Source: Natrinema sp. SYSU A 869 (GTDB lineage: Archaea; Halobacteriota; Halobacteria; Halobacteriales; Natrialbaceae). From it: DNA of 64,000 nucleotides. Shown here in pieces: positions 1-64,000 of this stretch (the stretch's first letter is position 1; each line of letters opens with the position of its first letter). The DNA is taken from NCBI RefSeq assembly GCF_019879105.1, contig NZ_CP082249.1:3472001-3536000 (forward strand), written 5' to 3'. The notes under the pieces were generated by a model. That model had not been told where the DNA came from and did not search any database. It saw only the letters and a program-made list of their open reading frames with translations. The position numbers and the translations under genes were made by a program.

Positions 1-68
1 CGCTGTTCGTCGCCCCCGATATCGGGGACGTCCTCCATCGCTCGGTCGAGACTCGATTCGTAATCCAT
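1..68 (-). CDS. translation initiation factor aIF2 subunit beta, N-terminal fragment
   Basis: The reverse strand reads MDYESSLDRAMEDVPDIGG and runs off the left edge, so only 22 residues are visible. This opening resembles the start of haloarchaeal aIF2-beta proteins, which help deliver initiator tRNA to the small ribosomal subunit. The start codon is the ATG whose complement ends at base 68. The assignment rests on recall of the family's N-terminus, because the diagnostic OB-like and zinc-ribbon parts lie outside the window. Confidence 0.65.
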   Translation of the reverse strand, partial: MDYESSLDRAMEDVPDIGGDEQ

Positions 69-175
69 ACGCGAAAACAGGTGACGCGAACGTAAATCCG
101 TTCTGCTATCACAATCTGCCCGACAGCATGGCAGGCGGGCGGGAAGCGGCGATCGATGAACTGCCGACCTGGCGG

Positions 176-562
176 TCAGTACGTGCCGCCGCCGCTCTCA
201 CCGAGCGATCCCTGTTTCTCGTCGTCCAGTTCGTCGAGATCGCGTTCAGCGTTGGCCTCGTTGGGGCTCCCGGCCTCGCCGGTGATCTCGCCGTAGACAG
301 CCTCGCGGACCTCCTCGGGCGAGTCGTACTGCTCACCCGCCAGCCGGTCGAAGACGCTCCCCAGCGACTCCGTCTCGTTGGGCATGTCGATCGGCTCGTT
401 GCCGTACTCCGAGGCGATCTCCTCGCTCGTGATCGGATACTCCATCTCGCCGAGATGGCGTTCGACGTCGTCGAGGATCGATTCGGTGTGGGCGGCCCGC
501 TCGGACTTGCGCTGTTCGGAACGATCCTGTACTCGGTCGCGGCTCGGTCCGTCGTCGCTCAT
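176..562 (-). CDS. small acidic halobacterial protein, DUF5789-like
   Basis: A 128-residue soluble protein. A charged N-terminal third is followed by a compact region (about residues 25-95) with the pattern ILDDVERHLGEMEYPIT and later SPEEVREAVYGEITGEAG, then a disordered acidic tail. This resembles the halobacterial DUF5789 family, whose function is unknown. I chose the internal ATG (MSDDGPS) over one five codons upstream because it begins the family-like sequence. It lies just downstream of the aIF2-beta gene on the same strand, but the gap of more than 100 bases makes an operon uncertain. Confidence 0.7.
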   Translation of the reverse strand: MSDDGPSRDRVQDRSEQRKSERAAHTESILDDVERHLGEMEYPITSEEIASEYGNEPIDMPNETESLGSVFDRLAGEQYDSPEEVREAVYGEITGEAGSPNEANAERDLDELDDEKQGSLGESGGGTY

Positions 563-577
563 GGCCGGAACTATCAC

Positions 578-876
578 CAGCCGTCAGAAAAGCGACCGGC
601 CGGCGTTCGCGTGGCTGGTTCGTGCGGAAACGCGTTCCGCATATCGCGGCACTCTCGCTCTCTTCTCATCGATTGCCCCGTGGGATTCGTCTCAACCTCA
701 ACGATTCGTCTCGACCTCGACGCCACCGTCCACGGGCGCGCCCGGTCATCACTCGCTTCTGCCGGCCACTCTCGGATCGACTATCGGTGTTGTTTCGCTC
801 GTAGTAACGACCGCGGTGTTACTCACATCCTCACAGCAGATATTTGTAACATCTTTGCCGATGTGAGACCGCGACG
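578..876. other. intergenic stretch, no gene seen
   Basis: About 300 bases between two divergent genes. The frames open here lack haloarchaeal protein character (they are arginine- and serine-rich shadows). An ATTTG-type AT-rich stretch near 840-850 could be the promoter element of the gene starting at 877. I see no RNA gene or repeat. Confidence 0.5.
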
Positions 877-1074
877 ATGGATGAACGCGACGATAATCGA
901 CGGACAATCGCTGTATGCGAGCAGTGTGGGGCGCTCTATGCAGCACTCGAGTTAGCAGAAGACAAACTTCGCCCGATCGGTCGCCGGGATGGGTGTCAGT
1001 GTGGAAGTACGGATTTCTCGCCCGTGGATGGATCGCTCTCGGCGGCCTCATTCGAGGACGACACCGACGAGTGA
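877..1074 (+). CDS. small zinc-ribbon protein
   Basis: A 65-residue protein with a CEQCG knuckle at about residues 14-18 and a CQCG pair near residue 40. Together these are the four ligands of a small zinc ribbon. The rest is acidic, as usual in haloarchaea. Such mini zinc fingers are abundant in this group and mostly of unknown function. An AT-rich element about 35 bases before the ATG fits a short-leader or leaderless transcript. It stands alone between divergent and convergent neighbours. No specific role can be assigned. Confidence 0.6.
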   Translation: MDERDDNRRTIAVCEQCGALYAALELAEDKLRPIGRRDGCQCGSTDFSPVDGSLSAASFEDDTDE

Positions 1075-1100
1075 TCCGCTCTCTGGGGCCACGGACAGTC

Positions 1101-1182
1101 TATAGTAGCCACTGAAAGTCATTGCACATCTGATCGCAGACTGCTTGCGATCAGTATGTAAATCGCTTCAGTGGCTACTATA
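1101..1182. repeat. MITE-like palindromic element, copy A
   Basis: An 82-base near-palindrome with outer arms TATAGTAGCCACTGAA and its reverse complement TTCAGTGGCTACTATA. Inside is a second stem, TGATCGCA pairing with TGCGATCA. It lies in the gap between two convergent genes. Three relatives with the same size and architecture occur at 6826-6905, 32852-32935 and 44082-44164. No coding capacity is present. The family behaviour suggests a miniature inverted-repeat element or an extragenic palindrome. Confidence 0.8.
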
Positions 1183-1329
1183 GCCGAACCGCGGTGTGTG
1201 TCCCCTCAGATATCGAACCGTCCGCTGTTGCTACCGTCGATCATCAATTGTACCCAGAGACGTTCCTCGACGACGTCCGAAGGGGCGGTCACTCGCGCCC
1301 GTCCGTCGCAGGCCGTCGTAGTCGATTTC

Positions 1330-2664
1330 TCAGGCAACCGTTTCGAGGGCCGCTCGGAGTTCGTCGACGGCGTACTGGAGTTGATCGCGCGAGATGGTCA
1401 GCGGCGGCTGGAAGCGCATGACGTTCTTGTAGTAGCCGCCGACACCCATCACGACGTTCGATTCCTCGCGGAGATAGTCGCTGACGGCCGATGCCAGCTT
1501 GTCGTCCGGCCGCGGTGAGACGTTCTGTGGCCCCGTCGTCCCCGGTTCCACGAGTTCGACGCCCCACATCAGTCCGAGTCCGCGCGTCTGCCCGACGACG
1601 TCGTACTCGTCCTCGAGCGCCGCGAGTTCGGATTCGAGCCACTGGCCCTGCTCGCGGGCGTCGTCGACGACTCCGTCCTGGAGTTCGTCGATGGTCGCCA
1701 GCGCAGCGGCGCAGGCGACGGGGTTGCCGCCGAACGTCGAGAGGTGGTCGCCGGACTCGAAGGCGTCCGCGATTTCTTCGGAGGCAGTGAATGCACCGAG
1801 GGGAAGCCCGTTCGCGATCCCCTTCGCCTGCGTCAGGATATCGGGCTCGACCCCGAAGTGGCTGCTCGCGAACAGCTCCCCGGTTCGACCGTAGCCGGTC
1901 TGGACCTCGTCAGCGATGAGCAGTGCGCCGTGGTCGTGGGAGATCTCCTGAATTCGCTCGAGCCATCCCTCGGGCGGGACGATGATCCCGGCTTCACCCA
2001 TGACCGGTTCGACGACGACCGCCGCGAGGTCCCCGCTGGTGTGCGAGCCGATGATTCGCTCGAGTTCCTCGGCACAGCTCGAATCACACTGTTTGCCGTC
2101 ACAGCGTGGACAGCGGTAGCCGTACGGCGGTGCGGTGTGGGCGACGTCGTTGAGCGTCGGGGCCATTCCCTGCTTGTAGGCCTTGTTCCCCGTCAGCGCC
2201 AGACTGCCGAGGGTGCGGCCGTGAAAGCCCATCTCGAGGGCGATCACTTCTTTCGAGCCGGTGTACTTCCGCGCCAGTTTGACGGCTCCCTCGACGGCTT
2301 CTGTCCCGGAGTTACAGAAGAAGCTCTTTTGGAGGTCACCCGGCGTCACCTCAGCGATCCGTTCGGCGAGGTCCGCGACCGGCTCGTTGGGATGGACGTA
2401 CGAACAGCCATGAACGAACTCCTCGAGTTGCTCCGTCGCGGCGTCGACGACGGCGTCGTTTCCGTGCCCGACATTCGTCACCGAGATCCCCGAGAAAACG
2501 TCGAGGTACTCATTGCCCTCGAAGTCCTCGAGCGTACAGCCCGAGGCCCGCTTGACGGGGATATCGAGCGACTTCCAGATCGGCATCACGTGGTCGTCGT
2601 ACGTCGATACGATAGTCGAATTCGATTGCTGTCCGACGGACGAATCAGGTTTCTGTCCGGACAT
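1330..2664 (-). CDS. class III (GabT/ArgD-like) PLP-dependent aminotransferase
   Basis: A 444-residue fold-type I aminotransferase of class III. Visible landmarks are the PLP-phosphate site NSGTEAVEGAVKLAR near residue 118, the aspartate in IADEVQTGYGR near 252, and the Schiff-base lysine in TQAKGIANGLPLG near 280. Length is normal. A cysteine cluster (CPRCDGKQCDSSC, about residues 185-197) is an insert seen in some 4-aminobutyrate or omega-amino-acid aminotransferases. The neighbouring Lrp-type regulator and amino-acid permease support a role in amino-acid or GABA catabolism, but the substrate cannot be read from sequence. A TTTATTA box about 30 bases upstream suggests a leaderless mRNA. Confidence 0.88.
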   Translation of the reverse strand: MSGQKPDSSVGQQSNSTIVSTYDDHVMPIWKSLDIPVKRASGCTLEDFEGNEYLDVFSGISVTNVGHGNDAVVDAATEQLEEFVHGCSYVHPNEPVADLAERIAEVTPGDLQKSFFCNSGTEAVEGAVKLARKYTGSKEVIALEMGFHGRTLGSLALTGNKAYKQGMAPTLNDVAHTAPPYGYRCPRCDGKQCDSSCAEELERIIGSHTSGDLAAVVVEPVMGEAGIIVPPEGWLERIQEISHDHGALLIADEVQTGYGRTGELFASSHFGVEPDILTQAKGIANGLPLGAFTASEEIADAFESGDHLSTFGGNPVACAAALATIDELQDGVVDDAREQGQWLESELAALEDEYDVVGQTRGLGLMWGVELVEPGTTGPQNVSPRPDDKLASAVSDYLREESNVVMGVGGYYKNVMRFQPPLTISRDQLQYAVDELRAALETVA

Positions 2665-2867
2665 AGTAGCAATATCTGGACCACATCCTAATAAACTATA
2701 TCATGTGATATACTGTCCAATATATTGCACCGTCCGACGGCGTTCGCTGTTCGGCCGGCCGACACCGGTCGGCGAGCCGATCGAATCGTCGAACTGAATC
2801 CGACCTTCGTCCGCTGTCACGACTCACGTTCGAATGTTGTTTATTGCCGCATTCCCTTGCGCGAGAT

Positions 2868-3359
2868 ATGGACGAGCGAAACATTCGCATTCTCCAAGCT
2901 ATCGCAGAACTGGGAACGGGTAGTCCGGACGAGATTTCGAACCACACTGACATTCCGAAATCGACCGTCCACTATCGACTCACGAAACTCAAAGAGGACG
3001 ATATCGTGGCCAACGACCTGTTCGACGTCGACCTCGAGAAACTCGGACTCGAGATGACCGTAATCTCGGAGGTCATTGCGGAGTACGACGAGCAGTACCA
3101 CGAAGAAGTCGGGGAGCAACTCGCTGCAATCGAAGGCGTCAATCAGGTGTACTTCACGATGGGCGACACCGATTTTGTCGTCATTGCCCACCTATCGGAT
3201 CGCGAGATGGTCCACCGCCTCATCAGCGATTATGAGCGGATCGACGAAGTCGTTCGGACGAGTTCGCAATTCGTCGTCGAAACCGTCAAAAACGAACCGC
3301 ATCCGCTGAACGACTTCGAACTGGACACGGTAGTGGAGTCGACGGTCGACGAGGACTGA
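2868..3359 (+). CDS. Lrp/AsnC-family transcriptional regulator
   Basis: A 163-residue protein with an N-terminal winged helix-turn-helix (MDERNIRILQAIAELG, then IPKSTVHYRLTKLKEDDIV) and a C-terminal RAM-like effector and oligomerisation domain (VYFTMGDTDFVVIAHLSD). This is the standard Lrp layout and length. The start at 2868 is preferred over an upstream ATG because MDER begins the family's first helix and a TTTATT box lies about 30 bases upstream. It is divergent from the aminotransferase and convergent with the permease, so it probably controls one or both of these genes in response to an amino acid. Confidence 0.88.
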   Translation: MDERNIRILQAIAELGTGSPDEISNHTDIPKSTVHYRLTKLKEDDIVANDLFDVDLEKLGLEMTVISEVIAEYDEQYHEEVGEQLAAIEGVNQVYFTMGDTDFVVIAHLSDREMVHRLISDYERIDEVVRTSSQFVVETVKNEPHPLNDFELDTVVESTVDED

Positions 3360-3426
3360 TCGCTCGAATCGCGGTCTTCGCATTGCGGAACCGTCCGAGT
3401 CGACGAGTCGATCCCCGTTCGAGCGG

Positions 3427-4824
3427 TTACTCGAGTTCTTCCGTCTCCAGATCCGCCAGTTCGAGTTCCGAATCCGTCGACGAACTGCCGTACAGGACCG
3501 CGCCGAGCAGCGCCCAGAAGAGGACGATTCCCCACTCGTAGGGCCAGACGAGCGCCGATGGGCCGCCCGGCAGGTAGAGCCCGATGAATCCGAGCGTCAG
3601 GACGAGTCCGACGGCTCCGAACGCGTATCCGAACGGGAGCTTGAGCGGTCGATTCAGTTCGGGCTCGCGATGGCGGAGCACGAAGAAGGAAATAACTACG
3701 AGGAACCACGCGACGACGAGGCCGAGTCCGCTCGCGTTGACGATCCAGACCAGCATCTGTTCGCCGAACAGCGGTGCGAAGATCGAGAGGCCACCGATGA
3801 GGAGGACGGCGGTCGAGGGCGTGTTGTACTCAGGGTGAAGCGTGTTGATCCGCTTCGGGATCATGCCGGAATCGGCGAGTGCGAAGACGGCGCGACTGGC
3901 ACCGAGCAGGAAGGAGTTCCAGCTCGTGAGGATCCCTGCGATACCGGCCAGCGCCATGATACGGCCGATAAACTGGCTGTCGAAGATCGCTTCCATGGCC
4001 GCGGCGGCCGGCAGCGGGCTCTCGACGAGTTCGGCACCGGGCATCGCCTGTCCGGAGGCCCAGATGACGCCGATGTAGAACAGCGCGGCCAACGTGACCG
4101 ACGCCGGAATGAGAAGCCCGATGAGACGGGGCGGGACGTCCGCTTCTTCGGCCGACTGCGGGATCACGTCGAATCCGACGAACATGAACGGCGTCATGAT
4201 CGCGACCGTGGCGACGCCGGCCGTCCCGACGTCCGACAGCGGTGGGTTCGCCTGTGTCTGTCCGTTGAACAGTGCCCCAATGACGAGCATGATCCCGGCG
4301 AGGGCGATGACGAGCGTCAGAAGCGTCTGGAACTGCGCCGCGGGTTTCACGCCGCGATAGTTGAGCGCCGTCATCACGACCGCGCCGATCCCGCCGACGA
4401 GAATCCAGGACGCGTACACCGGCTCACCGGCGACCGTCCAGAGCTCGAGGACGTTGAATCCGGGGACGATGTACGCCATCGCGGACGGCAGTGCGACGAC
4501 TTCGAATACGACGACACCGACGTAGCCGAGGACGAGCGACCATGTACAGATGAACGACCAGAGCGGTCCGAGTGCCCGGAAACTGTACACGTGTTCGCCG
4601 CCGACGAACGGTAGCGCAGAGGCGAGTTCGCCGTAAATTAGACCGACGATACTGACCATAATCGCGCCCACGACGAAGCCGAGAACGGAGCCGGTCACGC
4701 CGGCTTCATCGATCCAGAACCCCGTCTGGATAATCCAGCCCCAGCCGATCATGGCCCCGAATGCGAGCACAAAGAGGTCCTTCTTCGTTAGGATACGCTC
4801 GAAATCACTGTTGGTCTCTGCCAT
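3427..4824 (-). CDS. APC-superfamily amino-acid permease
   Basis: A 465-residue integral membrane protein with about twelve hydrophobic helices. It has the APC signature near the N-terminus (FGAMIGWGWIIQTGFW) and a conserved GILTSWNSFLLGASR-type helix. The C-terminus is a short acidic cytoplasmic tail. The second ATG (MAETNSDF) is the likely start. It would take up an amino acid or amine by secondary transport. Its position beside an aminotransferase and an Lrp regulator suggests a small uptake-and-degradation cluster. Confidence 0.85.
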   Translation of the reverse strand: MAETNSDFERILTKKDLFVLAFGAMIGWGWIIQTGFWIDEAGVTGSVLGFVVGAIMVSIVGLIYGELASALPFVGGEHVYSFRALGPLWSFICTWSLVLGYVGVVVFEVVALPSAMAYIVPGFNVLELWTVAGEPVYASWILVGGIGAVVMTALNYRGVKPAAQFQTLLTLVIALAGIMLVIGALFNGQTQANPPLSDVGTAGVATVAIMTPFMFVGFDVIPQSAEEADVPPRLIGLLIPASVTLAALFYIGVIWASGQAMPGAELVESPLPAAAAMEAIFDSQFIGRIMALAGIAGILTSWNSFLLGASRAVFALADSGMIPKRINTLHPEYNTPSTAVLLIGGLSIFAPLFGEQMLVWIVNASGLGLVVAWFLVVISFFVLRHREPELNRPLKLPFGYAFGAVGLVLTLGFIGLYLPGGPSALVWPYEWGIVLFWALLGAVLYGSSSTDSELELADLETEELE

Positions 4825-5213
4825 ACCACTCACTGCCAAATAGTGGGTGTTAAGTTTAACTAATCTCGAATCTTCAGGACTCTGTATCAGTTATTTGTTT
4901 GGGCTGAACTATATCCGATTTATTACTGGCGACGACGAGCCGAAACGGTAGAGAAAGCTATCGTGTCGCCAGTCAGGCCGGAGGCCGCATCGAACGTAAG
5001 CGATTCATACGGTGAGTTCAGAGAGCGGTTTCGACTGCGAGCAACCGTTCAAACAACTGTCTACTCTGCGTAGTAATCAGCTACTCTCGGAGTACGCTGC
5101 TCATATATAGGATGGTGAATCCGGTACCTCAGTCCGATGATTAGTACTGTCACACGACAGTCGTCGTTACAGAACAGTCGTTCGATCGATTCACTCGGAG
5201 GGAGGAAGTAACC
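4825..5213. promoter_or_regulatory. divergent intergenic region with promoters
   Basis: About 390 AT-richer bases between the permease and the PGF-CTERM gene. A TCATATATAG box at 5101-5110 and a strong Shine-Dalgarno-like GGAGGGAGGAAG just before the ATG at 5214 indicate a leadered transcript of roughly 80 bases for the rightward gene. The leftward permease has AT-rich sequence near 4845-4865. No gene is seen. Confidence 0.55.
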
Positions 5214-6170
5214 ATGTTCGGGTCACGAGGACCGCGTAGCCCGTTCCCGAATCAGTGGCGAAAGCTCCTCGCGCTCGGGCTCGGCCTGGCCGTGATCGGG
5301 AGTCTCGTCGCGATGGGTGCTGGGGCGTCCGCAGGCGTCGTCGATCCGGACTCGAACAGCTCCGTCTCCGAGGAGGAGTACGTCGAGCCCGCGCCGGAGC
5401 CGGGCGATCCGTACTTCGAGGCGGCGGCCAACGACGGCAGCTGGATCAGCTACGAGAACCCGCGTGACGAGTACCGGAATCCGTACCTCGGAGACGGCTC
5501 CGGGAAGGTCTGTGTCACACTGGTCAACGAAAACGGCAATATCGTTGCCGGCGAATCGGTGCCGAACACGTCCGTCACGATCCCAACGAACAACGTCACA
5601 AGCTGGCACTCGCACGCGGATCCGATGACCGTTCAGTTCCCACTGACTGACCACTACGACCGTCCGCTCGACGGCGACCAGTTCGGAACGAGCCCGGACA
5701 TCTCTCAGGGTGACGGGTACCTGGATGCACACTGTATCGAACTGCATGGGAATCCCGAAGACGCCACCATCGAGTACGGTGAGGCGGAGATCAGCGGCGA
5801 GCACGCTGACAAGATCAATGTCGCCGGGTACATTCAGCAAATCCCCGAGGGCGACGGCTGGGATACGGATATCGATCCGGTCACCGCCGCGGAACCCTAC
5901 GCGGAAGCCGGTGGCGGCTGGACCTACCAGACCGATGCCTCTCACGGACAGGTCGTCGCCGTCCTGCAACTCGATGCAGCGGACGGCGAGCCGTCCGACT
6001 CCGATAGCTCGAATTCGTCAGCTTCGGGCGCGAACGAACCGAACAACGCTACGAACGCGACCGACGAAAACGAGCCTGATGACGACAGCCCGATGCCCGG
6101 ATTCGGCGCGCTTGCAGCCCTCATCGCGCTGTCAGTCGCCGTCCTCGCTCGCCACCGCAACCGCGGATAA
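5214..6170 (+). CDS. secreted surface protein with PGF-CTERM anchor
   Basis: A 318-residue exported protein. Residues 15-42 form a hydrophobic Sec-type signal (LLALGLGLAVIGSLVAMGAG). The mature domain is acidic, with two cysteines and several NxS/T glycosylation sequons. A Ser/Asn/Asp-rich linker (about 255-290) leads to PMPGFGALAALIALSVAVLA and a basic RHRNRG tail. That tripartite end is the PGF-CTERM sorting signal processed by archaeosortase ArtA, which releases the C-terminus and attaches a lipid. The central domain matches nothing I recognise. A strong Shine-Dalgarno sequence precedes the start, unusual among its mostly leaderless neighbours. Confidence 0.8.
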   Translation: MFGSRGPRSPFPNQWRKLLALGLGLAVIGSLVAMGAGASAGVVDPDSNSSVSEEEYVEPAPEPGDPYFEAAANDGSWISYENPRDEYRNPYLGDGSGKVCVTLVNENGNIVAGESVPNTSVTIPTNNVTSWHSHADPMTVQFPLTDHYDRPLDGDQFGTSPDISQGDGYLDAHCIELHGNPEDATIEYGEAEISGEHADKINVAGYIQQIPEGDGWDTDIDPVTAAEPYAEAGGGWTYQTDASHGQVVAVLQLDAADGEPSDSDSSNSSASGANEPNNATNATDENEPDDDSPMPGFGALAALIALSVAVLARHRNRG

Positions 6171-6580
6171 GTCCGGACTCGAGGCGGAACTGGTTCGGGT
6201 CGTGGCCCAGTCTGGCCATGGAGCCCAGTACGGCGTCGTGACTCGGCAATACTCGAGTCGGTTCGAAAGACAGGGAACGGCTACAGATGTAGCCGGGAAC
6301 CATGGAGCTCCTCGCACGTCATGACGGGGGCGGACGGATCGGATGGGGTATCCCACCGACAGACTGTCGTACCCCCCGTCTACCTGACTGTTCGCTCGGA
6401 CCACAATAATACTGCTGGCCAATTCACGGGGAAAGCGGCGAAAACGGACGGAAGCATTCCGTAAACAGCCGCATATGTATTGGTATAGCACACCAATAAC
6501 AACTCCCTCAAACGGATACCCGATTCAGCCTGCCGCCCGAACCAATTAGGTTTTATCGGTCGGCGCGAGATACTCGACAA
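6171..6580. other. intergenic stretch, promoter only
   Basis: About 410 bases without a convincing gene. A GTTTTATC box about 30 bases before 6581 looks like the promoter of the next gene. A short inverted repeat ATTGGT/ACCAAT occurs near 6479-6497. Otherwise nothing is recognisable. Confidence 0.45.
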
Positions 6581-6808
6581 ATGACGAACACAAGCGAGTC
6601 GGACGGGGACGCGCCGCGTGTCCCAGTCGTCTGTCCTGACTGTGAAACGACTTCCCGCGTTCCGCTTTCGGATGTCGCCGAGGCCATCGAACGACACAAC
6701 GACCAGCTCCACGACGGCGACGACATCGCCGAAGTCGATCCTGACATTGCCGACCGCATCGCGGATCTCGCCGCCACCGAACTCGGACTCCTCGAGGACG
6801 ACGGCTGA
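6581..6808 (+). CDS. small conserved acidic protein with CPDC motif
   Basis: A 75-residue protein beginning with a disordered acidic stretch, then VVCPDCETTSRVPLSDVAEAIERHN, which has one CxxC pair and resembles half of a zinc ribbon. A predicted helical acidic region (DPDIADRIADLAATELGLLE) follows. Two further metal ligands are not obvious, so it may dimerise or not bind metal. The TATA-like box about 30 bases upstream supports leaderless translation. Halobacterial proteins of this type have no known function. Confidence 0.6.
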   Translation: MTNTSESDGDAPRVPVVCPDCETTSRVPLSDVAEAIERHNDQLHDGDDIAEVDPDIADRIADLAATELGLLEDDG

Positions 6809-6825
6809 CCGACTGGGGTCTCTTG

Positions 6826-6905
6826 ATACGGATTACTGTAACGATTTACCGGCGCAACCCGTCCGCTCTGGGGTTGCGCCGGCAATGACTTACAGTAGAC
6901 CGTAT
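6826..6905. repeat. MITE-like palindromic element, copy B (GC-rich inner stem)
   Basis: An 80-base palindrome. The outer arms ATACGGATTACTGTAACG and TTACAGTAGACCGTAT are related to copy A (shared ACTGTAA/GTCATTG and GTAAATCG blocks when read in reverse). The inner stem differs: GGCGCAACCC pairs perfectly with GGGTTGCGCC across a 10-base loop. It sits between the end of the gene at 6581-6808 and the end of a convergent small ORF, so it could also act as a bidirectional terminator or RNA stabiliser. Confidence 0.75.
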
Positions 6906-6908
6906 GAG

Positions 6909-7040
6909 TCAGCGATTGAAGTACTTGCGGAGCCTGTCGATGACCGAGCGGACAGACCTCGTCCCTCGGCCCTGTTTGGTGACGAGACCGTCCTCGTCGG
7001 GCGCGTCGTCGAGTCGGACATCGGGTCGTTTTGAATCCAT
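6909..7040 (-). CDS. possible 43-residue basic/acidic small protein
   Basis: Reading from an ATG at 7040 gives MDSKRPDVRLDDAPDEDGL, then a basic tail with RSVIDRLRKYFNR before a stop three bases beyond repeat copy B. The composition (acidic first half, amphipathic basic helix at the end) is more protein-like than the overlapping frames, and codon third positions are G/C-rich. No family is recognised, and the only support is composition and an intact short frame. Confidence 0.35.
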   Translation of the reverse strand: MDSKRPDVRLDDAPDEDGLVTKQGRGTRSVRSVIDRLRKYFNR

Positions 7041-7373
7041 ACCAGCCAACTACGGCGATCGCTGATACAAGTATTGACCCTGCAATCGTAACCCGCCGGC
7101 GAGTCACCGATGCCGGTCAACGGATTGTCTCGAGGCAGGCAACAGGCTGTCGTCTGACCTGATTTGTCCGTCAGTTCTGCGGACGATTATCGCTGCAATT
7201 GCCGGCTCTCGATCCGCCACTGCGCAGTCGATGCCCTCGTTTTGACGGTATAGAAATCCTGTAGGTTGGTTCAAAATTTCGCCGTTATTCCGCTCGAGAG
7301 GTTATATTTCGTCGGATTCGACCGTTAGTTCAGTGAGAAGGCTTATACTGTCATACCCGACTGTACCCACCAT
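7041..7373. other. intergenic stretch, promoter only
   Basis: About 330 bases with no gene seen. A GCTTATACTG element at roughly 28 bases before 7374 is a good TATA candidate for the next gene. Another AT-rich box (GGTTATATTTCG) lies near 7301-7312. Confidence 0.45.
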
Positions 7374-7811
7374 ATGGCACGCGAGAAAGCGACAGTCGAT
7401 TCCGATACTAGGATCGTTGCAGCCGAGAGCGAGACCGAGGACGCATCACCGCTTCGCACCGATACGCCCGCGACGGCGACCGTCGCAGCGACGAGGACGG
7501 GAGCGGGCACTGCCGCTGTAAACGGGGCCCTCCCGAACACGCTGACGATCATCGGACAGGGGACGCCCTCGAGTTTCGAACTCACCGTTGACGGCGAAAT
7601 TAAACTGGCCGACGAGGACAAGACGGCAGACGTGACCGTCCTCTCGGGGACGACGGTCGAAGGAACGGTCAAGAACGGAACAGTGACGTTCAGATTCAGC
7701 GGCGAGCTGACTGACGTGACGTTCGTCGACCGTGGAATCACGGGCCAGTCTCCGGCGACCACCCCGAACGTCCACGTCGATTACGCCGCACCGGAACGGT
7801 CGCAGTCGTAA
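7374..7811 (+). CDS. conserved halobacterial protein of unknown function, beta-rich
   Basis: A 145-residue protein. The first 45 residues are Thr/Ala-rich and look disordered. The remainder (TLTIIGQGTPSSFELTVDG onward) alternates short beta strands with turns, including VEGTVKNGTVTFRFSGELTD. There is no signal peptide, membrane segment or metal site. The pattern is familiar from halobacterial proteins, but no function is known to me. A TATA-like box about 28 bases upstream of the ATG indicates leaderless expression as a single gene. Confidence 0.65.
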   Translation: MAREKATVDSDTRIVAAESETEDASPLRTDTPATATVAATRTGAGTAAVNGALPNTLTIIGQGTPSSFELTVDGEIKLADEDKTADVTVLSGTTVEGTVKNGTVTFRFSGELTDVTFVDRGITGQSPATTPNVHVDYAAPERSQS

Positions 7812-7945
7812 CCCGACGCGTTCTATCCTATCACACGCGGCTCGTCGTCCGAAACCGGTAGCCGTCTCGATCGAGATGATTGCTGGCACTTCCTCCGCGA
7901 TCCGAGACGTAAACATACTCCTTGGAGGGGGCCCAACGTCCCCAC

Positions 7946-8356
7946 ATGAATGACCACACTCCCGACGCCGACACGGAGAGCGACGCCGGTGTCGAGGTTG
8001 ACACCGATATCACGGTCGAAACGGAGGCTCACAGCCACGCGGAGGGTGGACACGTTGTCGAAACGAAGGCCGGAGCCCCGATCTATTCCGACGCCGGATC
8101 GGAGATCGACGCCAAGTGGATGGACGCCGCCGACGGGCGCATCCTCGAGTTCATGCAGTCGGAGGACGTCTTCGAGCCGAGCCAGTTTGAAGAGGAGGGG
8201 ATCTGTCCGGGGAAGTTCGCGGCCTACCGGTGTCGAGAACTGACCAAGTACGGCCTCCTGAAGCGTCACATGCCCGGCCTATACGAGATTACTGACGCGG
8301 GCGAGCAGTACCTTGCGGGCGACCTCGATCCGAGCGAACTCGAGCCCGACGAGTAG
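7946..8356 (+). CDS. winged-helix DNA-binding protein, phiH1-repressor-like
   Basis: A 136-residue protein. About 50 acidic disordered residues precede a winged helix: WMDAADGRILEFMQSEDVF, then CPGKFAAYRCRELTKYGLL (recognition region) and the wing MPGLYEITDAGEQYLAGDL. This matches small halobacterial regulators related to the phage phiH repressor. The start at 7946 is chosen over an ATG eight codons upstream because a TAAACATAC box lies about 30 bases before it. It is convergent with the helicase gene, ending only three bases from it. Target genes are unknown. Confidence 0.75.
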   Translation: MNDHTPDADTESDAGVEVDTDITVETEAHSHAEGGHVVETKAGAPIYSDAGSEIDAKWMDAADGRILEFMQSEDVFEPSQFEEEGICPGKFAAYRCRELTKYGLLKRHMPGLYEITDAGEQYLAGDLDPSELEPDE

Positions 8357-8358
8357 CC

Positions 8359-10893
8359 TTACGAAATCGACGCGGGCGGTCGGCGCTCGTCCCCCGGTTC
8401 GCCGTCCGCATCGGAGACCCGTGTCTGCGCGGCGACGCTGTCATCGCCGAGCAGTGCGTCGATCACGTCTGTTGCCGCGGGCGCGTACAGCGGTCGGTTG
8501 TCGTTCCCACAGCGATCGCTCATGAGACAGGCCGGACAGCCCTCGTCGCGCCCGCACGCACAGTCGGTCATGAGCTCTCGAGCCCGGCGGGCGACCGCCT
8601 CGTACTCCTCGTAGATGCGCCGAGAAAAGCCCAGTCCGCCCTCAACGCCGTCGTAGATGAACCAGCCGCTCCGCTCGGGCATGTCTGGCAGCCGGTTGGT
8701 CGCGAGCCCGCCGAGGTCGGTCGCGTCGACGGTCAACTCGAGGGGTGCGACAGCGATCATCGCGTGCTCGATGGCGTGGATCCCGCCGAGATAGCCGTGG
8801 AGCCGCGGCGGCAGGTCCTCGCACTCGTCGTTGTGATAGTCGCTGTGTGCGGTCGTCACCGCGCGTTCCACGTCGTTGGGCACTTCCGCCCAACACAGTT
8901 GGGTGCGCATCTCGAGCGGCGGGACGCCGGTCTCGAGGCCGACCGCGCGAACGTCGCCCGAGCCGATCTCCCGTTTCATGAACGTGTTGTGATGGACCGT
9001 TACGGTGCCGTATCCCCAGTTGAGCCGGAACGGTCCGACGTCGCGGGACTCGCGGACCTCAGTATCGTAGATCGTCGTCCGGCGCTGGGATTGGGTGTAG
9101 TAGTCGACGTCGACCGGCTCGAGTGTGACGTAGGGTTGTGGTCGGTCCTCCCGCAGTTCGACGACCTCGTACTGATCGCCCCGGTACAGCACCGTTGCGC
9201 CCTCATGGTAGTCCCGATATGCGCGTGCGCGGCCGATCGGCTGATGATCGAACGAGTCCTCGCCGGCCAGCCGAACCTCGACGGAGTTTCCGCCCGAGGC
9301 GTAGAGATTGATCTCGTTTTGTGGCCGGTCGCGATGGGCGTAGGTGACGCCGCCGTCGATCGAGCCCTCGAAATCGCCTGTTCGTTTCCCGTACTCGACG
9401 GCGCGCTCGAGGCGATCGATCCCGCCGAACCGGGCCGCGTCTTCTCGACGTAACGGCAGTTCCTGGGTAGCACAGCGCAGGTGCTGTAGATAGACCGGGT
9501 TGTTCTCCAGGTCGACGACCGCGCTCTCGGCGTCCTCCTCGAGGATGTACTCCGGATGGCGGCAGATGTACTGATCGAGCGTCGAGTGGCTCGGAACGAA
9601 CACCGAGAGCGCATCGCGCTCATCGCGCCCCGAACGGCCGATTCGCTGCCAGAACGACTGTCTCGAGCCCGGATACCCCAGCAGGATGGTGCCGTCGATC
9701 CCGCCGACATCGATCCCGACCTCGAGCGCGCTGGTGGTCGCGACGCCGTCGAGTGCGCCGCTCTTGAGCCGATTCTCGGTTCCGCGCCGGGATTGCTTCC
9801 CGTGGCCCGCGTTGTACGCGGCGAGTTCGGCGGTGCCTCGGTAGGGCACGGTGGGGTTCTTGAGATACTTCCGTGCGCGCCCGACGGCTAGTTCGGTTTG
9901 CTTCCGCGAGTCACAGAACAGGAGCGACGGGACGCCGTGATAGCAGCAGTGGGCCCAGACCTCGGGCGCTTCGACGGTCGCGGGGCGTTTGCTCGGCGAC
10001 CATCCGGTGTCGGTCTCGTCTGCTCCGTCGCCGTATCCGCCATTGCCGTCGGCCGGCGGATCCCAGAAAACGAGGTGGCGGCGACCGCTGGGCGAGCCGT
10101 CCTCGTCGATCACCGTCGCCGGCTCGCCGGTCAGCGCCTGCGCGTGTTCGGCCGGATTACCGATTGTCGCGGTCGTCAGCACGTACTGGGGATCGCCACC
10201 GTACCAGTCGATCACGCGCTGGGCTCGCCGGAGGATCCAGGCCGCGTGCATCCCGCTGAGTCCCGTCCACGCGTGAGCCTCGTCGACCACGATTAGGTCG
10301 CAGTTCGCGTGGAACGCGGCCCAACGGTGGTGGCCCTCGAGGTACTGATTGAGCCCCGCGAAGTTCGTGATGACGACGTTCGCCTCCTCGCGGATGCGGG
10401 ACTTTTCCTGTCGTTTCGTATCGCCGTCGTAGACGCCGACCGTAACGTCCAGCCCAAGGTCGTCGAAGAGGTCGTTGAGTTCCCGCTCCTGGTCACGGCT
10501 GAGCGCCTTCGTCGGATAGACGAGCAACGCGCGCACGTCCGAGTTCTCCCGAAATCGCCGCGCGATATGGAGGCCGTAGACGTACGTCTTCCCGGAGGAG
10601 GTCGATGTCGCGACGCAGACGTTCTCGCCCTCAGCCAGGACCTCGAGCGCCGCGGCTTGGTGGCTCCACGGGTCGACGTCGAACTTCGCTGCGAGGTCTG
10701 GGGGGAGTACCTCGCGGGCCGGCACGTGGCTGGCTGGCTCAGCCGGCAGCGTGAACTGTTCGTGAAGCTGTCCATTGTACCGGGCCGAGGGATACGTCTC
10801 GCGCAGTTCGTCGCCGGTCAGCGCGAGGCCGTCCGCTCCGGTGTCATCCCCGTCCCCTCCATCGATCAGGTTCTCGGTGTCGTCAGTTGGCAT
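8359..10893 (-). CDS. DEAH-box helicase with C-terminal DUF1998 cysteine domain (MrfA/YprA-like)
   Basis: An 844-residue superfamily 2 helicase. Motif I is ATSTSSGKT (about residue 98), motif II is VVDEAHAW, motif III-like is TTATIGNP, and motif VI is QRIGRSGRD. The C-terminus carries the DUF1998 cysteine cluster CACGRDEGCPACLMSDRCG, as in Bacillus MrfA (YprA), a mitomycin-lesion repair helicase. The family unwinds DNA 3'-5', and the cysteines bind metal. The gene starts two bases after the stop of the upstream exonuclease gene, so the two are almost certainly co-transcribed as a repair module. The function is inferred from bacterial homologues. Confidence 0.85.
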   Translation of the reverse strand: MPTDDTENLIDGGDGDDTGADGLALTGDELRETYPSARYNGQLHEQFTLPAEPASHVPAREVLPPDLAAKFDVDPWSHQAAALEVLAEGENVCVATSTSSGKTYVYGLHIARRFRENSDVRALLVYPTKALSRDQERELNDLFDDLGLDVTVGVYDGDTKRQEKSRIREEANVVITNFAGLNQYLEGHHRWAAFHANCDLIVVDEAHAWTGLSGMHAAWILRRAQRVIDWYGGDPQYVLTTATIGNPAEHAQALTGEPATVIDEDGSPSGRRHLVFWDPPADGNGGYGDGADETDTGWSPSKRPATVEAPEVWAHCCYHGVPSLLFCDSRKQTELAVGRARKYLKNPTVPYRGTAELAAYNAGHGKQSRRGTENRLKSGALDGVATTSALEVGIDVGGIDGTILLGYPGSRQSFWQRIGRSGRDERDALSVFVPSHSTLDQYICRHPEYILEEDAESAVVDLENNPVYLQHLRCATQELPLRREDAARFGGIDRLERAVEYGKRTGDFEGSIDGGVTYAHRDRPQNEINLYASGGNSVEVRLAGEDSFDHQPIGRARAYRDYHEGATVLYRGDQYEVVELREDRPQPYVTLEPVDVDYYTQSQRRTTIYDTEVRESRDVGPFRLNWGYGTVTVHHNTFMKREIGSGDVRAVGLETGVPPLEMRTQLCWAEVPNDVERAVTTAHSDYHNDECEDLPPRLHGYLGGIHAIEHAMIAVAPLELTVDATDLGGLATNRLPDMPERSGWFIYDGVEGGLGFSRRIYEEYEAVARRARELMTDCACGRDEGCPACLMSDRCGNDNRPLYAPAATDVIDALLGDDSVAAQTRVSDADGEPGDERRPPASIS

Positions 10894-10895
10894 AG

Positions 10896-12398
10896 TTAAA
10901 AGTCGGCGAGGCCGGTCTGTGTCGTCGAATCGTTCGTCGTTCGGTCGCGTTCGCCAGCATCTTCCGCCGTCTCGATCGGGGCCGCTGAGATTGCGTCATA
11001 GACTGCAGCCAGTTCCCGGACGTCCGCCTCGCAGTACCGCCGGACGACGTCCCAATCGATCGCCGCGGCGGCCACAGCGTTGGCGTCCCCGCCCGCCTCC
11101 AAACGGGAGTCGCGCGAGTCCTCGAGCGTCCGCCGAATCCGCTCCGCGAGGGTCTTCCCGTCGAGAGCCGCCGTGGCACCCGACCGGTCACAGCCCAGCG
11201 CGTCGGCCACATCCTCGAGCCGGTTCGTTCGACCCGGGAGGACGGCGTTATCCCGTCGCACGGCCCAGTCGTAGGGATCGTACGTTGAGACGTTTTCACG
11301 CCAGAAGTCGTGGTACTCGGGCGCGTATCGGGCGACGAACCGCGCGATGTGTTCATAGTCGAACGAGTGGCCGTTCCATGCAACCAGCGACGGGCTATCG
11401 TACTCGGCGGCTAGCCATGAGACGAACTCGCGAATCACAGTGCCTGGCTCCTCGCGAGACGGGTCGGTGTCGACGAAGTCGACGTACTCGTCGCGATCCG
11501 GATCGTAGACGCCGATCAGCGGAATGACCGTCGGCTGTAGCCCGTCGGTTTCGATGTCCACGAACAGCGGCGTTGCCGCGTCAGGTGACGGTGGGACCGG
11601 CTCCACTGTCCGTCGAATCACGCGGGACTCAGCGAGCGCCCGTGCGCTGTGAACGATCTCTTGGGCTGTGGACGCACCGATCCCCGTAATCGAGCACAGG
11701 TCCGTCTCGGACGCCTCGGCGACGGCCGCACGCGTGTCGTATCCGTTGCTCCGAAGCCGCTCCGCCGTCGTCGGCCCGACGCCGGCCACCGCCTGCAGCC
11801 CGAACCGGTCGGCCGGGACCGACGAGACCGCGACCGAGCCCTGCGGGTCACAGGTGAGACAGGCCAGTTCGGCCGCTCCGGACCGCCGGAGCGGGGCGAC
11901 ACCGCGAACCGACAGCCCAACCGGGTCGTCGTCGACGGTCGCCTCCCAAACGTGATCGTAACTCGCCTCGAGCGCGCCGGTCAAAACGGTCGGCGATCCC
12001 CCTGCTTGAGCGGAGTATCGGATCAGGGGCTCGCGGCCGGCGAGGCTCGCCTCCAGCGTGACGGCGTCGGTTGTCGGTTCGATATCGTCACAGACGACGT
12101 ACTCAGCGGACAGCGCGTCGTTGGGAGCGTTCTCGAGCAGTGCCGCCGAACTTGCGAAGGCAAACGAGACGTCCGCGGCGGTCTCCGTTCGGACATCGGC
12201 AGGTCCGGCGGCGGAAACCACTGGTCCGTCGAACGCGCGACGGAGGCGACTCACGACGCGGACGTCCGACGACTCGCGAACGATGTAGACGAGGTCGGGC
12301 TTGAAGTAATCGCAGACGTCACGCAGCGCCGCGTCGCCACGGTTGGCGACGGCGTCACAGCGGAGCGCCAACAGTTCGGCACCGGCCTCCTCGGACAT
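10896..12398 (-). CDS. HhH plus RNase-H-fold (DnaQ-like) exonuclease, MrfB/YprB-like
   Basis: A 500-residue protein in three parts. The N-terminal region (about 1-200) resembles the nuclease-like part of TM0106-type proteins and has a CDPQG element. A helix-hairpin-helix pair follows (AVAGVGPTTAERLRSNGYDT and SITGIGASTAQEIV). A 3'-5' exonuclease domain shows Exo I DIETDG, Exo II WNGHSFDYEHI and Exo III YCEADVREL. Bacillus MrfB has the same nuclease core with TPR repeats instead of HhH. It is first in a two-gene operon with the DUF1998 helicase. A CTTATTG box about 30 bases upstream suggests leaderless translation. Confidence 0.82.
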   Translation of the reverse strand: MSEEAGAELLALRCDAVANRGDAALRDVCDYFKPDLVYIVRESSDVRVVSRLRRAFDGPVVSAAGPADVRTETAADVSFAFASSAALLENAPNDALSAEYVVCDDIEPTTDAVTLEASLAGREPLIRYSAQAGGSPTVLTGALEASYDHVWEATVDDDPVGLSVRGVAPLRRSGAAELACLTCDPQGSVAVSSVPADRFGLQAVAGVGPTTAERLRSNGYDTRAAVAEASETDLCSITGIGASTAQEIVHSARALAESRVIRRTVEPVPPSPDAATPLFVDIETDGLQPTVIPLIGVYDPDRDEYVDFVDTDPSREEPGTVIREFVSWLAAEYDSPSLVAWNGHSFDYEHIARFVARYAPEYHDFWRENVSTYDPYDWAVRRDNAVLPGRTNRLEDVADALGCDRSGATAALDGKTLAERIRRTLEDSRDSRLEAGGDANAVAAAAIDWDVVRRYCEADVRELAAVYDAISAAPIETAEDAGERDRTTNDSTTQTGLADF

Positions 12399-12466
12399 AG
12401 CAGAGGAATACGAGTGGGCGGCAATAAGGGTGTGGACGCTCGAGCGACGGCCACATCGATCGGCCG

Positions 12467-12817
12467 TCAGTCGGCGTCGACGGCGTTCGGAACGTGTGCT
12501 TCGAGGAAGTCAGTCACCGCGTCACCGCCTTGGAATCCCTCCGCCAGCCGCGCGGTCTCCGCTCCGTCCTCGAACAGGATCAGCGTCGGTACCGACCGAA
12601 TGTCGAACCGGTCGACGAGTTCGATGTCGTCGCCGGGATTGACCATTCCGATTGCAACGTCCGTCGCGCGTGCGACGTTACCAAGTACCGGTTCCATCGC
12701 CTGACACAGCGCACAGCCGCTGGTGTAAAACTCCACGAGCGCGACGTCGTGGCTCGCCACGAACTCGTCGAGTTCGTCGCCGGTCTCAAATCGGCTCGGT
12801 TTACTGGTTGCGGCCAT
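12467..12817 (-). CDS. thioredoxin-like protein
   Basis: A 116-residue thioredoxin fold: LVEFYTSGCALCQAM holds the active-site CxxC (CALC), and SVPTLILFEDG is the cis-proline loop. The active site differs from the classical CGPC, so it may be a specialised oxidoreductase. The internal start MAATSKPS is chosen because the 36 upstream residues are Ser/Pro-rich and not family-like. It lies 68 bases upstream of the exonuclease gene on the same strand. A separate promoter seems to precede that gene, so co-transcription is doubtful. Confidence 0.85.
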   Translation of the reverse strand: MAATSKPSRFETGDELDEFVASHDVALVEFYTSGCALCQAMEPVLGNVARATDVAIGMVNPGDDIELVDRFDIRSVPTLILFEDGAETARLAEGFQGGDAVTDFLEAHVPNAVDAD

Positions 12818-13031
12818 AGTCGTAGATACGTGTCCTCGGCGGAAACCACTGACGGACGTCGAGGAACTCGTGAGCGACGGTCTCGTCGGCGACTCGAGGG
12901 GCGGTGTCTCGTGAACATCCCGCATTTCCCGGTTCGGTTGACGTTGTCGCGTCGAAGATTCACCGGGCGTCTGTATTGTGTGAACTGATTACGGAGTGTG
13001 ACTTTATAGTTGGACCCTGTACCCACGCTCG

Positions 13032-13388
13032 ATGACTCGGCCCGCAACTGACCACGACGACGGTGCGCCGATCCGGCGGAAAGCGACGCTGTTCTGCTGG
13101 GAGTGCGACCACTCGAGCCCGGTTGACGGCGACTGGTTGGTGGAGTCTCGAGACCGGTACGTTGCGTACGTCTGCCCCTGTTGTGAAACCACGCTCACGA
13201 AGCGGCCGCGGTCGACCGAGCCGTCTTGCGAGCAAGCGACGGCCGGGCCGTTGGCGGCGTGGCAGCGAGCGATCGGTGCGTCGGCGACGGTCTGGCGGGC
13301 GAGCGTCGACGTCGGTCTCTCGAGTCTGGTCGCATTCGTCGGTGTCGGAGCGACCGCTGGTATTCGGAGGCGCTACGAAACGGGCTAA
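13032..13388 (+). CDS. zinc-ribbon protein, possibly DUF8106-like
   Basis: A 118-residue protein with a four-cysteine zinc ribbon: CWEC at about residue 22 and CPCC near residue 48, with SSPVDGDWLV between them. This arrangement is familiar from small halobacterial zinc-ribbon proteins. The C-terminal half adds a weakly hydrophobic helix (SLVAFVGVGATAG) and a basic end that might touch the membrane. A CTTTATAG box about 27 bases upstream indicates a leaderless mRNA. Function is unknown. Confidence 0.65.
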   Translation: MTRPATDHDDGAPIRRKATLFCWECDHSSPVDGDWLVESRDRYVAYVCPCCETTLTKRPRSTEPSCEQATAGPLAAWQRAIGASATVWRASVDVGLSSLVAFVGVGATAGIRRRYETG

Positions 13389-13620
13389 CCAATTCCTCGA
13401 GCAGCAGCTACAACGGTCCGCAATCGACAATCACCGACGGTAGTACGATAGCACATACACGACTATTCAATTTCTCCGTCAGTTTTTCATCTGATGTCAG
13501 CCATGCTCCGAATATATCATATTATAGCTTACGATTGGGCACTTTTTAGACTATTTGCGGATATTCGCCAACAACAGTAGAGTTTTAATAGTAGAATCCG
13601 TTGGATTACTCGAGCAGAAG

Positions 13621-14973
13621 ATGACGAACGGGAACCTAACCGCAGCGGAAGAGGAGGTACTGGACGAAATAGCGGAGGAAGACATCGACTTCCTTCGGCT
13701 GCAGTTTACCGACATTCTGGGGACGGTCAAGAACGTCTCCGTCCCGGCCCGGCAGGCCGAGAAGGCCTTCACCGAGGGGATCTACTTTGACGGTTCCTCG
13801 ATCGAAGGCTTCGTGCGCATTCAGGAATCGGATATGCGGCTCAAACCCGATCCCGACACGTTCGCGGTCCTCCCGTGGCAAAACCGTGAGGACGGCGCAT
13901 CGGCCCGCATGATCTGTGACGTCATCAACACCTCGACCGGTGAGCCCTTCGAGGGCGACCCGCGCCGCGTCCTCAAGGACGCCCTCGAGCGCGCCGACGA
14001 TCTCGGATATATGGTCAACGCTGCGCCCGAACCGGAGTTCTTCCTCTTCGAAGAGGACGAGGACGGCCGTGCGACGACGGAGACGGGGGATCACGGCGGC
14101 TACTTCGACCTCGCACCGAAAGATCTCGCGAGCGACGTCCGCCGGGACATCATCTACGGCCTCGAGGACATGGGCTTCGAGATCGAGGCGAGCCACCACG
14201 AGGTCGCCAAGGGCCAACACGAGATCAACTTCGAGTACGACGATGCCCTGACGACGGCTGACAACGTCGCGACCTTCCGCACCGTCGTCCGCGCGATCGC
14301 TGCCAAGCACGACCAGCATGCGACGTTCATGCCCAAACCGATCCCGCGCATCAACGGCTCCGGGATGCACACGCACCTCTCGCTATTCGAGGACGGCGAG
14401 AACGCCTTCCACGACGAGGACGATGAGTTCGACCTCTCCGAGACGGCTCACTCCTTCATCGCTGGGATCCTCAAGCACGCGCCGGCAATTACGGCGATCG
14501 CAAACCCGACGGTCAACAGCTACAAGCGGCTGGTGCCAGGCTACGAGGCACCGGTCTACGTCGCCTGGTCTGACCGCAACCGCTCGGCACTGATCCGCAA
14601 ACCGGCTGCTCGCGTCTCTGCGGCGTCGCGAGTCGAGTTGCGTTCGCCGGACCCGTCCTGTAACCCCTACCTCGCGCTTGCCGTCATGATCCACGCTGGG
14701 CTCGACGGCATCGAACGGGACCTCGAGTGTCCCGACCCGGTCCGGGAGAATATCTACGAGTTCGACGAGCAGAAACGCGACGAGTACGGTATCGACACGC
14801 TCCCGTCGAACCTTGGCGAGGCTGTCGAGGCCTTAGAGGACGACGAAGTCATCTACAACGCGCTCGGCGAACACGTCGCACCGAAATTCGTTGAGGCCAA
14901 GAGCCAGGAGTTCGAGGACTACCTCGTCGATGTCTCCCAGTGGGAGCTCGATCGCTACCTCGAGACGTTCTAA
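13621..14973 (+). CDS. glnA: glutamine synthetase
   Basis: A 450-residue type I glutamine synthetase that makes glutamine from glutamate, ammonia and ATP in the cytoplasm. Visible motifs are [17 protein letters not shown] (beta-grasp domain), EPEFFLFE (metal ligands), the ATP-binding [16 protein letters not shown] near residue 240, and [11 protein letters not shown]. Length is typical. The start MTNGNL is used because the upstream in-frame extension overlaps the promoter (GTTTTAATAG near 13583). A convergent small winged-helix gene follows. No regulatory operator is evident. Confidence 0.95.
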
Positions 14974-15111
14974 CCGGTTGACTGCGACGACCGTTAGCCC
15001 GTCGGCGTTTTCTCCCGACGCCCGCAACGAAGTGACTCACTGCGAATCGATTCCATTTTCGACGACACGGCGAGAACAACGACTCGGCTCTCGTCGACGG
15101 CACCGTCTCGA

Positions 15112-15342
15112 TCAGTTCGCGACGTACCCCGACCCCGTCCGTTCGACGTAGCCAGCACTTGAAAGCGAATTCAACACGCTCAGAATGTTGATCTTCTTCA
15201 TCGCCAGTATCTCCCCCAGTTCGTCGACTGTTGCACCCTCAGCCACGTCGAGATAGATGTAGACGAGTTTCGCCTGAGCTGACTCGAGGCCATCGGGAAC
15301 CGGGTCGATCTGCATCGCGGGACGGTGCTGTTGTGAACCCAT
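15112..15342 (-). CDS. small winged-helix protein
   Basis: A 76-residue protein almost entirely made of a winged helix-turn-helix: AQAKLVYIYLDVAEGATVDELGEILAMKK, then INILSVLNSLSSAGYVERTG. It resembles single-domain MarR/TrmB-type halobacterial proteins. A perfect TTTATATA box lies about 30 bases upstream of the ATG, so the mRNA is leaderless. It is convergent with glnA. Without an effector domain it may work as a dimer or with a partner. Targets are unknown. Confidence 0.78.
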   Translation of the reverse strand: MGSQQHRPAMQIDPVPDGLESAQAKLVYIYLDVAEGATVDELGEILAMKKINILSVLNSLSSAGYVERTGSGYVAN

Positions 15343-15523
15343 TGTCGGCTATAGCCACCTCGCTCGTGTATATAAATCCACACGTAATTGGAATACCAAC
15401 AGATATTAGGACTCAATATGGAGCAAGCCAACAAACCACAAGGCCTCGAGCGAGGCACGTTCGAATGCCCGCTGTCGGTTCGGTACTGTGTGAAGCCAGT
15501 ATCGGAAATGAGGTGTGTTGTCC

Positions 15524-16843
15524 TCAATCGGCAGTTTTCGTGTGCCGTTCGCTGCTGCTGTGTGCACGAGCGTCGCCCGCGAAGAGGGAGAGATCGACTG
15601 CCTCCGCCATCCGTCGGTAGCCTGCGTCGTTCGGGTGGAGGTTGTCACCGCTGTCGTACTTCGGACACAACCGCCCGGGATCGTCCGGGTCACGGAGCGC
15701 CGTATCGAAGTCGATAACACCGTCGAACGCACCGCTGTTGCGGATATACTCGTTTACCCGCTGACGCTTCGCTTCGCCCTCGTCGTAGTAGTAAGCTGCG
15801 CCCTTAAACGGAGTAAGCGTCCCACCGATGAGACGGACGCCGTGACTGTGAGCACGTTCGATGAGCTGCTGGTACCCGTTGATGATCTCTTCGGCCGATA
15901 CGCTCCGATACTCACCGTTCTTCTCAAACCCGATGTCGTTGATTCCCTCAAGTACGATGACATCCGTCACGTCCGGTTGGGTGAGGACGTCCCGGTCGAA
16001 GCGGGAGAGCGCATTCACGCCGCAACACGCGGAGTCGTTGAGGACCCGATTGCCGGAGATACCCGCATTGAGAACGGACTTCCGGATATCCGTCCGGTCG
16101 TTGACGCGCTCGGCCAGGACGTCCGGGTATGTGGCGTTCGCGTCGACCGTCGAGTTGTGGCCGTCCGTGATGGAGTTTCCGAGACAGACGATGCTTCCCG
16201 TCGATCGGGGGGAAACGACCTCGACTCCTTCCAGGAAGAACCACTGGGCGTGTTCGGTGGTGAACGAATCGCCACTGGTTGCGTCCGTGCCGTCCCCGTC
16301 CGCCACGTAGGAGGTCTTGGTCGGGAGGGCGTGCCAAGTCGTCGGTCCGGTCGGTTCCGCCGCGTAGAGGCTGACGACCAGATCGCATCCCGGTTCGACA
16401 GTGAGATCGACCGAATCGCTCAGCACACGAGCACCGGCGGGAATCGTGACACCGGTGTCGCCACCGAACGCGAGCCGCCGGAGCGTTCCGGACTCCACGG
16501 CAGCGCTCCCGGTCGCTGCCCGGACACCGATGGTCGCCCGGTCGAACGTCACCGGGTCGTCACCGAAGGTGTTCGCGAGGCGGATACGCACACCGTCTCC
16601 GCCGACACTGGTGTGGGTCATCATCCGGATCGTTTGATCAGCGAACCCGTCCCGCGAGATTCCCTCCTCGACGGGTGCCTGTGGGCTCGCCGTCCACGTT
16701 CCGATGAACCTCGAGTCAGTCCGCTTCGATGATTTCGGACCATCGCGTCCCCCGTTGTTGAGCAATGCTACGCCGGAACCGCCGAGAGCTCCCGTTGACA
16801 GTACACCAACCGACTTCAGGACAGTGCGACGTGTTGACTTCAT
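15524..16843 (-). CDS. Tat-exported SGNH/GDSL hydrolase
   Basis: A 439-residue secreted enzyme. The N-terminus STRRTVLKSVGVLSTGALGG is a twin-arginine signal. About 170 residues of beta-rich sequence precede the SGNH domain, with block I GNSITDG (nucleophile Ser), block II GISGNRVL, block III EGINDIG and block V DNLHPNDAGY (Asp/His). This is a complete catalytic set for an esterase or lipase. The two-domain layout resembles actinobacterial GDSL lipases acting on polysaccharide or lipid esters, so bacterial origin is possible. It is monocistronic. The substrate is unknown. Confidence 0.88.
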   Translation of the reverse strand: MKSTRRTVLKSVGVLSTGALGGSGVALLNNGGRDGPKSSKRTDSRFIGTWTASPQAPVEEGISRDGFADQTIRMMTHTSVGGDGVRIRLANTFGDDPVTFDRATIGVRAATGSAAVESGTLRRLAFGGDTGVTIPAGARVLSDSVDLTVEPGCDLVVSLYAAEPTGPTTWHALPTKTSYVADGDGTDATSGDSFTTEHAQWFFLEGVEVVSPRSTGSIVCLGNSITDGHNSTVDANATYPDVLAERVNDRTDIRKSVLNAGISGNRVLNDSACCGVNALSRFDRDVLTQPDVTDVIVLEGINDIGFEKNGEYRSVSAEEIINGYQQLIERAHSHGVRLIGGTLTPFKGAAYYYDEGEAKRQRVNEYIRNSGAFDGVIDFDTALRDPDDPGRLCPKYDSGDNLHPNDAGYRRMAEAVDLSLFAGDARAHSSSERHTKTAD

Positions 16844-17130
16844 TGGCTGCAACCGCCGTTTTCCTTCTTTGTCCATTGTTAACAGGAAAATATCATTGAG
16901 ATTCGTTCGTCTCCAATCGAGAAACTGATATCGCAGAGAGCTGGGCTCCTATCCTTCGAATAGCGGTATTCACACCGAAGCGGGTCATGTAGCCTCTTGA
17001 TACACGGTGTCCGTGCTATTTTAGGCGATGATAGTAACTGTACTCTGTCCTCGGGCAAATTTCAAACTCGCTGACGGGCTATCGAGCGGAAAGACGATGT
17101 TTTACGGCCACTACACGACCACTGGAATAC

Positions 17131-17442
17131 ATGACCGCGGACGAGCAACCGACCGTGCCGACGGAACTGGACCGTGCAGGTCGCGAGGCAGTACGGGAGC
17201 TCGCGGAGCGAGAGCCGGCGACGCTCCGTGCGGTGAGTTCCTATCTCGAGGACCTGGCGGGGTGGAAAACACAGCACGACGACGAGACGGACGTCGAAGC
17301 GGACGACGGTGATCCGGACGCGTATCCCGACGGGGTCCCGGAGCGTGCGACGGTCTCGGTGACGGAAATCGGCGACACCGAATACACCTACTATCAGTGG
17401 CGCGAGGGCGACGAGATCAGATCGAGGACCGACCAGCGGTAA
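17131..17442 (+). CDS. conserved halobacterial protein of unknown function
   Basis: A 103-residue acidic protein. A helical N-terminal half (REAVRELAEREPATLRAVSS) is followed by an acidic linker and a compact end: VPERATVSVTEIGDTEYTYYQ, then WREGDEIRSR. The YYxW(R)EGD...S pattern recurs in small halobacterial and archaeal DUF proteins (DUF6788 is one possibility). It has no signal or membrane segment. A GTTTTACG box about 30 bases upstream suggests leaderless translation. It lies 100 bases before a BrkB gene on the same strand. Confidence 0.6.
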   Translation: MTADEQPTVPTELDRAGREAVRELAEREPATLRAVSSYLEDLAGWKTQHDDETDVEADDGDPDAYPDGVPERATVSVTEIGDTEYTYYQWREGDEIRSRTDQR

Positions 17443-17542
17443 CCGAACGCGGGGAATCACATGTCCCGTCGACGAGGCTACTCGGAACGGAACTGCCGGG
17501 AAATCGGGGACTTTTTTCCTCCCATTCTCGTCCGGATAACTG

Positions 17543-18628
17543 ATGAACGAGCGAACGGACCGTGCAAAGACAGTTCTTCGGGCGATCGTTCACGAGATCC
17601 GGGTCGAGCGGATCACGTTCATGGCGGGCAGCATCGCCTACCACGCGTTCGTCTCGTTACTCCCGCTGTTGCTGGTACTGTTAGCTGCCGTCTCGGCAGT
17701 GGGTGGCCAGCAACTCGAGGACGGACTCGTCTCGGTGACACAGGCGGCCTTCACCCCCGGCGCGGCCGACGTGCTCGTGAGCGAACTCGACGACGCGTCG
17801 GCCGAGGCGTCTGTACTCGGACTTGGGGTCCTCGTCTGGGGTGCCTTGCGGATCTTCCGCAGCCTCGATGCGGCCTTCTCCGACATCTACGAGACCCAAT
17901 CCGAGAACACGTTCGTGAATCAGCTCGTCGACGGCGTCCTCGTCTTCGTCTCCATTGCGGCCGTGGTGGTCGCGATTCTCGCCATCGAGGCGGCGCTGTC
18001 GCCGTCGACCGGGACGACGTTCGGATGGATCGGCTACCGTCTCGGGCTCGTCGCCGCCATCGTCGCCGCGCTGTTCCCGATGTACTACCTGTTCCCGGAC
18101 GAACCCGACATGACGGCTCGAGAGGCGGTCCCGGGCGTGACCGTGACCGCCGTCGGCCTCGTCGTCTTCGAGTCGCTGTTCCGGTTCTATCTCACGTACA
18201 GTAGCACGGCCGCCGAGGGGCAGTTCCTCTCGAGTATCCTCGTGTTCCTGACGTGGCTGTACTTCAGCAGCCTCCTCTTGCTCGTCGGGGTCGCCGTCAA
18301 CGCCGTGCTCACGAACCGGAGCCACGACGTAGACATCGAACCGGTCATCAGTGGTGTTCCGGCCGAAGAAACAGCGTCGGACGCTGCTGTGGACGGGACC
18401 GACGACCCCGCGGCCGCGGTCGACCGACTGGCGGAACGGTTGCGGACGGCCGACGAGATGGCGATCATCGTTGACGGCGAATCGGTCGCGCTCCCAGTTC
18501 CCAACAGCATCGACGCCGAGACGGACGACTCGTCGCTCCCGGCGATCGGCGACGGCACGAGGATTGAGCTCCGGTGGTCGGCAGCGGACGATGAGTTCGT
18601 CGTCAGTGAACCGGCGTCGGGCTCGTAA
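17543..18628 (+). CDS. YihY/BrkB-family membrane protein
   Basis: A 361-residue membrane protein with about six transmembrane helices. The N-terminal signature is FMAGSIAYHAFVSLLPLLLVL, and SILVFLTWLYFSSLLLLVG is the last helix of the YihY family. Residues after about 280 form an acidic cytoplasmic tail not present in the shorter homologue at 59047-59829. The biochemical role of the family is unsettled. It was once annotated as ribonuclease BN, which is not supported by the sequence. Confidence 0.85.
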   Translation: MNERTDRAKTVLRAIVHEIRVERITFMAGSIAYHAFVSLLPLLLVLLAAVSAVGGQQLEDGLVSVTQAAFTPGAADVLVSELDDASAEASVLGLGVLVWGALRIFRSLDAAFSDIYETQSENTFVNQLVDGVLVFVSIAAVVVAILAIEAALSPSTGTTFGWIGYRLGLVAAIVAALFPMYYLFPDEPDMTAREAVPGVTVTAVGLVVFESLFRFYLTYSSTAAEGQFLSSILVFLTWLYFSSLLLLVGVAVNAVLTNRSHDVDIEPVISGVPAEETASDAAVDGTDDPAAAVDRLAERLRTADEMAIIVDGESVALPVPNSIDAETDDSSLPAIGDGTRIELRWSAADDEFVVSEPASGS

Positions 18629-18660
18629 GTGTCGTTACGGGCCGCGAGCGCGAACCGATG

Positions 18661-18963
18661 TCACATGAGGTCCCACTCTTCGTCGTCGATCCGGATCGTC
18701 GTCAGTTCGTCGCGGTCGCCCAACAGCCGGAAGGCGAAGCCGGCATCGTCGCGTTCGTACTGCAGATCGAGGGTCGTCACGTCGGCCGTCACCTCCGTCG
18801 CCGCGCTCGGCTCCTGGTCCCGCGACTCCGGCGGGTTGAGATCGAAGTCGTCGTAGGCGAGACGGGTCGACTCCTCGACGATGCCGTCTTCACCGTAGAC
18901 GTCGGCGTCGATCCCGTTCGTCTCGGTCTCCCGGACCTCGAGCCGATACGTTTCCATGGACAT
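18661..18963 (-). CDS. small acidic halobacterial protein of unknown function
   Basis: A 100-residue soluble protein starting MSMETYRLEVRETETNGIDA and ending in TTIRIDDEEWDLM. It appears to be all-beta, with no cysteine, signal peptide or membrane segment. The internal ATG at 18963 is chosen because upstream residues are basic and untypical. It is convergent with the BrkB gene, 32 bases apart. No family with a known function is recognised. Confidence 0.55.
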   Translation of the reverse strand: MSMETYRLEVRETETNGIDADVYGEDGIVEESTRLAYDDFDLNPPESRDQEPSAATEVTADVTTLDLQYERDDAGFAFRLLGDRDELTTIRIDDEEWDLM

Positions 18964-19037
18964 ACCTCGCGTTCGCTCGGCCCGGGAATGGCGATTCGGC
19001 TTACATGCGCTGGGGAGCAACTATACGAGCTGTCCCG

Positions 19038-19863
19038 TTACTCGACGCTCGGTGTCGGCTCGACCAACTGCGCGAGCGCGTCCGTGACCCGTTTGGGCCG
19101 CGCCATCGTCCTCGTGGCGCATCGAATCGGGAGCGGCCACGGGAGTCCGCGACGAATGGCGAGTCGATCGTCCGTGAGTTCGACTGACCGCAACTGCCCC
19201 CGGGGAACGAACTGGTAATTGAACGTCTTCGATCGGCGGATGCACAGGCCGCTTTCGAAGAGCGTGTACGTTCGAGTTCGCCCACTGGTGATCGCCTGTC
19301 CGATTACCGCGCCACCGAACGCGGGCAGCGGATTCATCGCCAGATCGACGGAGTGAGTGAGAAGGATGCCACCGACGAAACAGCCACAGCCGATACCGAA
19401 TCCAGCTCCTCGAATGAGTCGCCGGTACCAGGTATCCGGACTTGCAGTCCACTCGGCCAGGATCGATTCCCGTTCATGAAGGGAAGCGACGTGCCGGTTC
19501 ACCGTGATGAGATAGAAGATCATTCCCGCGAGGCTGAGGACGACCAGTTCGATGCCCCAGCCTGACACCCACGTCTCGTAGCCGCGATGCCCGAGCAGTG
19601 CGAGAAATGGAACGGCAAAAATCGGGACGAAAATCACTGCAACCGGGAGGAGATACAGCTGTGTCCGCACGAGTACCGTCGCGGGAGCGGTCCACGTATA
19701 CAGCGAACGGCAACGAGGAGACCGATACACACGCCGATCGTCACGGGCCACTGTGCGGTGTATCCCGACTCGAGAACGTGGCTCGCCACCCCTGAACGAG
19801 CAACGCGATGTAGCCCCCTGCAACGATCGAGAAGATCGCGGCCGATGGTTGACGAAGCGACAT
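19038..19863 (-). pseudogene. frameshifted multi-spanning membrane protein with PH-like C-terminus
   Basis: Three reading frames in succession encode one plausible protein. Frame 1 from an ATG at 19863 gives MSLRQPSAAIFSIVAGGYIA. The next frame continues with GVASHVLESGYTAQWPVTIG and a second hydrophobic helix. The third frame (open down to 19038) gives LYLLPVAVIFVPIFAVPFLA, two more helices and a soluble end, TYTLFESGLCIRRSKTFNYQ, resembling a bacterial PH-type domain. Both switches fit a missing base, the first at a run of four C (plus strand, about 19789-19792). Either a decayed gene or two consensus errors. The function is unknown. Confidence 0.6.
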
Positions 19864-20055
19864 GTATTCGGTTCGAATCTCCTCTCAGTAATTTCTTTTG
19901 GACAATATCGATGTGATTAATAAATCAATGTGAGCGATTACAGCACCCTTGGAGTCGGACTCCGTGTTACCGTGGTTTCAGTAACGAAATACCAATGATG
20001 CTCCGAACGGGAACGCTATGGAGTACCGACGAACAGTGCATTCGAGCACCGATTG

Positions 20056-20895
20056 TCACACTGAACCGTACGGTCCGAGCCGCGTCCCGTCCAGCAGATA
20101 GGCCTCGCCATCGGCCAGGCCTGACGGAAGAAACGGTGAGAGAAACGACTGTCCTGTCACGTTGATCCACGTCCCCCCGACGAGGTCGTTGAACGCCGGT
20201 ACGACGATTACCTTCGGCGGCGACTCGTCCGCCCGCTCGAGCCACGAGACCCCCTCGTATTCGGACCGGTCGCGAAACGGGGCTGGATCGAGCCGTCCAC
20301 GGAGCCACGCGCGTTCGACGCGGCTGCCGCCGACCTCGTCCTCGAGTCGCACGCAGGGATGTTCGTGACCCAGACAGAGCACGTCGCTCTCGAGGGCGGC
20401 TCGCGAGGGCCAGGTGTGGCCGTGACAGATGCCGACGTCGCCGAGTGCGACGCCCTCGCCGGGAACGACGTCGACGGCCGCCTCGACGTCATCGCTCTCC
20501 GCGAGCCAGGTTTCGATCCGGCCGTCGTGATTTCCCTTGACGACCATGACCGCGAGGTCACTCGCGAACGATTCGAACAGCACCTCGAGTTCGCCGCGCT
20601 CGGCTCCGCCCGGATCGCCGATCGAGTGCATGAGGTCGCCGAGCACGACCAGTCGGTCGGGGTCGGTGCGCTCAAGCAGCGATACGAGTCGCTCGCGGCG
20701 GTCGGGTGCCCGACTGGGAACGTCAACGCCGCGCTCGTATCGCAGGCCGGCCTCGTAGCCAGCGTGATAGTCGGCGACGAGCAGGGCTCGTTCGTCCCCG
20801 ATCACCGCGGTCGCGGCCGGTTCGCCCGGAACGGGCTCGACTCGAGTCGGCGGCGACGCGGGCTCGGCCGCGGCGCGGCGGGGATCGTCTCGCAT
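20056..20895 (-). CDS. rpe: calcineurin-like metallophosphoesterase of the rpa1 operon
   Basis: A 279-residue metallophosphoesterase. Dimetal motifs in order: VADYHAGYE (D-x-H), GDLMHS (GD), KGNHDG (GNHD), CHGHTWP and GHEH. It matches the archaeal MJ0037-like group. In Haloferax the third gene of the rpa1 operon encodes such a phosphoesterase (Rpe). Here it starts 10 bases after rpap1, giving the same order. It presumably supports single-strand DNA metabolism, but its substrate is not known. Confidence 0.88.
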   Translation of the reverse strand: MRDDPRRAAAEPASPPTRVEPVPGEPAATAVIGDERALLVADYHAGYEAGLRYERGVDVPSRAPDRRERLVSLLERTDPDRLVVLGDLMHSIGDPGGAERGELEVLFESFASDLAVMVVKGNHDGRIETWLAESDDVEAAVDVVPGEGVALGDVGICHGHTWPSRAALESDVLCLGHEHPCVRLEDEVGGSRVERAWLRGRLDPAPFRDRSEYEGVSWLERADESPPKVIVVPAFNDLVGGTWINVTGQSFLSPFLPSGLADGEAYLLDGTRLGPYGSV

Positions 20896-20905
20896 CGTCG
20901 CCCGA

Positions 20906-22873
20906 TCAGATCGCTTTCAGCGTCTCGTCGTCGGGCTCGTAACACTGGCCGCCCATCAAAGCGTCCTGGATGGCGTTTTCGACGTCGTCGGCGGACGCAC
21001 CGGTGTCCGCAGCGACCTCTTCAATCACCGTCGTCCGGTCGGCACCGTCGCCATCGTCGAGTTCCTCCATCGTCTCGACGACGTACGCCTCGAGATCGAC
21101 ATCGTCGGCCGGTTCAGCCTCGGAGTCGTCGGCATCGGATTCCTCGTCGGTCGCTGGCTCGTCCGCGCCCGATTCCGGTTCCGATTTGTCTTCGGCCTCG
21201 AGTCCGGATTCCGGCGGCGCGCCGAGATCGTCGTCAGAGTCGGCGGCTTGTGCACCGGCGGTCTCGTCGTTAGCTGCGGGCTCGTCCTCGCTGGATGCCG
21301 ATTCGCCCGCTGGCTCGCCGGCTTCGACGTCTTCCGAATCGGGAACGTCGATGTCGGCCTCGCCAGGCTCCTCGACCTCGCTCCCGGTCGTGAACTCCGC
21401 ACCGAACTCTTCCTCGAGCTGCTCACGTTCCTCTTCGTCCATCTCATACATGCTGTCGTCGACGTCACCGGCACCGAAATCGTCGAGTTCGTCGTCGCCG
21501 GCTTCGTCGGACGCCGACTCGGCACTGTCGTCGGCCTCCTCGACAGCGTTGGCCGTCGTCTCGGCAGACTCGGTCTCGAGTGTCTCGCTGTCGGAGCCGG
21601 CATCGGCATTGATCGGTTCGGGGTCGGCCGCTGACTCGCTGGCCGTCGTTTCGGCCGCGCCGCCAGCGGTATCCGATTCGTCGGAGATGGCCGGTTCGTC
21701 AGTATCGTCGGAGATGGTCGGTTCGTCGCCATCGCTCGCGTCCGCCTCGAGTTCGGGTTCGGCCGTGTCAGTATCGGGCTCGGACTCGATCTCGGTCTCG
21801 GTCGTTCCGGTCTCGGATTCGATATCGATGTCGGCAGTTCCGGTCACGTCAGTACTGTCGCTGGTCGCCGTTCCGGCTGCGGAGCCCGAATGCGCGTCCT
21901 CGGGGTCGGTCGCCGCGCCGCTCCCGCCGGCCGCGGCCGCGACCGGTTCCGTCGGCGCTGAGTCGGTGTCGGCCTCGGGTTCGGCACTGGCCTCGAGCGC
22001 CTCGATATCGACGCCATTGAGGTCGGCGAGCGAGGCGAATGTCGCGTCAAACTCGGGGCTCGTTGCGCCCGGCGCGATGTCGAGTCCACTCACCTGATCG
22101 CGGTCGCCCGCGACGACTTCGCAGGCCTCGAGAGCGCAGTCCCGGAGCGCCGCGAGGTACGACGGCGTCGTCCCGTAGTGGTCCTGTGCGAGCGGAATCC
22201 CCGCTGCCAGACCGGATTCGACGCCGGCCTCGAGCAGCGCATCGGTCAGCGCCTCACCGCTCGCGTCTCGCGGTGGCTCGGAAGCCGCTTCGCGGCTTCC
22301 GTCATCACGAGACGGCTCCGTCGTCTCGAACGACTCTGCCGCTCGACTGTCCGCGGAGCGTGGCTCCGCGCTATCCTCGAGTTCGGCGGCCCCGGCATAG
22401 GTACCGATACGGTCGATCGTCTGTTCGGCTGCGCTGACGACCCAGCGGTCCCGGGTATCGGCGTCGACCGTCGCGATGCTTTCGGGACGAATCGAGGTGT
22501 AGACCTGATCCGAGTCGTCGGGCTGGAAGGTCCGGGCCTTGCCCGTCACCGCGACGAATGCTGGCGGGTCGGTCTGCTCTAAGAACGCCAGTTCGTCGGG
22601 CTGGTACTGGCCGGCATAGACGACGAACGCGCCTGTGGGATCGACGACGCGGGCACGGACCATCTCGTCGTTGACCGACGTGACTTCGGTCAGCGTCCCG
22701 ACGGCGAAGACGCGATTGAGGCGTGCGCCGGTCGGCGAGATTACGTAGTTCGGGGCCCGCTCTTCGTCGCTCTCGGCATAGGAGAGCGAGGCGTCGTCGT
22801 ACTCGGCTGCGAAGAGTCGGTAGGCAATCTCTCGTCCTGGAACCTCGTCGTTACTGTTTCCGTTCGCGCTCAT
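20906..22873 (-). CDS. rpap1: RPA-associated protein
   Basis: A 655-residue protein. Residues 1-150 form an OB-fold domain (REIAYRLFAAEYDDASLSY, then RLNRVFAVGTLTEVTSVND) of the COG3390 RPA-associated family. About residues 160-580 are an extremely acidic, Ser/Thr/Asp/Glu-rich disordered stretch. The last 65 residues look like a winged helix (DRTTVIEEVAADTGASADDV), comparable to the C-terminus of eukaryotic RPA32. It overlaps the rpa1 stop by four bases, so translation is coupled. It works with Rpa1 in binding single-stranded DNA. The acidic linker is longer than the folded parts. Confidence 0.9.
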   Translation of the reverse strand: MSANGNSNDEVPGREIAYRLFAAEYDDASLSYAESDEERAPNYVISPTGARLNRVFAVGTLTEVTSVNDEMVRARVVDPTGAFVVYAGQYQPDELAFLEQTDPPAFVAVTGKARTFQPDDSDQVYTSIRPESIATVDADTRDRWVVSAAEQTIDRIGTYAGAAELEDSAEPRSADSRAAESFETTEPSRDDGSREAASEPPRDASGEALTDALLEAGVESGLAAGIPLAQDHYGTTPSYLAALRDCALEACEVVAGDRDQVSGLDIAPGATSPEFDATFASLADLNGVDIEALEASAEPEADTDSAPTEPVAAAAGGSGAATDPEDAHSGSAAGTATSDSTDVTGTADIDIESETGTTETEIESEPDTDTAEPELEADASDGDEPTISDDTDEPAISDESDTAGGAAETTASESAADPEPINADAGSDSETLETESAETTANAVEEADDSAESASDEAGDDELDDFGAGDVDDSMYEMDEEEREQLEEEFGAEFTTGSEVEEPGEADIDVPDSEDVEAGEPAGESASSEDEPAANDETAGAQAADSDDDLGAPPESGLEAEDKSEPESGADEPATDEESDADDSEAEPADDVDLEAYVVETMEELDDGDGADRTTVIEEVAADTGASADDVENAIQDALMGGQCYEPDDETLKAI

Positions 22874-24144
22874 GCGTCCACCTCCTCGAGGAAGGCCGTT
22901 GCACGGGCGGCCGGATCGTCGTCGCTCTCTTCGAAGCGCTCGGCGTCTAAATTCGCGCCGTACTCGTCGACCGAGAGGTGACCGCGAATGCGGTACTCGC
23001 GGCCGACGATGCGCTCGCGGATCCGATCCGCGACGACCTCCTGATCCATGGCTTCACGGGCCTGCTCGAGGGCGTCCTCAAGCGTGCCGTCGTAGACCCG
23101 TTCGGTGAGTTCGTCGTCGAGAACGACGGTGACGGTGCCGGTACCGTCGTCGAGGATCGCCTTGACGCGCAGGTCGTCGATCCCGTCGACGTCACCGTGG
23201 GTCCGGCACTGTCCCTTCTGGACGACACGGTAGCACTCCGGACAGCGCTGGATGAGGCCGGAACCGTCTCGGACCGCAAGCAGGTTACCTACGACTTCCA
23301 CGTCGTAGATGCCGCCGGTGGCGACGGCGTCGCCGACGTCCATCGTCGAGGTGTTACTGCCAACGTCGATCTCCCGGTCGATCGCGGTGACCGTCGAGAA
23401 CTCCGAGACGTTGACTTCGGGGACGCCCCGGAACTCCTGAACGTAGGCGTTCTCGATGCGAACCGTGTCGCCGTCCTCGATTTCGGGGGCTGGATCCCAG
23501 TTCGTGAAGGGGAGGCGGCCGCTCTCGTCACCGAAGATGCCGCTCAGGATGTCCGTCTCGCCGTCGCGACCGTCGATCGTCTTGCGCTCGCACTCGAGGA
23601 CGGTGACCTCGATCGTGACCGCGCGATCGCCGGTCTGGAGGTCGGCCAGCTGCGCGTCGCCACCGATCTCGTGGGGGACCTCGAGCGCGTCGTTCTCGAA
23701 GGACAGCGAGGTACTCTCGCCGAGGTTGAGTTCGGGTTCGCCGTCCCACTCGCGGACGCCCGCGTTGCCCGCGGTGATCGTGTCGCCCGGCTCGAGGCCG
23801 AAGTCCTCCCATGCGGTGTAGTCGATGACGCCGGTCTCGTCGGCCAGTCGGCCTTCGACGATGACGTGATCGGAGCCCTGATAGCGGATCGATCGTTCGC
23901 CCGCCGTGAGGACGACGCCCGTGATAGTGACGTTGCTGTCGTCGGGCGCGATCTCGGCGATATCCTTCGCGGACGGTGTTCCGCCACCGCTGCTGGACCC
24001 GTCGCCGTACTTCCGCCGGAGGCTCTGTTTGGCCTCGTCGACCGGGACGCTGTACTCCACTAGATTTTGCAGGTCGTCTTTGACCTCCTCTTTGTCAACA
24101 CCGAGGTCGGAGGCGAGATCCTCGGCATGATCGTCGAGTTCCAT
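22870..24144 (-). CDS. rpa1: replication protein A (single-stranded DNA-binding)
   Basis: A 424-residue archaeal RPA with a helical N-terminus, three OB folds (beginning about 70, 170 and 265) and a zinc finger CPECYRVVQKGQCRTHG near residue 305, then a C-terminal domain. It coats single-stranded DNA in replication and repair. The start MELDDHAED at 24144 is preferred over an ATG eight codons upstream because a TTTTTATG box lies about 27 bases before it, giving a leaderless mRNA. It is the first gene of rpa1-rpap1-rpe, the order known from Haloferax. Confidence 0.92.
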   Translation of the reverse strand: MELDDHAEDLASDLGVDKEEVKDDLQNLVEYSVPVDEAKQSLRRKYGDGSSSGGGTPSAKDIAEIAPDDSNVTITGVVLTAGERSIRYQGSDHVIVEGRLADETGVIDYTAWEDFGLEPGDTITAGNAGVREWDGEPELNLGESTSLSFENDALEVPHEIGGDAQLADLQTGDRAVTIEVTVLECERKTIDGRDGETDILSGIFGDESGRLPFTNWDPAPEIEDGDTVRIENAYVQEFRGVPEVNVSEFSTVTAIDREIDVGSNTSTMDVGDAVATGGIYDVEVVGNLLAVRDGSGLIQRCPECYRVVQKGQCRTHGDVDGIDDLRVKAILDDGTGTVTVVLDDELTERVYDGTLEDALEQAREAMDQEVVADRIRERIVGREYRIRGHLSVDEYGANLDAERFEESDDDPAARATAFLEEVDA

Positions 24145-24504
24145 CACTTGCCTTTCGAGTTGGGGCATAAAAAGCGTTCCCGGAGGAGGGTGGAAGTGAA
24201 TTCGTCGGGCTATCGACGAAGCCGTTCAGCATTGGTTAGTGGGGTCACAGAAACCCCTGTATTCGGAACCGCTCCTGGAACACACGATCAGTACAGCAGA
24301 TCCACACGTCAGTTCGGAAGAGTCACCTGGCATGCGGTGGCGCGCGCTGTGTCGCGGTGAGCGGACAGTGAACTGCGAGACACTGCCGTACGAGGGACGA
24401 GCGAGCTGGGCTGTGCAATCTGGTCGGTTCACGTCAGAGTCCATTCCGAAACAAGAACGACCGCGCTCAACGACTGTAACGATGACAGACAGTGAAGCGA
24501 GCTG
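24145..24504. other. intergenic stretch, no gene seen
   Basis: About 340 bases between rpa1 and the PhoU-like gene. The rpa1 promoter box lies near 24168-24175. The remaining GC-rich part (around 24330-24420) has short self-complementary pieces but no tRNA, RNase P or SRP RNA signature that I can identify, and its open frames are not protein-like. Confidence 0.4.
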
Positions 24505-25500
24505 TCAGGGTCGTGGTGCCGCCTTCTGAAGCGCCGTCTCGGCGATGTTGCCGCCGTAGTCGGCGCTTCGGGACAGTGAGTCGACGATTAACCCCAGCGA
24601 CTGGGCCTGTACCGGCTCGAGGTCCCGGAGCATGTCGTCGATCTGGCGGGTGTGTTCGTCAATCTCGAGGACGGCCTCGCGGGCGTCGTGCCCGAGCCGG
24701 TTGGCCTCCTCGGTCTCGTCGGCGAACAGCGCGTCCATCGCCTTCTCGAGGACGGTCGAGGCGTCGGCTTGCAGTTCCTCGAGACCCTTGGCGACTGACT
24801 CGGGGATCTCGTCGAGTTTGAGCGCGATGTTACTGATCTTGGCGGCGTGGTCGGCGACGCGCTCGAGCTGACGCGCACTCGAGTGGAAGTCGAAACAGTC
24901 CTCGCGGGGAACGCCAAGTTCCTCAGCGGCGCGAGGCGAGCGAAGCGTCGCACGGAAGATCCGCGAGACGACCAGCCAGAGGCGGTCAACGTCGTCGTCG
25001 CGTTCGATCACGTCGTGGGCAATGTCGTCGTCGTTCTCGATCAGCGCCCGGACGGCGTCCTCGAGCATCGACTGGGCGATCAGGCGCATTCGCGTGACGG
25101 CGTTGACGATCGACAGCTCCGAGGAGTCGAGCAGGTCCTGAATGACCATGCTGTCGGTCGTCTCCTCGAGTACCTCGACGCCGACCAGCCCCTGGGTCGC
25201 GTCGCGAATCGCCCGACGCTGGTCCGTCGTGATCCGGCCTGCCTCGAGCCTGATGATATCGAAGCCGCTGACGTACATCGTCATCACGGCTCGGGTCAGG
25301 CGCTCGCCCTCGAGGCTCGAGATGTCGAGGGTGCCTTCCTGCCGGTCCGTTTCGTTTCGGGGTGTCAGCAAGAGCGCGTCGTCCTCGGGATAGAACTCGA
25401 CGGTCGTCCCGGCGCTGACGTCGTTGTCGGTCGCCCACGTTTTCGGTAGTGAGACGGTGTACGTCGATCCGCCCGTCACTTGGACCTTGCGCGTCTCCAT
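24505..25500 (-). CDS. PhoU-domain regulator with N-terminal AbrB/SpoVT DNA-binding domain
   Basis: A 331-residue protein. Residues 1-45 are an AbrB/SpoVT swapped-hairpin domain (KVQVTGGSTYTVSLPKTWA). The rest is two PhoU three-helix repeats, with conserved QLERVADHAAKISNIALKLD near residue 215. This archaeal fusion couples DNA binding to a PhoU phosphate-signalling module. It is divergent from the pstS1 operon across a 580-base control region, so it is the likely transcriptional regulator of phosphate uptake. A TATA-like ATATTTATATTC lies about 25-35 bases upstream of the ATG. Confidence 0.85.
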   Translation of the reverse strand: METRKVQVTGGSTYTVSLPKTWATDNDVSAGTTVEFYPEDDALLLTPRNETDRQEGTLDISSLEGERLTRAVMTMYVSGFDIIRLEAGRITTDQRRAIRDATQGLVGVEVLEETTDSMVIQDLLDSSELSIVNAVTRMRLIAQSMLEDAVRALIENDDDIAHDVIERDDDVDRLWLVVSRIFRATLRSPRAAEELGVPREDCFDFHSSARQLERVADHAAKISNIALKLDEIPESVAKGLEELQADASTVLEKAMDALFADETEEANRLGHDAREAVLEIDEHTRQIDDMLRDLEPVQAQSLGLIVDSLSRSADYGGNIAETALQKAAPRP

Positions 25501-25644
25501 GTGGCGGGGTTTCGACCGCCCGAATATAAATATATGTGTCTCTATAGAGCGATTCGGGATATCGGCATACTCGCCGATTGTGTACTGATTTCGTCGGGCT
25601 TCCGGGGAGAGATGTTTGTAGAGGTACTGGTTTTGACGTTGTAA

Positions 25645-25662
25645 ACTATAGTACTATATAGT
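25645..25662. promoter_or_regulatory. tandem AT-rich palindromes, candidate operator
   Basis: ACTATAGT (8 bases) is followed immediately by ACTATATAGT (10 bases); each is a perfect palindrome. They sit about 145 bases upstream of the AbrB-PhoU regulator start and 420 bases before pstS1. This would suit a dimeric AbrB-type or winged-helix regulator, but no binding data exist and AT-rich palindromes can arise by chance. Confidence 0.35.
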
Positions 25663-26001
25663 AATACAGTGGCGACGGTATTCGACCGTTGCTACCTAGT
25701 AACCAGTAACAGACGGTTGGTTTCCTGGAGACACCATCAGTGTCGCTTTCAGCGCCGACCGAGTTATCAAGGCCGGCACGGACGCTTCTCGAAGCCGTTG
25801 GCTCGCTGATCGCGACCCATTGCGGAGTCAGGACGCTGGTCAGTTGGCCGGTGTGGCGAGCGATATGGTGACAGTCATCAGATTACACTATCAATAACAA
25901 CCAATCGTTATATACCGCTCACACCGGTCCTATCCCGGCTCTTCTCACCTCGAGTATCAGCCGATAGCGGACGATGACGGCCGCTTCTCGGCTCCTGAAT
26001 A

Positions 26002-26063
26002 GATCTATATAGGTGTATGTTCACTCTGAATGATATATACGGCTCATAGCATCGTATTTTATA
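26002..26063 (+). promoter_or_regulatory. pstS1 promoter with conserved Pho block
   Basis: GATCTATAT begins at 26002. Exactly 30 bases later GATATATACGGCTC leads into CATAGCATCGTATTTT and a TATA-like end at 26063, about 22-30 bases before the ATG. The same two elements with the same 30-base spacing precede pstS2 (31636-31698). This implies a shared activator site overlapping the BRE/TATA region, comparable in concept to the P-box reported for Halobacterium pst promoters. Confidence 0.7.
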
Positions 26064-26084
26064 CCCTCTCGAATTCACAACGTG

Positions 26085-27143
26085 ATGGCAGACAACCAGT
26101 TCGGACGCTCTGTCGACGGGGTATCGCGACGAAAGTTCATCGCAGCGACCGGTGCAATCGGTGCTGCGACGGCTGCCGGCTGTCTCGGGAGCGACGACGG
26201 AAGTAGTAGTGAGTCGCTTTCGGCCGACGGCTCGTCGACGGTCTACCCAATTACGAGCCGAGCCGGATCGCTGTGGAACTCGAATCCGCCCGCCGGCGAC
26301 GAGGACTATTGGATGCCGGGCGAGTACGATATCGATACCGATCAGAACCTCGCAGAGTACTGGGGCGGCCGCTACGGCTTCGAGTCGGATGGCGATGGCC
26401 CGCCGTTCGAGACGTCGATCGGGCTGAATCACACCGGCGTCGGCCTCGAGAAACTGGAGAACGAGCAGGTGGACATCGGTGACGCGAGCGCCCCTGTCGC
26501 GGCCGAGTTCCCCGACCGGAGCGAGGACGAACTCGAGGATTTCATCGATCACGTCGTCGGCGTCGACGCACAGCCGATCATGGTCAGCAGCGAGGTCAAA
26601 GACGCCGGCCTCGAATCGATCACGCTCGAGGAAGTGAAGGGAATCTATCAGGGCGAGATTAGCAACTGGGACGAAGTCGAGGACTACGGCGGCGACTCCA
26701 AGGAAATTCAGGTTATTGGTCGTTCCGAAGGCTCCGGGACGGACACGTCGTTCCGAAACAACGTGCTCGGCGATCCGAACGCCGATATGGAGGTTGACGC
26801 TCGCAAGGGTGAAAACCAGCAGGTCCAGACGGTACTGGAGAACTCGGACAACGCCATCGGCTACGCCGGCCTCGCGTTCATCTCGGACGGCGCGCCGATG
26901 GTCAATCTCGTAATCGACGGCACGGAGTACACACGAGAGAAGATGGCCGACGAGAGCTACCCGCTCGCACGCGACCTCCACTGTTACACCTGGGAAGACA
27001 CGTCGGAGAAGGAGGCGGCATTCCTTCGCATGATCTTGCACGACTACGGGCAGGAGAACTTCGTCGAAAATGCGGACTACCTCGGACTGACGGACGAGCG
27101 CCAGCAGAGCCAACTGGACAAACTCCCCGAGCCGAGTAACTGA
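26085..27143 (+). CDS. pstS: phosphate-binding lipoprotein PstS, paralogue 1
   Basis: A 352-residue exported phosphate-binding protein. SRRKFIAATGAIGAATAAGC combines a twin-arginine motif with a lipobox cysteine, so it is a Tat lipoprotein held at the outer face of the membrane. The binding loop is DGSSTVYPI near residue 48, and the GSGTDTSFRNN segment contributes phosphate contacts. It diverges strongly from the two other PstS proteins in the window. The ATG at 26085 follows an in-frame GTG. It is the first gene of pstS-C-A-B-phoU. Confidence 0.92.
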   Translation: MADNQFGRSVDGVSRRKFIAATGAIGAATAAGCLGSDDGSSSESLSADGSSTVYPITSRAGSLWNSNPPAGDEDYWMPGEYDIDTDQNLAEYWGGRYGFESDGDGPPFETSIGLNHTGVGLEKLENEQVDIGDASAPVAAEFPDRSEDELEDFIDHVVGVDAQPIMVSSEVKDAGLESITLEEVKGIYQGEISNWDEVEDYGGDSKEIQVIGRSEGSGTDTSFRNNVLGDPNADMEVDARKGENQQVQTVLENSDNAIGYAGLAFISDGAPMVNLVIDGTEYTREKMADESYPLARDLHCYTWEDTSEKEAAFLRMILHDYGQENFVENADYLGLTDERQQSQLDKLPEPSN

Positions 27144-27190
27144 ACGCCACGACGTCCACTGCTTTCGCAACTGTACGAACTGATTCACCA

Positions 27191-28258
27191 ATGTTGAATT
27201 CATTACGAACGAGTAATTCGTCGGATACCGATGACCGCAACGCAGACGGTGGGCGATCACCCGTCCTCATCATGGGTGGCGCTGCGTTGGTGGGTGTGCT
27301 CCTGAGCTTTCTGTTCGTTCCGGGGGTGACGGTGTTTTTCGTCTTCGCGTTTCTCGTGGTGGCCGTGTACGGCTGGGTCGCACACCAGGAGACGACCGCA
27401 AAGGGGCTGATGTTCCTCGCGACCATTTCGACGGCACTCGTACTCGTGCTCATCACCGCGTACCTGTTTCTCCGCTCGTTTCCCGCGTTCGAACGGATGG
27501 GACTCGACATCCTCTATACGAACGGGGACTACTGGAGCCGCGGTGACGACAGGTACTCGCTGTATCCCGCCATCTGGGGCACCGTCCTAACAACTATCCT
27601 GGCGACGCTCGTCGCCGCCCCGCTCGGAGTCGCCTCGGCGATCTTCATCAGCGAGATCGCACCGTCGTGGGCACACGAGATCGTGAAACCGGCCGTCGAA
27701 ACGCTCGCCGGAATCCCCTCGATCGTCTACGGCTTCATCGGGTTTACGATCATCAACGGCTACATGATGGACAACTTCGGCCTCACCTCGAGCGGCAGTA
27801 TCGTCGTCGTCGGCATCGTCGTCGGGCTGATGGCACTCCCGACGGTCGCATCGGTCGCCGAGGACGCGATCTCGAGCGTTCCCGATCACATGAAAGACGG
27901 GGCCGTCGCGATCGGCGCGACGGAGTGGCAGACGATCAAGAGCGTCACCCTACCCGCGTCCTTCTCGGGGATCTCGGCCGCGGTGTTGCTCGGCGTCGGC
28001 CGCGCCGTCGGCGAGACGATGGCCGCGACCGTCATTCTAGGGAACGTGATGCAGTTACCGGAGCCGCTCTCCAATGTCTTTGGCAATACGGTGACGCTGA
28101 CCAGCCTCATCGCTAGTCAGTACGGCAACGCACACGGGCTCCACATGCAGGCGCTGTTCGCTGCCGGTGTGATCCTGTTCGTGACCGTGATGGCGTTGAG
28201 TATCACTGCTCAGCTGATCGAGGCGCGTGTCAAACGGAAACTCGGAGGTGAACTATGA
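27191..28258 (+). CDS. pstC: phosphate ABC transporter permease PstC, operon 1
   Basis: A 355-residue inner-membrane permease with about six to seven helices. The cytoplasmic EAA-like loop that docks to PstB reads VPDHMKDGAVAIGATEWQTI near residue 230. It starts 48 bases after pstS1 and overlaps the next gene by four bases, so translation is coupled. It forms the phosphate channel with PstA. Confidence 0.9.
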   Translation: MLNSLRTSNSSDTDDRNADGGRSPVLIMGGAALVGVLLSFLFVPGVTVFFVFAFLVVAVYGWVAHQETTAKGLMFLATISTALVLVLITAYLFLRSFPAFERMGLDILYTNGDYWSRGDDRYSLYPAIWGTVLTTILATLVAAPLGVASAIFISEIAPSWAHEIVKPAVETLAGIPSIVYGFIGFTIINGYMMDNFGLTSSGSIVVVGIVVGLMALPTVASVAEDAISSVPDHMKDGAVAIGATEWQTIKSVTLPASFSGISAAVLLGVGRAVGETMAATVILGNVMQLPEPLSNVFGNTVTLTSLIASQYGNAHGLHMQALFAAGVILFVTVMALSITAQLIEARVKRKLGGEL

Positions 28259-29826
28259 GCGAACGTACTCTGGGAAACCAGTCGCGGAACCCGTTGGCTG
28301 TCGAGTATTCGGCCACGCTGGCCGGGCTTTCAATCGTTCCGATCGCGACGTTCCTCGTGGCGTTCGTCATCGGCGGCCTCACGCTGGCCGGCCAGCTTTC
28401 CCTCGAGTCGACAGTCCTCGGAATCGGCGTCGAAACCGTCCTGACGATCCTCCTGTTCCTCGCGGGGGGCTGTGTCCTCGCCGCGGGCGTCAGCTCCCGG
28501 TACGGCATCACCGAGACCACGCCAGACAGGTCGGCCGGCCTCAGCGTTGCGGTCGGGTTCGGATTCGTCGCGTTTAGCGGGATCGGACTGATTGCGTCAC
28601 AGACCCTCGGGTTCGGCCGCCTCTTGTGGGTACCACTCGGACTGGTCGCCGGCGTCGTGGTCGCCGGTGCAACTCTGTTCGCGCGAGAAGATCTCGGCGT
28701 GACGATTCCCGCCGGCCTGTTTTCGATCATCGCCGGCAGTCTGGTCCTGCTCAACGTACTGACGCCCGCTTGGGCTTGGAGTCCGGCAGGGTTCGGCGTG
28801 ACGTTTAGTGGGACCGTCTTCATTCCGTTGCTAACGATCGTCACCAGTTTCGTTGCGGCATGGGCCGCAGCAAACGCCCTCGAGGGGTTCGGTGCAGCGG
28901 GCCGACAGGCAGGGGCGTTCTTCCTGATCGGCGCGAACGCCGCGCTCATCCTGTTGGTCTTGCTCCTGTTGATCGCCTTCATCGTCAAGAACGGCTTCTG
29001 GTACGCGGTCGACGGCATCGAGATCGGGCCGGGCCTGCACTTCCACTGGCCGTTCGTGATGGACGGGTACAACGTCTTCCTCGACGAAAAGGGGATCTAT
29101 CCGGCGATCATCGGCACGTTCTGGCTCGTCGTCGGTGCCGTCCTGATGGCCGTTCCGATCGGCGTCGGTGCGGCGGTGTTCCTGACGGAGTACGCCGAAG
29201 AGGGTCGGTTCACGAGCATGATCGATATCGCGACAAACGGACTCTGGAGTACGCCCAGCGTCGTCTTCGGGCTGTTCGGCTACGCCTTCCTCGTCCCGCG
29301 ACTCGGGAACAACACGAGCCTGCTGGCCGGGATGATCGTCCTCGGATTCATGCTGCTCCCGCTCGTGCTCATCACGAGCCGCGAGGCGATCAAGAGCGTC
29401 CCCGACGAGTACCGGGACGCCAGTGCGGCGCTGGGCGTCTCCAAGTGGGAGACGATCAAGGACGTCACGATTCCCTCAGCGATGCCCGGAATCGTCACCG
29501 GGATCATCATCGGCATCGGTCGTATCGCCGGGGAGACGGCACCGATCCTGATCGTCACCGCTGACAGCCCACAACGAAGCTCGGCACCGGCCATCATGGG
29601 TTCGTTTGAGCTCACGACTTCGCCGCCGTTCATTGTCAACGAGGCGCTGCTGAGCGGCTCGAGTGCGCTCCCCTACCAGCTGTACGGTGCGATCACGACG
29701 GGCGTTGTCGGCGACGATCCGGGATATGGATGGGCGACTGCGTTCATCCTCCTGCTGGTCGTCCTGTCGTTCTACGTGATCGGGATTACCACGCGGATGT
29801 ATTTCAGAAAGAAACTACAAGCATGA
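28255..29826 (+). CDS. pstA: phosphate ABC transporter permease PstA, long form, operon 1
   Basis: A 523-residue permease, about 225 residues longer than the PstA of operon 2. The extra N-terminal part adds several hydrophobic helices (for example [20 protein letters not shown]) before the standard transporter core. That core carries the EAA-like loop [20 protein letters not shown] near residue 380. The long form is seen in haloarchaea. The function of the extra helices is unknown. Its stop overlaps the pstB start. Confidence 0.88.
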
Positions 29827-30755
29827 GTAATACACAAAACGCGAGCCGCGATCCGACGGAATCGAACCGGGAACACCGATCGGCCGACGCCGTCACGCAG
29901 ACCACGGCCGGTGAGTCCCAAGAGAAGACCCAAGCGGAGTGGACCGACTACGAGTTCCGGGGCGAGCCGAAGCTCTCGGTCGAGGATCTGGACGTCTACT
30001 ACGGTGACGAACAGGCACTACAGGGGATCACGATGGACATCCCCGAAAACAGCGTGACCGCGCTGATCGGCCCCTCGGGCTGTGGCAAGTCCACGTTCCT
30101 GCGATGTCTCAATCGGATGAACGACCGAATCAAGAGTGCCAGCGTCGACGGATCGGTCGAACTTGAGGGCGAAGAGATCTATCAGGATGGTCTCGACCTC
30201 GTCGAACTCCGCAAACGCGTCGGGATGGTCTTCCAGTCCCCGAACCCGTTCCCGAAAACGATTCGGGACAATATCGCCTATGGGCCACGCAAGCACGGTG
30301 AGATCGAAACCGGACTCCTCGCACGGCTACTGGGTGACGACTCGAGTAAGCGGGAACGGGAACTCGTCGAACGCTGTCTCAAACAGGCGGCCCTCTGGGA
30401 GGAGGTCAGCGACCGACTCGACGACAACGCGTTGGGCCTCTCCGGCGGTCAGCAACAGCGGCTGTGCATCGCCCGCTGTCTCGCCGTCGATCCCGACGTC
30501 ATCCTGATGGACGAGCCGGCCTCCGCGCTGGACCCGATCGCGACCGCGAAGATCGAGGATCTGATCGAGGAGTTAGCCGAGGAGTACACGGTCGTCGTCG
30601 TGACCCATAACATGCAACAGGCCGCCCGGATCTCCGACCAGACGGCGGTCTTCCTGACCGGCGGGGAACTCGTCGAGTTCGACGACACCGGCAAGATCTT
30701 CGAGAATCCGGAGAGCCAACGCGTCGAAGACTACGTCACCGGCAAGTTCGGGTGA
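29823..30755 (+). CDS. pstB: phosphate ABC transporter ATPase PstB, operon 1
   Basis: A 310-residue ABC ATPase: Walker [10 protein letters not shown] near residue 83, Q-loop FQSPNPFP, signature LSGGQQQR, Walker [13 protein letters not shown] and the switch histidine in VTHNMQQA. An acidic N-terminal extension of about 55 residues precedes the nucleotide-binding domain. It overlaps pstA by four bases and its stop overlaps the next phoU start region. It energises phosphate import through PstC and PstA. Confidence 0.94.
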
Positions 30756-31474
30756 TGACCCGAACGGGCTACCGAGAGCGTCTCGAGCGCCTCCGCGAGG
30801 CAGTCGTCGCAATGGGCGATCTGGTCTCCGAGCGACTCGCCGACGCCATCACTGCACTGTTTACCGACGATCGAACGCTCGCCGGCGAGGTGATCGCCGG
30901 CGACGATGCGATCAACGATCGCTATCTCGACATCGAACACGAGTGTCTCGACCTGCTCGCACTGTACCAGCCCGTCGCCGGCGACCTCCGATTCGTCGTC
31001 GCCGCCTTTCAGATCGTCACCGATCTCGAGCGGATAGGTGATCTCGCGACCAACCTAGCGGGGTATACGGTGGATTCGACCGGAACCGCGCCGACGCTTC
31101 CCGACGTCGATTTCGAACGGATCGCCGCACTTGCGCTCGAGCTGGTCGAGGATTCGATTAACGCATTCGTGACGGACGACGCGACGGCCTGTTTCGCGGT
31201 CGCCAACCGGGACGACGAACTCGACGACCGGTGTGCCGTCGTGATGGAGCGTCTCGTTCAGACCCTCATCGACGTACGCGTCGACGGCGACGGTCGAATC
31301 GGCAGTCAACCGGGCCGGAACGTATCCGGTGACCGACCAATCGAGGACGTACTCACGGACGTCTCGCGAACGTTCGTGATCGTCCGTGACCTCGAGCGTG
31401 TCGGCGATCACGCGGCGAACGTGGCCGCCCGAACGCTATACGCACTCGAGAGTAGCGAGGAGTTACTTGCGTGA
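30755..31474 (+). CDS. phoU: phosphate signalling protein PhoU, operon 1
   Basis: A 239-residue protein with two PhoU three-helix bundles. Metal-binding signatures are TDLERIGDLATNLA near residue 90 and RDLERVGDHAANVAARTLY near the C-terminus. Unlike the regulator at 24505 it has no DNA-binding domain, so it probably inhibits or tunes the Pst transporter. The ATG at 30755 overlaps the pstB stop by one base. It closes the first pst operon. Confidence 0.9.
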   Translation: MTRTGYRERLERLREAVVAMGDLVSERLADAITALFTDDRTLAGEVIAGDDAINDRYLDIEHECLDLLALYQPVAGDLRFVVAAFQIVTDLERIGDLATNLAGYTVDSTGTAPTLPDVDFERIAALALELVEDSINAFVTDDATACFAVANRDDELDDRCAVVMERLVQTLIDVRVDGDGRIGSQPGRNVSGDRPIEDVLTDVSRTFVIVRDLERVGDHAANVAARTLYALESSEELLA

Positions 31475-31635
31475 CCGTCTCGCGTTCGAGACCACTCCGG
31501 GAGAGCCGGACAGGAACCAGCTATTCTCAAAGGCTCGTGTAGTCGAACTGTCGTGAGGTGCGTGTGAGGAATGGTAACTCACGGGCGGTCGAGGGAACAT
31601 CCCTCAATTTCGGAGGGGGTTTGTTGGATAAAATT

Positions 31636-31698
31636 GATCTATATCCGAATAGGGATCTATTGATCGATATACACGACACATAGCATCGTATTTTTATA
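31636..31698 (+). promoter_or_regulatory. pstS2 promoter with conserved Pho block
   Basis: GATCTATAT at 31636-31644, then at 31666 GATATACACGACA leading into CATAGCATCGTATTTT and a TATA box ending near 31698. The 30-base spacing and the 16-base core are the same as upstream of pstS1. The ATG follows the TATA box by about 22-30 bases, so the mRNA is essentially leaderless. Confidence 0.7.
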
Positions 31699-31719
31699 TG
31701 CTTCCGTGTCGTTGACGTG

Positions 31720-32745
31720 ATGAGAATCGACCAGTTCGATGGGGCTCTCCGGGGGGTTTCGCGGCGGCAATTTATTACGGCGACGGGTGTGGGGGGTGCG
31801 ACCGCTCTCGCTGGCTGTCTCGGGTCCGATACCGACGACGATGATGACCCCGAGACCACCGATCAGGGCGAACCCGGGGGCAGCGAGGAGCTCTCGGGCG
31901 AAGTCACGGTCACGGGCTCGAGTACGGTCTATCCGATTTCCGAGGAGATGGCCGCCCGTTTCATGGCGGAGAACCCGGCAGTAACCGTCACGGTCGAGTC
32001 GACCGGGAGCGGTGGCGGGTTCGAACGGCACTTCTGTCCCGGCGATTCGGATATCAACGGTGCATCCCGGCAAATCAAGTCCACGGAGAAAAATCACTGC
32101 GCAGAAAACGACGTCACACCGGTCGAGATGCAGATCGCGGGCGACGCGCTGACGATGGCTGTCAGCACCGAGAACACGTGGGCGGACTGTCTGTCCTTCG
32201 ACGAACTGGCCCGAATCTGGAGCGAGGACGGTGCTGAGACGTGGGCCGAGATCGACTCCGATTGGCCCGACGAGGAGTTCGAACTCTACGGCCCCGACAC
32301 GACGTCCGGAACGTACGACTGGTTTACCCAGACAGTTGTCAGCAGGGTCGGCCCCCATCGGAGCGACTACGTCGGCACCGAAGACGACACGACCATCGTT
32401 CAAGGGCTCGAGGAGAGCCCGTACGCGATGGGCTATTTTGGCTTCTCTTACTACGCAGAGAACGAAGACCGAGTCACGGCACTCGATATCAAAGCGAACA
32501 AGGGCGACGCCTGCGGAGAACCGAGTCTGCAGGCGGCCAGCGACGGGACGTACCCGATGGCCCGCCCGCTGTTCATGTATCCCTCCGCAGAAGCCCTCCA
32601 GCGCGAGGAGGTTTCCGAATTCGTCCGGTTCTACCTCGAGAAGGCGACGGCCGAGTGGATCGCGGACAATGTCAACTACGTGCCCTCGAGCGACGAGCAG
32701 TCCGCCGCAAATCTGGATAGGCTCGCGGAGATCGCTGGCGAGTAA
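31720..32745 (+). CDS. phosphate-binding lipoprotein PstS, paralogue 2 (single gene)
   Basis: A 341-residue Tat lipoprotein (SRRQFITATGVGGATALAGC) with the binding loop TGSSTVYPISEEM near residue 68, FERHFCPGDSDINGASRQI, and the TTSGTYDWF loop. It is closely related to PstS3 at 33302, not to PstS1. No permease gene follows directly. A 550-base gap with a repeat element separates it from the pstS3 operon. It probably feeds one of the two Pst permeases or scavenges at a different affinity. Confidence 0.88.
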   Translation: MRIDQFDGALRGVSRRQFITATGVGGATALAGCLGSDTDDDDDPETTDQGEPGGSEELSGEVTVTGSSTVYPISEEMAARFMAENPAVTVTVESTGSGGGFERHFCPGDSDINGASRQIKSTEKNHCAENDVTPVEMQIAGDALTMAVSTENTWADCLSFDELARIWSEDGAETWAEIDSDWPDEEFELYGPDTTSGTYDWFTQTVVSRVGPHRSDYVGTEDDTTIVQGLEESPYAMGYFGFSYYAENEDRVTALDIKANKGDACGEPSLQAASDGTYPMARPLFMYPSAEALQREEVSEFVRFYLEKATAEWIADNVNYVPSSDEQSAANLDRLAEIAGE

Positions 32746-32851
32746 CGCGACCCGAGTTGCTTCTACGATCTAGATTCGATGTTGTATCGGTCGACGTTGT
32801 TTATCGCCGAGTGACGGGGCGGGACACCCGATCCTGTCGAGCAGCGGCGAG

Positions 32852-32935
32852 TATAGTCGCCACTGAAACGGTTTACACGCTGATCGCACAGCTATCATGC
32901 GATCTGGTGTGCAGTGACTGCCAGTGGCTCCTCTA
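32852..32935. repeat. MITE-like palindromic element, copy C
   Basis: An 84-base palindrome starting TATAGTCGCCACTGAAACGG and ending CCAGTGGCTCCTCTA. The inner stem GATCGCA/TGCGATC matches copies A and D. The arms have diverged by several bases, and the left arm block AACGGTTTACACGCTGATCGC is nearly the same as the reverse complement of copy D. It lies between pstS2 and pstS3. Confidence 0.75.
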
Positions 32936-33248
32936 GTTCTGGACGGTCCGTATCGTCATGACGCCGGCACTCGAGGCGTCGACGGCTGGACCGGTCTCCT
33001 CGTCAGTCGCTCGAATGGGATCGGTACGGCGAAACCCGAACCCGACGCTGTCATGCGATTGGAATCCTGCAGTATCGTGACGAGTATCTATATATGTCGC
33101 TATTGTTACGCCAAGAATGTAGTCAAAACATGGGACATCGTTCGGATCCGAATATACAGAACGGCAACCATTGGCACATATATGCGTTTCGTGTACTGCT
33201 ATCGGCACTCGCTGTGATACCGTCATTTCTTCCCGGGATTACATATCT

Positions 33249-33276
33249 CTATATAGCACTCATAGTAGTATACTTA
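33249..33276 (+). promoter_or_regulatory. pstS3 promoter, partial match to Pho block
   Basis: CTATATAGCACTCATAGTAG followed by TATACTTA. It shares TATATA and CTCATAG with the pstS1 block but not the full 16-base core or the upstream GATCTATAT at fixed spacing. It may be a weaker or diverged copy of the same control element. Confidence 0.4.
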
Positions 33277-33301
33277 CCTGCTCTGTGGCTTCAATTCGGT
33301 G

Positions 33302-34276
33302 ATGTCGAGAGATACCACGGCGTCTTTGTCGACCGGCTTCGGTCGACGTGATTTTCTCGCCGCGGCAAGCGTTGCCCTCTCCGGCGGCTTGGCCGGCTGT
33401 ACCGGCGTCTTCGCCGCGGAGGGCAACCAAGTAAACATCGCGGGAAGCAGCACGGTGTTTCCCGTGACCGAGGCGATCGCGTCCGCCTTCTCCGAAGAGA
33501 ATCCTACGATCAACCTCTCGCTCAGTAAGACCGGGACGGGTGGTGGGTTCGGGAACTTCTTCTGTGCGGGACGAACCGATATCAACAACGCGAGCCGATC
33601 GATCGCGGATGCCGAGATCGAACAGTGTGGCGACAGCGATGTCACGCCGCTCGAGTTCCCGATCGCGACGGACGCGCTGACGGTCGTCGCCAACCCGGAC
33701 GCGGACTGGGTCGACTGTCTCACCGTCGAACAACTCCGCGAGATCTGGCGCACCGACGGCGCCGAGCGCTGGAGCGATATCAACGAGGAGTGGCCCGATC
33801 AGGAGTTCGAACTCTACGGCGCTGCGACGACCTCGGGCACGTTCGACTACTTCAACGAGGCGATCCTCGGTGAAGAGGCAAACCACACGGGCGACTACTA
33901 CGCGACCGAGCGCGATCGATCGATCGTTCAGGGCGTTCGCGGCTTCCAGAACGCGATCGGATACTTCGGCTTTGCGTACTACAGCGAAAATCCGGATCGA
34001 ATCAAAGCAATCTCGATCGATAATGGAAACGGCTGCGTCGAGCCGTCGATCGAGACGGCTAAATCCGGCGAGTACAGGCCCCTCTCGCGACCCCTGTTCA
34101 TCTACGTCGCCAAGGAATCGCTCGCGCAACCGGCAGTCCGGGACTTCGCTCGCTTCTACATGGAACGAGCCACGACGGATCTGGTCTCCGATGTCGGCTA
34201 CGTCCCGATCACCGAAACCCAGCGCGACGAGAACCTCGAGAAACTCGAGACCGCGATCGAGGAGGTGACCGAATGA
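33302..34276 (+). CDS. pstS: phosphate-binding lipoprotein PstS, paralogue 3
   Basis: A 324-residue Tat lipoprotein (GFGRRDFLAAASVALSGG, lipobox LAGC). The binding loop is AGSSTVFPVTEAI and the second loop is ATTSGTFDYF. NASRSIADAEIEQCG shows the same architecture as PstS2, indicating a duplication. It overlaps the pstC2 start by four bases and so belongs to the second complete Pst operon. The ATG at 33302 follows an in-frame GTG. Confidence 0.92.
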   Translation: MSRDTTASLSTGFGRRDFLAAASVALSGGLAGCTGVFAAEGNQVNIAGSSTVFPVTEAIASAFSEENPTINLSLSKTGTGGGFGNFFCAGRTDINNASRSIADAEIEQCGDSDVTPLEFPIATDALTVVANPDADWVDCLTVEQLREIWRTDGAERWSDINEEWPDQEFELYGAATTSGTFDYFNEAILGEEANHTGDYYATERDRSIVQGVRGFQNAIGYFGFAYYSENPDRIKAISIDNGNGCVEPSIETAKSGEYRPLSRPLFIYVAKESLAQPAVRDFARFYMERATTDLVSDVGYVPITETQRDENLEKLETAIEEVTE

Positions 34277-35196
34277 GCCAACCGGACTTCTCTCACGACG
34301 GCATTCGCACCGCACGCGGCACGGTGTTCCGATACCTCTTCATGCTGTGTGCGCTCCTGTCGATTCTGACGACCGCCGCAATCATTCTGACGCTGGTCGT
34401 CGACGCGATCGCGTTCTTCCAGACCGTCTCGCCCGTCGAGTTCCTCACGGGCACGCGATGGAGTCCAACGAACGAACCGATCGCGTTCGGCGTCCTGCCG
34501 CTGATCTCGGGGACGCTGATCATCACCGTCGGCTCAGCGATGATCGCGCTCCCGATCGGCCTGCTGACCGCGATCTATCTCAGCGAGTACGCCTCCGAGC
34601 GCCAGCGAGCGTACCTCAAGCCCGCACTCGAGGTTCTGGCGGGCGTCCCGACGGTCGTCTACGGCTACTTCGCGCTCGTCTATGTCACGCCGGCACTGGA
34701 CACGTTCTTGCCCCTGTCGACGTTCAACGCGCTCTCGGCGTCGATCATGGTCGGGATCATGATCATTCCGATGGTCTCCTCGATCAGCGAGGACTCGATG
34801 AGCGCGGTGCCGGACTCGCTTCGCGAGGCCAGTTACGGCCTCGGTGCGACGAAGTTCACCGTCTCCACGTCTGTCGTCGTTCCGGCGGCGCTGTCGGGCA
34901 TCTTCTCCTCGTTCATCCTCGCGCTTTCGCGAGCGATCGGCGAGACGATGATCGTCGCCATCGCCGCAGGACAGACCCCGCGAATGGCTGACGTGGCCGA
35001 TCCGGCGGGGATGTTCCTGGATTCGATCCAGACGATGACCGCCGCGATGGTCCAGATCGGGACCGGCGACATCGTCGGTCAAGGCGTCGCGTACAAGAGC
35101 CTCTTTGCGGTCGGACTGGCGCTGTTCATCATCACCTTCGTTATGAACCTCATCAGCGAAATAGTTGCGTCACGCTATCGGGAGGTGTATCGCTAA
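34273..35196 (+). CDS. pstC: phosphate ABC transporter permease PstC, operon 2
   Basis: A 307-residue membrane permease of normal bacterial-type length with about six helices. EAA-like loop: SMSAVPDSLREASYGLGATK near residue 180. It overlaps pstS3 by four bases and pstA2 by one base. It is more similar in size and loop sequence to bacterial PstC than the 355-residue PstC1. Confidence 0.92.
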   Translation: MSQPDFSHDGIRTARGTVFRYLFMLCALLSILTTAAIILTLVVDAIAFFQTVSPVEFLTGTRWSPTNEPIAFGVLPLISGTLIITVGSAMIALPIGLLTAIYLSEYASERQRAYLKPALEVLAGVPTVVYGYFALVYVTPALDTFLPLSTFNALSASIMVGIMIIPMVSSISEDSMSAVPDSLREASYGLGATKFTVSTSVVVPAALSGIFSSFILALSRAIGETMIVAIAAGQTPRMADVADPAGMFLDSIQTMTAAMVQIGTGDIVGQGVAYKSLFAVGLALFIITFVMNLISEIVASRYREVYR

Positions 35197-36086
35197 TGGC
35201 GGCCGACACACAGGACGCATCCGCCGACGCGGGCTTCGGTCGGATCAGCCGAACGAAAGACGTTGCCTTCCGCCTGATCGCGCTTGCGGCGACTCTCGTC
35301 GGCATCGTCTCGCTCGCACTGTTGCTGGCGAACGTCACCGTTGACGCCGTTGGCTGGCTCGACTGGCAGTTCCTCACGAATCCACCCCATCCGAACCCGT
35401 ACGAAGCAGGATTCCTGCCGGCACTGATCGGCTCCATCGCGATCATGCTCCTGATCGCGCTGATCACGTTCCCGCTGGGGGTCGGCGCGGCAGTCTACCT
35501 CGAGGAGTACGCCAGCGACGGGTACCTTACACGATTCATCCAGCTCAACATCGCCAATCTCGCCGGCGTCCCGTCGGTCGTTTACGGCCTGCTGGGACTG
35601 GGACTGTTCATCGGTCTCCTGAACATCGGCTACGGGACGATACTGGTCGCCGCGTTTACCGTCTCCCTGCTGATCCTCCCTATCGTCATCATTTCGGCAC
35701 AGGAGGCCATCCGGGCGGTACCCGACTCCCAGCGGCAGGCCTCCTACGGGATGGGCGCGACGAAGTGGCAGACGATCCGCAACGTCGTTCTGCCGCGGGC
35801 GATGCCCGGTATCATGACCGGGACGATCCTCGCACTGGGCCGTGCGATCGGCGAGACGGCGCCCCTGATCATGATCGCGGCACCGACGACCGTGTTCGGA
35901 GCCCCGACCAGCCTCTTTAGCAAGGTCAGCGCGATGCCCCTGCAGATCTACAACTGGGCGTCCTACCCCCAGACGGAGTTCCAGTACGGCGTCGTCGCCG
36001 CCGGCGTCGTCACGCTGCTCGTCGTCTTGCTGACGATGAACTCGATCGCGATCGTCATCCGGAACCGATATCAACAGCGCACCTGA
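35196..36086 (+). CDS. pstA: phosphate ABC transporter permease PstA, operon 2
   Basis: A 296-residue membrane permease. The EAA-like loop is [20 protein letters not shown] near residue 172, and a conserved [17 protein letters not shown] follows. It lacks the long hydrophobic N-terminal extension of PstA1, so the two Pst systems have different permease architecture. The start codon overlaps the pstC2 stop by one base, and pstB2 begins two bases after its stop. Confidence 0.92.
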
Positions 36087-36088
36087 CA

Positions 36089-36958
36089 ATGACTAACGAA
36101 CAGATGACTTCCTCGGAAACGGAATCGACCGACGACCAGCCTGCCCCGACGCCGGGAACCGACGGCCTCGCCGATCCCGCCGACACTGGCGGGGAGACGA
36201 TGATGGACCGGACGCTCCTCGAGGCACGAGATCTGAGCGTCTACTACGGTGAGGAACAAGCACTCGCCGACGTGGACATCGAGATCCCCGAAAAGAAGGT
36301 CACGGCGGTCATCGGCCCCTCGGGCTGTGGGAAATCGACATTCCTCCGGTGTATCAATCGGATGAACGACCTCGTTGACAGCGCCCACGTCGAGGGAGAA
36401 CTGCGCTTCGACGGGAAGAACGTCTATGACGATGACGTCGATCCGGTCGCCTTGCGCCGGAAGATCGGCATGGTCTTTCAGTCGCCCAATCCGTTCCCCA
36501 AGAGCATCCGCGACAACGTCGCCTACGGGCTGAAGGTTCAGGGCAAGGACGATAACGTCGACGAGAAGGTTCGAACCGCCCTCGAGCGGGCTGCGTTACT
36601 CGAGGAAGTCGAAGATCAACTCGACTCGAGCGGACTAGACCTCTCCGGTGGCCAGCAACAGCGGCTCTGTATCGCACGGGCGATCGCACCCGATCCGGAC
36701 GTGATCCTGATGGACGAGCCGGCCTCGGCGCTGGACCCGATCGCGACCTCGAAGATCGAGGATCTGATCGAGGATCTCGCCGAGGAGTATACGGTCGTCA
36801 TCGTTACGCACAACATGCAACAGGCCGCTCGGATCTCCGATAAGACAGCGGTCTTCCTGACCGGCGGGGAACTCGTCGAGTTCGACGACACCGACAAGAT
36901 CTTCGAGAACCCCAAACACGACCGCGTCGAGGACTACATCACCGGCAAGTTCGGATAG
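36089..36958 (+). CDS. pstB: phosphate ABC transporter ATPase PstB, operon 2
   Basis: A 289-residue ABC ATPase with Walker [10 protein letters not shown] near residue 76, Q-loop [10 protein letters not shown], signature LSGGQQQR, Walker [13 protein letters not shown] and VTHNMQQA. Its last 100 residues are nearly the same as PstB1, suggesting duplication or gene conversion, while the N-terminal extension differs. It ends the second operon. No phoU follows directly, although one lies 920 bases downstream. Confidence 0.94.
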
Positions 36959-37124
36959 ATCGGTCGTCGCGTTCGGTTCAGTTTTCCATCGGAAGCGTCG
37001 TTTCGTCGCCCTTCTCGTTCAGGTCTGATATTTTCATAAGTCGAATTGGATAGTCTCGCGGGCAACTAAGTGTCTTTTGCTTACCATGTCGCTTATTATA
37101 CGACATACCATGGTTCGATGGACG

Positions 37125-37616
37125 ATGGTCGCCGATGGGGTCCATATCCTGCTGAGCCTGACACTGGTCTTGCTGCTCTTTCGAGCCGAACGGCCCGAAC
37201 CGTATCTCGTGTCGGCGCTCGCCGCCGCCTTCCCCGACATCGATATCGTCATCTTTCCGCTGCTGGCAGATCTCGGGTATGGAGAGGGAATTCTGTGGAG
37301 TCATCGGGCACTGACACACTCGCTTCTGGCCGGGGTCGTCGTGGTCGGCCTACTCGCTTATTTCGGCCCCTGGAGGGCCGCTGCCGTCGGGTTCGGTTCC
37401 CATCTTGCAATGGATCTCCTGAGCGGTGGCGTCCGCCTGTTCGCTCCGATCGACGATACGCTGTACGGGGCGTCGTTCGATTGGCTCTTTCTCAATACCC
37501 TCACGGCGGCTGTCGCAATAACCGTGATCCTCGGTGGGTTACTCGCCATGAAATACGACTTCAGCTATCGGGTGCCCGCATCCACTCCAAACCCGGTACT
37601 CGAGTGGTTCCGATAG
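37125..37616 (+). CDS. membrane-bound metal-dependent hydrolase, YdjM/LexA-regulated type
   Basis: A 163-residue protein with about five hydrophobic helices. The metal-site residues are PDIDIVIFP after the first two helices and WSHRALTHSLLAG near residue 75, then HLAMDLLSGG. These D/H clusters define the membrane-bound metal-dependent hydrolase family (YdjM-like), whose substrate is unknown. Starts at 37086, 37110 and 37125 are possible. I chose the last because the TTATTATA box near 37091-37098 is then at the usual leaderless distance. Confidence 0.75.
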   Translation: MVADGVHILLSLTLVLLLFRAERPEPYLVSALAAAFPDIDIVIFPLLADLGYGEGILWSHRALTHSLLAGVVVVGLLAYFGPWRAAAVGFGSHLAMDLLSGGVRLFAPIDDTLYGASFDWLFLNTLTAAVAITVILGGLLAMKYDFSYRVPASTPNPVLEWFR

Positions 37617-37879
37617 TACGATCCCGCTCGACCGGCCGAGACCGTCTCTATCGGACCGTTTGTCTTCGCGTCGCGGCTTTCTCCAACCCTCACGTCGCGG
37701 ATCGTCGGTACCGATCCACGCCTCTCACCGGGCTCGTCTTCGAGCCCGATGTCTCTTCGAGACGGCCCAGCGGTTCGGCGAGCGCGAGGAGGGTGGCACG
37801 GAGGTGCTCCTGACTCCGTAGCCGGCGGAGAGAGGGGTTCGCACACAGTCTTTATCAGTAACGAGCGATCTTTCACAGT

Positions 37880-38551
37880 ATGGCCAGAAAATCCTACCAG
37901 GAAAAGCTCACGGAAGTTCGTGAGGACGTCCTCTACATGAGCGAGGTCGTCATGGAACGGCTTCGAATGGGCCTAGACGCGCTCGAGCAGAAAGACGAGG
38001 ACCTCGCCCGCGAAGTGATCGAGGGCGACGGCGAGATCAACCGGATGTATCTCGACCTCGAACAGGACTGCATCGACCTGCTCGCGCTCCAGCAGCCGGT
38101 CGCGAGCGACCTGCGATTCATCGCCGCGTCGTTCAAGATCATCACCGACCTCGAACGGATCGCCGACCTCGCGACCAACCTCGGCGAGTACACGATGGAC
38201 GCCCAACGGGACCTGTTCCCTGACGTTGATGTCCAAGAGATGGGCGAACTGACCCTCGATATGCTCGAGGACGCGATGCTCGCCTATGATACCGAGGACA
38301 CCGACACGTGCCGGGAACTGGCAGCCCGTGACGACGAACTCGACCAGTTCGCCGAACGGGCGAGCGAGATCGTCGTCCGGGACCTCATCGAGCGCGAACT
38401 CGAGTCGACTGACAAAGTCGAACGGATCCTGCAGGATGTCTCGCGGCTCCTACTGACGATTCGCGACCTCGAGCGGGTCGGCGATCACACCGTCAACATC
38501 GCCGCGCGGACCCTGTATATGGTCGAGAACGACGACGAACTCATCTACTGA
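37880..38551 (+). CDS. phoU: phosphate signalling protein PhoU, second copy
   Basis: A 223-residue double PhoU bundle with TDLERIADLATNLGEYTMDA near residue 90 and RDLERVGDHTVNIAARTLYM at the end. It is closely related to PhoU1 (30755) and has no DNA-binding domain. A CTTTATCAG box about 30 bases upstream gives it its own promoter. It probably serves the second Pst system. Confidence 0.9.
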   Translation: MARKSYQEKLTEVREDVLYMSEVVMERLRMGLDALEQKDEDLAREVIEGDGEINRMYLDLEQDCIDLLALQQPVASDLRFIAASFKIITDLERIADLATNLGEYTMDAQRDLFPDVDVQEMGELTLDMLEDAMLAYDTEDTDTCRELAARDDELDQFAERASEIVVRDLIERELESTDKVERILQDVSRLLLTIRDLERVGDHTVNIAARTLYMVENDDELIY

Positions 38552-38592
38552 CAAGAGTCCGCGGGGAGCGCCCCACCGGACGTCGGACCGCG

Positions 38593-39192
38593 TCACCCGC
38601 TCGTTTCGTTAGCGCTCTCGTTGCCGCCGGTTTCGTTGCCAGCAGTTTCGTTGCCACCGGTCTCGTTGCCGCCAGTTTCGTTGCCATCACTGCCGCCACC
38701 GCCGCCACCGATCTGGAGATCGCCGACCATCTGGGCCTCGTGGGGCTGACAGACATACTGAGCCATCTCGCTGCTCGCCGTGATGTCCAGCATCTGGCTG
38801 TCGTCCGGCTCGGAAACCACTTCTGTCGAGAGGTCATCGACTACTTCGTCGCTATCGTTACGAATCTCGATGTTGTGGCCCGATCCGTCGCCTTCCGTCC
38901 AACCGATCGTGTAGTCTTCACCCTCCTGCAGGATGAGTGTCGGATTCTCCATCCCTTCGATCTCGGACGGTGCGAGACCCTCCCAGTAACTAGTCTGGCC
39001 GCTGAATTCGACCGTCGTGCCGGGCTCAATCTCGACACCGTCACCACCGCCGCCGTTACCGCCACCGTTGCCGCCGCCGTTACCATTGCCGTTGCCTCCG
39101 CCACCACCGCAGCCGGCGATAAACGCCGTCGAAGTCGCGACACCGGTCAACTGAAGCATTCGCCGTCGGGATAACCGATCGTCTCGTGCCAT
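38593..39192 (-). CDS. blue-copper (plastocyanin/halocyanin-like) lipoprotein
   Basis: A 199-residue exported copper protein. SRRRMLQLTGVATSTAFIAG followed by Cys is a twin-arginine signal with a lipobox. A glycine/asparagine linker follows, then a cupredoxin domain with ligand His in SGHNIEIRND and the C-x2-H-x4-M cluster in YVCQPHEAQMVGDL. This is a type I copper site able to shuttle electrons outside the membrane. After the domain comes an unusual tail of repeated NETGG units, each an N-glycosylation sequon. The internal ATG at 39192 is the start. It lies next to, but separate from, the etf operon. Confidence 0.85.
   Translation of the reverse strand: MARDDRLSRRRMLQLTGVATSTAFIAGCGGGGGNGNGNGGGNGGGNGGGGDGVEIEPGTTVEFSGQTSYWEGLAPSEIEGMENPTLILQEGEDYTIGWTEGDGSGHNIEIRNDSDEVVDDLSTEVVSEPDDSQMLDITASSEMAQYVCQPHEAQMVGDLQIGGGGGGSDGNETGGNETGGNETAGNETGGNESANETSG
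38596..38690 (-). repeat. tandem NETGG-coding repeat
   Basis: Within the 3' end of the blue-copper gene about six imperfect 15-base units encode Gly-Asn-Glu-Thr-Gly. The DNA repeats could expand or contract by slippage, changing the number of NxT glycosylation sequons on the protein's tail. Confidence 0.7.
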
Positions 39193-39332
39193 CAGGTTGA
39201 CTTTGCGCTCAACGGGAATAGTCGAATACCCGTCTACTGCGTGGGTGTCAAGTACGGGGCGGTTTGAGGCCGCGTATCGCCAATTTCCGATCCCGAATAT
39301 CGTCGCCGTCTCTGGTCGGCAGAACCACGCCG

Positions 39333-39737
39333 TCAATCGCGACCTTGCTCCCGGTTTCGCTCGGGAACGCACGTCAGCAATTGGGCCGTATCGACGACGT
39401 TTCGCGTCTCGAGCAATAGTTCGGCCGCCTCGCGGACCGTAAACTCGGCCTCGAGGGCGACGCCATGACAGCGCGCGTAACACTCGAACCAGCGGTTCAT
39501 CGCGTCCTCGAGGGCAGCGAGTTCGGGACGGGTAAACGGGACCATGCGACCGCCGGTTCGGGCCTCGACGTAGAGCCAGATGGCCGGCCCTGCACCCTCT
39601 CGGAGATAGACGTCGGCGTCGTCGGAGCCCGTCACCGCGCCCGCCGAATCCGCCGGACGGGAGCCGTCATCGAACGCCGCCCGCTCGCGCTCGGCGCGGC
39701 GAGCGAGTGCGGCGATTCGAGGGCCGTACCGACTCAT
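39333..39737 (-). CDS. conserved halobacterial protein, last gene of etf operon
   Basis: A 134-residue soluble protein: helical start (MSRYGPRIAALARRAERERA), a central beta part (AGPAIWLYVEARTGGRMVPF) and a helical end (REAAELLLETRNVVDTAQLL). The start ATG is one base beyond the fixCX stop, so it is translated with that operon. This suggests a role with the ETF electron-transfer complex. No recognised domain or metal-binding motif. Confidence 0.72.
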   Translation of the reverse strand: MSRYGPRIAALARRAERERAAFDDGSRPADSAGAVTGSDDADVYLREGAGPAIWLYVEARTGGRMVPFTRPELAALEDAMNRWFECYARCHGVALEAEFTVREAAELLLETRNVVDTAQLLTCVPERNREQGRD

Positions 39738-39738
39738 C

Positions 39739-41412
39739 CTATCCCTCGCGATACTCGACGCCCTTGCCGCCGCGGGGGTGTTCCCACTCGGTGTCGGCGA
39801 CGATCGCACAGGTCCCACACTCGACGCAGGGTTGGGTATCGAGGCTGACCAGCGTCTCCTCGGTGCCGTTGGTCTTGACCGCCTCAGAGCGGTAGCAGCC
39901 ACCGCCGAAGTCCTCCGCGCTGACCGGACAGGCGGTGACCGCCGCACCGCTGGCGGCGTAGGATTCGTCCCTGAGTTCGATATGTGGGTTGCCCACGTCG
40001 GTGTCGTAGGTGAGGTCGCCGATGCGCTCCTCGAGGCTCGGCGGCTCGATATCGCTCTCCCAGTGGATCGTCTTACCGTGTTCCTCGGCGATCAGCGTCG
40101 GCAGAGAGACGTAGCCTGTCTTCGTATCCGGCAGCATCGACACGAGGAACGGCGAGTTGTACGCCCGCTGCAGCAGGCGGTCGGCAACGGGGTTCCCGAC
40201 CGCCAGCGAGCCGATCGGCGAGTCGAGGACCCGTTCGACAACGTTCGTCACGGCGTCGTGCTCGCCGACGGTCCGAGAGAGTTCGTACCGCCGGGGTCGG
40301 AGTTTGTCCATCGTGCCGGAGTCCTCGAGCAGCTTCGTATAGCGCCGGCCGGCGGCCTCGGAATCGCTGTTTCCCCGGGTGACGGCGAAGGCGTCGGCCG
40401 CGAGTGCCCCGGCAGTGACGGCGTGGTTCATCCCCTTGATGATTGGTCCCTGGGCCTGCATCTGGCCGGCGGCGTCGCCGACGAGGACGAGCCGGTCGCG
40501 GTAGGGCTCTCGGTGGGCGACCTTCTTCGAGTCGGGGACGAGCTTCGCCGAGTACTCCCGCTCGTGGTACTCGTTTTTGAACCAGCCCGCCAACAGCGGA
40601 TGGGTCAGCAAGGCATCGAGCAGTTCGTGGGGTTCGGCCTCCTGCTTGACGAGACTGTCGAGGTGGAAGACGGTCCCGATCGAGAGCGAATCCTCGTTCG
40701 TGTAGAGGAAGCCGCCACCGCGGACGTCCTCGAAGAGGTCGCCCGAAAACAGGTGGGCTGCGCCTTCGTCCGAGCCGATGTCGAACCTGTCGTTGATCGC
40801 GTCGGGATCCATATCTACGACGGCCTTGACACCTTGGAACCACTCATTGGGCTCCTCCCAGTCCATCAACCCGGCATCGCGGGCGAGTTCGGAGTTGACG
40901 CCGTCGGCCGCGACGACGAGGTCGGCTTCGATCGGATCGAGCTCGTCACAGGTGACGCCGATGATCTCTCCGTCTTCTCTGAGTAGGCCGTTCACTCGCA
41001 CGTTCGTTAGCACCCCGCCGCCCGTCTCGCTCGTCTTCTCGTGGACCCGCTTCTCGAGCCAGGCGTCCATCTCCCGCCGGAGCACGGCGTCACACCAGTC
41101 GGTGTCGTGCTCGTGGAGGTCGGCTAGATCGTAGGTTTTGACCGTGTTCCCGGCGACGTTGTGGATGTAGTAGTCCGTAACGGGCCGTTCGGCGGCCGAC
41201 TCACGGAAGCCGTCGAAGAGGTCCTCGAGCGTGTACGGTGCGGAGTCCTCGGCGTAGATCAGTCCACCGGAGACGTTCTTCGAGCCCGCTTCGGTCCCTC
41301 GCTCCAGAACGAGCGTCTCGACACCGTGATCGGCCAGCCGCGCGGCCGCCGCGGCCCCGCCGGGGCCACAGCCGACGACCACGGCCTCGTAGTGTTCGTA
41401 CTCATCAGTCAT
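39739..41412 (-). CDS. fixC: ETF:quinone oxidoreductase FixC fused to FixX ferredoxin-like domain
   Basis: A 557-residue flavoprotein. The N-terminus has the FAD-binding VVVGCGPGGAAAAARLADHG, residues 25-450 match FixC, and LVLVGDAAGQMQAQGP is the second FAD motif. The last 90 residues form a FixX-like ferredoxin domain with CPVSAEDF and QPCVECGTCAIV cysteines plus WEHPRGGKGVEY. Bacteria usually encode FixC and FixX separately. It would accept electrons from the EtfAB dimer and pass them to quinone. The start overlaps the etfA end by eight bases. Confidence 0.9.
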   Translation of the reverse strand: MTDEYEHYEAVVVGCGPGGAAAAARLADHGVETLVLERGTEAGSKNVSGGLIYAEDSAPYTLEDLFDGFRESAAERPVTDYYIHNVAGNTVKTYDLADLHEHDTDWCDAVLRREMDAWLEKRVHEKTSETGGGVLTNVRVNGLLREDGEIIGVTCDELDPIEADLVVAADGVNSELARDAGLMDWEEPNEWFQGVKAVVDMDPDAINDRFDIGSDEGAAHLFSGDLFEDVRGGGFLYTNEDSLSIGTVFHLDSLVKQEAEPHELLDALLTHPLLAGWFKNEYHEREYSAKLVPDSKKVAHREPYRDRLVLVGDAAGQMQAQGPIIKGMNHAVTAGALAADAFAVTRGNSDSEAAGRRYTKLLEDSGTMDKLRPRRYELSRTVGEHDAVTNVVERVLDSPIGSLAVGNPVADRLLQRAYNSPFLVSMLPDTKTGYVSLPTLIAEEHGKTIHWESDIEPPSLEERIGDLTYDTDVGNPHIELRDESYAASGAAVTACPVSAEDFGGGCYRSEAVKTNGTEETLVSLDTQPCVECGTCAIVADTEWEHPRGGKGVEYREG

Positions 41413-42991
41413 CGTCCTCACCTCCGTCGGCGACGGCCTCGGGCTCGAGGTCCGTCTCTCCCGATTCGACGGCCTCGGTGAGCCGTGGCAGGACCTCGAA
41501 GAGATCTCCCTCAATGAAGTAATCCGAGAAGTCCCGGATCCGGGCGTCGGTATCGGTGTTGATCGCGATGATGGTATCGGACTCGTCCATGCCGACCTTG
41601 TGCTGGACCGCACCGGAGACGCCAGCGGCGATGTAGATCGTGGGTGCGACGACCTGCCCGGTCTCACCGATCTGGCGTTCCTCCTTCGAGTACGCCTCGA
41701 CGTGGCCCTCGAACTGGTAGGAGGAGGTAACGATCCCCCGCGTGATGCCGAGTTCGGCGTCCTCGAACGCGTCCACGAGGTCGAGGCCGAGTTCCATCCC
41801 CTCGGTGGGATCGTCCCCAATCCCGCGGCCGAGACAGACGATCACATCGTGGCCGGTGAGGTCGATCCCGGCCTCGAGTTGATCGTACTCGGTAATCTCG
41901 ACGCGGAACCAGTCGTCGGGGAGTTCCATTTCGTGTTCGACGACCAGCCCGTCGCGATCGGCGTCCGGCTCTATCGGCTCGAAGCTGCCCGGAATGACCG
42001 ATGCTCCCTGCGGATGAAAGTCCCGGTCCGGGTTATCGAGACAGAGGATCGTCGAGTACTCGAAGCCCGAGAAGTCGGGCCGCTTCATGTGCAGGACCTT
42101 CTCGACGGTCTTCTTGACGCCGGGCTCACCGGTCTTGACCGGATTCGAGATTTCGTTTTCCTCGATGAACAGGTCCGAACAGTCCGAGGCCAGCCCGGAG
42201 TCGAGTTCGGCCTGAACCTTCGCCGAGAGGTCCCGGCCGTTGTTCGTCGCCGGGAACAGGATATAGCGCGGCTTGTCGTACTCCCGCCAGTCGGTGCTCT
42301 CGATGGTTCCCTCCCCGCGAGCCATGTGGGACGCGATTTCGGTGTAGGGCTTGTGCAGGAACCGCTCGAGGCGCTCGTCTTCGTGATAGACCGCGACATC
42401 GGCCCCGTAGGCGATGCATTCCTCGGCGAGGTCCTCGCAGTCGTCGCCCATCAGGAACGCGACAACGTCTTCCTCGTCACCGTAGTCCGTTTCGAACTGG
42501 TCCATCAGTTCGCGGCCCTTCCCGAGCATCTCCCTCGAGACATCGAGCAACTCCCCGCCCTGCGTCTCACAGAAGATCCACATGTCCGCGTAGTCGCCGT
42601 CCTCGAGCGCCCGGATGTGTTTCTTGTCACGGGTAGGATGAGAGAGGCCGTCGTCTTCCTCCGCTTCCCCTTCGGCTTCGTCTGGCTCGGTTTCTGATTC
42701 GTCGATTTCGTCTTCGTCTACGTCCTCACCCTCTGCTTCGTCACCCACGTCCTCTTTCGTCTCCTCGTACTCGCCTTCCGTTTCCGTGCCCTCCTCGACG
42801 CCGTCGCTCTCGTCGTCCGCTTCGGCACCGGTCTCCTCGAGCCGCCGGTGGACCGCCTCGCGAGCCGTCGCCCGGTCCTGTCCGGCTCGCTCTGCCTCGA
42901 GGATCGCCTGTAGTTCGTCCTCATCGTCGACCGTCTCGAGTTCCTCGGTCAGTTCGTCAACCGTGTGGTCGTCTGGATCTATTGCTGTCAT
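41405..42991 (-). CDS. etfA: electron transfer flavoprotein alpha subunit with long acidic N-terminal extension
   Basis: A 528-residue protein. Residues 1-150 are an acidic, Glu-rich extension (helical start, then disordered). The remainder is a FixB/EtfA protein, with the C-terminal FAD-binding domain showing GRGIGDDPTEGMELGLDLVD and VAPTIYIAAGVSGAVQH. It pairs with EtfB to carry electrons from dehydrogenases to FixC. The extension is larger than in typical EtfA, and its role is unknown. Start MTAIDPDD is one base from the etfB stop. Confidence 0.9.
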   Translation of the reverse strand: MTAIDPDDHTVDELTEELETVDDEDELQAILEAERAGQDRATAREAVHRRLEETGAEADDESDGVEEGTETEGEYEETKEDVGDEAEGEDVDEDEIDESETEPDEAEGEAEEDDGLSHPTRDKKHIRALEDGDYADMWIFCETQGGELLDVSREMLGKGRELMDQFETDYGDEEDVVAFLMGDDCEDLAEECIAYGADVAVYHEDERLERFLHKPYTEIASHMARGEGTIESTDWREYDKPRYILFPATNNGRDLSAKVQAELDSGLASDCSDLFIEENEISNPVKTGEPGVKKTVEKVLHMKRPDFSGFEYSTILCLDNPDRDFHPQGASVIPGSFEPIEPDADRDGLVVEHEMELPDDWFRVEITEYDQLEAGIDLTGHDVIVCLGRGIGDDPTEGMELGLDLVDAFEDAELGITRGIVTSSYQFEGHVEAYSKEERQIGETGQVVAPTIYIAAGVSGAVQHKVGMDESDTIIAINTDTDARIRDFSDYFIEGDLFEVLPRLTEAVESGETDLEPEAVADGGEDDD

Positions 42992-42992
42992 T

Positions 42993-43859
42993 CTAATCAC
43001 CCGCTCCAGCGGCATACGGCTGCATTTCCTCGAGTACTTCTCCCATGCCCTCGTCATCGGGATCGATCATTGTCGCCTCCCGCTCGGACGGCGCTTTGGG
43101 GATCGGATCGACCGAGGAGACGATCGTGGGCGAGCCGTCGAGCCCGATATAATCCGGATCGAGGTTCAGGTCGGTGTGGTCCCACGTCGTCAGGTGATCC
43201 TCGTGCTCGGCGGCTCGCTCCTCGGTTTCGGCTCGCAGTTCTTTGTGCGCCAACCTGTGTGATGCCTTCCGATAGGTCGGCTCGAACTCGGGATCAGTGA
43301 TGACGAAACAGGGCAAGGGCGCTTCGACCGTCTCGATCTCGTCGATGTCTCCCTCGACAAGTCGTTTCGCGCGTAGGGTCCGCTCGTCGGGATCGATGTC
43401 GAGCGCGATAACGTGCGTGACTATCGGCCAGTCCATCGCCCAGCACGTCTGCGGGCCGGTCTGGCCGGTCTCCCCGTCCGCCGTCTTGAACCCCGCGAAG
43501 ACGAGGTCAATGTCGGCGATTTCCTCCTGGTACGTCTCGAGGCCGGCGCTCAACGTGATCGCCGTCGCCCACGTGTCGGAGGCAGCGAGTTCCCGATCCG
43601 AGAGCAGATAGCTGTCGTCGGTGTAGACAGATTCCATCGCCCCCTGGAGGACATCACCGTATCCCGGTGGTCCCATGCTCATTCCGCTGACGTGGCCGCC
43701 GTGGCGGACCGTGGTCTGGAGCGCGGCCTGCAGCGCGAACTCATCGTTCGGATTCATCACCGTCGGCGTCTTCCCCCGCTCTAAGTGACCGTCCTCGTCG
43801 AACGAGACGGCTCCCTCCGAGAAGTCCGGGACACCTTTCGTTAGGACGATCGATCGCAT
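42993..43859 (-). CDS. etfB: electron transfer flavoprotein beta subunit
   Basis: A 288-residue FixA/EtfB protein with MRSIVLTKGVPDF at the start, the adenine-nucleotide region MNPNDEFALQAAL and the conserved KTADGETGQTGP loop. The start at 43859 is supported by GGAGG six bases upstream. It heads the operon etfB-etfA-fixCX-orf134. The set resembles FixABCX, which in bacteria can bifurcate electrons from NADH to ferredoxin and quinone. Whether it does so here is not known. Confidence 0.9.
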   Translation of the reverse strand: MRSIVLTKGVPDFSEGAVSFDEDGHLERGKTPTVMNPNDEFALQAALQTTVRHGGHVSGMSMGPPGYGDVLQGAMESVYTDDSYLLSDRELAASDTWATAITLSAGLETYQEEIADIDLVFAGFKTADGETGQTGPQTCWAMDWPIVTHVIALDIDPDERTLRAKRLVEGDIDEIETVEAPLPCFVITDPEFEPTYRKASHRLAHKELRAETEERAAEHEDHLTTWDHTDLNLDPDYIGLDGSPTIVSSVDPIPKAPSEREATMIDPDDEGMGEVLEEMQPYAAGAGD

Positions 43860-44081
43860 GACACCCTCCATTCTACTTGCTTGTCGTTCTCTCTCATGCT
43901 CGTCATACCCTGTCGTAAGTATCAGTATTAAGAATAGGGGTCCGTATCGCCAAGAGAAATCGCCACCCGTGCCGAGCAGTCGGATCAAAACCGAGAGCAG
44001 CCGGGTTTCAGTTGGGTATCGATCGCGGACCGGCAGCTATCAGTGGGTCGCAAACTCGAGCGGCGGCGGGGGATCACCGAC

Positions 44082-44164
44082 TATAGCGCCAGTTGAACGT
44101 CGTGCACACCCGATCGCGGGGCTGTATGGCGATCAGTGTGTGAACCGTTTTAACTGGGGCTAGA
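44082..44164. repeat. MITE-like palindromic element, copy D
   Basis: An 83-base palindrome from TATAGCGCCAGTTGAACG to TAACTGGGGCTAGA. The inner stem CGATCGC/GCGATCAG and the block GTGTGAACCGTTTTA match the reverse complement of copy C. It lies between the etf operon promoter and the bactofilin-like gene. Confidence 0.75.
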
Positions 44165-44203
44165 ATGAGACCAGCGGGCAAACGGATTGGTGGTCACTCG
44201 TTG

Positions 44204-45064
44204 TTATTCGGGGTCGCGTTCGGTCGTGCCCATCGTGATTTCGCCGTCGGCGCGGATCGTCCCGTCGACCTCGCCGTCTGGACCGAGTTCCAGGTCGGCC
44301 GAGGAGACGTCGCCGAGGATGCGAGCGTCCGCACCGATCGTGACGTCGCCGTCGCGGGTGGTCAGATCGCCGTGGATCTGGGTCCCCTCGCCGACAGTGA
44401 TGTCGCCACGGGCGCGGAGGCTGCCGAAAATCGTGGTATCGCTGCCGACGTCGATCGTCTCGGCACGGACGTTGCCGTGGAGTCGGCAGTCGTCGCCGAT
44501 CGTCGCAGGCGTCGAGACACGCCAGGTATCGTCGCCGACGGTTGCGTTCCGAGGGATGACGAACGGCTCCGTATCGGGCTCACCGTCCTCCTCATCATCG
44601 ACGATTTCAGAGATGAGCTGCTGAGCGGCGTCTTCCTCGCCGAGGAGGAGGAGGTGTTTGAGGTAGACGAACAGGAACACGATCGTCGGCATCGGGTTCC
44701 TGATGACGATCCAGCCGTTGGCTTCGAACCCGTCCTCGATCTCTACGTCGTCGCCGATGTCGAGATCGCCGGCGACTTTCAGTCGATCACCGATATGGAC
44801 GCGCTCACCGATGTATGCATCCTCGCCGACGAGGACGTTCTCGGCTACGTCACACCACATGTCGAGCCGACAGTCGCCGCCTGCCTCGATCGCCCCGCCG
44901 AACTCGGCCGATTCGCCGGCCAGCACGTTCCGGCCGCGGACGCCGAACTCGACGCTCGAGCGCCCGCCGACGAGGATATCTCCGTCGGTAACGAGGTCAC
45001 GCTCCTGAGTTTCCGTTCCGTCGGGAACGACGAGTTCGTCGAGCGGATCCCTGCTGAAGGCCAC
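44204..45064 (-). CDS. bactofilin-like polymer-forming protein with membrane segment
   Basis: A 286-residue protein built from repeated short beta-helix turns: DGDILVGGRSSVEFGVRGRN, then VGEDAYIGERVHIGD, and again after residue 180 GDDCRLHGNVRAETIDVGSD and GDVTIGADARILGD. A hydrophobic segment (MPTIVFLFVYLKHLLLL, about residues 125-142) splits the two beta-helix parts. This layout is like bactofilin relatives, including the halofilins of Haloferax that act in cell shape. The GTG at 45064 is chosen as start because a TTTATTA box lies about 28 bases upstream. The earlier GTG is too close to it. Confidence 0.65.
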   Translation of the reverse strand: MAFSRDPLDELVVPDGTETQERDLVTDGDILVGGRSSVEFGVRGRNVLAGESAEFGGAIEAGGDCRLDMWCDVAENVLVGEDAYIGERVHIGDRLKVAGDLDIGDDVEIEDGFEANGWIVIRNPMPTIVFLFVYLKHLLLLGEEDAAQQLISEIVDDEEDGEPDTEPFVIPRNATVGDDTWRVSTPATIGDDCRLHGNVRAETIDVGSDTTIFGSLRARGDITVGEGTQIHGDLTTRDGDVTIGADARILGDVSSADLELGPDGEVDGTIRADGEITMGTTERDPE

Positions 45065-45212
45065 ACTCAGGTCCAAAGGGAGTACCACCTAATAAAGCTC
45101 GCGCGTCGTCAGTCGTTCGTCTGACGCCCGTCTGCTCTTCTCGGCACTCGCATCGCTTCAGCCGTCGATCACAGTCGCCTCGCTTTTATTACCCCACCGC
45201 GTACGTCCGGCC

Positions 45213-45410
45213 ATGACTACGCTCGCATTTGACGACAAGGGAGTCGACGTCGTCTACGAAGGCACCGAGTTCCGTCTCGAGCAGGAACTCATCGAGGAAG
45301 CGACCGAGAAATCGTACTACGACGTGACCGACCACGAAGTGCTACAGATCGTCGCCGAACAGCCGAACCTGCAGGGCGAGCCCCGCCGTATCGGCGACAT
45401 TCTCGACTGA
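45213..45410 (+). CDS. DUF5800-family small protein
   Basis: A 65-residue acidic protein: TTLAFDDKGVDVVYEGTEFR, EEATEKSYYDVTDHEVLQIV and the end GEPRRIGDILD. This is the halobacterial DUF5800 pattern, with no known function. A CTTTTATTA box about 28 bases upstream of the ATG supports leaderless translation. It is divergent from the bactofilin gene and convergent with the DUF420 gene. Confidence 0.82.
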   Translation: MTTLAFDDKGVDVVYEGTEFRLEQELIEEATEKSYYDVTDHEVLQIVAEQPNLQGEPRRIGDILD

Positions 45411-45465
45411 ACTGTCCCTGAAGAGTCCAAGGAGCGGACCGTCGTCCGGTTTCAGGCGCCTCGAG

Positions 45466-46029
45466 TCAGTAGACGACGTGTAAGAGGGCGAATACGACGA
45501 TCCCGAGCGAGAAGGAGACCAGCCACAGCGTCGCCGCGATGCGGCCGACGCGGGCATGGCTCGTGTCCGGAAGCTCCGCGATCGGGCGGGAGAGCGCGAG
45601 CAAGAGCACGTAGTAGAGCAGTGGGATACAGACGATCGCGAGGAAGATGTGTATCGCCAGCAGCGGCAGATAGACGAACTGATAGACCTGATCGGGGCCA
45701 GGGAACGGCTGGGGCCCGCCGGTCACGGTCAGTCGGTAGAGATAGAGCGCGAGGAAGGCCACGAACAGCCCGAACGAGGCGGCCATCGCGACGCGGTGGC
45801 GCTCGATGTCGCCGCGTCGGATCGCCCGCCAGCCGAGCGTGATCGTGCCGATCGCGGCCGCGCTGAGCACGGCGTTGACGAGCGGAATCGCATCGAGGAC
45901 CCACTCCGGGGCTGCCGGCACGCTCGAGGACGGAATTCGTCCGCCTGCGGCCGCGAAGACGACCGCCAGCGACACGACGCTCAACACGCCGGTGAGAAGG
46001 CGCACGCGCTCTCGAGGGACGTATTCCAT
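45466..46029 (-). CDS. DUF420 membrane protein
   Basis: A 187-residue membrane protein with about five to six helices. The conserved DUF420 region is LVNAVLSAAAIGTITLGWRA, then RHRVAMAASFGLFVAFLAL and a histidine-bearing helix LLAIHIFLAIVCIPLL. Family members often sit with haem-copper oxidase genes or cytochrome c maturation. None is visible here, but a 50-residue membrane protein precedes it on the same strand. Function unknown. Confidence 0.82.
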   Translation of the reverse strand: MEYVPRERVRLLTGVLSVVSLAVVFAAAGGRIPSSSVPAAPEWVLDAIPLVNAVLSAAAIGTITLGWRAIRRGDIERHRVAMAASFGLFVAFLALYLYRLTVTGGPQPFPGPDQVYQFVYLPLLAIHIFLAIVCIPLLYYVLLLALSRPIAELPDTSHARVGRIAATLWLVSFSLGIVVFALLHVVY

Positions 46030-46116
46030 GTGTGGACGTTCGAGCGCAACGGGAAAGTGGTTGCTCTCTTTGCTGGACTACCCACTCGACGGTCCGCTAA
46101 CGCGTCTCGAACAGTG

Positions 46117-46269
46117 TTATTGAGGGTCGTTGTCAGCCAATTTCCGGGTTTCCGCTCTGAAAAACCGCTTCAGTGCAATCGTCGTTCCTGCATACGATGC
46201 GGCCACAACGGCGACGAGGAACAACAGTCCGACGAGAGTCATGTAACTGAACAGCAGTTGCAAGTCCAT
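46117..46269 (-). CDS. 50-residue single-span membrane protein
   Basis: ATG at 46269 reads MDLQLLFSYMTLVGLLFLVA, continues as one hydrophobic helix to about residue 32, and ends with a charged tail (KRFFRAETRKLADNDPQ). A TATACTTTAG box lies about 28-30 bases upstream, giving a leaderless start. The helix and positive-inside tail argue for a genuine small membrane protein. It precedes the DUF420 gene by 87 bases on the same strand. Small subunits of haem-copper oxidases look like this, but the link is speculative. Confidence 0.62.
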   Translation of the reverse strand: MDLQLLFSYMTLVGLLFLVAVVAASYAGTTIALKRFFRAETRKLADNDPQ

Positions 46270-46487
46270 ATTCAATACCCACCTATCGTTACTAAAGTAT
46301 ATTCCTTACTTGGTACGAACTGTTCACCGGCGGTGATTCGGCTCGACGGTACCCTCCCTCGAGTAAGACGATGCGAGAGACGAAGCCATCGCTCGTCGGT
46401 GTAGCATCGGAAGGAATTATGCGTGGGTGATGTCCACGAAGGGAAATCACCTGCATCGATTTGTGGTGGAGTGACCCACCTATGCGA

Positions 46488-46572
<85 letters not shown>

Positions 46573-46610
46573 TCGCGGTCTCTGTCTGCACTCATTCGTA
46601 TCCAGTGTGA

Positions 46611-46619
46611 TTATAAAAG
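46611..46619 (-). promoter_or_regulatory. TATA box of tRNA-Leu
   Basis: TTATAAAAG on the plus strand (CTTTTATAA on the transcribed orientation) lies 39-47 bases upstream of the tRNA-Leu 5' end, a usual distance for a haloarchaeal tRNA promoter with a short leader. Confidence 0.6.
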
Positions 46620-46806
46620 CCCTTTCCTTTAGGTCGGCGACTGCGGCTGGGTCCCACGGGAACGGGGCCCGCGAGTAACGGACACTCGAGACACTCGCCT
46701 TGCCGGCACTCGTTTGACCGATTCCGGCGTCTTTCCGTACCGTCCGATCGGCTCTCGACCTGCGAGAGACACAAAGGTTTCAATACTCGAGGGGAATCGT
46801 CGACCG

Positions 46807-47570
46807 ATGTCGATGTGGTCGGCTCGAACGCGTGCGCTCGCAGGTGCGGCCGTGGCCAGCGGCACGGTCGCCGCAGGCGTGCTCGTCTCGCCGTCGACGA
46901 TAGTCGGGACCGTTGATGCCGTCGCTGCGGATCCGTTCCTGTTCGGTCTCCTCGTCGCCGGACTCTACCTCGTGCGCCCCTTCCTCGCATGGCCGACGAC
47001 ACCGCTCGCGGTCGTCGTCGGCTACGGCTTCGGCGTCGCCGTCGGCGTCCCCGTCGCACTCGTCGGTGTCGTTGTAACTGTCCTTCCCGTCTTCGTCGCG
47101 GCGCGCTGGCTGGCCGCTGATGACCCGGCGACGACTCGAGACACTCGCTCTCGAGCCACCGAAACGCCCGGCGAGGACACCGACAGCGGCCTCCTCGAGC
47201 AGGCCGGCGAGACCGTCGCGCGCTACTACGAGACGGCGGGCCGCTCCGTGGCGTCATCGCCTCGCGACTGGCACCGATTCCCTCGGACGTCGCGACGTGT
47301 GCCGCCGCGGTCAGCGGCGTTGAGGCTCGCCAGCTGGTAGTCGGGACGGTGATCGGCGAACTCCCGTGGACGATCGCTGCCGTCGTCGTCGGTGCCTCGG
47401 CGGCGACGATCACCGCGAGCGGGCTCGAGGGCGTCGGCGTAGCGTTGTCGCTGGCCTGTGGCGTCGCCGCCGTCCTCCTCCTCGCCGGCCCCGCGTACCA
47501 CAGGATTCGGACGGGGAGCCGAACACAAACGGACGACACGGACAGTGCGAGCCGATCGACGGACAGCTAA
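46807..47570 (+). pseudogene. VTT/DedA-type (SNARE-associated) membrane protein, frameshifted
   Basis: The first frame from 46807 gives MSMWSARTRALAGAAVASGT and helices typical of the TVP38/TMEM64 family, up to about base 47240. The protein then continues in another frame: LRGVIASRLAPIPSDVATCA, then VVGTVIGELPWTIAAVVVGA, which are the conserved family segments, and ends at 47570. One missing C in GGCC(C)GCTCC near 47238-47242 would join the two. Repaired, it would be about 254 residues. Either a recent inactivation or a consensus error. Confidence 0.7.
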
Positions 47571-47716
47571 CGGCGTCGCTGCCAGTACCTGCGGTCACGC
47601 AGATTAAAACGCGGAAACCAGGGCCGTGGGGTGCGCTATCGACTCTCGATTACTCGTCGCCGAACGTCTCGACGAGCGAGCCGTTCGGATTCGTGCTCCG
47701 ACTCGAGAGACGGTGC

Positions 47717-47893
47717 TCAGCGGAAGGGATCGCTACAATCGATGATGACCCCGTGCTGGGGACAGACGTACTTGCAGTGGCGCTTGTACATCGCTGCGTC
47801 GCAGTGTGGACAGCGCGGACCGGCGGCGGTCTGGTTGCTCGAGCCGTCCGTATCGACACCACCGTCCGACCTCGTCTCACTGTCGGCAGTCAT
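47717..47893 (-). CDS. HVO_2523-type small zinc-finger protein
   Basis: A 58-residue protein beginning MTADSETRSDGG and containing GPRCPHCDAAMYKRHCKYVCPQHGV. Four cysteines (CPHC...CKYVC) plus histidines form a zinc finger, and the end ...IDCSDPFR adds a fifth cysteine. The KRHCKYVCPQHG signature is typical of the halobacterial HVO_2523-like family. It is located after nrdJ on the same strand, 116 bases away. Function unknown. Confidence 0.78.
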   Translation of the reverse strand: MTADSETRSDGGVDTDGSSNQTAAGPRCPHCDAAMYKRHCKYVCPQHGVIIDCSDPFR

Positions 47894-48009
47894 ACGATAG
47901 TGTTCTCGCCAGCGATGCTAAGTGTAGTGTTTCCAGTGGATCGTCGAGCGCGAAACGAGAGGGAGAAATGGACGCAGAAAGACAGCGTCGAAACGGCCTC
48001 AGTCAGCGC

Positions 48010-51000
48010 TCAGCACTCGCTCCAGCCACAAGATTCGCACGTCTTGCAGCCTTCGGAGAAGTACAGCGTCATCGAGCCACAGTCGGGACACTCCGGCGAC
48101 TCGCCGGCGTCGATGAGGTCCTGGGTCGTGTCGTCGTCGTCCGCGGCCTCACTGCCCTGCGCGGCGGCCGCACCGCCGTCGGTCTTGGGACCGTCGTAGT
48201 CGGCGATCTCGGCGTCGGCCGACTCCTCGAGTGTCTGCTGTTTCGGGTACGGCTTGTCGATCTCGCCGTCGAGGTAGCGCCGCATCGCAGTGCCGATGGC
48301 GTCCGGGATGGACTGGATCTGTTCGCCCTTGTCCCAGGCGACTTTCGGACTGCGAGTGCCACAGAGTTCGTCGACGATCTCCTCGGGGTCGACACCGGAG
48401 CGCAGCGAGGTCGAGATGACCTTTGCCAGCGCTTCGGTAAAGGAGTTCGTGAAGCCGCCGGAATGGCCGATGTTCGCGAACAGTTCGAACGGCTGTCCGG
48501 TCTCGGGATCTTCGTTGATCGTTACGTAGATCTTTCCGTAGCCGGTGTCGATGCGCTGGCTAACGCCCTGTAGCGCATCGGGTCGCTCGCGCTTCTCGGT
48601 GAAGTCGATCTCGACCGGCTGGCGGTCATCGTTGTCGACCAGCGAGCCGACGTCCTCCTCGAGGACGTCCCGGACTTCATCGCTCTCGAGGAAGGCCTCG
48701 AGCCCGCCGAAGATCTCGTCGATCTGTTCGACTAGCGCTTGGGCGGCTTCGGTCTCGTCGGCGAAGTCGGCGTTGTCCGCACGCGTGGTCAGCACCTGTT
48801 TCGAGCGGGTACCGTCGCGGTAGTAGGTGACGCCCTTGCCGCCGTTCTCGTAGACCCACTCGAAGACCTCCTTGGCGTCCTCGAGCGTGGAGTCGTTCGG
48901 TGCGTTGACCGTCTTCGAGATGGCGGAGTCGACACCGTTCTGGCAGGCACACTGCACTGCAGCGTGCTGTTTCGCCGAGACGGCCGAGGTGATGACGAAC
49001 AGTTCGCCGATCGCGTCCGGCACCGTCGAGAGGCCTTCGACGCCGTCGAACTGATTCGTCGCCATCTGCTCTTGTGCTTCTTCCTTGACGGCATCGACGT
49101 CGATATCGTTGTCCTCCAAGACGCGGAGGAAGTAGTCGTCGAACTCGACTAACATCTCGTCGCCCTGAACGTCGTCGGTGACGTTCTTGTAGTAGGCGAC
49201 GTTGTAGATCGGTTCACAGCCACCCGTCGTATTGCCGACCATCGAGGTCGTCCCGGTCGGGGCGATGGTCGTGACGTTGTGGTTGCGGATGGGGAAGCCG
49301 TCTTCCCAGTCGTCGGCGTTCTCGCCGGTCTGGCGCTCGAACCACTCGCGGTACTCGGTTGGGTTCGCGTACTTCGACTCGTTCCAGTCGTTGAACGAAC
49401 CGCGCTCTTCGGCGAGTTCGTGGCTCTTGGCCTTTGCACCGTGGTTGATGTGGGTCATCAGCTGGCTGGCGACTTCGTTCCCTTCGTCGCTGCCGTACTT
49501 GATCCCGAGCTGGACGTATAGCTGGGCCAGGCCCATGACGCCCAGACCGATCTTGCGCATATCTCGGACCTTCTCTTCGATCTCCTCGACCGGGAAGTCC
49601 GACATCGTGACGACGTTCTCGAGGAAGCGGGTGCCGTACTCGATGCGTTCATCGAACTCCTCGAAGTCGATAGCTTCCTCGAGGAAAGCGTCGACGGCCG
49701 CTTCCTGCGAATCGTACTCGTCGCCGTGCTCGTCGGACCAGACGCGCCAGTCGGGAGCGTCGAGATCCGCCAGCGTCGAGAGGTTGATATGGCCGAGGTT
49801 ACAGGCCTCGTACTCCTCGAGTGGCTGCTCGCCACAGGGGTTCGTCGCGAGCATCCGGTGGTCGTCTTCCTTCTCGACGTCGAAGGAGTGTTCCTTGTTG
49901 ACTCGCTCGAGGTAGATGACGCCCGGTTCGCCGTTCTCGTGGGCACCTTGCACGATGCGTTCCCAGACGAGTTCCGCCGGGATCGAGAGCGGTTCACCGA
50001 CCTCGATGTGCTCGCCGAGGTCGTACCGGCTGTACATCTCCTTGGTCTCCTCGGTGGCGATGTGGGGCTCTTCCGTACGCGGGTTGGTAAACGTGTACTC
50101 CTCGCCGTTCTGGACCGCGTCCATGAAGTCGTCGGTGACGCCGACGGAGATGTTAAAGTTCGAGAGGTGGCCCTCGACAGCGTTGCGCAGGTGTTTGGGC
50201 ACGCGCCCGTCCTCGTCGATCAGGTCACGGGCCTCCTCGAGGGCTTCCGAGAAGGTGGTGTAGGTGTAGTCGTCCGGATCGTTCAGTCGCAGTGTGTGAG
50301 CGAGCGAGACGTCCTTGTTCTTGGCGTGAATGAACTCGATGACGTCGGGGTGGGAGACACGCATGATGCCCATTTGGGCACCGCGACGGGTCCCGCCCTG
50401 GGCGATGGTCTCACAGAGCTGGTCGTAGGTCCGCATGAAAGTGATCGGGCCGGAGGCGATACCGCCGGTCGAGCCGACCGAGTCACCGTAGGGGCGCAAT
50501 TGCCAGAAACCGTATCCGACGCCGCCGCCGGACTGGAAGACTTCGGCCGCCTTCTTGGCGGTCTCGTGGATATCCGAGAGGTCGTCGTCGGGGGACATGA
50601 CGAAACAGGCTGAGAGCTGCTGGAGCTCGTCTCCTGCGTTCATCAGGGTCGGCGAGTTCGGCATAAAGGAGAGCGACTCCATTCCGTCCGTAAAGGACCC
50701 GGCGACGTCCTCGACGTGATCGCGTACCTCGTCGGGGAGTTCGGGGACGATAGTATCGTACGCGAACTTGTTGACGTTGCGCTCGGTGAGCGTCGTCTCG
50801 GCGTCGTCGTCTACGGTGACACCCTCGCCGAAGACTTCTCCGGCGAGTTCGTCTCGGCGTGGATGGTCGGGCTTCAGCTGGTCGGGCGTGACCGTAATCT
50901 CGTGGTCCTGCTTTTCGGCCTCGTAGACCGCTTCTGCGAGGGCGACGTTCTTGCCAACGCGATCGAAGAGGTCCTCCTGTGTCTCGATCAGGTCGCCGTT

Positions 51001-51135
51001 GGCGTCCTTCCGGAGATAGCGAGCCGGGAGAATGTTATTGTAAGCGTTGTCGGTCAATCGCTCTTCGAGGGTCTCCCCGTCGGAGCGTTTGATCGGGAGG
51101 GTGAGATCCGCCGCGGATAGCTCGGCGTCGCTCAT
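48010..51135 (-). CDS. nrdJ: adenosylcobalamin-dependent ribonucleotide reductase (class II)
   Basis: A 1041-residue class II reductase that converts ribonucleotides to deoxyribonucleotides using a B12 radical. The N-terminus holds an ATP-cone-like region. Active-site signatures are LSACFVMSP (redox Cys) near residue 185, the NPCGEQPL and ACNLGHINLS segments near 440, and APTGTTSMVGNTTGGCEPIY near 640. The last 30 residues are a cysteine-rich tail with several CxxC pairs (CPDCGS, CKTCESCGWSEC) that can recycle the active site. No small subunit is present, as expected for class II. Confidence 0.94.
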   Translation of the reverse strand: MSDAELSAADLTLPIKRSDGETLEERLTDNAYNNILPARYLRKDANGDLIETQEDLFDRVGKNVALAEAVYEAEKQDHEITVTPDQLKPDHPRRDELAGEVFGEGVTVDDDAETTLTERNVNKFAYDTIVPELPDEVRDHVEDVAGSFTDGMESLSFMPNSPTLMNAGDELQQLSACFVMSPDDDLSDIHETAKKAAEVFQSGGGVGYGFWQLRPYGDSVGSTGGIASGPITFMRTYDQLCETIAQGGTRRGAQMGIMRVSHPDVIEFIHAKNKDVSLAHTLRLNDPDDYTYTTFSEALEEARDLIDEDGRVPKHLRNAVEGHLSNFNISVGVTDDFMDAVQNGEEYTFTNPRTEEPHIATEETKEMYSRYDLGEHIEVGEPLSIPAELVWERIVQGAHENGEPGVIYLERVNKEHSFDVEKEDDHRMLATNPCGEQPLEEYEACNLGHINLSTLADLDAPDWRVWSDEHGDEYDSQEAAVDAFLEEAIDFEEFDERIEYGTRFLENVVTMSDFPVEEIEEKVRDMRKIGLGVMGLAQLYVQLGIKYGSDEGNEVASQLMTHINHGAKAKSHELAEERGSFNDWNESKYANPTEYREWFERQTGENADDWEDGFPIRNHNVTTIAPTGTTSMVGNTTGGCEPIYNVAYYKNVTDDVQGDEMLVEFDDYFLRVLEDNDIDVDAVKEEAQEQMATNQFDGVEGLSTVPDAIGELFVITSAVSAKQHAAVQCACQNGVDSAISKTVNAPNDSTLEDAKEVFEWVYENGGKGVTYYRDGTRSKQVLTTRADNADFADETEAAQALVEQIDEIFGGLEAFLESDEVRDVLEEDVGSLVDNDDRQPVEIDFTEKRERPDALQGVSQRIDTGYGKIYVTINEDPETGQPFELFANIGHSGGFTNSFTEALAKVISTSLRSGVDPEEIVDELCGTRSPKVAWDKGEQIQSIPDAIGTAMRRYLDGEIDKPYPKQQTLEESADAEIADYDGPKTDGGAAAAQGSEAADDDDTTQDLIDAGESPECPDCGSMTLYFSEGCKTCESCGWSEC

Positions 51136-51549
51136 GCGCGGGTCACCTCGTCGCTATACCGCCGCCGCGTGTCGATTCTGGCGTGAGTCGGAATCCTTGC
51201 TCTCATCATTCGTGACGAAGGTTCGGTATTCATGCATCCCTCATAAAACGTGGTGTTGTTGTCCTACTTTTCTTGTAGTAATACAAATTCGGTTTCAGAG
51301 ATATCTCTGTAACCTATCGTGGTTCATTCTCCCGCGACCGTCGAAACGGCCGCCTGGGTGGTCAACGATACCTACGTCGCGGACCGTCTTAACGATTTTC
51401 AGACTCGGCTGAAAATGACTGTAACCGATGAGATGGCGTCGCAGTCCCGTGATTTTCTCGTTTGTAGATATTTCTTCGTGAGTCAGTCAATATCGCGAGT
51501 CAGTCATAGTATCCAGAAAGATTACGTCACTGGGCATGGGAAATAGCAT
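51136..51549. promoter_or_regulatory. nrdJ upstream region with candidate operator
   Basis: 414 AT-richer bases without a gene. On the minus strand a CGTTTTATG box near 51242-51250 is the likely nrdJ promoter (leader about 90 bases). Just upstream of it lies the palindrome TTGTA-GTAA-TACAA (51273-51286). No B12-riboswitch-like structure is recognisable. Frames such as one starting at 51319 are not protein-like. Confidence 0.45.
51273..51286. promoter_or_regulatory. TTGTA/TACAA palindrome upstream of nrdJ, candidate operator
   Basis: TTGTAGTAATACAA is a 14-base inverted repeat with five-base arms, placed about 25 bases upstream of the presumed nrdJ TATA box. The position suits an activator or repressor. 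The general shape (ACA/TGT arms around an AT core) recalls NrdR boxes, but no NrdR gene is in view. Confidence 0.35.
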
Positions 51550-51735
51550 ATGATCGATGCACTGACGTCGGCACCACCGGTCCTGCTGGTGTTGACCGTA
51601 CTCGCCGCCTTCGCGGTCGCTGTCATCGCGCTCCGAATCGCGATCAAACTGGCCGTTCGAGTCGGCATCGTCGCCGCAGTCGTCCTCGCGGCCCTCTACG
51701 CGGTCGGGCAACTCGAGTTGCTTCCCGGCGTCTGA
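51550..51735 (+). CDS. 61-residue two-helix membrane protein
   Basis: MIDALTSAPPVLLVLTVLAA, then hydrophobic residues nearly to the end (AVVLAALYAVGQLELLPGV), with two probable helices around a short basic loop (IAIKLAVRVG). There is no signal cleavage site. GC-rich third positions support coding. It is convergent with trpG and divergent from nrdJ. Function unknown. Confidence 0.58.
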   Translation: MIDALTSAPPVLLVLTVLAAFAVAVIALRIAIKLAVRVGIVAAVVLAALYAVGQLELLPGV

Positions 51736-51840
51736 TACGACTTGGACAATCGGCGACACCAGTAAAGAATCGCCTCGCTACGGAACCGCTGCTCGTTTTC
51801 GATTCAGTCCGTCTCGAGAGCAACGTGAACCGATTCGCGT

Positions 51841-52535
51841 CTAGACGCTCGAGAGGAAGTTCTCGATCACGTCGTGGCCCCTCGCGGTGAGGACGCTCTC
51901 GGGATGAAACTGTACGCATTCGAGAGGATACTCCTCGTGGCGAACGCCCATGACGAGCGTTTCGTCGTTCTGCGGTTCCACCGCAGAGCCAGCGGAACCG
52001 TGTTCCGCGCTGCCGTGTTCCGCCGTCGCTGATACCGCAAGACAGTCCGGAACGGCCGTCGCGACGAGCGAGTGGTACCGCCCCGCGCGAAAGCCCTGCT
52101 CGAGGCCCTCGAAGACCCCCGCACCGTCGTGGTCGACCGCGGAGGCCTTGCCGTGGATCGGGTCCGGCGCGCGGCCGACGGTGCCGCCGTACTCGTAGAC
52201 GGCGGCCTCGAGGCCGAGACAGACACCGAGCGTCGGTACCTCGGGGGAGAGTTCTTGAAGCACGTCCATCGTCACGCCGACATCGCGGTCGTTTTCGGGT
52301 GGCCGGGACCGGGGCTGATGATGATCGCGTCGGGGTTGACGATGCGAACGTCCGCGAGCGAGGCGGTGTTCTTCAGCACCTCGGTCTCGGTACCGGCCTG
52401 CTGGCTGACGTACTCGACGAGGTTGTACGTGAAGGAGTCGTAGTTGTCGATGAACAGGACCGTGGTCGGGTCCGCGTCGCTGCGGTCGCCACTCGTTGTG
52501 GTCGCGTCGGTCTCGTCCGTCGCAGCCGGGCTCAT
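51841..52535 (-). pseudogene. trpG: anthranilate synthase glutaminase subunit TrpG, frameshifted
   Basis: The first frame from 52535 gives TTVLFIDNYDSFTYNLVEYV and IIISPGPGHP, then runs into a stop. The next frame continues DRDVGVTMDVLQELSPEVPT, the nucleophile LGVCLGLEAA and the catalytic FHPES, and ends at 51841. One base missing in CACCC(N)GAAAAC near 52294-52297 breaks the frame. All catalytic residues are retained across the two frames. It overlaps trpE by four bases. Since trpD, F and E are intact, a consensus error is more likely than loss of the pathway. An acidic disordered start of about 25 residues precedes the domain. Confidence 0.85.
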
Positions 52536-54220
52536 CGCCCCACCTCCGGCGTCGCTTCGCGGTCCGTGTCCGAACCAGCCTCGCCGGGCGGGAGCTCGAT
52601 CTCCTCGAGGGCCGCGAGGACGCCCCCCATCTTCTGCTCGGTCTCCTCGTACTCGGCGGTGGGGTCGCTGTCGGCGACCAGCCCCGCGCCGGCCTGAACC
52701 GTGATTCGATCACGTTCTCCTTCGTCCTCCACCGTTGCAGTCCGAATCACGATCGCGAAGTCCGTATCGCCAGTCCAGGAGTAGTAGCCGACGCCGCCGC
52801 CGTAGAGCCCGCGAGGCTTGGACTCGAGGTCGTCGATAATCTCCATCGCCCGGATCTTCGGGGCTCCTGAGAGAGTCCCGGCGGGGAATGATGCGCGAGT
52901 CGCATCGAACCCGTCCGAGTCGGCTGCCAACGTTCCCGTCACGGTCGACTCGATGTGCTGGACGTGGCTGTACTTGAGGACGTTCATGAACTCGTCGACG
53001 CGGACCGAGCCCGGCTCCGAGACGCGGCGCACGTCGTTGCGCGCGAGATCGACCAGCATCGTGTGCTCGGCGCGTTCCTTACTGTCGGCCAGCATCTCGC
53101 CCGCCAGTCGACGGTCCTCGACGGGGCTCGATCCCCGGTCACAGGTGCCAGCGATCGGATTGGACATGACTTCGCGCCCGCGCACCGAGATCAAGGTCTC
53201 AGGGCTGGCCCCGACGACGGTCAGGTCGTCGTGGTCGAGCAGGTACATGTACGGCGACGGGTTCACATCACGCATCGCCTCGTAGAAGCCCATGGGATCG
53301 ACGTCGCCGTAGAGCTCTCGCGTCCGCGAGATGACGCCCTGATAGATGTCCCCGTCGAGGACGTGCTCTTTGGCCTGTCGGACGCTCTCCTCGTACTCAT
53401 CTTTGGGACCCGCGGCTTCGTCCTCGCGGACGAACCCGCCCGTCTCGGGCCGTTCGGCCTCGCGTAGCGTCGCCGCGACCTCGGCGGCCTCCGCCTGGAG
53501 CGCGTCGTACACCGCATCGGGGTCGTCCTCGGCCTCGAGGACCGGCGTACAGACCAGGGAGACCGTCCCGTCGCGCTCGTCGAACGCCAGCGTCTTCGTC
53601 GTCAGCAGGAACTGTGCGTCCGGGAACCGCGAGTCGGGCCGCTCGCAGCCGACCTCCTCGAGCCAGAGATCGTAGACGGCGTCGTAGGCCAGAAAGCCGA
53701 CCAGCCCGCCCTCGAGATGCTGGCGGTCGTGGTCCGGCGCGTTCTCGAGGCGGACATTCGGCATTGCGGCTCGAAGCGCGTCGACGGTGTCGCCCTCGGC
53801 GTCCGTCCGAATCGATTCGAGCGGCGCGTCGTCGGATAGCGCCTCGACGGTGGCCTCGCCGGATTCGACCGTCACGACGGCCTCGGGATCGTACCCCACG
53901 TAGGAGTATCTCGCGTGCCGTTCGGCGTCCGCAGCGCTCGGCCGGAACGCGCCATCAGGGTCGCTCGAGGCGGTCTTCTCCGCGCTCTCGAGCAGGAAGG
54001 CGTACGGCGAGCGCTCGCGATCGATCGCCTCGGAGCGGCCGGTGAGCGCGGCATAGGCGGCCAGCGGCGTCGTCTCAACCTCGAGCGTCGCAACGGTGTG
54101 GACGACGACGGGCTGATCCGCCCGATCCCCGCTCGTTCCTGCGTGGTTGCGGAACGTCTCCCGATCGATGTCGAACGTGGGTCGATCTGCTGGCACCGAA
54201 TCGGAGTTGTGCACGGTCAC
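52532..54220 (-). CDS. trpE: anthranilate synthase component I
   Basis: A 562-residue chorismate-utilising enzyme that makes anthranilate with ammonia delivered by TrpG. Motifs: GASPETLISVRGREVMSNPI then AGTCDRG (PIAGT active-site signature), AEHTMLVDLARNDVRRV and FPAGTLSGAPKIRAMEIID. The start is GTG at 54220, two bases after the trpF stop codon. Length is in the upper range because of an acidic insert near residues 95-150. It is third in trpD-F-E-G. Confidence 0.93.
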   Translation of the reverse strand: MTVHNSDSVPADRPTFDIDRETFRNHAGTSGDRADQPVVVHTVATLEVETTPLAAYAALTGRSEAIDRERSPYAFLLESAEKTASSDPDGAFRPSAADAERHARYSYVGYDPEAVVTVESGEATVEALSDDAPLESIRTDAEGDTVDALRAAMPNVRLENAPDHDRQHLEGGLVGFLAYDAVYDLWLEEVGCERPDSRFPDAQFLLTTKTLAFDERDGTVSLVCTPVLEAEDDPDAVYDALQAEAAEVAATLREAERPETGGFVREDEAAGPKDEYEESVRQAKEHVLDGDIYQGVISRTRELYGDVDPMGFYEAMRDVNPSPYMYLLDHDDLTVVGASPETLISVRGREVMSNPIAGTCDRGSSPVEDRRLAGEMLADSKERAEHTMLVDLARNDVRRVSEPGSVRVDEFMNVLKYSHVQHIESTVTGTLAADSDGFDATRASFPAGTLSGAPKIRAMEIIDDLESKPRGLYGGGVGYYSWTGDTDFAIVIRTATVEDEGERDRITVQAGAGLVADSDPTAEYEETEQKMGGVLAALEEIELPPGEAGSDTDREATPEVGR

Positions 54221-54222
54221 GG

Positions 54223-54873
54223 TTACGGCTCCGCCGGTCTGTGGGCGTTCTTGGCTCGGTCGACGAACGATCGGACGGCGTCGACGTCCTTGACGCCGCC
54301 GCTGTCCTCGACGCCGCTGGCCACGTCGACGGCGAACGGCTCGACGGTTCGGACCGCATCGCCGACGTTGTCGGGCGTCAGTCCGCCCGCGAGGATCAGC
54401 GGCGAGTCGAGGTCCGCAGCTGCCATTCGCGTCTGGTCCCAGTCGTGGGTCCGCCCGGTGCCGCCGCCGCCGTCCTCGCCGGCCGTGTCGACGATGAGCC
54501 CGTCGACGACGTCGTCATAGGCCTCGGCGGTCGTCGCATCGTCGGCGTCGACCGCGAGCAGGAGTTCCGTCTCGAGTTTCGCGCGCAGGTACGCAAGATC
54601 ACCGACTCGGATGTCGCTGTGAATCTGAATCGCGTCGGGTTCGATCTCCTCGGCCAGTTCGATCGCCTCCTCTGGACCGGCGGGCATCGTCACGAGTACG
54701 CTCGTCACGAACAGCGGCGTGGCCGCCGCGAGCGCCGCGGCCCGTTCGATCGAGACCTCCCGTGGCGTGTCAACCGAGACGTCACAGATGATGCCAATCG
54801 CGTCCGCTCCCGCGGTGATCGCGGCCTTGAGGTCGACTTCGCTGGTCAGTCCGCAGATCTTGACGCGCGTCAT
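54223..54873 (-). CDS. trpF: phosphoribosylanthranilate isomerase
   Basis: A 216-residue TIM-barrel isomerase. VKICGLTSEVDLKAAITAGA contains the catalytic Cys in KICG, and LILAGGLTPDNVGDAV holds the phosphate-binding loop with a later GVEDSGGVKDVDAV. This is the standard length. It overlaps the trpD stop by four bases, so translation is coupled, and is followed directly by trpE. Confidence 0.93.
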   Translation of the reverse strand: MTRVKICGLTSEVDLKAAITAGADAIGIICDVSVDTPREVSIERAAALAAATPLFVTSVLVTMPAGPEEAIELAEEIEPDAIQIHSDIRVGDLAYLRAKLETELLLAVDADDATTAEAYDDVVDGLIVDTAGEDGGGGTGRTHDWDQTRMAAADLDSPLILAGGLTPDNVGDAVRTVEPFAVDVASGVEDSGGVKDVDAVRSFVDRAKNAHRPAEP

Positions 54874-55892
54874 CGTCCCTCCTCTACCGGCTCCACCGTC
54901 GCGCCGCGGAGTCGCTCGAGTTTCCGGGCCGCCGCCCCGGACTCGATCGCCTCGCGGGCTACGTCTGCGCCGGCCTCGAGCGAGTCGGCCTCGCCGGCGA
55001 CGTAGATCGCCGCGCCGGCGTTCGCGAGGATAACGTCTCGCTTTGCACCGGTCACGTCGCCCTCAACGATCCCACGCATGTCGTCGGCGTTCTCTTCGGG
55101 CGAGCCGCCGGAGATGTCCTCGATATCGTGGGTCTCGAGGCCGAGATCGGACGGCTCAAGCACGTACTCTTCGAAAGAGTCGCCGTCGACTTCCGCGGCG
55201 ACGGTCTCGCCGTGGATAGCGATCTCGTCGGTCCCTGCGCCATGGACGACCAGCGCGCGCTCGATGTCCATCCGGGACAGCGCATCCGCGAGCACGGGGA
55301 CGAGGTCGGGGTCGTAGACGCCGACGACCTGTGCATCCGCTCCGGCCGGATTCGTCAGCGGACCGAGCACATTGAAGATCGTCCGCATGCCGAGTTCCTT
55401 GCGCGGTCCGATGACGGCCTTCATCGCCGGGTGGAACACCGGCGCGAGCATGAAGCCGATGCCGTTGTCCTCGATTGCCCCCTCGACGGCCGGCGGTTCG
55501 GCCTCGATGTTCACGCCGACTTCCTCTAAGACATCCGCGCTGCCCGAGGCGGAGGAGACCGAGTAGTTGCCGTGCTTGGCGACTGGAACGTCGGCTCCGG
55601 CCGCGACGATCGCGCTCGTCGTCGAGACGTTGATCGTGTTGTAATCGTCCCCGCCCGTGCCACAGGTGTCGACCAGCGGTTCTCGGTCGGGCGTGATCGT
55701 TCTAGCCGCATCGCGCATCCCCTCGGCGAAGCCCGCGATCTCGGCTTCCGTCTCTCCCTTCGCACGCAGCGCCGCCAGCAGCGCACCGATCTGTGCCTCC
55801 GTCGCGCCCTCGAAAACGGCCGTTGAGGCCGCTCGAGCGTCCGATTGCGTGAGATCCTCCCCGTCCGTGACTCGTTCGACGTATTCCTGCAT
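54870..55892 (-). CDS. trpD: anthranilate phosphoribosyltransferase
   Basis: A 340-residue enzyme that joins anthranilate to PRPP. Signatures are the PRPP loop DTCGTGGDDYNTINVSTTSA near residue 80, KHGNYSVSSASGSADVLEE and the GPLTNPAGA segment. Start MQEYVERVTDG is used because the 44 upstream residues are unlike the family. It heads the operon trpD-F-E-G, an order known in haloarchaea, where trpC, B and A are usually elsewhere. A TTAAG-type element about 65 bases upstream could be the promoter. Confidence 0.93.
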   Translation of the reverse strand: MQEYVERVTDGEDLTQSDARAASTAVFEGATEAQIGALLAALRAKGETEAEIAGFAEGMRDAARTITPDREPLVDTCGTGGDDYNTINVSTTSAIVAAGADVPVAKHGNYSVSSASGSADVLEEVGVNIEAEPPAVEGAIEDNGIGFMLAPVFHPAMKAVIGPRKELGMRTIFNVLGPLTNPAGADAQVVGVYDPDLVPVLADALSRMDIERALVVHGAGTDEIAIHGETVAAEVDGDSFEEYVLEPSDLGLETHDIEDISGGSPEENADDMRGIVEGDVTGAKRDVILANAGAAIYVAGEADSLEAGADVAREAIESGAAARKLERLRGATVEPVEEGR

Positions 55893-56076
55893 AGTGGACA
55901 CCAATGTACGTAGTTGTCTTGTAATGCCCAAATCAGTACATCGACTTAAGCGTATCGAACGGGTGCGTGGGGTCAACTCACGTACGGCAGTCGATTCGAA
56001 ACCTTCAATTGGTATGGGGAGCAACGAATGAGTGGAGACAACGTGGCGACGGACGCCACGGATGAAAGCAAAACCA

Positions 56077-56151
56077 GGGTTGGTGGTCTAGTCTGGTTAC
56101 GACACCTCCTTGACATGGAGGAGGCCGGCAGTTCAAATCTGCTCCAACCCA
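56077..56151 (+). tRNA. tRNA-Val (anticodon GAC)
   Basis: A 75-base tRNA: acceptor GGGTTGG pairs with CCAACCC, discriminator A, D-arm TGGTCTAGTCTGGTTACGAC, anticodon stem CCTCC/GGAGG around TTGACAT (anticodon GAC) and T-arm GCAGTTCAAATCTGC. It reads GUC and GUU. The CCA end is not encoded. It is divergent from trpD and is followed by the hairpin array made of copies of its own 3' end. Confidence 0.95.
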
Positions 56152-56494
56152 TTTCTGACGAACTAATACGACGAACAGAGTGAGGAGTACGTTCGTCAGA
56201 AATTGTACTGAGAGATTTGAACGAGACGAGTCGCGGTGCCCGAACGAAGTGAGGGCGACCGTCTCGGCGTGGTTCAAATCTGCTCCAACCCACTATTTCT
56301 GTCGCGAGCAAATCCGCGAGCGACGAAATCGTCATGGTGGACAGATTTGAATCAGGGAGCAGCTTTGCTGCGACCGTGGTTCAAATCTGCTCGAACCCAT
56401 TCCTGACGGAACGACAATCGAGGAGCGTGTGGGGCACTGCCCAGTCAATGTCGAACGGTGAAACCGTGAGCGAAGCGAGTCGTTCCATCAGAAA
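56131..56494. repeat. tRNA-Val 3'-end copies and hairpins
   Basis: The last 21 bases of tRNA-Val (56131-56151) recur exactly at 56272-56292 and with one change at 56379-56399. Each copy is the right arm of a hairpin whose left arm is an antisense fragment: AGATTTGAAC at 56213-56222 and CAGATTTGAA at 56342-56351. Other hairpins starting TTTCTG or TTCCTG follow each copy: 56152-56163 with 56191-56202 (12 perfect pairs), 56293-56328, and 56400-56414 with 56480-56494. No gene is present. Confidence 0.8.
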
Positions 56495-56699
56495 TTGTTA
56501 TGGAACATTCGAACCAGGTTCCGCGAGTTTCGGTCCTCATTCGAGTCTGGTACTACTCGCAAGCGACTTCGTTTGCGACTCGCTCCGATCCGTGTTCGAG
56601 TAACGTGTTAGTGCCCACTGTCAGCACTGATTTCACAGACGAGAGCACCCACGGTCGACGGACCACCGGCCGCGTCGTCGCCCCACCGACCGGATTGAA
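56495..56699. other. intergenic stretch, no gene seen
   Basis: About 200 bases (550 counting the preceding hairpin array) before the convergent lipoprotein gene. Open frames are Ser/Thr-rich shadows. A possible further diverged hairpin remnant lies near 56499-56525 but cannot be aligned with confidence. Confidence 0.35.
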
Positions 56700-57047
56700 T
56701 CACTTGACGGCGTCCCAAGACGCCGAGGCCGTCAGACGGTCGTCATCGACATCGACCGAACTCTCATCGGCGGAAGAACCAACTGAGTCCTCGAGCGCGC
56801 TTGTATCCGCGTCGCCGAGAACGGCTGCGAATTCGCCGGTCGCTCCGTCCTGCTCCGCGTCGAGAGACAGCGAAGCGACGCCACCCTCGAGCCCCTCGAG
56901 TTCGGAGTATTCCACGTTCGAGAAGCCCTTTCCGGTCCCGTTTCCGTTCCCGTTTCCGCTCTCATCGTCGGAACCGAGACAACCAGCGGCACTCATTGCC
57001 ATCGAAACGCCCGTGAACTTCAGTATAGTACGACGGTTTGTTCTCAT
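56700..57047 (-). CDS. small Tat lipoprotein of unknown function
   Basis: A 115-residue protein: NRRTILKFTGVSMAMSAAGC carries a twin-arginine motif and a lipobox, then a Gly/Asn linker (GNGNGNGTGKG) and about 70 acidic residues with alternating hydrophobics (SELEGLEGGVASLSLDAEQD). It may be a complete small lipoprotein or the front part of a larger lost one; no domain is recognised. Start MRTNRR is chosen because the twin-arginine follows at once. Confidence 0.65.
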   Translation of the reverse strand: MRTNRRTILKFTGVSMAMSAAGCLGSDDESGNGNGNGTGKGFSNVEYSELEGLEGGVASLSLDAEQDGATGEFAAVLGDADTSALEDSVGSSADESSVDVDDDRLTASASWDAVK

Positions 57048-57237
57048 GATATCAATCGGCACTTGTCATCTATCATGAGATTTCCCAAAACGAGCAACTC
57101 ATTCTGCGAGAGGTGCATCACGCAGCGGTATCGGTCGTCCGGTGGATCGTTGGTCCCGTAAACGACGGGAGACGGACCAACGTTTCACTCCGCTCGGTAT
57201 CGAACGCTACAAACCCGCGAGTCGATTCGAACGTGAT

Positions 57238-58146
57238 ATGGAAGTCGTCGGTCGGCTGCTGGCGTTGCTCGTCGTGTTGTTGGTCGGCGCTGGATTGCGA
57301 ACGACCGGCATTCTCGATACGCGCCGGACCGAACTGCTGAACGCCCTCGCCTACTACGTCGCGCTCCCGGCGCTGATCTTCGTCTCGACCTACGATCGGT
57401 CGATCGGGGAGCTCCTCTCCCCCGCACTGCTGGGCGGGCTCCTGTTCGTGCTGTTCGCGACCGCGGGGGCCGCCTGGATCGTCCACCGGAATCGCGACTC
57501 GAAGGCGCGCCGAAGTGTCGCGATCATACAGTCCTATCACTCGAATCTAGGCTATCTCGGACTGCCACTGGTCGCCGCAACGTTCGATCCCGCGGTGACG
57601 GCGATCGCGAGCGTCGTGCTGGGCGTCATGTCGTTAACGCAGGTGCCGCTGACGGTCGTCATACTCTCGATGCTCAACGGGACCGACGCGTCGATCGCGC
57701 GCGAACTCCGCGGGCTCGCGAGGAACCCCGTCCTACTGGCGTTGATCGCCGGCCTCGCCGTCGGCTCGCTCGGGATCTCGATTCCGTCGTCCGCCGCGGC
57801 CGGCCTCAACGTCGTCGGCTCAATCGCGCTCCCGGTCGCCTTGCTCTGTGTCGGGGCCTCCCTCCAGGTCGACCTGCCCTCGATCGACGTCGGTGCGACC
57901 GCCACCGTCGTCGCACTCAAAATCTGTCTAATGCCCGTCATCGCGTGGACCGTCTTCTCCGCGCTCGCCGTCGACTCCGCGACGTTTACTGCCTGCGTGG
58001 TGATGCTCGGGACGCCGACTGCCGTCTCGACGTTCGTCTTCGCGAACGAACTCGGCGGCGACAGGCAGTTCGCCTCACTGAACGTCTTCGTCACGACGCT
58101 CGTCTCGATCGCGACGCTGTTCGTCCTGATCACGCTCGTGAGCTGA
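57238..58146 (+). CDS. AEC-family transporter (auxin efflux carrier-like)
   Basis: A 302-residue membrane protein with about ten helices. LNALAYYVALPALIFVSTYD and YHSNLGYLGLPLVAATFDPA are conserved family segments, and the C-terminal repeat ends with VVMLGTPTAVSTFVFANELG. AEC proteins export small organic anions in bacteria and archaea. The internal ATG at 57238 is used since upstream residues are basic and hydrophilic. It is a single gene and no regulator is near. Confidence 0.85.
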   Translation: MEVVGRLLALLVVLLVGAGLRTTGILDTRRTELLNALAYYVALPALIFVSTYDRSIGELLSPALLGGLLFVLFATAGAAWIVHRNRDSKARRSVAIIQSYHSNLGYLGLPLVAATFDPAVTAIASVVLGVMSLTQVPLTVVILSMLNGTDASIARELRGLARNPVLLALIAGLAVGSLGISIPSSAAAGLNVVGSIALPVALLCVGASLQVDLPSIDVGATATVVALKICLMPVIAWTVFSALAVDSATFTACVVMLGTPTAVSTFVFANELGGDRQFASLNVFVTTLVSIATLFVLITLVS

Positions 58147-58226
58147 GAACGGGACGCCAGTTTACTGTCGACAGCCCTCGAGCGGATGGGGCCGGAAAGT
58201 GAGATCGGAACCGCGTCGACCAGCTC

Positions 58227-58967
58227 TTATCGAGAGAAGAACCGTTTGAACCGGCCGAGCAGTCCGGGACTGTCGTCCTTGTCCTCGTCGTCGCTCGAGG
58301 CTGGGGCCGCGTCGCGGTCGACCGACCCGGCGAGCGGGCCGGCGTCATCGGGCAACTCTTCGTCGGCATCGGTTCTGCCGGTTTGGCTCATCTCGAGGTC
58401 GTTCATCGAGAGGTCGACGTCGTCGATCTCGGGGGTCGATTCCCGATCCGCGCCGGCTTCGGACGCGCGGACGTCCGCGCCGGTAACGGTTCCGTCCTCG
58501 ACGCGGGCGGCGAGGTCCTCGAGCGAGGCGTCGTCGGGAAGCGATGACGCGGCCGCATCGACCGTTGCGGCGTCGGTCGTGTTCGATCCCTCGTTGGACC
58601 CGGCGTCGGCCGTCTCGGTCTCAGTCTCGGGTTCCCCTTCGGCGGTCGTGTCGTCGGTCGTCGCGGTGGTCGGCTCTGCCTCTGGCTGACCGGCATCGTC
58701 AGCTGTCGTCTCATCGACTGCGGGAATATCGTCTTCGTCGAACGCAGCCGTGGCGGAATCGCTCGGTTCGCTCGTCGTGACGGCCGTATCGTCCGATTCT
58801 GATGATTCCGAGTTCGTCGAATCTAGCGACTCGAGGATGTCGTCGACGCTCTCATCGGAGACGACGCGCTGGGGACCGCCGCCGGGTTCGGGACTGCCCG
58901 TCGAATCGGTCTCGTCGGCCGCGCCGGGGTCGTCGGTCGCGGTGGTGGTCGATTGCTCGTCGCTCAT
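58227..58967 (-). CDS. acidic disordered protein with C-terminal amphipathic helix
   Basis: A 246-residue protein that is Asp/Glu/Ser/Thr-rich throughout. It has short conserved-looking pieces (RVVSDESVDDILESLDSTNS near residue 35, DASLEDLAARVEDGTVTGAD near 148, DVDLSMNDLEMSQTG near 182). It ends in the basic amphipathic GLLGRFKRFFSR, which could bind membrane or nucleic acid. There is no catalytic motif. Low-complexity composition makes homology hard to judge; probably a halobacterial regulatory or scaffold protein. Confidence 0.6.
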   Translation of the reverse strand: MSDEQSTTTATDDPGAADETDSTGSPEPGGGPQRVVSDESVDDILESLDSTNSESSESDDTAVTTSEPSDSATAAFDEDDIPAVDETTADDAGQPEAEPTTATTDDTTAEGEPETETETADAGSNEGSNTTDAATVDAAASSLPDDASLEDLAARVEDGTVTGADVRASEAGADRESTPEIDDVDLSMNDLEMSQTGRTDADEELPDDAGPLAGSVDRDAAPASSDDEDKDDSPGLLGRFKRFFSR

Positions 58968-59046
58968 TGTGGTGATCTGTCGCTGCCGGGGACATAATCC
59001 TTCCCCCAGGCTCGGCAGGCCGAGACAGGGGCGACTCGAACGCGAC

Positions 59047-59829
59047 CTATTCGGCGATCAGCGGCCGTGCTCGGACGACGTTGAGAACGGCACCGACGAG
59101 AATGATGATGCCGGCGAAGTAGAGCCAGGTGACGAACAGGAGGACGGCACCGACGGCTCCGTAGGCCTCGTACTGGGCGGCGTTCGTTGCGTAGAGCTGG
59201 AAGCCGAACTGGAGGACCGTCCAGCCGACGGCCGCGAAGAGCGCGCCCGGGAGGACCTCGCCGAGTTCGACCGGGATCGGCGGGAGGACGTAGTAAATCG
59301 GCAGGAAGACAAAGACGAGCCCGGCCAGCAGCGCGACCCAACTCAGTAGGCCAGCGAACGGCACGGTCTCGGGGACGAGCCGGAGCGCCGCGCCGATCCC
59401 GATCATGAGGACGAGCGCGACCGCGCCGGCGACGATCACGGTGAGCCCGTCCCTGATCTGGTCGACGAGAGTGTCCTCGGCGACCTCGTCGTAGACCTTG
59501 TCGAACGCGAGGCTCAGGCCGCGAAAGACCTTGAGCGCACCCCAGGTGGCGACGAGAAACGCGACGATGGTCGCCTCGGCGCGACCCGATTCGGTCGTCA
59601 GCGCTTCGGTGACCAGCTGTTCACCCGACGCCGGGAGGAAGTCGCCGGCGACGGTGATTAGCCGCTGAGCCGCCTGCTCGCCGCCGAGCAGCGAGCCAAC
59701 GACGAGCGCGAGCAAGACGAGCGGTATCAACGAGACGAACGCGTAGTAGGCGAAGCCGGCGGCGAGAAAGGTCAGATCGCGGTCGCTCGCCGTCCGGTAG
59801 ATCGCGGTGAGTGTCTCCGGAATAGCCAT
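59047..59829 (-). CDS. YihY/BrkB-family membrane protein, short form
   Basis: A 260-residue protein with about six helices: FLAAGFAYYAFVSLIPLVLL at the N-terminus and AVLLFVTWLYFAGIIILVGA at the end. It is a paralogue of the 361-residue protein at 17543 without the long acidic tail. The ATG at 59829 is chosen because a TTATTAAAC box lies about 30 bases upstream (leaderless). Role unknown. Confidence 0.85.
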   Translation of the reverse strand: MAIPETLTAIYRTASDRDLTFLAAGFAYYAFVSLIPLVLLALVVGSLLGGEQAAQRLITVAGDFLPASGEQLVTEALTTESGRAEATIVAFLVATWGALKVFRGLSLAFDKVYDEVAEDTLVDQIRDGLTVIVAGAVALVLMIGIGAALRLVPETVPFAGLLSWVALLAGLVFVFLPIYYVLPPIPVELGEVLPGALFAAVGWTVLQFGFQLYATNAAQYEAYGAVGAVLLFVTWLYFAGIIILVGAVLNVVRARPLIAE

Positions 59830-59949
59830 ATGATCCGTATGATTATCAGGTTTAATAACGTGTAAGTGATTCGCAGTCCCTGTGGTCGGCCTAGCCCCTC
59901 CGTTTCTGTCGAAGCTATCACCGCTCGAGGTTGTATGTTCAAACAACAG

Positions 59950-60693
59950 TCACCATTCGCGACAGAAGTTCTGGCCCGCGTAGACGGAACCGTCCTCGGC
60001 GATGTAAACGCCGACGCCCGCACGATCCCAAGAGGGCGTCTCGCCTTCCTCGAGGATCGCGTGTCGGTGGTCTGTGGAGTTCATCCACTGATTGACCAGC
60101 CCGTTCGCGAGGCCCTCGGCGGTCTGATAGCGAACGACGTCATCACCATCGGACCGCTGGACGCGCCGATCGACCCAGGTCATGGCGATGTTCTCGCCGT
60201 AGCCCTGACAATAGCTGTCGACGTCCTCGAACCGGTCGTAGGGGCCCTCCCCAGTGGGGTTCGTGTGCGCGAAGTACTCGCGCTGGGCCATGTCGTAGGT
60301 GTGAGCGCGAGCAACCGACGCGACCGTCCCGTCCCACTCGAGGGGCTCGAGGCCGTGCTCGGCCCGGCGGTCGTTGATCTCGGCGTGGACGAAATCTTCG
60401 ACGGTGGGGGACGCGATCGTCTCGACGTTGGTCTCATACCTCGAGTTCCCGGGGTTATCCGGGTCAGTCACCGCGGGGTTGCGTTCGCCGGCCGGCGGCG
60501 GCTCGGAACTGGGGGCGGCTCCGTTCTCGAGACCGGGGACATCGATGAGTTGCGGTATGAACAGTGCCGTTCCGAGCGCGAGCGAACAGATGAGGGCAAT
60601 GGCGATGAGGAGACTCACTACGCCTCGAAGCAGCGCACGGTCAGTGCCCTCCGCCGTATCGATCGCCGTCGTCGCGGACCGCTTGCCCTCCAT
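59950..60693 (-). CDS. CAP-domain (SCP/PR1-like) secreted or anchored protein
   Basis: A 247-residue protein with an N-terminal hydrophobic anchor (VVSLLIAIALICSLALGTAL), a Pro/Gly-rich linker and a CAP domain from about residue 95: HAEINDRRAEHGLEPLEWDG, YFAHTNPTG, then GYGENIAM and WMNSTDHRHAIL, and finally GVGVYIAEDG. The conserved His/Glu cavity residues are present. Archaeal CAP proteins are extracellular; function (perhaps lipid or peptide binding) is unknown. Start at 60693 avoids an arginine-rich extension. Confidence 0.82.
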   Translation of the reverse strand: MEGKRSATTAIDTAEGTDRALLRGVVSLLIAIALICSLALGTALFIPQLIDVPGLENGAAPSSEPPPAGERNPAVTDPDNPGNSRYETNVETIASPTVEDFVHAEINDRRAEHGLEPLEWDGTVASVARAHTYDMAQREYFAHTNPTGEGPYDRFEDVDSYCQGYGENIAMTWVDRRVQRSDGDDVVRYQTAEGLANGLVNQWMNSTDHRHAILEEGETPSWDRAGVGVYIAEDGSVYAGQNFCREW

Positions 60694-60813
60694 TAGATTG
60701 AGTATCGGCCGCTCGGCACAAGACAGTCGCGGTCGCTTACACATCGTGAGACGGCGTTTCCACACAGTGAGACGAGGACGAGGGCGTATATCTGAAGACT
60801 GAGAGCAGGTGTC

Positions 60814-61125
60814 TCAGTCGTCCGTGGCTCCGTTGCCGAAGATCGTCTCGTGGACCCCAATGACGAGACCGGGAACGACCGCCATGAAGAGATGTTCCTC
60901 GAGCGGGATGCCGGCGACGTCGATGCCGGTCCGAAGTTTGATGTCGAAGACGCCCACGGCGAGGGTATACCGGTCCCAGACGTAGGCGATGGGGTAGAGC
61001 GCGAGGATGGTTACCGCCGCCTTCCGGAGCGCGTTCGCGCGACGGAGCAACACGGTGGCGACGGCTCCCCAAACTAGTTCCGTGACGAGGTAGGTGTAGC
61101 GACCGAAGACGCTGATATCGGGCAT
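60814..61125 (-). CDS. lycopene-cyclase-domain membrane protein
   Basis: A 103-residue protein with about three helices: YTYLVTELVWGAVATVLLRR, ILALYPIAYVWDRYTLAVGV and GIPLEEHLFMAVVPGLVIGV. The PLEEHLFM motif is characteristic of the lycopene cyclase domain (heterodimeric CrtY/CarRP type). Functional archaeal cyclases usually carry two such domains. This one has a single domain, so it may pair with another subunit or have a related role in carotenoid metabolism. Confidence 0.75.
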   Translation of the reverse strand: MPDISVFGRYTYLVTELVWGAVATVLLRRANALRKAAVTILALYPIAYVWDRYTLAVGVFDIKLRTGIDVAGIPLEEHLFMAVVPGLVIGVHETIFGNGATDD

Positions 61126-61231
61126 CAGCCGCCGATTCAACGGCCGATGCAAAAACCCCCGGGGCCGGTCCTCCCTGGATAAAACGGGCAGTATGTTAAA
61201 TACCTCTGCGACAGTATGTACCCCTAGAAGG

Positions 61232-62389
61232 ATGAATATCGCTGATATCGCCACCACGGAGTTCATCGAAGTCGACGTCGGCACACGCATGGGGAAGGTC
61301 CGTTCAATGTTCGAGAACGGCAACCCCAAGGGAATCATCGTCACCGACGACGGGGAATACGAGGGCGTCATCAGCGAGCGGGAGATCCTCCAATCCCACG
61401 TCGAGGACGACGCCAAGGTCGCGGCACTCACCAAACCGAGCCGAAGCACACCATCGCCGAAGGTCGACCGGCAGGAAGACGTTCGGGAGACCGCACGCGT
61501 GCTCGTCGAGAGCAATGCCAAGGTCGCGCCGGTCTTCGAAAACGGCGACCTCTGGGGCGTCATCACCAACGATGCGATCCTTGAGGCGGTCCTGGAGAAC
61601 CTCGACGCGCTCACCGTCGAGGACATCTACACCGCCGATCCGGTCACGCTCACCGAGGACGACGGGATCGGGAAGGCGATCAACCTCCTGCGTGAGCACG
61701 GCATCTCCCGACTACCGATCATGAACGAGAACGGCTACCTCTCCGGGGTCGTGACGACTCACGACATCGCCGACTTCGTCATTCGGGAGAACCACACGAC
61801 GACAACCGGCGATCGAGTTGGTGACACCCAGCGACTGCTCGATGTCCCGGTCTACGATATCATGGCAAGTCCCGTCGAGACGACGACGCTCGACGCCACC
61901 GCCAAGGAGGCCGTCGAAGCGATGCTCGAGGACGACTACGCGGGGCTGATGGTCACGCCGGCGGACGACGACCGCGTCGTCATCGGCGTCATCACCAAGA
62001 CGGACGTCCTGCGCGCGCTGACGTTCACCGAGGAAGAGCACATGGACGTCCAGATCACGAACATCTCGATGCTCGACACCATCACCCGGGAGTCGATCGT
62101 CCAGAGCATCGAGGACGTTTCGGACAAGTACGCAGACATGCAGGTGATGCACGCCCACGTCCGCTTCCACGAGCACAACGAGAAGCTCCGTGGGACCCCG
62201 CTTGTGCAGTGTCAGATCCGCCTGCGCACCAACAAGGACCAGGTCGCCGGCACCGGCGAAGGCTACGGCGCGGAGAATTCCTTCCGGGTCGCACTGGACA
62301 AACTCGAGCGAAACGTCCTCGAACTCAAGGGCGTCACCAGCGACGAGGAGTACCGCGGCCAGCTCCTGCGGAAGCTGAACCAGATCTAA
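61232..62389 (+). CDS. four-CBS-domain protein with HPF-like C-terminus
   Basis: A 385-residue protein. Residues 1-275 hold four CBS motifs (for example GIIVTDDGEYEGVISEREIL, NGYLSGVVTTHDIADFV and DRVVIGVITKTDVLRAL), which bind adenine nucleotides. Residues from about 290 form a domain with VSDKYADMQVMHAHVRFHEH, then EGYGAENSFRVALDKLERNV, resembling the ribosome hibernation factor HPF/S30AE. An archaeal protein of this layout could sense energy state and act on ribosomes; archaeal hibernation proteins with CBS domains have been reported. The ATG at 61232 has a short GAAGG Shine-Dalgarno-like sequence just before it. Confidence 0.8.
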   Translation: MNIADIATTEFIEVDVGTRMGKVRSMFENGNPKGIIVTDDGEYEGVISEREILQSHVEDDAKVAALTKPSRSTPSPKVDRQEDVRETARVLVESNAKVAPVFENGDLWGVITNDAILEAVLENLDALTVEDIYTADPVTLTEDDGIGKAINLLREHGISRLPIMNENGYLSGVVTTHDIADFVIRENHTTTTGDRVGDTQRLLDVPVYDIMASPVETTTLDATAKEAVEAMLEDDYAGLMVTPADDDRVVIGVITKTDVLRALTFTEEEHMDVQITNISMLDTITRESIVQSIEDVSDKYADMQVMHAHVRFHEHNEKLRGTPLVQCQIRLRTNKDQVAGTGEGYGAENSFRVALDKLERNVLELKGVTSDEEYRGQLLRKLNQI

Positions 62390-62600
62390 GTCAACACTCA
62401 CGCTCGGGTGTGAGATCACGCTGTCAAACCGACGGTCGCGTATTTTTCCTCACAGTAACCGATCAGGAACCGATTACTACCGGCTAGCCTGCCGGCGGTT
62501 CACGTCGATAAGACGATCATACTCGGGTGAACACGAGATGCGATTCGACCACGAACCGGGAGACCGGTGCGAGGAACGGCACTCGCCAAGTCAGTGCGAA

Positions 62601-63335
62601 TCAGGAACGAACGGTTCCGTCTTCACCCTCGAGTCCGGTATCGGTAATCCGGAACTGCACCGACTCGCCCGCGGCTTTCGAGCGGTGCTTTTCTAGCGTC
62701 GCGCGTCGCTTCCCGCCGCGGAAGCGTTCGAGACGGACGACCGTTCCGGTCCAGTGCTCCAAGGTGTTGCCGCCCAGTCCGCGGGTGCGGTCCGAGTCGG
62801 GGTCGGCGAAGACCTGATTCGTCAGGACGACCGCGAGATCGTGTTTTCGCGCGAGCGAGAGCAGATGTGTCACCTGCCGGGTGACGCTTCGAAGCGCTTC
62901 CCCCTCGTCGCCGTCGGCCGTGCGCTCGAGACGGTAGAAGCCGGTCGCGCTGTCTAAGATGATCAGTTCCGCGCGCTCGGCGAACTCCTCGGCGTCGCGG
63001 ACGGCTTCGGCCTGTTCTTCGAAGTCCAGTACGTCCTCGATGACGATTCGCGAGGCAACGGCTTCGACGTCATCGGTCTCCTCGCCGTCTCGAGACGTCC
63101 CCTCGCCGGTTTTGGCCTCGAGCAACTGCTGGAAGCGGTCGACCGAGACACCCTCGGTGTCGATATAGACCGCGGTCCCGCCGTCGACGGCCGTTTCGAC
63201 GGCCGCCGACAGCGCGAGATTCGTCTTCCCAGCGGCCGGCGGGCCGTACAACTGCGTGACGGTCCCGCGTTCGAACCCCCCACCGAGCAACTCGTCGACC
63301 GGGCCACAACCGGTTGAAATCGGCTCGTCGGTCAC
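62601..63335 (-). CDS. radB: archaeal recombinase-like ATPase RadB
   Basis: A 244-residue RecA-fold ATPase without the N-terminal HhH domain of RadA. Walker A is GPPAAGKTN near residue 37, Walker B ELIILDSATG near 125, and there is a later VVLTNQVFAD segment. This matches RadB, a RadA paralogue that assists homologous recombination. The start is a GTG at 63335 (VTDEPISTGCGPVDELLGGG), supported by a CCTTTTTG box about 25-30 bases upstream and by the poor quality of the upstream extension. Confidence 0.9.
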   Translation of the reverse strand: MTDEPISTGCGPVDELLGGGFERGTVTQLYGPPAAGKTNLALSAAVETAVDGGTAVYIDTEGVSVDRFQQLLEAKTGEGTSRDGEETDDVEAVASRIVIEDVLDFEEQAEAVRDAEEFAERAELIILDSATGFYRLERTADGDEGEALRSVTRQVTHLLSLARKHDLAVVLTNQVFADPDSDRTRGLGGNTLEHWTGTVVRLERFRGGKRRATLEKHRSKAAGESVQFRITDTGLEGEDGTVRS

Positions 63336-63736
63336 GGTTTCAGTTGACAGGGAACGCGCAAAAAGGCCCCGGAACGGGCCGGAGATCGGTATCGGAATCG
63401 GACGTACACTACTGACCCGGTTTGTGAGACAGACGTGTGGGCTGCTATCGTGGTGGCTAGGTACCATACTCCCTAGCCGAGTTCTTACTCACGGACGTTT
63501 CGCGTCCGTCTGTTCACGGGCGTTCGGGACGCCGGAGACGTCGTCTCACGGGTGGAAACACCCGTTCGACCGCTCTCGGAAGCGATGGTTCCGCGGTCCA
63601 GCGTGCGCTACCGCGGTCGGTTTCTCGGTCCGATGCGAACCGCACACACTCCGCGACAGCTAGCCTCACAGTTCGGCCCGCGGTCAATACCGGCAGTTCG
63701 CGTACGTTTATTCGTCGCGGGAGCGAAGCCCAGTGC
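63336..63736. other. intergenic stretch, promoters only
   Basis: About 400 bases between divergent genes. The radB promoter lies next to 63360. A GTACGTTTATTCG element near 63700-63713 is the likely TATA box of the gene at 63737. Antisense and forward frames here are Arg/Ser-rich shadows; nothing else is recognised. Confidence 0.45.
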
Positions 63737-64000
63737 GTGATTGTCGTCGCCACGTCAGACTTCGAGGTGTACCACGGCGTCGTCAACGAGCTCCGCGACC
63801 GCGGAACGACGTTTACGACCGTCGAACCCGACGAGGACCTGCCGGAGCAGGCCACCGTCGTCGTCACCGGAGCCGGTCACACCGATACCTTCGCGGACGT
63901 GACGACGATCGTCGCCGATCCAGACGATCCTCGGCGTACAGTCGATCGGGCGCTGGCCGCGGTTCGCGGCGACGGCGGTCGAACGATCATCGGCGTCGAT
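63737..64000 (+). CDS. conserved archaeal protein, 5' part (RNase-H/RuvC-like fold possible)
   Basis: An open frame from GTG at 63737 to the window end (88 codons, no stop) reading MIVVATSDFEVYHGVVNELR, EPDEDLPEQATVVVTGAGHT and, at the edge, GGRTIIGVD. The last residues could be the first strand of an RNase-H/RuvC-type fold (IIGVD). A TTTATT box about 25-27 bases upstream supports a leaderless GTG start. The product is incomplete, so function cannot be judged. Confidence 0.62.
   Translation, partial: MIVVATSDFEVYHGVVNELRDRGTTFTTVEPDEDLPEQATVVVTGAGHTDTFADVTTIVADPDDPRRTVDRALAAVRGDGGRTIIGVD

Follow-up and report, generated by a model that had tools for sequence, protein, structure and literature searches.

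Modular palindrome arrays carrying tRNA 3'-end copies downstream of haloarchaeal tRNA genes

The tRNA-Val(GAC) gene of Natrinema sp. SYSU A 869 is followed by a run of hairpins in which the 3' end of the tRNA itself recurs. What placed these copies there is the question that the locus raises. An earlier note on this DNA offered two answers: a record of repeated integration and excision at the tRNA, or a structured RNA read through from it. The window referred to throughout is the whole stretch of DNA that was analysed, 64,000 nucleotides of contig NZ_CP082249.1 (positions 3,472,001 to 3,536,000, assembly GCF_019879105.1).

Here we describe the array, its relatives behind other tRNA genes and the explanations that may account for them. 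We tentatively regard it, with a little less than even confidence, as one case of tRNA-anchored modular DNA palindrome arrays that would extend across the haloarchaea and would owe their formation to recombination or insertion events at tRNA 3' ends. This is a class-wide repeat system with a clear anatomy and is apparently undescribed. No description of hairpin arrays at tRNA ends was found in the consulted parts of the open-access literature, to which the search was confined.

Anatomy of the array behind tRNA-Val(GAC)

The last 21 nt of the tRNA are denoted X, the arms of the trailer hairpin H1 are denoted T and T', and an antisense copy of the T-loop is denoted X'. The array then reads X1 T-T' X' core X2 T-T' X' core X3 T-T' (decayed). 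It consists of two good modules and one decayed module, the third reaching to about 56560 when read by eye (Table 1). The two further downstream occurrences of the 21-base tRNA end that the earlier note had pointed out are confirmed, as are the hairpins alternating with them, which start with TTTCTG or TTCCTG. Its claim that every sense copy pairs with an upstream antisense copy stands for the presence of the antisense copies and not for their extent. The antisense copies are limited to the T-loop plus a portion of the T-stem and leave out the acceptor strand, so that each sense copy is paired over only about half of its length. The degenerate copies of module 3 are comparable to a 17/21 copy, ATTCGAGTCTGTCCCAACCCA, in another tRNA-Val array (L101).

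Table 1. Features of the tRNA-Val(GAC) array, in positions of the window
Feature	Position	Strand	Details
tRNA-Val(GAC)	56077..56151	+	ARAGORN; Rfam RF00005, 60.2 bits
X1, master copy	56131-56151		last 21 nt of tRNA-Val(GAC), GTTCAAATCTGCTCCAACCCA
Module 1 trailer hairpin H1, long type	56151..56203	+	arms 56151-56163 / 56191-56203, 13 bp perfect
Module 1 antisense T-loop copy X'	56214..56222	-	GATTTGAAC
Module 1 core, type A	56223..56271	+	GAGACGAGTCGC...GACCGTCTCGGCGTG
X2, exact tRNA-Val 3'-end copy	56272..56292	+	21/21
Module 2 trailer hairpin, short type	about 56293..56331	+	CTATTTCTGTCGCGAGC...GCGACGAAAT
Module 2 antisense T-loop copy X'	56344..56352	-	GATTTGAAT
Module 2 core, type B	56353..56378	+	CAGGGAG...CGACCGTG
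X3, tRNA-Val 3'-end copy	56379..56399	+	20/21 (one mismatch)
Module 3 (decayed) trailer hairpin	56400..56494	+	arms TTCCTGACGGAACGAC and GTCGTTCCATCAGAAA
Module 3 (decayed), degenerate copies	56495..56560	+	antisense ATTCGAACCAG, sense ATTCGAGTCTGG; read by eye

The predicted fold energy of the 544-nt stretch is -221.8 kcal/mol; 100 dinucleotide-shuffled sequences gave -182.7 +/- 6.2 (z = -6.3). When all 64 kb of the window were scanned, this was the sole direct-repeat cluster of its kind, bar tandem repeats at 21.7 and 38.6 kb, and two further inverted pairs were found at the score used. An Rfam search of the array region returned no family except the tRNA itself. Orthologous tRNA-Val genes also have trailer hairpins, with different arm sequences, and the short-type hairpin is found directly 3' of tRNA-Val in other species. 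On the minus strand an ORF antisense to the tRNA (56005-56277, reads VGADLNCRPPPCQGGVV) could easily be mis-annotated as a protein.

Distribution among tRNA genes and genomes

Across five haloarchaeal genomes, 72/156 tRNA genes have, in the 300 nt that follow them, another copy (at least 16/21) of their own 3' end. The counts are 18/46 in the genome of the window, where 46 of 51 tRNAs remained once repeats of the same gene and unreadable entries were dropped, and 12/29 (same genus), 17/31 (same family), 10/21 and 15/29 (same order) in the others, where only the tRNAs fetched are taken in. Five other genomes of the phylum (G061-G065), termed non-haloarchaeal only from their shared phylum and different order, gave 1/70, and the one copy is a plain fragment with no hairpin modules. 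Upstream of the tRNA genes the figure is 3/147, the named cases being tandemly repeated tRNA-Gly or tRNA-Asp genes. Foreign tRNA 3' ends match at 0-3% of the sites in the haloarchaeal genomes. These two controls exclude chance or a BLAST artefact.

Searched against its own genome by BLAST, the array matches regions downstream of other tRNAs, in each of which the 3' end of the adjacent tRNA recurs. Hairpins of the form GATTTGAA-N20-60-GTTCAAATC occur eleven times in this 5.67-Mb genome, and 11/11 lie 44-230 nt downstream of a tRNA gene (for one of them, the intron-containing tRNA-Trp, the distance was read from locus coordinates). The reversed pattern is found 0 times. Prevalence rests on this result and on the 72/156 count. 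The generic loop motif GARCGAAGYGAGY is less telling: 8/24 of its main-chromosome copies in this genome are behind tRNAs, and its 28 copies in all do not greatly exceed the 20 of the reversed control. Unlike the T-loop hairpins, it is therefore not specific. A hairpin motif common to all haloarchaeal intergenic DNA was rejected on the same figures.

A related pattern was found in at least 120 stretches across GTDB species genomes, and 73 of the 80 stretches listed by name are haloarchaea by title. Among the matches listed, 101/127 are on the same strand as a tRNA and within 600 nt of its 3' end, which is not a prevalence estimate because it includes loci chosen by the T-loop hairpin pattern (L098-L217); the same applies to the figures below on copy identity, position and tracking, antisense arms, H1 stems, G-U to A-C ratios, freshness, core types and core dispersal. 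A further 8/127 of the listed matches are tRNA-linked on the opposite strand. Most of the remainder are chance matches in bacteria, contig ends or displaced arrays. Two of the 101 same-strand cases among the matches listed are non-haloarchaeal: in one the match overlaps a tRNA-Met (L124), and the other is L139. The latter (L139:5208-5386) is a single module-like X'-core-X unit at tRNA-Ala(GGC) of the unclassified archaeon BMS3Abin16, outside the named haloarchaea.

According to the earlier note, similar arrays lacking tRNA-derived sequence behind many unrelated tRNA and protein genes would have spoken against its reading. Arrays do follow many unrelated tRNAs; each has sequence of its own tRNA, and none was seen behind protein genes. 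In the genome of the window the whole tRNA-Asp(GTC) and tRNA-Gly(GCC) genes are tandemly doubled (L075, L063), with an array downstream of each copy.

Copies and modules compared across loci

The sense copies follow their own tRNA closely. Their identity is 0.83-0.99 at every position, including the acceptor strand, which the hairpin leaves unpaired. Where the tRNA departs from the isoacceptor majority, its own base is in the copy at 105/109 positions (69 loci; tRNAs differing from the majority at up to three positions). This restricted count, 105:4:0, is preferred to a broader one of 148:5:1 that mixed tRNA-Met kinds. In the units aligned the edges of the copy are constant, from the T-loop G to the discriminator base. 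The distance from the tRNA to the start of the first copy is 19-183 nt (median 102), and module lengths vary. At 71 loci the tRNA-proximal copy matches the tRNA better than the second at 35, equally at 29 and worse at 7.

An antisense arm is present in 127/155 units. Over the T-loop this copy is almost complete; outward from it, pairing declines through 0.83, 0.65, 0.53 and 0.44 to near chance. One array of the genome of the window, at tRNA-Ser(CGA) (L013 / L082), looks inverted as a block: it opens with a full antisense copy (16/16), and a degenerate sense copy follows.

The hairpin cores are shared among tRNAs. Types A and B are each found behind 18 isoacceptors and type C behind 8, with long and short H1 alike. 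Among 209 modules, 43 have a B core, 33 an A core and 12 a C core, and 95 belong to none of the types. Close core matches number 58 at another tRNA of another genome vs 24 at the same tRNA of another genome, a comparison in which other-tRNA pairs are far more numerous to begin with. The H1 segments are less shared than the cores, with 7 close neighbours at another tRNA of another genome vs 21 at the same tRNA. Away from tRNAs the cores A, B and C are found in 6/69 cases, several of them at contig ends or in displaced arrays.

The modules are also permuted, as comparisons between species or between paralogous tRNAs indicate. The tRNA-Val arrays read long+A/short+B in the window, short+B/long+A in L101, long+B/short+A in L117 and short+B/long+C in L144. 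Two modules found behind tRNA-Ala stand in one order in some genomes and in the reverse order in others. In one genome (G047) the tRNA-Val(GAC) and tRNA-Val(CAC) loci are 96% identical after X, and the CAC locus has one extra X-bounded module in front. Cores are flipped relative to X in the eight opposite-strand, tRNA-linked cases among the matches listed. No clean filled and empty ortholog pair was found at tRNA-Val, where the downstream gene could be aligned in only some genomes. Sharing, permutation and flipping, together with the freshness of the tRNA-proximal copy, indicate that X is the joint at which modules would be gained, lost and rearranged, the array being freshest beside the tRNA. 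As far as sequence comparison can tell, this is good evidence for modular recombination at tRNA 3' ends, and modules appear to have been swapped between genes and species.

Proposed origin, alternatives and known systems

The module plan that we propose runs from the trailer hairpin H1 through the antisense T-loop/T-stem copy and the hairpin core to X, which extends from the T-loop to the discriminator base. Modules would be added, lost and exchanged through recombination or insertion at the tRNA 3' end, and every new module would leave one more copy of that end. Recombination among the X copies would keep them matched to the tRNA. The antisense arms may arise when a template switch within the hairpin copies the adjacent sense arm, starting at the loop and moving outward; this would produce the observed fading of complementarity. 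The likeliest agents are candidate tyrosine integrases that use the same tRNA ends and might act in trans on the gene-free hairpin modules. These enzymes are suspected because the joint is shared and because Pyrococcus XerA, according to a review (PMC8371274), binds stem-loop att sites with lower affinity.

If this account is true, about half of the tRNA genes in an archaeal class hold a readable history of recombination, at the sites where viruses and plasmids enter genomes. The arrays would then be a natural assay for which integrases act where, and would explain the joint evolution of tRNA 3' ends and their neighbours. For annotators there would be a warning: tRNA-derived repeats, spurious antisense ORFs and false att sites would be a systematic occurrence in haloarchaeal genomes.

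A more specific proposal, which we consider unlikely, is a shufflon- or integron-like system on tRNA genes. In this scheme GTTCAAATC would be the crossover site and the hairpin modules gene-free cassettes. A tyrosine recombinase of host or viral origin (XerA or a pleolipovirus-type integrase) would insert, invert and exchange them in trans, possibly giving viruses alternative targets beside the tRNA. As in integron attC arrays and shufflons, imperfect hairpins stand in tandem, a joint starting with GTT is repeated, and modules are permuted and some flipped. The attC core sites are RYYYAAC...GTTRRRY. The arms here read GATTTGAAC...GTTCAAATC, and the joint GTTCAAA does not fit GTTRRRY. Unlike integrons, the arrays are without gene cassettes. 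The integron integrase model TIGR02249 exceeded its cut-off in 0/41 genomes and likewise in 0/14 control genomes, a search that had no positive control. An integron attC array was rejected on two defining features, the integrase (with that reservation) and the core site.

Host replication and repair might have produced the arrays with no mobile module or recombinase, which also seems improbable. Forks stalled at tRNA 3' ends would switch template and so produce both inverted and direct copies, unequal crossing-over and gene conversion would do the rest, and cores would spread by ectopic conversion via the common T-loop. The fading antisense arms and the lack of a G-U bias (see below) fit template switching, the tracking of the tRNA by X fits conversion, and no virus or plasmid carrier was found. 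Against this, the same cores are behind 8 to 18 isoacceptors in many genera, and the constant edges of the copies suit a defined joint better than random switching.

A functional RNA element would have the hairpins transcribed with the tRNA and serving termination, 3' processing by RNase Z or control of maturation. The strong fold, the start of the hairpins at the tRNA 3' end and the pyrimidine-rich trailer agree with such a role. So do the H1 arms, which vary in sequence yet stay complementary: complementarity was found in 116/171 units vs 20/172 shuffles, with 108 different arm sequences among the 116. Upkeep of an RNA helix would, however, give more G-U than A-C mispairs. The G-U to A-C counts are 18:28 in H1 (104 non-redundant stems) and 72:77 in the X arms (positions -4 to 7 taken together), as against 72:0 in the acceptor and T-stems of the tRNAs when acceptor stems with more than one odd pair are omitted; unfiltered acceptor stems alone give 14:5. 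Since the counts in the arrays are near equal, the RNA of neither strand is favoured. The exception is two core-side positions of H2 (69:0 and 29:0), which we attribute to an inherited core consensus but which could be RNA selection. The acceptor part of X is unpaired yet faithfully copied, 84/156 haloarchaeal tRNAs are without a copy, and at four sites a provirus or integrase gene parts the array from its tRNA. The fold to which the earlier note drew attention is real; the arms do not look maintained as RNA, and the palindromes are probably DNA-level features. We consider an RNA function quite improbable.

The scars of repeated virus or plasmid integration and excision, which would have left 3'-end fragments, make an equally poor candidate. 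X has the size and edges of tRNA att cores, and the proviruses with tyrosine integrases at these tRNAs leave a 3'-end copy at their far end. For Haloquadratum, one account (PMC3119063) reports both partial tRNA copies that proviruses left behind and deletion mediated by repeats. In the genome of the window, tRNA-Pro(TGG) is separated from its array by a pleolipovirus-like provirus of about 16 kb (L097, G000:C3:1953800-1972800). The provirus has a tyrosine integrase (Pfam phage integrase domains) that adjoins the far 3'-end copy, and one of its proteins is 39-41% identical to pleolipovirus VP4. A second element, similar in size and also with a tyrosine integrase, is found at tRNA-Arg(TCT) (L427, G000:C3:2009800-2028400), where the far copy is at 2011672, with the integrase gene before it and the array after it. 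No far 3'-end copy was found at tRNA-Pro(GGG), unlike at Pro(TGG) and Arg(TCT). At two loci of other genomes (L209, L217) an integrase gene ends just before the array. About 1.3 kb past the far att copy of L427 there is a further array-like unit, which suggests nested events.

At four sites, then, a provirus or integrase gene stands between tRNA and array, so the array is not a scar of that integration and is older than it. As these loci are read here, viruses integrate into the 3' end of the tRNA itself, upstream of the array, which would stay with the chromosome. The arrays are a chromosomal feature separate from real integration, which uses the tRNA copy. Scars would also be expected to be bare X copies, whereas most units have an antisense T-loop arm, and cores are common to different tRNAs. 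A scan of a viral collection gave two matches to modules, both unrelated and chance-like, and module B had no match in 72,556 plasmids; a virus or plasmid source of the modules was rejected on these scans. Of the integration record proposed by the earlier note, two parts survive: the tRNA 3' end is the joint at which modules vary in number, kind and order, and real proviruses integrate at the same end. The remainder does not, in that the modules are gene-free hairpin pairs, mostly of 65-180 nt, and att scars leave the antisense arms and shared cores unexplained. The attL/attR repeats of archaeal tyrosine integrases (PMC8371274) share with the arrays the tRNA 3'-end repeat, its edges and the tRNAs used. 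Unlike attL/attR, the arrays have short hairpins and no integrase or other gene between the repeats, and they remain on the far side of real proviruses.

Dispersed palindromic repeats (REP/BIME, MITE, PATE) were rejected, as 11/11 places in the genome of the window are next to tRNAs and the cores are rarely found elsewhere. Casposon-type insertion was considered only because X-module-X arrays would result from repeated insertion with target duplication; it would involve a Cas1-like integrase, terminal inverted repeats and duplication of the tRNA 3' end as the target. Haloarchaeal PATEs, SMRs and MITEs are described as mobile repeats that have palindromes near their ends or repeats at them and that often lie within other mobile elements (PMC3119063). 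Like them the modules are small, palindromic, transposase-free and of similar size; unlike them the arrays sit behind tRNA genes and carry local tRNA sequence. Arrays behind tRNAs are not described in the consulted part of that Haloquadratum account of PATEs, SMRs and provirus-left tRNA copies.

The nearest published likeness is the tyrT/tyrV (rttR/tpr) region of E. coli (NC_000913). There, too, tRNA 3'-end copies repeat downstream of the gene, and the terminal 19 nt recur exactly, 178 nt apart. That region is one tRNA locus with direct repeats in 178-nt units, whereas the haloarchaeal arrays are found at about half of the tRNAs examined in five genomes. Each module of these arrays has two hairpins, antisense copies are present and different tRNAs have modules in common, a contrast in which tyrV was compared for direct repeats only. 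The long repeat unit of constant length seen at tyrT is not found in the haloarchaeal arrays, in which module lengths vary.

Elsewhere in the window, at 1100-1183, a long loop separates the arms of a perfect 17-bp palindrome, CTATAGTAGCCACTGAA. Downstream of the tRNA-Leu(TAG) array of the same genome there is a similar sequence.
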